Below are positions 1-23,607 of a stretch of DNA of 23,607 bases, piece after piece. The notes beneath the pieces were generated by a model, which did not search any database, had not been told where the DNA came from, and was given only the letters and a program-made list of their open reading frames with translations. This stretch comes from a virus: the IMG/VR virus record IMGVR_UViG_3300043777_000071, positions 1 to 23,607 of that record; one strand, written 5' to 3'. The translations under genes and the position numbers were made by a program. Positions within the stretch are counted from its first letter, which is position 1. The number at the start of each line of letters is the position of its first letter.

Positions 1-1575
1 ACCGCCCAGATTGACCGACGCCGCCGGGTACCAGTCGCCATAGACGCCCGCATTGTCCTGAGTGGTGGAAGCGTCGTCCACGGGAGTGGTGGCGTTGTTA
101 TAGACCACGATGAAAGAGTTCGCCGCCGCGGTGGATTGGAGAAGAATACCGGTGTTGCCGCCGCCAACACTGACGATGAAACTGTCCTTCTGTCCCCAGG
201 TAGACAAACCCACGGAACTGCCGCCGCTGGGTGTGACATTGAGGCGCCACTGGTTGCCATATATCAGGGCCGACCCAGGCGTTGTGCCAACCGTAACCGC
301 CGCGGAAGATTGTGCGTGAACAGCAGGAGCATCGATCTCGTTCGCACTAAAGTATTTACCCGCCGATGGATCATCGACCTGAATTCCGACGAGACCGCCG
401 TTGCACTCTCCAATAAAAAACTTCGTGTTGACGATAACGCCATTAGCGGCGCTGATTCGCAGACAGATACCTTTGCTGCTGTCCACCGCGAGATTGGAGC
501 CACTCACGACACAGACGATACTGCCAATGTCAAACAAGCTGGATGTGCCACCGATGAACGATTCGCCGTTGTTGTTCGTCGGAATGACGTAAATCGCGGA
601 TGCCGTGCCGGTATAAAGGATCTGGCCGCCTTTGAATGTGAAGTTCAGCATGTCGAACGAATCGAACGTCATGCCGTTATTGGCCGGGTTCGACGGATTG
701 AGCAGAAGCGTCACCCCGTCAAGATCATAGCTCGCCTGGTCCGCGGTGGGGATCGCCAATGTCGTGGTGCAGGTGATGCGCGGATAGTCCACGGTGCCAC
801 CACTGGTGATGGAGCCGCCCAGAACTTTCAGGGAAAGGCCATTGGCCTGCGTGTAGGTGATCGCTTCCTGAAGACCCTGCGTCGTGGTGCCGGCGAGGCT
901 GAGAAGGGCGCCGGTCTCGGTGACTACGACCCACGCCGCGCTGGAGGGCGAGCGGAACATGACGACGCGGCCGGGCGCGACCACACTGCTCAACGGTGCG
1001 CCACCCAGCAACGACAAGGCGGTAGCGGTGGTGGACGCCCCCACCACTGGCACCATGGCGGAGGACACCACGACAGACCCGCCGACGGCCGCGGCGGTCG
1101 TGGGTTGACCCGTCGCGTCGAAGTAGAGGAACTGGCTGGCGCGGGCACTGGCGACCGGGAGCGGGGTTGGAAACGGCGGATCGGCCGGGTTGACGACGAT
1201 GGCTCTGGAACCCTCGTCATTGCCCTGCTGGATCAGCATCGTCAGATAGTCGAGCGCACTCTCGATCGCCTGGAACGTCGGTCCCTGGTTGGAGATACTG
1301 GTTGTCTGAATGAGCGGCAGGACACGTTCAATCGTGAGCAGCGTGCCTGACGCGATGGGCGAACCTGTAAGGGGGTAGGTGACCGCCCCGCCCAGAGGGC
1401 TACCGATCCCGGAAATCGTATACTGGGTGGGTAGGAGGACCGTCTGGACGCCCGTGGCAGACGTATAGGTGACAACAGCGTCCGACATGGCCGGGATGAG
1501 GAAATTATAGGCGAAGACCGTCGTGACGCCGTTGCCGTCTACCGTTATCGAGCTGGATGTCGTGCCGATCGTCAT
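1..1575 (-). CDS. Tailspike / tail fibre protein, C-terminus missing at window edge
   Basis: Receptor-binding or capsule-degrading tail protein. The frame is open for 525 codons from ATG at 1575 to the left edge, so the C-terminal part is not seen. Residues 1-120 (start MTIGTTSSSITVDGNG, then FAYNFLIP, ending near LDYLTMLIQQ) look like the virion-attachment domain shared by many podophage tailspikes. A small linker with LSLLGGAPLSS follows near residues 185-200. From about residue 235 (GLQEAITYTQANGLSLKVLGG) the sequence resembles the entry of a right-handed beta-helix, and the rest is Ser/Thr/Gly-rich with short beta-type repeats. The start overlaps the stop of a small upstream ORF as ATGA, and no clear Shine-Dalgarno is visible, so translation may be coupled. 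Any catalytic residues would be in the beta-helix or beyond the edge; I could not assign an enzyme activity. Confidence 0.85.
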   Translation of the reverse strand, partial: MTIGTTSSSITVDGNGVTTVFAYNFLIPAMSDAVVTYTSATGVQTVLLPTQYTISGIGSPLGGAVTYPLTGSPIASGTLLTIERVLPLIQTTSISNQGPTFQAIESALDYLTMLIQQGNDEGSRAIVVNPADPPFPTPLPVASARASQFLYFDATGQPTTAAAVGGSVVVSSAMVPVVGASTTATALSLLGGAPLSSVVAPGRVVMFRSPSSAAWVVVTETGALLSLAGTTTQGLQEAITYTQANGLSLKVLGGSITSGGTVDYPRITCTTTLAIPTADQASYDLDGVTLLLNPSNPANNGMTFDSFDMLNFTFKGGQILYTGTASAIYVIPTNNNGESFIGGTSSLFDIGSIVCVVSGSNLAVDSSKGICLRISAANGVIVNTKFFIGECNGGLVGIQVDDPSAGKYFSANEIDAPAVHAQSSAAVTVGTTPGSALIYGNQWRLNVTPSGGSSVGLSTWGQKDSFIVSVGGGNTGILLQSTAAANSFIVVYNNATTPVDDASTTQDNAGVYGDWYPAASVNLGG

Positions 1576-1757
1576 GCGCGCGGCCGTTTCGGATAGGCCA
1601 GCGACGTTTTAGGGCCGAGCAGACCGGCCCGGGCCTTGTGCTGAATGCCGCGTGGCGGCGCGGCGGAGCTGACACGCGGACGGCGCGGCTGCTTGGGACG
1701 TGGCGGCGCTGGGTGCGGCGCCCGTCCTGGTCTGCGCTGGGTCTGAGTGTCGGACAT
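1572..1757 (-). CDS. Small Arg/Pro-rich protein, unknown function
   Basis: A 61-residue ORF rich in Arg, Pro, Ala and Lys (start MSDTQTQRRPGRAPHPAPPR), with no recognisable domain. Its TGA stop overlaps the tailspike ATG as ATGA, the spacing used throughout this cluster, which is the main reason to think it is real. Against it, no Shine-Dalgarno is visible before the ATG at 1757. The frame is also open further upstream, without a stop, up to the TGA of the giant ejection protein at 1869, and it is in the same frame as that gene. It could therefore be a separate gene, the end of a readthrough product, or a chance open frame in GC-rich DNA. A basic small protein just before a tailspike could be a tail adaptor or chaperone, but nothing in the sequence proves this. 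Confidence 0.4.
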   Translation of the reverse strand: MSDTQTQRRPGRAPHPAPPRPKQPRRPRVSSAAPPRGIQHKARAGLLGPKTSLAYPKRPRA

Positions 1758-1868
1758 AGAGGGTGCACGGCCGCCAATAAAGGATGCCGGGACCAGTGCC
1801 CTGTCAGCGACGTTGCGCCGAGGTGCCGGGAGGCAGTCTATTCTGAGCGGCTTTGGAGGCGCAAGGGG

Positions 1869-4800
1869 TCAGTGAATGGGCGCCGGCTCAGCCGTGAACC
1901 GGTTCTTCCGATTTTGCGTGGCCGTCTGGGGTATCCCCGGGTTCTGCATCATGACGATGCCGCCGGCTACCTCCCTGGTCTGGCGGAGCGTTTCTTCTAT
2001 GACATAGTGCTTCTCGCCGTTCGACCACGATTGGAATTGCGGCGAGTTGACGATTGTATCGAGCCGCATTTTCAGCATGCGTCCGGCGATCCGGCTGAAG
2101 TCGTCGTACTGCTGATCGGTGAGCGGCACGTTGCGAATTTCGCGCTTTGGTTGCGCCACACCGATGCCGAGATTGAGCAGCGCCTGATTGACCGGGTCAT
2201 GGCTGATTCTGTTGACGTAGATGGCGGTCAGACCGGGCGAGATCAGAGCGTCGCGGCTGGGCGACATTTCGCCCCAGATATCGCGGCGCGCATACAAGTC
2301 TTCAGATAGTCCCGGCGTATGGGCGCGAATGGTATCCAAAAGGTCCCGCGCCTGGCGCGTGTAGGGGTCCGTGGCACGTGCCGCCTGCGCCATACCCACC
2401 GAGTAAGGCATGAAAGAAGACAAAAAGTTACGCACGTAGGATGCACCGTAGCGATCGGACTCCGTGACCGCCCGGATGAGGTCCGCTGGCCCGCGCATGA
2501 AACTCTCATCCAGAATGTTCTGCGTGAAGGCGTGCATGATCGCACCCGCGGCGCCGGTCCCATCTGCTTCGCTGATATTATGCGACACATCGTAGAAGTC
2601 GGCGGAAATGCTCAGCAGCATACCCAGTGGCCCCAGACGGTGAATGTCGTAGTTCAGATCGCCGATTCTCACACTGTGCGGCATATAGCCATTCTCGTAC
2701 CACACCGCGCGTTTGGCGGGATCGACCGGGCCGGACCCCGACACGAGGCCCTCGGCCGCCAGACCGCCGAAGGTGATAGCGAGTGTGGTGCCGACAACCA
2801 TCTTCGCCTGCGCCATATCCTGCGCGACGTTGCCGTGCAGCCCCATCAGGTCCTCTCTTACCTGGCGCGACAGGAAACCGAGCGCCGTGCGCTGTATGAG
2901 GGCCTGGTTCATGATGTTGCCAGCGATATGAGCGAACGGGTTGATGAACTTCAGGATCGGCACCTCGCCTATGCCGGGCACATTATAATTCTCGTTGAAG
3001 AACTTTGAGATTTGCTGTGTGAGTTTGCCGCCTTGCCCCATGAGAGTGAGGTCCGTGGACTTCGCGACAGCGCCCTCCATCATCTCCTGTGTCGGGTTCT
3101 GGCGTAGATCGGCGACCCGCGCGCTGAGGGCGGCACCCGCGAGGCCCTCATCCGCCGCCTGACGATAGGCCAGCGCGTTGATCTCCATGGAGTAGTTCAC
3201 GGCGCGGAAGCCGCTATGAATCGCCGCGACGTTGCGGCTCGGCAACCGCGCCAGAGTGCCGAGAGGAAGGACCGTCGCACCTTTATAGGCGATGTCCGGG
3301 ATTTTACCCGTCAGGCTGTAGACGGGGCCGATCGTAGGTGCGCCCTCCGTGCCGCCTGCTTTAATGAGTTCTCCCGTCGCCACCAGACCATCGCGCATAC
3401 CCTGCACCATGCCGTAAATATCCGCGCCGACTTCATGCCAGGTCACGGGCGCGTTGGTCATGCTGCGCGGGGTGACGAGGTTCGGTTCTCCACTGACGCC
3501 GCGTAGCAGTGTGCGGGCATCTTCGCCGGGCAGAAGGGTCGTGGCGCCGGTCTTATAGGCTTCCAGAACCGCCTGCGCGGCGGCCGGCGCCTCTCGCACG
3601 GCGGCACTGAACTGCGCGCCGACTTCGCCAAGTCTGACACGGGTACCTTCACGACCGGCACCTGATTTAATCGCGCCCAGCGCCCATGCAACGCCTGTCT
3701 CAGGACCGGCCTTCAACGATGCCAGAATAGCGTTGCCGATGACGTAGGTGGTGTGGGTCGCGGTGCCCGAGATCAGGCCGTTGATCCAGTACTCCATGAG
3801 CATGGTGCCGAAGTTTCGGTTGTTCGACGATTTGATGAACTGCGCGATTTTGCCCGGCGTGTCCAAATTCGCACCCAAACGTGCGATCATCTTGGTCTGG
3901 AACAAGCTGCGTCCCGTGTTGTCGGTGAGGAGTTTGTTTATGTCTTTGACTTTATCCCAGCCCTCCATGTTGCGGAAGGCCATACCTGTCGTACGGCCGC
4001 TCGCCGTGGTGACGCCGGATAGTACTGAATACATCATGTCGAAACGAATCGTTTCCATGGACGATTTCACCGCGGCTTCATCGCTGTCCGTGTCGCGCAC
4101 TTCTTTCCATAGATTGGAAACCGTTTCGGCCTGAGCCCTGACCGCGCGACGCAATGCCTGGACTTTCGCTTCCATTTTGTACATGCCGCCGAAGATCGTA
4201 TTCAGTTTGTTGATGTCGATGGTCTTCGGGTCGATGTAGAACGTGTCAGCGTTCTTTAGCATGTCGCCCATGGTGGCGGGGCCACTCCCTCCCACGACCT
4301 CGGCGGATTCATTGATGGCGTTGATGAAGTCCTGAACGGATGTAATGTTCTCCGCTCTTACGTTGCCGTCTTTGCCGACGAGGATGGACTCAGTGGGCTG
4401 GATGACATCGGCTGGAGTGGGGGCGAGCTGTTCAGGCCCAGTACCCGCTCCAGCATTGGGTCGGCGCTCTGGTCCTGCTGCTCGGCCTGATACGCCAGGC
4501 CCTTTTGCCGGAGCTTCACTTCCGCTCGGGCCGACCGCGCCGCGTTCCGCGCTACCTGCGCCGCCTGTGGACTGAGCGCCGGGTTGCTCGCCGCCTTCTG
4601 CCACTGCTCCGCTTCCTGCTGCGCCAGTGCCAGTTTCTGTTGTGGATTCAGCGGCTCCTGCTGATCTTGCGAGTTCATCGGCGATCTCCGGCGGCATGGC
4701 CGCGATTTGAGTGGTGCGTTCCGCCGCGATGCGATCCGCGACCGCTTCAGCTTGCTGCGGCGGTGTTTCTTTCGCATCCGCTTCGTGGATGGCGGCGAGG

Positions 4801-7316
4801 GATGGCTGCGTTTCGCGCGTCTCGCCATGCACGGTGCGATTCGGTTCCGTGGCCAGCATACGGTCCAAGACGCCCCTCATATTGTCACTGATCGGCACGC
4901 CGAGGCTCTTTATGGACTGGTAGATTTTCGTGAGCCAATCTTTGAACTGTTCAAAGACGCGCGCCAGACTTATGGACGGTGCCACACCCTCACGCAGATA
5001 TTGCTCAACCCATGTGGCGAACGTTTCGTGTGCTTTGCGGCGAACTCTCAGTTGCTTGCGCCCATTCCCGCTGTAGAGGATGTCTTCGTTCGATTGCACC
5101 TTCAATGCTTGCCGCAAGATATCGGCGTCGTCTCTGAGCGAGTTCGGCGCGTCGGGGTGCTCCGACCACCGCAACATCATCTCTAGCCAGTGATGGGCGG
5201 TCTCGTGCATGAAGGTAGAAGCGTCTGCGTCTTTCGAGAACGTGATGATGGCGCGGGCATCCGCACTTCCCGTGTTGATGCGGCCACGCATCTCCTGGCT
5301 CAACGTCGAAGTCTCTCCCTTCGCCGCCGCCATCTGCTCTGCCTGCCAATCGGCGAGCGCGATCATCTCTTTGTTCTGAATATCACGGACGCGTTTCGCA
5401 CCTTTCGGCGTTTCCGCGTTGATGCCTTCTTCACGCGCGATGGCGGCGAAGTCGCGGATCACGGGGCGTTCGCCTGGACCTGTCGTGGCGACAGCGGGTT
5501 CTTCTTCAACCGGCTTCGTGCTTTCGACGAAGCGTTCCGCGCGCTGCCGCCAGGTTTCTCCGGGACGCAAAGGCTCTTTCGTGCCGGTAGACAGCATATT
5601 CTTGTAGTCTTCGTCCGGCGCGCGGCGCGCGTCGAGTTCCGACAAAGTTTTTTCCGGATCGGTCAGTCCGCGCGATGCGCGTGGTGCGCCGCGTACAGTC
5701 GCCGCGTTCGTCCGGTACAAATCTTCAGGCGTCCCGAGTTTGCCCTCGAAACGCCGTGACATTGTTTCGTAGAAATGCGCTTCCATCGTGGCGTTTGCCA
5801 CTGCTTCATCGTGCGGCATCCCCGCCGCTTCGAGTTTCGGCACGCGATCCGCGATGATCGCGGCTTTGGGGTCAACCGCTGGGGCGGTAGTTTCACTCGG
5901 CGCATTTGTTTCAGCGTTTGCTGAAGTAGTTTCTTCCGCTGAAACCTGCTGCGCAGGAGGCGCCTCTGCCTCTGGGGGTGCTTCTTCTATCTGCCCGCCC
6001 GCATCCGCCGCCCGGCGTCGCGCCGCACGAATCTCCGGCGCCAGGTCCCATAGTGCGTGTTCCGTGTCGAGCAAATGCCGCCGCGCCAGAGCGATGTCGG
6101 GCGTGTCTTCGTGCTCCTCCGAAGCCCACGCCTGTTGACGCCGCTCCATCTCCGCGCGCTCTTCCGCGAGCGAAGACAGTTCCGCTCTGAAGCCACGTGC
6201 GGCGGGGCCATTGGGGTTGGCGTTGCGGAGCGCTTCCTCCGCAGCGTATTGACGCGCGTTCAAGTCATTAAATGTGTCCTCGGTCGGGTTGCTCTGCTCC
6301 TGGATAAACGCGATCAGGTCATCACGCTGGGTGAGCAGCTCGTCATTGCGCTGAAACACCTCTGGGTTCATACGGCGCGCGAGGTGGTCCAGGTCTGGCT
6401 CCGGCGGTTTGCCGAGCAACGCATCCTCATTCGCCGCCATGGTGTGCGCGGTGGCGCGGCTTGCCTCACTTTGCTCCGTGCCGCCCATGAATGTCGATTC
6501 AGTGATGCCAGGCCCCATCACACCCATATCCGCGGCCTGCGCGACCGTGGGATGGGTTTCGATATCGCGGTAAGCGCCGAACAGACCCGCACCTGTGCCG
6601 GTCAGATAGTCTCCGAGACGTGTTGGCTTATTGAAGATGAGTCCAAAGCCCGTGGACACGCCGATCTTCGCCCAGTTCGGTGTTTCTCCGTTCCACTCCT
6701 CCTGGCCCAGCTCCATTCCACCCATCGCCGCGCCGCCAAAGATACGTCCGGTGGCTGGGTTCGCCATGATGCGTTGAAACGTCGTGGCGTTTTCGGGAAG
6801 GTTCGCGACTTTCGCTGTAATCGCGCCCGGACTCATGGTCAGAGCATACGGTACCAGGCCGCCGATGAATGATGCGTAAGGATGCTGTTCTTCCTGAAGC
6901 CGTTGATAGCGATCGGATTGTCCGAGAGCGTCCTGCCAGGAGTCAGGCGCCTGATGCACGGCCCAGTCCTGCGCACCTTCCGTGGCGTACGATCCCGCGA
7001 TAAACCCGCCGATACCGCCGATCAGACCGCCGACCGTGGCACCAACAGGGCCGCCAAACGCGCCGATCGTGGCGCCTGCTTCCGCGCCGGCGCCCGCCGC
7101 CGCCATACCACCCATGGTGGGAAGCACCCCACGTACGGCGTGGCTGACAAAGGCGCCTGTGGTGGATGTCGATGTGGGGTCTACATCTGGAAATGAATCG
7201 AAACGGTTGACGTGCGTGGTGCTCTGTGAATCGGGCGCGGGTACTTCGTTGATCGCGGGATCGTACGCATCGAATCTGTTCGTGCGTGGAGGAGAGGCAC
7301 TCGACGAATCACTCAC
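1869..7316 (-). CDS. Giant internal virion (ejection) protein with zincin-like metallopeptidase domain
   Basis: An 1815-residue protein that probably enters the host with the DNA and helps form the trans-envelope conduit, in the place of T7 gp15/gp16. The N-terminus has two copies of an NRFD motif (residues 13-16 and 37-40). A glycine-zipper-like hydrophobic stretch follows at about 65-108. Residues 300-480 are charged and helical, with an Ala/Pro/Glu linker near 440-480. A zincin signature HETAH sits at 704-708, with a second HE at 763-764 as a possible further ligand and a helical region to about 820. A Gly/Ala/Ser-rich linker spans about 885-965. The C-terminal 800 residues are mostly helical with several hydrophobic segments. 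The start is GTG at 7316, overlapping an upstream TGA as GTGA; no closer ATG fits. The HExxH domain is common in very large phage polyproteins, but its substrate is unknown. Confidence 0.85.
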   Translation of the reverse strand: MSDSSSASPPRTNRFDAYDPAINEVPAPDSQSTTHVNRFDSFPDVDPTSTSTTGAFVSHAVRGVLPTMGGMAAAGAGAEAGATIGAFGGPVGATVGGLIGGIGGFIAGSYATEGAQDWAVHQAPDSWQDALGQSDRYQRLQEEQHPYASFIGGLVPYALTMSPGAITAKVANLPENATTFQRIMANPATGRIFGGAAMGGMELGQEEWNGETPNWAKIGVSTGFGLIFNKPTRLGDYLTGTGAGLFGAYRDIETHPTVAQAADMGVMGPGITESTFMGGTEQSEASRATAHTMAANEDALLGKPPEPDLDHLARRMNPEVFQRNDELLTQRDDLIAFIQEQSNPTEDTFNDLNARQYAAEEALRNANPNGPAARGFRAELSSLAEERAEMERRQQAWASEEHEDTPDIALARRHLLDTEHALWDLAPEIRAARRRAADAGGQIEEAPPEAEAPPAQQVSAEETTSANAETNAPSETTAPAVDPKAAIIADRVPKLEAAGMPHDEAVANATMEAHFYETMSRRFEGKLGTPEDLYRTNAATVRGAPRASRGLTDPEKTLSELDARRAPDEDYKNMLSTGTKEPLRPGETWRQRAERFVESTKPVEEEPAVATTGPGERPVIRDFAAIAREEGINAETPKGAKRVRDIQNKEMIALADWQAEQMAAAKGETSTLSQEMRGRINTGSADARAIITFSKDADASTFMHETAHHWLEMMLRWSEHPDAPNSLRDDADILRQALKVQSNEDILYSGNGRKQLRVRRKAHETFATWVEQYLREGVAPSISLARVFEQFKDWLTKIYQSIKSLGVPISDNMRGVLDRMLATEPNRTVHGETRETQPSLAAIHEADAKETPPQQAEAVADRIAAERTTQIAAMPPEIADELARSAGAAESTTETGTGAAGSGAVAEGGEQPGAQSTGGAGSAERGAVGPSGSEAPAKGPGVSGRAAGPERRPNAGAGTGPEQLAPTPADVIQPTESILVGKDGNVRAENITSVQDFINAINESAEVVGGSGPATMGDMLKNADTFYIDPKTIDINKLNTIFGGMYKMEAKVQALRRAVRAQAETVSNLWKEVRDTDSDEAAVKSSMETIRFDMMYSVLSGVTTASGRTTGMAFRNMEGWDKVKDINKLLTDNTGRSLFQTKMIARLGANLDTPGKIAQFIKSSNNRNFGTMLMEYWINGLISGTATHTTYVIGNAILASLKAGPETGVAWALGAIKSGAGREGTRVRLGEVGAQFSAAVREAPAAAQAVLEAYKTGATTLLPGEDARTLLRGVSGEPNLVTPRSMTNAPVTWHEVGADIYGMVQGMRDGLVATGELIKAGGTEGAPTIGPVYSLTGKIPDIAYKGATVLPLGTLARLPSRNVAAIHSGFRAVNYSMEINALAYRQAADEGLAGAALSARVADLRQNPTQEMMEGAVAKSTDLTLMGQGGKLTQQISKFFNENYNVPGIGEVPILKFINPFAHIAGNIMNQALIQRTALGFLSRQVREDLMGLHGNVAQDMAQAKMVVGTTLAITFGGLAAEGLVSGSGPVDPAKRAVWYENGYMPHSVRIGDLNYDIHRLGPLGMLLSISADFYDVSHNISEADGTGAAGAIMHAFTQNILDESFMRGPADLIRAVTESDRYGASYVRNFLSSFMPYSVGMAQAARATDPYTRQARDLLDTIRAHTPGLSEDLYARRDIWGEMSPSRDALISPGLTAIYVNRISHDPVNQALLNLGIGVAQPKREIRNVPLTDQQYDDFSRIAGRMLKMRLDTIVNSPQFQSWSNGEKHYVIEETLRQTREVAGGIVMMQNPGIPQTATQNRKNRFTAEPAPIH

Positions 7317-7480
7317 GGCTTGTTCTCGTGATGGTAGCGGTGTCCGGCGGCATCCTTCTTCGGAATGTCAGGGAGAGAGGGCAACGTAATGTTAGGCAGT
7401 TGCGCGCCCTCGACCGGAGCGCCAGAGATGTCAGCACCTTCTTCGCCGAACTGCTCAACCGCGCCGCGGAAGGCTTCACC
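7313..7480 (-). other. Open frame without start codon between two ejection genes; possible -1 frameshift extension
   Basis: After the stop of the transglycosylase gene (TGA at 7476-7478), the -1 frame reads 55 codons with protein-like composition (GEAFRGAVEQFGEEG, later LPNITLPSLPDIPKKDAAG). It ends in a TGA that overlaps the GTG start of the giant ejection gene as GTGA. No ATG, GTG or TTG lies in this frame before about codon 33. An ATG at 7482-7480 is in another frame and gives a much less convincing Arg/Ser-rich peptide. The stretch may be a C-terminal extension reached by a -1 frameshift, a coupled small gene with a rare start, or the result of a sequencing indel. I see no textbook slippery heptamer at the junction. 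Confidence 0.4.
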
Positions 7481-10400
7481 ATAGTGGTGCGTCAGGCCGT
7501 GTGGGCCGGTTAATCGGCTCGCGTGGGGTGTAGCCCCGCGCTGATGCAGCAGCGGTTGTCGTCGCATTAGGTGCTCCAGGTTGCGCCGCCGTCGCCGTGC
7601 CGCGCAGTGTATCAATCACGTGCTGCGCATCCAGACCCATGTTCCTTCCAAACTTCGCGTTGAAGTCCTGAATGGCGCCGTCGTGCTCTTTCGGATCGTT
7701 GGCATCCTGGAGCAACTGGCCAAGAACGCCAGCCCAGGCAGAGTGCTGCCATGTTTTACCGTTGGATGTAGGTAGTTGATCCATGAGAACTTCCCAGCCG
7801 TGCTGAGTAGCGCCTTTCGGTGCTGGCGGCAACGGCGTTCCTGGCTTCTCGGGCTGCGTCGCGGATGTTTCACCGAGCGCCGCCAGTCTGTCTTTCGCCA
7901 TCTGCGACGTAGTGCGCAGACCCTGGAGCATCTTATCGACGTTGTCGCGGCTCAGATAAGCATCCACCTTGCTCTGATCCCCCGTATTCATCGCGGCGTC
8001 AAGCCCGCGCCGGAACTTTGGCAGGAACTGGGAGTTGTAGAGGTCTTCGCCGACCGGATCACGCAGACCCATGCCATAAGGCAGCGGCTGGTCTGAGGGC
8101 GTCGCGCCCTGAAATAACAGATGGTCCTTAGCATAGTGTTGTAAGCCGTCCGCGATGACGTTGGATGATTGCTTGTCAGGGTCTTTATGCGATGCGGTGT
8201 AGATGCCGGACAGTTCTTTGATCTCATTCAACGGAAGATCACCGCCATTTGGCGTGCCGCGTTTCACCAGATCGCCGAGATTGTTGATGTGGTCCGGTGA
8301 TGTGGGATCAAGAATGTCGTGGTATGCTTTGGTGAAGCCGGGGGAGTAGCCATACAAAGGCCCTTTCCCGGCTTGCTGCATCTGATGCTCTGCGAACTCA
8401 GTAAGCGTTTTCTTCACTTCGCCACCGCCAGGCCCTGCCAGAGCTGGGTTGTTGAAGATCATTTTACCCGCATCAAAGGGTGGCGCGTTCGACCCTGATG
8501 CCAGACTGCTATACAAAGACGTAATCACATCGTTGGCCGCGGTGTCCAGATTCTCCTTCTGCGCCCTCTGTGCTTCCGCGATTGAGTGCTGCTGAAGCAT
8601 GATATTGAACTGCATGTCCTGCTTCACGGCTTCCATGGCGCGGTGCTGCATTGCCAGGTTGCCCGGCCAACGCTGCGCTGCCTCCGCTTCCTTCTCCGCG
8701 TAACGTTGCGCCAGCATACCATACGCCTGCGGGGTATGGAGCGGCGATGTTGGCATCGTCGCGGCGGACTGTTGCGGCGGCACGGAGCCACCAGCCGCTG
8801 GCGTGTAGCCCGCGGGTTGGAGCGCGGCGACCGCGGGGGCTGAGTCTGACTGCTGGCGAATGAAGTTGGCGGTGTCCTTCTCCATGAAATTGTGCATCTG
8901 CGCGTAGCGTGCGTCCGCCGCATCGGCGGTGGCGTAGGCTGGCCAGTTCTGCCACCCTTGTGCGCCCGCGCGCTTCGCGGCGTCGTCCGGCGACAGCGTC
9001 TTGCCGTCCCACACCAGGGGAATGTTGTAGAACAGCCCGTCATGTCCGACCACAGCCTGAAGCACCGTGGAGATGTCGCCGTTCGGCTGAGTGACCTTCC
9101 CGTCGCCACTCAGATTGTCCAGATGGTGCTGGTAGAGGTTCTGCTCCTGCGGCGTCATGTTGAGCGTGGACATCGCCGCGCTGAAGTTGTTGGAGTATCT
9201 GGTCGGCGGCGGCGCGATGCTAAAGCCGCGGGTACGGAGCATGGCCATGGCATCGGTGGACGACATTGTCGTGCCCGACACACCTGCTTCGCGCGCCTTT
9301 CGCGCGTAAACGTCCTGCCAATGCTGAAGGAACTGGCCGACCGTCATGTCGGCTGTGCCGCCATTGCTGGTGATGTTGGCCAACGCGTGCGGGACGCCGG
9401 CCGCGGCCAGTGCATTCGCCGCGTTGGCGTTCGGGTCGGCCTGCAACAACACAGGGCCTCCCTTCACGCCCTGCTGATGCACCACATAAGTCTGCCACCC
9501 CTGTGCGGGATAGCCGACTGTCTGCGAAGCCACGTCGTACGCCTGCTTCAGAAATACAACACCTTTGTTGGTCTGTTCCGTCAGACTGTCACCTGGGTGC
9601 ATCCCCACGCTGATCTTTTCCGCATCGCCCAACTGATAAGGGTTGTTGCGCGCACCCATGTTAGCGCCTGTGCCGCTCTCAATCTGGGCGATCGTACGGG
9701 CCTGATCCTCCGGCATACCAATGCGCGCCGCCGCGGGGCCAATCGCGCCAGAGACTTCGGGGTTAGCGGCGCGTGGCCCGGCGAGCGGCGCTGGCGCGGG
9801 GCCGTTCACAAACGAGTTAATATCCTGCCCCTCCTGAACGCCCTTCAGATGTGACTCAAGTTGATTGAGCACGCTGGGTTCGAGATGATCTTTAACCAAT
9901 GAAGGTTTTTGCGGGTCGCCGGGCATTCCAGGCAGGACAGGGAGCACACCCGTATCGAGCCATGTCGCGGCTTTTTGCGCCCCATTGATCGGGTCCTTCG
10001 CCTCAATCGCCTGCACTCGCGCTACAATCGCTTTCTGGTTGGCCATCTCCAGGGCGTTGGCGACAATTTTAGGGTCACCAGCATTACCCTGTAACTGTAC
10101 CTCTTGATAAGCATGGAGCAGCCAATCCGCTCGATTGTTATTGAAGTTCTGTTCTGCTTCCGGCGTGATGTCGCCGGCGTTCGCACCAATGGCGCGCTCC
10201 GCGGTCTGCTGCCCCGCGACATTAACGGACTGCCCATAAATGTTTTGCTGCCGGATGAAATGCGAGCGGATTGAATCCAGCGTGTACATCTGCAAACGAC
10301 GCGAAGATTCCGCGAACTGAATTTGCTGCGCCCGGTTCAGACCAGAGGCGATGCTTTGCCGTGCCTGTTCGACCGCGGCTTCGACGGCGGGTTGCGCGGT

Positions 10401-10733
10401 AAGCGCGGCTTGTCCTTGAAGCGCGAGGTAGCCAGGCTTTGGGGTGCCGTTCGGCCCACTGCGGTCGTTTGGGTCGCCTTGTGTCAGATTCAGAAGCTGG
10501 TTCTGATATTTATTGAAAGCATCATTCGCGACAATTTGGTTTTGTTGTAGCTGGTAGTGCATGGCGACATCGCCTGCCGCCGCGCCAGCATTCTCCACCG
10601 CCCCGCCGAGTTTTTGCGCGGCCTGCCCAATAAGACCGCCGAAATCAGCGGGATTGGGCGAAATATTCTCATACTGCCGCGCCGGACCTGTAGGTTCCGC
10701 GGTTGGGTATGGGACGTAGGGTTCTTGCGCCAT
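7476..10733 (-). CDS. Internal virion protein with lytic transglycosylase domain
   Basis: A 1085-residue ejection protein, the likely counterpart of T7 gp16, thought to cut peptidoglycan during DNA entry. Residues 1-330 are Gln/Ala-rich and helical. A lysozyme-like transglycosylase domain lies at about 335-430. The probable catalytic Glu is E352 in AQIESGTG, followed by RNNPYQLG and, near 416-426, YVVHQQGVKGG, which resembles the family's late Tyr/His/Gln motif. A second small domain at about 545-625 (GDISTV, then PLVWDGKTLSPDDAAKRA, then TADAADARYAQMHNFME) resembles a module seen in many large phage virion proteins. The rest is helical with a Thr/Pro/Ala-rich tail. The ATG at 10733 follows the previous stop by 12 bases, with only a weak ribosome site. 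The -1 frame continues past its stop into the next gene's start. Confidence 0.85.
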   Translation of the reverse strand: MAQEPYVPYPTAEPTGPARQYENISPNPADFGGLIGQAAQKLGGAVENAGAAAGDVAMHYQLQQNQIVANDAFNKYQNQLLNLTQGDPNDRSGPNGTPKPGYLALQGQAALTAQPAVEAAVEQARQSIASGLNRAQQIQFAESSRRLQMYTLDSIRSHFIRQQNIYGQSVNVAGQQTAERAIGANAGDITPEAEQNFNNNRADWLLHAYQEVQLQGNAGDPKIVANALEMANQKAIVARVQAIEAKDPINGAQKAATWLDTGVLPVLPGMPGDPQKPSLVKDHLEPSVLNQLESHLKGVQEGQDINSFVNGPAPAPLAGPRAANPEVSGAIGPAAARIGMPEDQARTIAQIESGTGANMGARNNPYQLGDAEKISVGMHPGDSLTEQTNKGVVFLKQAYDVASQTVGYPAQGWQTYVVHQQGVKGGPVLLQADPNANAANALAAAGVPHALANITSNGGTADMTVGQFLQHWQDVYARKAREAGVSGTTMSSTDAMAMLRTRGFSIAPPPTRYSNNFSAAMSTLNMTPQEQNLYQHHLDNLSGDGKVTQPNGDISTVLQAVVGHDGLFYNIPLVWDGKTLSPDDAAKRAGAQGWQNWPAYATADAADARYAQMHNFMEKDTANFIRQQSDSAPAVAALQPAGYTPAAGGSVPPQQSAATMPTSPLHTPQAYGMLAQRYAEKEAEAAQRWPGNLAMQHRAMEAVKQDMQFNIMLQQHSIAEAQRAQKENLDTAANDVITSLYSSLASGSNAPPFDAGKMIFNNPALAGPGGGEVKKTLTEFAEHQMQQAGKGPLYGYSPGFTKAYHDILDPTSPDHINNLGDLVKRGTPNGGDLPLNEIKELSGIYTASHKDPDKQSSNVIADGLQHYAKDHLLFQGATPSDQPLPYGMGLRDPVGEDLYNSQFLPKFRRGLDAAMNTGDQSKVDAYLSRDNVDKMLQGLRTTSQMAKDRLAALGETSATQPEKPGTPLPPAPKGATQHGWEVLMDQLPTSNGKTWQHSAWAGVLGQLLQDANDPKEHDGAIQDFNAKFGRNMGLDAQHVIDTLRGTATAAQPGAPNATTTAAASARGYTPREPINRPTRPDAPLW

Positions 10734-10745
10734 ATTACGCTTCTA

Positions 10746-11447
10746 TCACGCGAGAGCTGACGGAGCAGTGCCGGGCGTGCCAGAAGCAAGCTGCCACCCA
10801 GCATAGGCTCGCGTGGCGCCGGACGCGCCTGATAGTAGCGAGCCGAACGCCGATATTCCTCCTTCGACCGGTGCCTGAGCTTCTTCCGCCTGAGCCAGAG
10901 ACTGCTGGCCGCTAAATGATGTCGCCGCGGTCTGGTAGCCGTACACCTGCTGCGCCGTATTGCTGCGCACGGTCAACGCGTTCAATTCGCCGAGAGATGC
11001 CGCGGAAGATCGCACATCGACCGCGGACCCTTGGTTCACCTCAATATTCGACGCCGCCTGAGATGCTTCGATCGCTCCCACGCGAGCGCGCGTCTGAAGC
11101 CCTATCTGCTCTTGCTGCGTTTCACCAGCCGCGGCGGCCTGCTGCGCCTGATTCTTCGCGATCGACTGGTTGTTCGCCGCGACCTGGGCCTGATACGCGG
11201 CACTCTGCCCCTGCGCCGCGGCGGACTCCGCCGCACCCAGCGCGCCGATGGTGCCCCCCACCAGGGAAGTGGCGAGCGACGCGCCAAGCAACTGCGTGGT
11301 GGTAAGGCCGAGAAAGGTAGGCGCGGCTGCCGCGGCGGCTGCACCAGTCGTGGCGGCAGCCGCGGCTCCGATCGTTGGTAGAACTGACGCATCGGCAAGG
11401 GCCGCGCCAGTGGCGGCGGCGGTGGCCGGTATGGTTGCACTGGGCAT
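10746..11447 (-). CDS. T7 gp14-like internal virion protein
   Basis: A 233-residue protein with a very Ala-rich hydrophobic N-terminal part (about residues 5-80), including a stretch LLGASLATSLVGGTIGALG that could enter a membrane. A Gln/Ala-rich helical region follows (about 80-180; AYQAQVAANNQ, ARVGAIEASQAASNI). This pattern of a hydrophobic segment, then a long helix with an RVGAIEAS-type stretch, matches the small internal virion proteins of T7-like phages, which are thought to form the outer-membrane part of the ejection channel. The position between tail genes and the transglycosylase fits that role. The ATG at 11447 starts one base after the upstream TGA. The assignment rests on composition and order; sequence identity to T7 gp14 itself is expected to be low. 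Confidence 0.7.
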   Translation of the reverse strand: MPSATIPATAAATGAALADASVLPTIGAAAAATTGAAAAAAAPTFLGLTTTQLLGASLATSLVGGTIGALGAAESAAAQGQSAAYQAQVAANNQSIAKNQAQQAAAAGETQQEQIGLQTRARVGAIEASQAASNIEVNQGSAVDVRSSAASLGELNALTVRSNTAQQVYGYQTAATSFSGQQSLAQAEEAQAPVEGGISAFGSLLSGASGATRAYAGWQLASGTPGTAPSALA

Positions 11448-11448
11448 C

Positions 11449-12069
11449 TCAGGCCGCCGTTCTCAGGAGAGACCCGTCGCGCGCCAGGCGCCGCAGTTCT
11501 GACTTACACAGACGTTTGGTATTCTCGACTGCGTCGCGATTGGCGTGGTAGTAGTTCAGCACCGAGCGTACATCTACCTGGATATTTTGCTCGCGCAGTT
11601 TAAGCCACCAGCCGCGATCGAATGGCTGCATCAGGCAATGCTCGAATATGGTTTTGCAGCCTCGTTCGGTGTCCAGATCTTCGTAGTCCAAGGTCAGTAC
11701 GTTTTCCTGCGCCGATATCTGGTCCAGCATACGCGCGCCGTAATTCATATTACGGCGCAATATACCAATATCGTAGCGCATTGGGGAGATATCGACCGCT
11801 AACATCGACCGCATCACGTCGTCCACCGCGCGGCGCACGACAATGGCGCGCAAATTCGGTACATAATGATGCCATAACCACCACCCTTGCGCCGCCGCGG
11901 TCTCAGCGGTACCCACGCCGGGCTGCGAAAAATAATCGACGATGTCCCGCATGGAGCGCACGGTGATGGCTTTTTCATGCCCGCAAACCCATCCGGCGTA
12001 AGTTAAATAGCGGGACAACCACGCCGTGCGCGATCTTGGCAGCGCATAAATGATAAACGGATCGCTCAA
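11449..12069 (-). CDS. Sulfotransferase-like P-loop protein
   Basis: A 206-residue protein resembling compact sulfotransferases that use PAPS. Residues 8-18 (YALPRSRTAWL) match the PAPS 5'-phosphosulfate loop, although the usual Gly of PRSGT is Arg here. Residues 77-90 (VVRRAVDDVMRSML) resemble the 3'-phosphate binding segment, with Arg and Ser (R79, S88) in the expected pattern. A segment TLDYEDLD at about 126-133 and a Trp-containing stretch near 154 follow. The start overlaps the gp13-like gene's stop as ATGA, so the two are probably co-translated. Small PRSRT-type proteins of this kind occur in other phages, but their substrate is not established. It could modify host surface sugars, a virion protein or a small molecule, or it may only bind a nucleotide. 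Confidence 0.7.
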   Translation of the reverse strand: MSDPFIIYALPRSRTAWLSRYLTYAGWVCGHEKAITVRSMRDIVDYFSQPGVGTAETAAAQGWWLWHHYVPNLRAIVVRRAVDDVMRSMLAVDISPMRYDIGILRRNMNYGARMLDQISAQENVLTLDYEDLDTERGCKTIFEHCLMQPFDRGWWLKLREQNIQVDVRSVLNYYHANRDAVENTKRLCKSELRRLARDGSLLRTAA

Positions 12070-12521
12070 CGTGGCCGCTCCATGCGGTAGCGCCGGAACG
12101 GCGCCCCATACCTGCCGAATGGTAGCGGATTCTCGACCTTAAAGCCAACCATCTCCAGCAGGCGCACTGCTTTGGTGTAAGAAGCATCGACATAGCCCTG
12201 AAGCGCCGGGCACAGCAGTAGCATATCCGCGACTTCGCGGCGTGCTGTCTTCACGAACGCCAACTTCACCCGCTCCACGGCGGGCGTGGTGAGGAGCCAT
12301 GGCTCGCCGACCTTCCCAAAGGGACTTCCGCCCATGCCCCAGATCGCGGCGAGTTCGCCATCGACCAATGCCACTTTACTGAACAGACTGCCGCGCCACG
12401 AGCGCCACACAGCCTGACCGGGGCGCAGCCCCGCGGCCTCAACCTCGTCTTTATCTCCCGCGCGCAGCTTCACGCTGATGAGACGCACGTGCGCGGGAGT
12501 GGATGGTGTGATCTCAAGCAT
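12066..12521 (-). CDS. T7 gp13-like protein (acyltransferase fold)
   Basis: A 151-residue protein from the preferred ATG at 12521. The segment LVDGELAAIWGMGGSP, then PWLLTTPAV, a helical stretch to LLLCPALQGYVDA, then AVRLLEMVGFKVE follows the layout of T7 gp13 relatives and of GNAT acetyltransferases. The late motif, in which a residue pair after a helix leads to a Leu-x-x-x-GF, is the typical GNAT end. T7 gp13 is needed for virion assembly, not known as an enzyme, so catalysis should not be assumed. I chose the ATG at 12521 because AGGA lies eight bases before it. ATGs at 12527 and 12545 are in frame but have poor spacing. The gene overlaps the end of the nozzle gene and, by ATGA, the start of the sulfotransferase-like gene. 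Confidence 0.7.
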   Translation of the reverse strand: MLEITPSTPAHVRLISVKLRAGDKDEVEAAGLRPGQAVWRSWRGSLFSKVALVDGELAAIWGMGGSPFGKVGEPWLLTTPAVERVKLAFVKTARREVADMLLLCPALQGYVDASYTKAVRLLEMVGFKVENPLPFGRYGAPFRRYRMERPR

Positions 12522-15500
12522 CCACATCGTCCTGGATTCGGACATAAGGAGCCAAACTAAGGATCGTCAAAGGCAGCGGCAGTGTCTGCTGAATGGCGAC
12601 CTGGCCATTCGAGAAGCCCAACTGGTCGGAGACCGGCGCGACCCAGTCGCCAAACGAGAAATCATAGGGTTGAATGGGTGAGCGCGACCCTTCAACCGGA
12701 CCCGTGACATTGTTCATGTTGGTCCACGGCACCGTGGCCATGTTGGGGGACACAGACTGATCTGGCTGGTTGCAGCCGACCTGGAACGGCATACCGGCGT
12801 CCGCGATCCGCGCGATGACCTGATCGAACTCTTTACGGCGCGTCTGCACGGTAACGGCGCCCGGCATGTCCAGATAGAGGGTCTGCAACTGCGCGGTGAA
12901 GCCCAGACCGATGATGATCGCGGTCGCCGGTTGTTGCAGCGTCACCGTGCCGTTCACCACGATCTGCGACTGCTGCACGATGCCGTCCGCCAGAATGGAG
13001 ACGAGCATGCCTTCAAGGTGGTTAAGACCGTAGACAGTCGTGATGGGCGCGGTAATTGTCCAGTCACCGGACTGCGCGGGGATCGGCGTGTTCAGCGGGT
13101 CGTCCGGCAACGTACTCTCGTGTTGCTGAAGCACATCACCTGTCAGCACGGTACCAGACACGAAATTCGTCACGCGGATCAAACGGTCGCCCATGCGCAC
13201 AATGTCGCCCGCCTCGCCTTGGCCAGGGGCATTGAGGAATACCGGCGTGGACGCGGTCAGAGTGGCGGCATAAACCGTCTCGATGTTCACCGCGGCGCCG
13301 CCGCCCAGACCGGAGGGGTCGATGACATTGAAGACCGGGTCCGTATAGTCCAGCAGATTTCCTGACACCGACGCGGCGGTGACGACGCCCGCCGCGATGG
13401 TTACGGTGCCTATCGCGCCGAGACCGGTTGGGTCGTCAATCCGGACGTAAGTGGCGGCGGAGTAATTCGCACCACCATAGACCAACGTTGGTTGTTGAAG
13501 TGTCGGGATGCCCGCGGAAGACGAGATGTTCAGGATCGCGTTTGGTGTGTTCTGGGGATAAGAGAGGCCCGCGTCCACGCACCATGATTGCTCCAGATCG
13601 TCCCATTGGCGATTATCCATCCGCTCCAGGTAATTCGCCCAGACGGGGATACCGTCGTTCTGAATCAACCGCTGTACGATGAAGTAGGGCGCGTTGACCG
13701 GGGGCTCTGAAACCGTGGCGACCGACACAAACAGACCGTTGGTGTCATGACGCGACCAGGCATAGACATCCTGTTCCTTCAGATACGTCAGGCACAACAG
13801 AATGCCGTCCTCCCGGATCAGCCAGAGCAGCTTGTTAGGCTCTTCGGCCCACCCCCATTGCAGAATGGTATGCCCGTCGAACAAATGGTTCGACAGCACC
13901 GTCATGTCGGTGCCCGTGTAGATGTTGACGAAGAAGTTGTAGCTCAGATCGCGAACGATTGAACCTTTCTCCTGCACGTAGAGGATGTCGTAGTTGATGG
14001 CGATCGGCGGCACGAGAGGAGAGCAGCCATTATATGCCTGCGGGTTGGCCACCTGATTGGATGGCGTCAGAGCCGTTGACGTAGCCAGGCCGCCGCCGGC
14101 ACCCGACAACTGCCACGCGCCGAGCCCTGTGAAAATCACAAGTCCGCCAGGCATATTTAGCATCCATTGAATGCCATTCACCTGCTGGCTCCATGGCGAC
14201 CCGATAATGGCGTCGCTGTCGGAGACCGGGACACTGGAGTCCATGTTGGTGAAGGCGCCGGGCTGAGAAGCGAAATAGGTGTCCGGTTCGTTATTGGTGT
14301 TGGCGTAGATGCGCCGCTGTTGAAAATACGCCACGCAACTGGGGAACGTGCCGGTGGATGGGCCAATGTTAAGGGTCGCGGACGCGCTGGAACCGCCGCC
14401 CGTGGCGTCGATGATGTTAACAAACTCGCCGCCCGTCATCCCCGCGCCGCCATCCTGCACGACGATCCACTCGACCTGACCACCGATGACAATCGGAAGA
14501 AGTTGCGGGTTCTGCCCGATCGGGCTGACGACAGAGGCCGTCGTGCCTGTCGCGCTATAGCCAGATCCGACATCGGTCATGGTGACGGAGAGCACCGATG
14601 ACGTGGCGAAGGGATTCTTGTGCAGCGGCGGCGTGATGGCGTAATCGGGAATAACGTTGGTGTCTGTGAACGCTGGCCCGAACGCGGTGCCGATATAGCC
14701 AAACAACTGCCCGGCCGTGGGCGGATTCATGAAGGTGACAGGCGCGGAATAGAAGTTGTAGGAACCAGCGGTGGAGACCGTCCCGCAACTGATGGTGATC
14801 GTCGCGGCTTCCACGGCGATGTCCACTGACGTGGTCGTGCCCACCGGAGAAGCAATGCTTTCTTCGCCCGTGACCCTGTCGATCGCCGTGGCGACGAACT
14901 GATAGTAGAAACTTTTCGTGTCGATTCCGGAATCGACTTCCACGATGGAAATAGACGGCGGCGCGGCGACGGCGGACCCGAACATGGTTTTGGTGAGGAG
15001 CCAGTCGCTCTCCGTGATGCGCGCGAGATCGTATGGAGGGTACGAAGGATGCGTCAGCGTCATGGTATCGGCCGACTGCGTAAACTTCAGAAGCGGCAGA
15101 TCGGACGCGGCGTAAGGTGTGGCTATGGTGTAGATGCGCGCCGCCGTGCCGCCAGAGACGTAAGGCTGATAGTGCGTGGTGTCGATCTGCGTGCCGGTGA
15201 GCGTGTTCGTCAGAGTAAAGTCGTTGGTGGAGGCGTTGGAGACGATGAACGAGCGGCCACTGATCTGAGTCATACCGCTGAAACCGGTGAGGAACACTTC
15301 GTCGCCGTTGCTGTAACCGTGCCCTGTATCAGTCACGACGCCTGGGTTGGCGTTCGTGATGTTGGTAATGGTGGTTGGTGCCTCAGTGATGTACGCGCCG
15401 TCCGCGGCGAAGCGGAAGTACTTTTCGCCGCACTCTATGACGATGCCATTTTCAACGCTGAATTGAAAAGGAATGATGCGCGGAACGGGGACAGTGAGTG

Positions 15501-15696
15501 CCGTGCCTTGGTTGCCTTGCTTGCACTGACCTACCCAGCGTGTGCCAGCGCGCGTGGATGCGCCGCCGCGATACGACGCCCAGAAATTCCTGAGTGTTGA
15601 ACAACCTGACTTGTACTTGGCGAGATCGACTCTGCCAAATAGCTGTGGGCTGAGCTCCCCGGCGCTGACTGCTGGTTGGAATACAGGGACTGTAAT
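12514..15696 (-). CDS. Tail tubular protein B-like nozzle protein, probable ATT start
   Basis: A long (about 1060 residues) tail protein in the position of T7 gp12. The N-terminal segment (VFQPAVSAGELSPQLFGRVD, then YKSGCSTLRNF, SYRGGASTRAGT) is the hallmark opening of this family. A small beta domain near 122-165 (GHGYSNGDEVFLTGFSGMT) resembles the FCCH-type domain seen in many phage tail proteins. A family motif at about 458-525 follows (AYFQQRRIYANTNNEPDTYFAS, shown in part, to LVIFTGLGAWQLSG). Two related beta repeats occur at about 371-445 and 735-805, both with a G-x-x-YS start and a Gly/Ala-rich end. The first ATG, GTG or TTG in frame is GTG at 15336, 120 codons into this conserved region. 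The only start that keeps the whole domain is ATT at 15696, six bases after AAGGGGG. Confidence 0.8.
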   Translation of the reverse strand: MTVPVFQPAVSAGELSPQLFGRVDLAKYKSGCSTLRNFWASYRGGASTRAGTRWVGQCKQGNQGTALTVPVPRIIPFQFSVENGIVIECGEKYFRFAADGAYITEAPTTITNITNANPGVVTDTGHGYSNGDEVFLTGFSGMTQISGRSFIVSNASTNDFTLTNTLTGTQIDTTHYQPYVSGGTAARIYTIATPYAASDLPLLKFTQSADTMTLTHPSYPPYDLARITESDWLLTKTMFGSAVAAPPSISIVEVDSGIDTKSFYYQFVATAIDRVTGEESIASPVGTTTSVDIAVEAATITISCGTVSTAGSYNFYSAPVTFMNPPTAGQLFGYIGTAFGPAFTDTNVIPDYAITPPLHKNPFATSSVLSVTMTDVGSGYSATGTTASVVSPIGQNPQLLPIVIGGQVEWIVVQDGGAGMTGGEFVNIIDATGGGSSASATLNIGPSTGTFPSCVAYFQQRRIYANTNNEPDTYFASQPGAFTNMDSSVPVSDSDAIIGSPWSQQVNGIQWMLNMPGGLVIFTGLGAWQLSGAGGGLATSTALTPSNQVANPQAYNGCSPLVPPIAINYDILYVQEKGSIVRDLSYNFFVNIYTGTDMTVLSNHLFDGHTILQWGWAEEPNKLLWLIREDGILLCLTYLKEQDVYAWSRHDTNGLFVSVATVSEPPVNAPYFIVQRLIQNDGIPVWANYLERMDNRQWDDLEQSWCVDAGLSYPQNTPNAILNISSSAGIPTLQQPTLVYGGANYSAATYVRIDDPTGLGAIGTVTIAAGVVTAASVSGNLLDYTDPVFNVIDPSGLGGGAAVNIETVYAATLTASTPVFLNAPGQGEAGDIVRMGDRLIRVTNFVSGTVLTGDVLQQHESTLPDDPLNTPIPAQSGDWTITAPITTVYGLNHLEGMLVSILADGIVQQSQIVVNGTVTLQQPATAIIIGLGFTAQLQTLYLDMPGAVTVQTRRKEFDQVIARIADAGMPFQVGCNQPDQSVSPNMATVPWTNMNNVTGPVEGSRSPIQPYDFSFGDWVAPVSDQLGFSNGQVAIQQTLPLPLTILSLAPYVRIQDDVDA

Positions 15697-15709
15697 TTTA
15701 CACCCCCTT
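15694..15709 (-). promoter_or_regulatory. Ribosome binding site and ATT start of the nozzle gene
   Basis: Directly after the adaptor stop codon the minus strand reads AAGGGGGTGTAAAATT. The purine run can pair with the 16S 3' end, and ATT follows six bases after it, at normal start spacing. A GTG inside the run is in another frame and is followed at once by TAA, so it cannot start the gene. A TAG lies in the same frame about 32 bases upstream of the ATT, and no ATG, GTG or TTG occurs between it and position 15336. Confidence 0.55.
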
Positions 15710-16520
15710 AGTAGCGCAAGCCACTGCTACCATCAGGAAAAGCGAGACCGCCCCAGCCGCCGCCAGCCCCATAGCCCGCACCGCTATACGGACCAAGCCC
15801 CCAACCTCCAAAGCCATTTGTCATGCGCGCTGTAATCCACTCAGCGCTACGGTCTACCGACGATATCGATTCGTCCCCGTTGATTACCCGCGCCTCATCC
15901 AAAAGACCTTTGGTCTGCGCTACCTGCTGAGCGTATTGTTGGGCGTTGCGCGCCAGAGCGTTAATGGCATAGCAGCCGAGATAGGAGGTGATGGAGTTGA
16001 GCAGCAGAACGTCCCACGCATCGGGCGTCTGCGACAAATCGCGCGTGTAGACCAGAGAAGCCGCGCACAGATTTGTATAGAGAACTTTGATCGGATTCCC
16101 CTGCGCGTCGAAATCTGTGGCCACGACAAAAGGAATGCCGGTCGGCGCGGGCGGTATGAGGGCGAGTGAATTAGGCGCGGTGGTGAGCGGCACACCTTGA
16201 GGCTGTGCGGGGATGGTCGGCAATAAGAACCGCGCCATCAGGCAATCGGGGGGTAGCAGATACTCGAACAGCCACGGCTGGATGGGCGGATTCGATGTCG
16301 TTACGCCGTTTATCACCGCGGCTTTATAGAGAGTCAGAACGACCTGGCCTCTCAGGCAGTTCCATTTGACCGCGCGCATGATAGCTTGCACGCGTGGAGT
16401 GTAGTTCAGAAAAGCAAATTGCCCCGCGGGCGACGTGTCAGACCCGTTGGCCGATGTTATCGTATAGCGGCTGCCCACCTCGGACAGGGCGAGTTGACAT
16501 ACATTGGTCGGTGTGGTCAC
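15708..16520 (-). CDS. Head-to-tail adaptor, T7 gp11-like tail tubular protein A
   Basis: A 270-residue protein that probably sits below the portal and joins the head to the tail nozzle. The N-terminus (TNVCQLALSEVGSRYTI, then a helix to YTPRVQAIMRAVKWNCLR) has the classic layout of gp11-like adaptors: Ala-Leu helix, Gly turn, a run to an Arg-containing helix, then Trp-Asn. The segment PWLFEYLLPPDCL at about 82-94 and the late helix LLLNSITSYLGCYAINAL fit the same family. The C-terminal 40 residues are Gly/Tyr/Trp-rich and probably flexible. The start is GTG at 16520, six bases after a strong GGAGG-type ribosome site, which makes the start secure. Its stop is followed directly by the nozzle gene's ribosome site. 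Confidence 0.8.
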   Translation of the reverse strand: MTTPTNVCQLALSEVGSRYTITSANGSDTSPAGQFAFLNYTPRVQAIMRAVKWNCLRGQVVLTLYKAAVINGVTTSNPPIQPWLFEYLLPPDCLMARFLLPTIPAQPQGVPLTTAPNSLALIPPAPTGIPFVVATDFDAQGNPIKVLYTNLCAASLVYTRDLSQTPDAWDVLLLNSITSYLGCYAINALARNAQQYAQQVAQTKGLLDEARVINGDESISSVDRSAEWITARMTNGFGGWGLGPYSGAGYGAGGGWGGLAFPDGSSGLRY

Positions 16521-16532
16521 CGGACACCTCCG

Positions 16533-16859
16533 TTACCCTTCGGGCGAAGGTGGTGCGGCAGGCTCTTCAGCCTTCACCGTAACATACATGCGCTGCGCGG
16601 CGTCCCAGGTGAGAACTTCTCCGTCCGGCAACGTCACCGTGGTTGGCTGCGCGATGATCTCTTCGGGGGCGTGCATCTCCAGCGGAGCGAACATGCCGGG
16701 GCGCATCGCCGCGGCGGGCGGCGCTTCGGGCGCGGCGTCCTCAGAGACAAGCACGGCGGGCGGCGCGAGACGAAAATCGTCCGGCACGACAAGTTCGTCG
16801 CCGGCTTCAACGATGTGTGCGTCCACGTAAGACTGCTTCAGGAAACGTACGCGTTTCAT
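16533..16859 (-). CDS. Small virion-module protein, unknown function
   Basis: A 108-residue protein. Residues 1-30 (MKRVRFLKQSYVDAHIVEAG, then DELVVPDD) form a short beta-type module found at the start of many small phage proteins, where a strand is followed by a Gly-Asp turn and a Val-Pro-Asp. The middle is Ala/Pro/Glu-rich. Residues 73-95 (TTVTLPDGEVLTWDAAQRM) make a second small beta unit, and the tail is Ala/Pro/Glu. The ATG overlaps the stop of the upstream gene as ATGA. No enzyme motif is visible. Location between the staple-like and adaptor genes suggests a minor head or head-tail protein, but this is inference from position only. Confidence 0.7.
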   Translation of the reverse strand: MKRVRFLKQSYVDAHIVEAGDELVVPDDFRLAPPAVLVSEDAAPEAPPAAAMRPGMFAPLEMHAPEEIIAQPTTVTLPDGEVLTWDAAQRMYVTVKAEEPAAPPSPEG

Positions 16860-17101
16860 TGCTGTTCATTCTCCATCATCGCCCGCACCATACCAACGTC
16901 GGTCAGCGTAAAACCGCCCAGCGTTTGCCGCCCGTAGCCCGCGGCGATCAGTTCTGCTTCCGTCTCTGGCGACATCACGGGCCGCATGAGGCGGTTGGCG
17001 CCCATCGCGCGCAGCGCGGCGGTCGATGTGTCTTCGAGCGGCGTGGTCAGCTTCTGCCGGTCCTCTGGCGGAACGCGCGTGATGATGGGGGCGGTGGCCA
17101 T
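16856..17101 (-). CDS. Small conserved-type phage protein, unknown function
   Basis: An 81-residue acidic to neutral protein (start MATAPIITRVPPEDRQKLTT) with predicted helices at about 25-60 and a C-terminal stretch AGYGRQTLGGFTLTDVGMVR. I do not recognise a family. The ATG at 17101 overlaps the TAA of the staple-like gene as TAATG, and the stop overlaps the next start as ATGA, so it is tightly coupled on both sides. The frame is open further upstream to a longer start at 17305, but that extension is Arg-rich and antiparallel in quality to the real upstream gene, so it was not used. Confidence 0.7.
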   Translation of the reverse strand: MATAPIITRVPPEDRQKLTTPLEDTSTAALRAMGANRLMRPVMSPETEAELIAAGYGRQTLGGFTLTDVGMVRAMMENEQQ

Positions 17102-17424
17102 TAGTCGGGTTCGTTTTCCTCTCCTTCCGATTCCAGCGCCAGGTCTGTAATCGAAAGTTCCACGCGAATCTCGGAGCCGTTTCCAGTGTCTCGCTTCGAC
17201 ACCGAGGTAACCTGCGCAAGTGCGAACAGATGAATGGTGTCGCCGCACTCGCAATCTTCGTCGAGATCCAGCTTTTCGAGTTCGGTTTCCGTCAACGATA
17301 TGCAAAGGCCGTACGGAACATCGGGGATGTCCATCGGCACCGGCATGACGCGCTCAACTGCCTCCTCCACCTTTTCTTCAGGCGTCCTCCGCATCGAGAC
17401 AAACTTGTGGAAATGTCCGGCCAT
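17101..17424 (-). CDS. Capsid staple-like protein
   Basis: A 107-residue protein resembling the small staple or stabilising proteins that clamp neighbouring capsomers on some tailed-phage heads. The matching features, counted from this start, are PYGLCISLTETELEKLDLD (about 37-55), then a short acidic turn, GDTIHLFALAQVTSVSKRD (about 61-79), and VELSITDLALE (about 87-97) before an acidic tail. Two ATGs are possible. The second, at 17424, lies four bases after the AGGAGG site, and the first, at 17427, lies only one base after it, so I chose the second. The site itself is inside the last codons of the upstream endonuclease gene. Family recognition is from memory of the pattern; a profile search should settle it. 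Confidence 0.7.
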   Translation of the reverse strand: MAGHFHKFVSMRRTPEEKVEEAVERVMPVPMDIPDVPYGLCISLTETELEKLDLDEDCECGDTIHLFALAQVTSVSKRDTGNGSEIRVELSITDLALESEGEENEPD

Positions 17425-18059
17425 CATACCTCCTGATATTTTTCGAGATACGCAATAGCGTTTCTCATAAGGGCGATGTCATCATTCATGTGCCCCAGAC
17501 CAAGATTGCATTTTTGACACAGAACGCCACGGATCATACCTGTTTTGTGGTCATGATCGATACAGGTCTCTTTTGCCAAAAAATCCATAGGCTGCCTACA
17601 AATTCCGCATAGTCCATTTTGCGCATCAAAGAGCGCCTTAAACGCTACGCTCGTTATTCCGCGAGTATATCTGCGTCTGTAATCATGTGCTGTAGGTTCT
17701 ATGGGAGGCTTACGCTTCGTTCCTCGATTAGCATTACGCTGAGAGTTTTTACACGCCTTGCACCTTACTTCCCGACCAGTAGGGTAGTACTGCGTCTTAT
17801 GAAACTCATTGAGATACTTTTCTATTCCGCAGGCCAAACAAATTTGTTTTACAGTAGCTATCTGCGGGGCCGCGTCATCAAAAATTTCATAAGTTCTACG
17901 CCTGGTGTTCAAACAGTCTTTACAGGTGTAGCCTTTCTGCCCGCGAGATCGCGCCCTTTTACTGCTATCCTCGTGGAACGCAAACGGCTCTTTCATCTCT
18001 CCGCATGCGTTGCACGAAAGAAGATTTGGTTCTACCAGCCTAAGTTGCGCAGCGCCCAC
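17424..18059 (-). CDS. Endonuclease VII-like HNH endonuclease, free-standing
   Basis: A 211-residue probable DNA endonuclease. Two zinc-ribbon-like units come first: C16xxC19 with C46xxC49, and C74xxC77 with C100xxC103, each with an F-H pair between the Cys pairs. The C-terminal part is an endonuclease-VII-type HNH domain: YTRGIT near 131-136, zinc ligands C151, C154, C181 and C184, the catalytic-type DHDHKTG at 168-174, and N185. The gene is visibly richer in A and T than both neighbours, which suggests recent arrival. The start is GTG at 18059, nine bases after AGGA. Its stop overlaps the staple gene start. Proteins of this layout are common as homing-type invaders of phage structural clusters; a role in resolving branched DNA, as for T4 endonuclease VII, is possible but less likely here. 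Confidence 0.85.
   Translation of the reverse strand: MGAAQLRLVEPNLLSCNACGEMKEPFAFHEDSSKRARSRGQKGYTCKDCLNTRRRTYEIFDDAAPQIATVKQICLACGIEKYLNEFHKTQYYPTGREVRCKACKNSQRNANRGTKRKPPIEPTAHDYRRRYTRGITSVAFKALFDAQNGLCGICRQPMDFLAKETCIDHDHKTGMIRGVLCQKCNLGLGHMNDDIALMRNAIAYLEKYQEV
17428..17434 (-). promoter_or_regulatory. Ribosome binding site of the staple gene inside the endonuclease 3' end
   Basis: The minus strand reads AGGAGGT here. These bases are also codons in the last few residues (QEV) of the endonuclease-VII-like gene. The site serves the ATG pair at 17427 and 17424. Confidence 0.7.
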
Positions 18060-18082
18060 TCGTAAATTCCTGGCACTCTCTG

Positions 18083-18622
18083 TTATTTCTGAGTACCTTC
18101 TGTACCGACTTCTTTCTCTTCCATGCCGGCGTGCGGCGTTTCCTCGCCGCCAGCACCTGCATGGCGCGCAGTCATATCACGATGCTCTTTCTCGTGTCTA
18201 CTGTGAGCGTCCTTCATTTCCTGGTGATGGCGCCTGCCCATTTCCTCATGGGACTCCTTAGAGTGACCCATTACACGCATCATATGCTCGTGTTCGTGAC
18301 GCCCGTGCATCTGCTCCATTTCCATCTGATGACGGTTGTGAACAGAGGTGCGCTCCCCGCTCTGCGTGTGGTGCGTCATAATACCATCAGTGCCGGCCAT
18401 GACATCACCTTTCGCTTCGGTGCCGGACTTGCCGACCTCAGAGTGCGTTGCTTCGGACTTCGGCTCGCCAGCGGACTTCTCAGCCTCTTTCGCGGCCTCT
18501 TTTGGAGCGCCGCCCTCAGACTTCACGGTGTCGCCTTTCTCCGGCGCGGGTTCGATCTTCGGACCCTTGCCGTAGAGTTTCTCAGACGACTTTTTCTTCT
18601 CTTCTTTCTTTTCCTCGGCCAT
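18083..18622 (-). CDS. Histidine-rich helical protein, unknown function
   Basis: A 179-residue, highly charged protein. Residues 1-75 are Lys/Glu-rich and probably disordered. Residues 84-164 hold 17 histidines, and many are seven residues apart (106, 113, 120; then 133, 140, 147, 154), with extra ones three or four residues away. This would place histidines along one face of a long helix, mixed with Met, Arg and Glu. Such a stripe could bind metal ions or respond to pH, or be a scaffold-like coiled coil; this is inference. A strong AAAGG site lies eight bases before ATG 18622. It sits between the small basic proteins and the inserted endonuclease gene. I recognise no family, and an EKLYGKGPK segment near residue 14 resembles the tails of the two genes upstream. 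Confidence 0.75.
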   Translation of the reverse strand: MAEEKKEEKKKSSEKLYGKGPKIEPAPEKGDTVKSEGGAPKEAAKEAEKSAGEPKSEATHSEVGKSGTEAKGDVMAGTDGIMTHHTQSGERTSVHNRHQMEMEQMHGRHEHEHMMRVMGHSKESHEEMGRRHHQEMKDAHSRHEKEHRDMTARHAGAGGEETPHAGMEEKEVGTEGTQK

Positions 18623-18626
18623 GTGC

Positions 18627-18854
18627 TTAGCCTTTCCTGACTTCTTTCGGACGGTACATCTTCTCCGCCTTACCGTGATGCATACCCATCAGTGTCGTGG
18701 CGAGGCGTGCTTCCTTGCCAAGTTTGCCGGGCGCGTCTTTCTTCTCTTCAGCGAACTCGCGCGTGGTCTTGCCCGCGGCCTCAGCCTTCGCCTTGAACTG
18801 GCCGTGGGCGTTTGAAACCGCGCCTTTAATCCACTTCTTCTTACGCTCAGCCAT
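18627..18854 (-). CDS. Small Lys-rich phage protein, unknown function
   Basis: A 75-residue basic protein (start MAERKKKWIKGAVSNAHGQF) with probable helices and no hydrophobic segment. Its C-terminus, AEKMYRPKEVRKG, resembles that of the preceding gene (SERMYKSKKVMKHG). The ATG at 18854 has an AAGG site nine bases upstream and overlaps the end of the previous gene by eight bases. A basic, helical protein in the capsid block could bind DNA or decorate the head, but no direct support exists. Confidence 0.7.
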   Translation of the reverse strand: MAERKKKWIKGAVSNAHGQFKAKAEAAGKTTREFAEEKKDAPGKLGKEARLATTLMGMHHGKAEKMYRPKEVRKG

Positions 18855-19008
18855 GTTTCATGACCTTCTTCGACTTATACATCCGCTCGGAGCGCGCGTT
18901 CGATTTCTTCTCCGGCAGTTTGCCGGGCTCGTCCGCGGATGTGAACTCTTTCGCCACGTCCTGCGGCACACCGCCGACACCGCCGGGCTTGGCCGCGGCG
19001 GCATACAT
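18847..19008 (-). CDS. Small 53-residue basic phage protein, unknown function
   Basis: A short gene, MYAAAAKPGGVGGVPQDVAK at its start and SERMYKSKKVMKHG at its end. The middle carries ADEPGKLPEKK. The coding signal is supported by tight linkage: its ATG overlaps a preceding TAA as TAATG, and its TGA overlaps the start of the next gene. The end motif is shared with the next protein. The upstream ribosome site is weak (GAAGG). It may be missed by gene finders because it is under 60 residues. Confidence 0.6.
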   Translation of the reverse strand: MYAAAAKPGGVGGVPQDVAKEFTSADEPGKLPEKKSNARSERMYKSKKVMKHG

Positions 19009-19046
19009 TAGCCTTCGTTGCGCTTGCGAAACTGGTGGGATAGCAC
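19008..19046 (-). other. Very short ORF (12 codons) before the 53-residue gene
   Basis: A GTG at 19046 follows TAAGGAGCGC, a good ribosome site that otherwise serves no gene. It would encode MLSHQFRKRNEG and stop at a TAA that overlaps the next ATG (TAATG). It could be a leader peptide that couples translation to the 53-residue gene. It may also be a chance arrangement. Confidence 0.25.
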
Positions 19047-19053
19047 GCGCTCC

Positions 19054-19692
19054 TTACTGCACCACGCGCCCGACGATCGCCCGCTCATGCGGCGCGGCGG
19101 CCAGCATCGGCGCCCCCAGGTCGGCGTTCGTCGCGGGACGCGCTGATTGAGCCGGCTGAGATGCCACCACCTTCGGCGGACGGCCGCGGCCACGCTTAAC
19201 GACATCCTGCACCAGATGCGGCATGGCGGGGACGCCCTGCGTTGGTTCTGGCGTGCGGATAATCGGCGCGGAATCAGCCTGGTTCTTCGCATCGGCCATC
19301 GCGAGATCGAGAAGTTGATTGCGATCACCAAGGTTGTGCAGACCGAGGAACTCACGGCCATTGCGGGCCGCTACCTTGCGTGCACCATTTTCGAGACGTG
19401 CGATAAGATCTTCCATCGCACGCTTCGCGGGATCGTTGAGCGGCACCATCGACATATTCGGCACGCCGATATAGTCAATGGTCGTACCACCCGGCCACAA
19501 CGTATCGTCGAGCACCACACCAGGGTCGTTCACCAGGTAGCGCGGTGCTTCGCCGACGAAGCGGCCCTCGATGACATTCTGCTGCTCCAGACGGGCAAGC
19601 CTCTCGCGGAGAGAGGTGTTTTCGCGCTGGAGCGCCTCCGGATCGTGGAGGCGCAGCACGTCGTTCTGGTTGTTGGAGTCTGACATAAGCAT
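19054..19692 (-). CDS. Coiled-coil protein with AT-hook, virion-module protein
   Basis: A 212-residue protein. Residues 15-40 (DPEALQRENTSLRERLARLE) form a clear coiled coil. A central part (about 45-150) has a PGGTTIDYIGVPNMSMVPLN stretch and helices. Near residue 167 there is an AT-hook-like core, KRGRGRPPKVV, that could bind the minor groove of DNA, then an Ala/Pro tail. The gene sits just after the cement gene. ATG at 19692 is chosen over ATG at 19686 because AGGA lies five to six bases before it. I do not recognise a characterised family. A DNA-contacting capsid or scaffold partner would fit the features, but this is inference. Confidence 0.7.
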   Translation of the reverse strand: MLMSDSNNQNDVLRLHDPEALQRENTSLRERLARLEQQNVIEGRFVGEAPRYLVNDPGVVLDDTLWPGGTTIDYIGVPNMSMVPLNDPAKRAMEDLIARLENGARKVAARNGREFLGLHNLGDRNQLLDLAMADAKNQADSAPIIRTPEPTQGVPAMPHLVQDVVKRGRGRPPKVVASQPAQSARPATNADLGAPMLAAAPHERAIVGRVVQ

Positions 19693-19719
19693 TCAGTTCC
19701 TGTTCTACTGTCCAGTAGG

Positions 19720-20241
19720 TTACGATACTGAGAATCCACTTTGGTATTGATCGAGGGTGCCAGCGCTTTCCGCCCATTCAAGGACGATGCCGGACAGAAG
19801 TGTACCCGTGCTGATCGCGGTGGCGGACGCCGTGCCGAGGCCCTGCGTGAGGAAGTCCAGACGGTAGTAGAGCGGCAATGCGGCTCCAGGCGGCCGGCGC
19901 GGAACGTCGAAGCGATAAGCGGAACCTGCCGCCCAGCTCGCGGTGGCCGCGTAACCGGTTTCCATGTAGGTCGTCCAGTTCACGGAGTCCGTCGAACCCT
20001 GGAACTGAAGGTTCACCTGCTGGCTCGCCGAAGCGCCGGTCGTCACGGCGGTGCCCACCACGACCACGACCTTCGGCACTTCCGCGCCGGGACCAATACC
20101 AAGGTCGCGGGCGTTGCCGAGGTTGATCACCGATGAGGCGCTGGACGCCGTCGTGGTGGCCAGGTTGAAGAACTCACCAGCGGTGAAGTTGAAGGAATTC
20201 CCGACGTGGTACAGCATCAGGGTCGAATCGAACAAAGCCAT
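19720..20241 (-). CDS. Bbp16-like capsid cement protein
   Basis: A 173-residue beta-rich protein resembling the BPP-1 cement protein that stabilises the head by sitting on capsid subunits. Matching points are the start MALFDSTLMLYHVG, SSVINLGNARDLGIG at about 38-52 followed by a run of Val strands (VPKVVVVVGTAVTTG), a Gln/Phe-containing strand LQFQGSTDSVNWT, and FDVPRRPPGAALPLYYRLDF at about 113-132. The latter is the typical end of such jellyroll-like proteins. The start at 20241 has AAAGGAGAC six bases upstream. A longer start at 20301 would add residues that are only the shared end of the HNH gene read in another frame. It would directly follow the major capsid gene if the HNH gene were absent. 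Confidence 0.8.
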   Translation of the reverse strand: MALFDSTLMLYHVGNSFNFTAGEFFNLATTTASSASSVINLGNARDLGIGPGAEVPKVVVVVGTAVTTGASASQQVNLQFQGSTDSVNWTTYMETGYAATASWAAGSAYRFDVPRRPPGAALPLYYRLDFLTQGLGTASATAISTGTLLSGIVLEWAESAGTLDQYQSGFSVS

Positions 20242-20242
20242 T

Positions 20243-21166
20243 TCAGTCTCCTTTGGAGGGCGCGGGTGCGACCAATCCGATTTCTTCAGGCAGCTTCGCA
20301 CCCTTTGTGCGGTTGCATTTAACGTGGAGCAACTTCACGTTGTCCGCGGTGTTATGGCCTCCGCGCGCCATCGGAATCCAGTGGTCAATCTCAGGCACTT
20401 CATCGCCAAACGGATTTGCACAGAAAGCGCAAATACCCGCCTGTTCCGCCACCGCGGCGTAAATGTCTACCAGCGTTAATTCACCGGGCACGTTGAGGCG
20501 TTTGGCACGGGAGTTTTGCGACTTAATGCGGGCGTGGAAAACGCTGTTACGATCTGGCCACCTATCCAAATAGTCGATCAGTTCTGCTTCCGTGAATGTC
20601 GCCAGATGACCAATCACACCCGGCACTCGACCCTCTGCGAGGGCGCGAGCAGCAGTTTTTATCCTGTGCAACTCAGCATCACGTGCACGTACTTCTTCTA
20701 AATTAGTAGTGCGCCACCGTGCATAATTATCTCTGCGATTCACAATACGTTCTTCATCAGTGAGACGACGCGGGCCGCCGACCTTACCCGGTTCGCGCCC
20801 CTCCAAAACAGCTTTCGCTGCTCGCGCCGCCCTAATACGTTCCCGCGTTCGTAATGAACGACGCTTATTTTGTTTAATCCGACTTGCTTCTTTTTCTTCC
20901 GGCGTAAGACGTGCTGGTCGTCCAACCTTTCCAGGTTCGCGTCCCTCCGCGACTGCTTTAGCGGCGGCCTTTTCACGCTGCGCAGCGAGAATTTTTGCTC
21001 GCTGCGCATCTGATTTATCAGCCCATGTCTGAGCGTATTTAATTCTGTCCTCTTCGTCCCACGCCATTTCGCCTATCTCCATCAGCATAGCCGAAGCCAG
21101 GATACCGGGGAATATTTCCGGAGTCCAGGCAAATCCGCTCACTGGTGAAGAAAACGTGCGAACCAT
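20243..21166 (-). CDS. HNH endonuclease with three-copy EGREPGK repeat
   Basis: A 307-residue probable free-standing homing-type endonuclease inserted between major capsid and cement genes. The C-terminal HNH domain spans about 240-292. Probable zinc ligands are C246 and C249, then H281 and C284. DHWIP at 261-265, a GGHNTADN loop and the CNRTK end complete the signature. The N-terminal part holds three copies of a 24-residue unit, at about 68-91, 116-139 and 172-195. The unit reads AA-x-A, then EGREPGKVGRPARLT in the clearest copy; the third copy is more diverged. The GRP core is AT-hook-like and may contact DNA. The start is ATG 21166, or ATG 21067, which has a better GGAG site. The flanking genes look intact, so this is an intergenic insertion, not an intron. 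Confidence 0.8.
   Translation of the reverse strand: MVRTFSSPVSGFAWTPEIFPGILASAMLMEIGEMAWDEEDRIKYAQTWADKSDAQRAKILAAQREKAAAKAVAEGREPGKVGRPARLTPEEKEASRIKQNKRRSLRTRERIRAARAAKAVLEGREPGKVGGPRRLTDEERIVNRRDNYARWRTTNLEEVRARDAELHRIKTAARALAEGRVPGVIGHLATFTEAELIDYLDRWPDRNSVFHARIKSQNSRAKRLNVPGELTLVDIYAAVAEQAGICAFCANPFGDEVPEIDHWIPMARGGHNTADNVKLLHVKCNRTKGAKLPEEIGLVAPAPSKGD
20246..20254 (-). promoter_or_regulatory. Ribosome binding site of the cement gene inside the HNH 3' end
   Basis: The minus strand reads AAAGGAGAC, six bases before ATG 20241. The same bases encode the last residues (KGD) of the HNH gene, whose TGA lies one base before the cement ATG. Confidence 0.75.
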
Positions 21167-21170
21167 AGAC

Positions 21171-22211
21171 TTAAATAGTCCCTTCCGTTACGAGTAAGCA
21201 ATCATTAACGCGTATGGGCACGCCCCTGAACTCTGTGACCGGCTCGCCTGCGTATTCCGTAGGCTTTAACAATACGTTTTTGTCACGAATCGCCTGTATG
21301 TCAAGCGACTCGCGCACAGTACGATTGCAGTAGAAGGCGGGGTTGATGCCCGGCGCGGGTTCGTCCGGCGCATCAGTCTCGGTGATCGCCGATGCACGCT
21401 TCGTCAACGTCGGGAAGCGCACGACGGCCTTCGACATCAGCAAGAAGAGGTCAGGCGGCGTGGTGCCGAACAGACCCGCGCTGTCAGTCGTGGTGTCGAT
21501 GTCGCAGATGCGGACGTTGTAGCGCCAATCCTTCGTCACCAGGCCCGCGTTCCACTCAAAGTAAGACGTGTACGCCGGGAACGGGTTGTTCGCCGCGTCA
21601 TAGCCAGGGACGATGTCGCCGCGATCTTCGAACACGAGACCAGCCTTGGTACCCTTCGGATAAATACCGAAGTTCGTCATGTCACCCCAGCCGACCAACC
21701 ACAGCGATGCGTTGCTCGACCCGGTGCCGCCGGCGCTCAGACAGTTCTGTGCGTTGGCCGCCACGGCGGAGTTCGTCGTATTGTAGCGCGGCGCGAAACC
21801 CGTGAACTGCGAAGGGTTCGTTCCGGAGTTGCCGTAGAAGAAGGTCGTCGCCATCTGCTGGCTCATGCCTTCCAGGAACGCCGAGTCTTCCGTCATGCGA
21901 ATCTGGGCGATCTTACCGCCGAGTTCAGCGACGCGTTTGTCGATCTGACTGTAAGCGGCGAGGAAGCCCAGGCCGTCAACCACCTGCGCGGTGGTCGAAC
22001 GGGCGTACGGCACACCAGCGTAGGCGACGCGCCACGTGCCCTGCGGCAGACCGGTACGAACCGTGGACTTGTGACCGGTGTCAAGGTTTGACTCCGACCA
22101 GGTCATGTCACGAAAGAACTCGTTGGTCTGGGACAAAAGTTCCGCGATCGTGTCGATTTCCCCTTCCGGGTCCATGCGGCGTGCGGCGTCCATCAAGCTA
22201 AGAAAGGCCAT
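21171..22211 (-). CDS. Major capsid protein
   Basis: A 346-residue HK97-fold-type major head protein of the family found in the BPP-1 group. Recognised parts include RRMDPEGEIDTIAELLSQTN near 11-30, TGHKSTVRTGLP at about 45-56, the segment ARSTTAQVVDGLGFLAAYSQ at about 69-88, YGNSGTNPSQFTGFAPRYN near 127-145, GGTGSSNASLWLVGWGD at about 162-178, and KAGLVFEDRGD at about 189-199. The C-terminal strand PVTEFRGVPIRVNDCLL, before TEGTI, is the usual end. The ATG at 22211 follows the TAA of the scaffold gene directly, with AGGAG nine bases upstream. No key segment is missing. The HNH gene begins four bases after its stop. Confidence 0.88.
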   Translation of the reverse strand: MAFLSLMDAARRMDPEGEIDTIAELLSQTNEFFRDMTWSESNLDTGHKSTVRTGLPQGTWRVAYAGVPYARSTTAQVVDGLGFLAAYSQIDKRVAELGGKIAQIRMTEDSAFLEGMSQQMATTFFYGNSGTNPSQFTGFAPRYNTTNSAVAANAQNCLSAGGTGSSNASLWLVGWGDMTNFGIYPKGTKAGLVFEDRGDIVPGYDAANNPFPAYTSYFEWNAGLVTKDWRYNVRICDIDTTTDSAGLFGTTPPDLFLLMSKAVVRFPTLTKRASAITETDAPDEPAPGINPAFYCNRTVRESLDIQAIRDKNVLLKPTEYAGEPVTEFRGVPIRVNDCLLVTEGTI

Positions 22212-23087
22212 TTAGGCGGCTCCTGACGTTTTCGAGTAAAGGCGTTGCGCGGGCGTGAGATTGGCCCGCGTTGGGGACTTCGGCATCATGGGCGTCACGA
22301 TGCGCGGCGTTTCAGTCAAACGGCTTGCCATCCAGTTCGCCCACCGCAGAACTTCTGGATGATTTCCGGCGCCGGTCAGCGCGTAGGCGTCACGAACCGC
22401 GGTCTCACGTTCCACACCCATTTGCTGGCCGTACAGATTCAACAGACTGCCAATGCGTTGCAGCGTCGTGTCCTGGCGATTCTTGCCGATCTCCGGATCG
22501 TCGCGAAACTTCTGCTGCCACTCGCCAATCGTGCGGTCCCATGTTTCGCGCTGGAAACGGGCGGAACGCTCGGTCGCTTCTTTTACTTCCGCGATATAGA
22601 GATCGACGGCCTTCTGCCCGAATTCCTGCATCGCGGCGTGCATTTGCGCCGGATCGGCGTGAATCTTTTGCTCCGCTTCGCCGAGCAGACCAGTGAACGC
22701 CGACACCTTATCGTCTGTGAGCGTCACGCCTTCCGGCAAAGTGAATGCGTCGTAGACAGGTGTGGGAAGCGGCTCTTTGACGGCTTCTTTAACGTCTTCT
22801 GTCTTCGCTTCTTCGGCCTTCGGCTCTTCAGCCTTAACTTCTTCGGTCTTAGCTGGTTCCTCGGGAACCAGCGGCTCCGTCGAAGTCGCCTCGCTCAGAA
22901 TGCTGGTCGGCGGTTCAACAACGGTTTCGGCCGGTGCCTGCTCGACAACAGTTTCAGCGGCGGGCGCGGCCTCAGATGAAAGGGGCGCCGGCGCAGCTTC
23001 CGCCACGGCCGGCGCCTGAGTGCCGGGCGTTGGTCCCGGCTCAGCGGCACCCGGTGTGGGGAGGGGTTGGGTGACGGACTCGCTCAT
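22212..23087 (-). CDS. Scaffolding-like head assembly protein
   Basis: A 291-residue protein. Residues 1-105 are Ala/Pro/Glu-rich and disordered, with several PKAEE/KTEE runs. Residues 110-280 are helical: a start at YDAFTLPEGVTLTDDKVSAF, then a helix to DLYIAEVKEATER, WQQKFRDDPEIGKNRQDTT, a helical repeat and finally YALTGAGNHPEVLRWANWM. The DDPEIG and TGAGNHPEVLRW features are typical of phage head scaffolds that sit directly before the major capsid gene, as here. The ATG at 23087 overlaps the upstream stop as ATGA, and the stop is adjacent to the major capsid start. It would be absent from mature virions or only present as a trace if it acts as a scaffold. Confidence 0.8.
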   Translation of the reverse strand: MSESVTQPLPTPGAAEPGPTPGTQAPAVAEAAPAPLSSEAAPAAETVVEQAPAETVVEPPTSILSEATSTEPLVPEEPAKTEEVKAEEPKAEEAKTEDVKEAVKEPLPTPVYDAFTLPEGVTLTDDKVSAFTGLLGEAEQKIHADPAQMHAAMQEFGQKAVDLYIAEVKEATERSARFQRETWDRTIGEWQQKFRDDPEIGKNRQDTTLQRIGSLLNLYGQQMGVERETAVRDAYALTGAGNHPEVLRWANWMASRLTETPRIVTPMMPKSPTRANLTPAQRLYSKTSGAA

Positions 23088-23428
23088 GCGCGGTCCTGAT
23101 TTTCAGCGAACATTCTTGAAAAATCCGCTGGGCTATGCCGAATAAATGTCTGGAGTAGGCGTAGCCCCGCATCGCGGTGCCCGTTCCAGTATCCATTCTC
23201 ATATTCCGACCCAGTCACGGCGATCTTGGCTTCCAATGCCCCAAATGTGTTGAGCACGCCCCAGAGCCATTCCCGGCCAGTCGGAGTACTCAGGATCGAA
23301 GCCTCTACTTCCCGGAGCCGCTGCTCCCGGAGGGAGGCTTCGGCTTTCCTCTGGCGCTCGGCGTCCGGGTCAACATGGTCGTAAGACCCCGGCTCGGGTG
23401 CCATGGCGGGCGGTAGCGCATCGTCCAT
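23084..23428 (-). CDS. Bbp19-like small phage protein
   Basis: A 114-residue protein from ATG 23428. After a charged region (about 15-45), the segment LSTPTGREWLWGVLNTFGAL, shortly followed by GYWNGHRDAGLRLLQTFI, matches the Bbp19 domain of BPP-1-type phages: TPxGRxxLxxLL, then xxGxRDxGLxLL. In those phages the gene lies just before the scaffold and capsid genes, as here; its function is not established. A longer form could start at TTG 23467. Neither start has a convincing ribosome site, so the start is uncertain. Confidence 0.75.
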   Translation of the reverse strand: MDDALPPAMAPEPGSYDHVDPDAERQRKAEASLREQRLREVEASILSTPTGREWLWGVLNTFGALEAKIAVTGSEYENGYWNGHRDAGLRLLQTFIRHSPADFSRMFAENQDRA

Positions 23429-23607
23429 GGGAAGAAAATCCGGGGAAATTCGGGGGGTTGCAAACAATTCGGGTCTGCTTTATACAGACCGGTGTCCACA
23501 ATCTGACGATCGTAGTCAGGAAATATGAGGCTCGACCACGTGGGAAATACGGCTTCGGTCTATGCAAATCGGCTTACGGTGCACGTCACGGGGCGCCAAC
23601 GGGACTT
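23429..23607 (-). other. Right-edge region with no clear gene
   Basis: No complete gene is seen. One minus-strand frame is open from 23605 to a TGA at 23516 (ends SRISHVVEPHIS) and could be the C-terminus of an upstream gene, possibly the portal, but another frame stops at 23560 and could equally be it. I see no terminator or promoter that I can support here. Confidence 0.25.

Follow-up and report, generated by a model that had tools for sequence, protein, structure and literature searches.

To our knowledge, the ATT-initiated genes that have been well documented are few in number and mostly cellular. In phage T4, the baseplate gene 26 has an internal AUU start from which a shorter product is made. 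The infC gene (IF3) starts with ATT in Escherichia coli and with ATC in Streptomyces (PMC5472188). The AUU start of E. coli pcnB limits expression by experiment (Binns and Masters 2002, as cited in PMC13009471), and in Staphylococcus aureus the near-cognate starts of cvfC1 (AUU) and ccpN (AUA), both with an extended Shine-Dalgarno sequence (SD), yield about 10% of the output of AUG (PMC13009471).

In the window (the whole stretch of 23,607 nucleotides analysed here), the tail nozzle gene very probably has ATT 15696 as its natural initiation codon, with a strong SD and probably with ribosomes delivered by the stop of the upstream tail-tube gene. This kind of start is already known from infC, pcnB and cvfC1, and the nozzle gene joins them. 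As in infC, ATT would be the sole start of a full-length conserved protein, but the infC start is conserved and autoregulated by IF3, whereas the nozzle ATT is lineage-specific and belongs to a phage structural gene without known feedback. An AUU gene start is shared with pcnB, although the nozzle case is known from sequence alone. The combination of a near-cognate start with an extended SD recalls cvfC1 and ccpN, which unlike the nozzle gene are cellular and have start codons conserved between species. T4 gene 26 is comparable in that there, too, a phage tail-structure gene uses AUU; its start is internal, while the full-length nozzle would have no start other than ATT. The present survey adds to the known cases seven independent starts of the near-cognate type, all in virion genes of a single phage group, and for two of the seven there is confirmation from separate assemblies.

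Identification of the nozzle gene and its reading frame

The virus record that makes up the window (23.6 kb) has its head and tail genes on the minus strand. Within the structural block the nozzle gene directly follows the tail-tube gene, an order shared by Bordetella phage BPP-1 and other cultured podoviruses.

12514..15696, minus strand: tail nozzle gene with 1060 codons, counted from ATT, and a stop (phrog_376, E 8.6e-150; PDB 8ck1 Tail Nozzle, E 1.4e-93)
15708..16520, minus strand: tail-tube (TTA-like) gene directly upstream of the nozzle gene, GTG start, stop TAA 15710-15708 (phrog_394, E 4.1e-18)
15694..15696, minus strand: ATT, the probable start codon of the nozzle gene, at the family start column; a canonical codon is absent upstream in frame and for 120 codons downstream
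15727..15729, minus strand: in-frame TAG closing the nozzle frame upstream, from the codon list
15337..15696, minus strand: 120 codons lost by a gene finder using only ATG, GTG and TTG; matched to phrog_376 on their own, with coding constraint as in the rest of the gene

The phrog_376 profile covers residues 5-1056 of the nozzle protein, and in the match to the solved Tail Nozzle (8ck1) window residues 6-106 align with chain residues 13-106. The conserved N-terminal nozzle segment that had been expected in frame, VFQPAVSAGELSPQLFGRVD, was found. After TAG 15729-15727 the codons read CAG TGG CTT GCG CTA CTA AGG GGG TGT AAA ATT(15696-15694), and after ATT 15696 ACA GTC CCT GTA TTC CAA CCA GCA GTC AGC GCC GGG GAG. 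The TAG, given in the original prediction as about 32 bases upstream of ATT, starts 33 bases before it, and the predicted purine run AAGGGGG (15709-15703) is indeed separated from ATT by six bases, TGTAAA. No ATG, GTG or TTG was found in the nozzle frame of the minus strand between TAG 15729 and GTG 15336, the first such codon (ORF 12514..15336, 940 aa), which lies 120 codons further in and inside the conserved region, as had been stated.

The residues upstream of 15336, for which a profile search had been suggested, match phrog_376 by themselves (residues 1-119, E 7.8e-26). Their amino-acid identity with the three closest relatives is 0.61-0.66, the same as in the rest of the gene, and the differences fall heavily on third positions, also as in the rest. 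From the family match and this pattern of identity and third-position changes, the 120 codons before GTG 15336 can be taken as genuine coding sequence. A gene finder limited to ATG, GTG and TTG would thus lose 120 residues, the truncation that had been foreseen, and would truncate or miss other genes of this type.

Start site in related nozzle genes

The IMG/VR scans yielded over 200 loci, many of which were repeats of one contig; the survey was made on non-redundant genes and anchored on the profile. Among 135 nozzle genes the start was ATG in 96, GTG in 28 and TTG in seven, and four had none of these. The start column coincides exactly with the window ATT in 112 of the 135, the four noncanonical genes being counted by the codon in its place, and lies within four codons in the others. 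This alignment, which had been proposed as a check, places ATT at the family start column and, together with a very strong SD and the recurrence of ATH and CTG starts in relatives, supports the predicted start. In many relatives a stop codon lies one to a few codons upstream of the nozzle start, which excludes an N-terminal extension.

The four genes without a canonical start have ATT (the window), ATT (L037), CTG (L055) and ATC (L137) at the column, and the CTG of L055 overlaps the upstream TGA. L124 was flagged falsely by the motif anchor and has an ATG. The nearest sister nozzle genes start with ATG, GTG or TTG: the closest relative (L013, 67% identity) has GTG, as does L001, and L014 has ATG. 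The rare start is therefore not kept among the close relatives of the window nozzle gene, and only in other genes was such a start seen to persist.

Near-cognate starts in other virion genes

At the same loci, 131 tail-tube genes start with ATG (94), GTG (26) or TTG (nine), and two have none of these, namely ATA in L146 and ATC behind AGGAGG in L075. The rates in nozzle (4/135) and tail-tube genes (2/131) do not differ (Fisher p 0.68). In the internal virion protein family one lineage has ATC behind TAGGAG (L208 8357, L209 8358, L210 8347). As both of these families have near-cognate starts, such starts are not specific to the nozzle. An acetyltransferase-like family gave no noncanonical starts among 89 genes, with lower power owing to its less fixed N-terminus, and one further family was of no use as a control because its N-terminus varies. 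Among the genes flagged as start-less in the additional control families, most were artefacts of the alignment and have a methionine visible downstream; only the ATC of L208-L210 survived. Near-cognate starts are lineage-specific, and across the surveyed nozzle, tail-tube and internal virion genes their frequency is about 1-3%.

Two of these ATC starts recur in separate assemblies. The tail-tube ATC of L075 is found again in L235, from another metagenome, with 99.9% identity over 3370 nt; the ATC behind AGGAGG is seen in L075, L233 and L235, contigs of two metagenomes, and the related L234 and L236 have ATG. The internal virion ATC is common to three contigs from three metagenome records, of which L210 has many differences just downstream of the ATC and L208 a one-base difference in the spacer. 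From these sequences, sequencing error would be very hard to accept as the origin of the L075 and L208-L210 starts.

Strength of the Shine-Dalgarno sequence

15701..15710, minus strand: Shine-Dalgarno sequence TAAGGGGGTG, which shares bases with the stop codon of the tail-tube gene (anti-SD duplex -15.0 kcal/mol, 10 bp)

SDs were scored by the energy of anti-SD pairing within 18 bases upstream of the start. The value of the window nozzle gene is equalled by two of 260 canonical starts of relatives (top 1%) and is the strongest of the 19 gene starts in the window, none of the 18 others reaching -15.0 kcal/mol; the SD of the sister nozzle gene in L013 scores -2.7 kcal/mol. The window gene combines a near-cognate codon, placed where its homologues start, with an SD at workable spacing. 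For all seven near-cognate starts the median is -8.4 kcal/mol, compared with -6.25 kcal/mol for canonical starts (one-sided p 0.020; p 0.062 when the window gene is left out). In prokaryotes, the weak start codons GUG and UUG are likewise coupled with stronger SDs, and in tens of thousands of genes only a few switches to AUU or CUG were reconstructed, a rate that is based on annotated starts and is not directly comparable with the present survey (PMC5622118). The stronger SDs at rare starts look like compensation, which fits at least as well as throttling. The near-cognate cases are ready tests of whether a strong SD can rescue a weak start codon in operons.

Proposed dose limitation and IF3 sensitivity

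It had been proposed that ATT is a dose-limiting start. T7-like nozzles are present in few copies per virion, and dose limitation for such a low-copy protein is plausible. In its full form, the proposal would be that the ATT was selected to throttle nozzle synthesis to match the low copy number and is sensitive to IF3 like infC or sigR. Output is lower from noncanonical starts, which IF3 represses (PMC13009471; PMC5472188; PMC2268962), and from this IF3 sensitivity is predicted for the nozzle gene, and among the genes surveyed the nozzle has the most near-cognate cases. However, the difference from the tail-tube gene is not significant, the rare start is confined to lineages whose sisters have canonical codons, and the stronger SD would cancel the reduced output. 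Selection for throttling is therefore unlikely, and a nozzle-specific, dose-limiting role is not supported. That the weak codon limits the nozzle dose or confers IF3 sensitivity is speculative; the strong SD, together with the canonical starts of the sisters, would rather favour compensation. A broader reading, which we regard as doubtful, is that one widespread group of uncultured podoviruses repeatedly evolves ATT, ATC, ATA or CTG starts in virion genes with stronger SDs, tying the stoichiometry of virion proteins to the initiation fidelity of the host (IF3) and to coupling with the upstream gene.

Less probable alternatives: sequencing error, frameshifting and a truncated start

ATT is one substitution away from ATG, the sister genes have canonical codons, and T15694 is known from one metagenome record, a second copy of the window phage having been found in none of the collections searched. 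A search of genome contigs with a 17-base motif hit only scattered sites in unrelated organisms, a pattern expected by chance. These points would suit a sequencing or assembly error in the third base of an ATG or other canonical codon. Such an error is nevertheless improbable, because near-cognate starts recur in relatives and the two ATC starts stand in separate metagenome assemblies, so that ATH starts are confirmed for two other genes of related phages. The codons of the seven lineages (ATT, ATT, ATC, ATC, ATC, ATA and CTG) are all known near-cognates that can function as starts, with no products of the AAG, ACG or AGG type; under random single substitution of the observed start codons, such a set has a chance of 0.004, a figure that assumes equal substitution rates and comes from a survey that was not pre-registered. 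An error also does not predict an SD in the top 1%, and the long frames of the window, of 1060, 1085 and 1815 codons, are unbroken. The intact 1060-codon nozzle frame likewise rules out a pseudogene.

In favour of a -1 ribosomal frameshift at the end of the tail-tube gene, giving a tail-tube/nozzle fusion, ten codons upstream of ATT are open in the nozzle frame, which relative to the tail-tube gene is frame -1. Such a fusion was rejected as very improbable: no slippery heptamer was found before TAA 15710, relatives have in-frame stops between both genes with varying frame relations, and the nozzle gene has an independent SD. A start at GTG 15336, the first canonical codon in frame, with the first 120 residues absent from the protein, was rejected as the least probable of all, the upstream residues being conserved as protein and part of the solved nozzle chain.

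Proposed initiation and a predicted RNA hairpin

With ATT 15696 as the natural start, ribosomes finishing the tail-tube gene would halt at TAA 15710-15708, itself part of the nozzle SD, and because of this overlap a terminating ribosome would arrive at the nozzle start. Pairing with 16S rRNA over 10 bp would keep the 30S subunit over the ATT, where the initiator tRNA could start in spite of the third-position mismatch to give the full-length nozzle. We infer in this way initiation at ATT inside cells, coupling to the tail-tube gene and a strong SD that offsets the weak codon.

15685..15708, minus strand: predicted RNA hairpin with ATT at its tip and part of the SD paired (-12.0 kcal/mol for a 28-nt stretch; suggestive only)

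In this predicted hairpin, part of the SD pairs with codons 3-4. The z score is -3.6 for the 28-nt stretch, which was chosen after inspection; for a stretch of 51 nt it is -0.9, and for 86 nt it is close to 0. The accessibility of the window SD is in the lowest tenth among relatives, and the SD may be partly hidden in the hairpin. In the other start regions folded, those of L037 and the sister L013, the hairpin was not seen. The hairpin around ATT is suggested by the folding as a lead only; if it is real, translation of the tail-tube gene would have to open it for the nozzle to be translated.

Additional observations on the nozzle and neighbouring genes

A Pfam match to E1_FCCH (PF16190, E 1.3e-7) covers nozzle residues 119-186 (window 15139-15342, minus strand). 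The domain name derives from a eukaryotic ubiquitin-activating enzyme. In some phage records the whole nozzle is named after this domain, which is probably a misleading annotation. The nozzle of L002 (2214-7700) is 1828 aa long; its N-terminal third contains a repeat-rich insertion, several hundred residues in length, and it also has a C-terminal extension. Amid the virion genes of the window, a TTG-started ORF (11449-12069, minus strand) has an N-terminus that appears sulfotransferase-like by eye (YALPRSRTAWLSRYLTYAGW), and a similar ORF is present in L094. Two ORFs among the structural genes, at 20243-21166 and 17424-18059 on the minus strand, resemble HNH endonucleases by eye.
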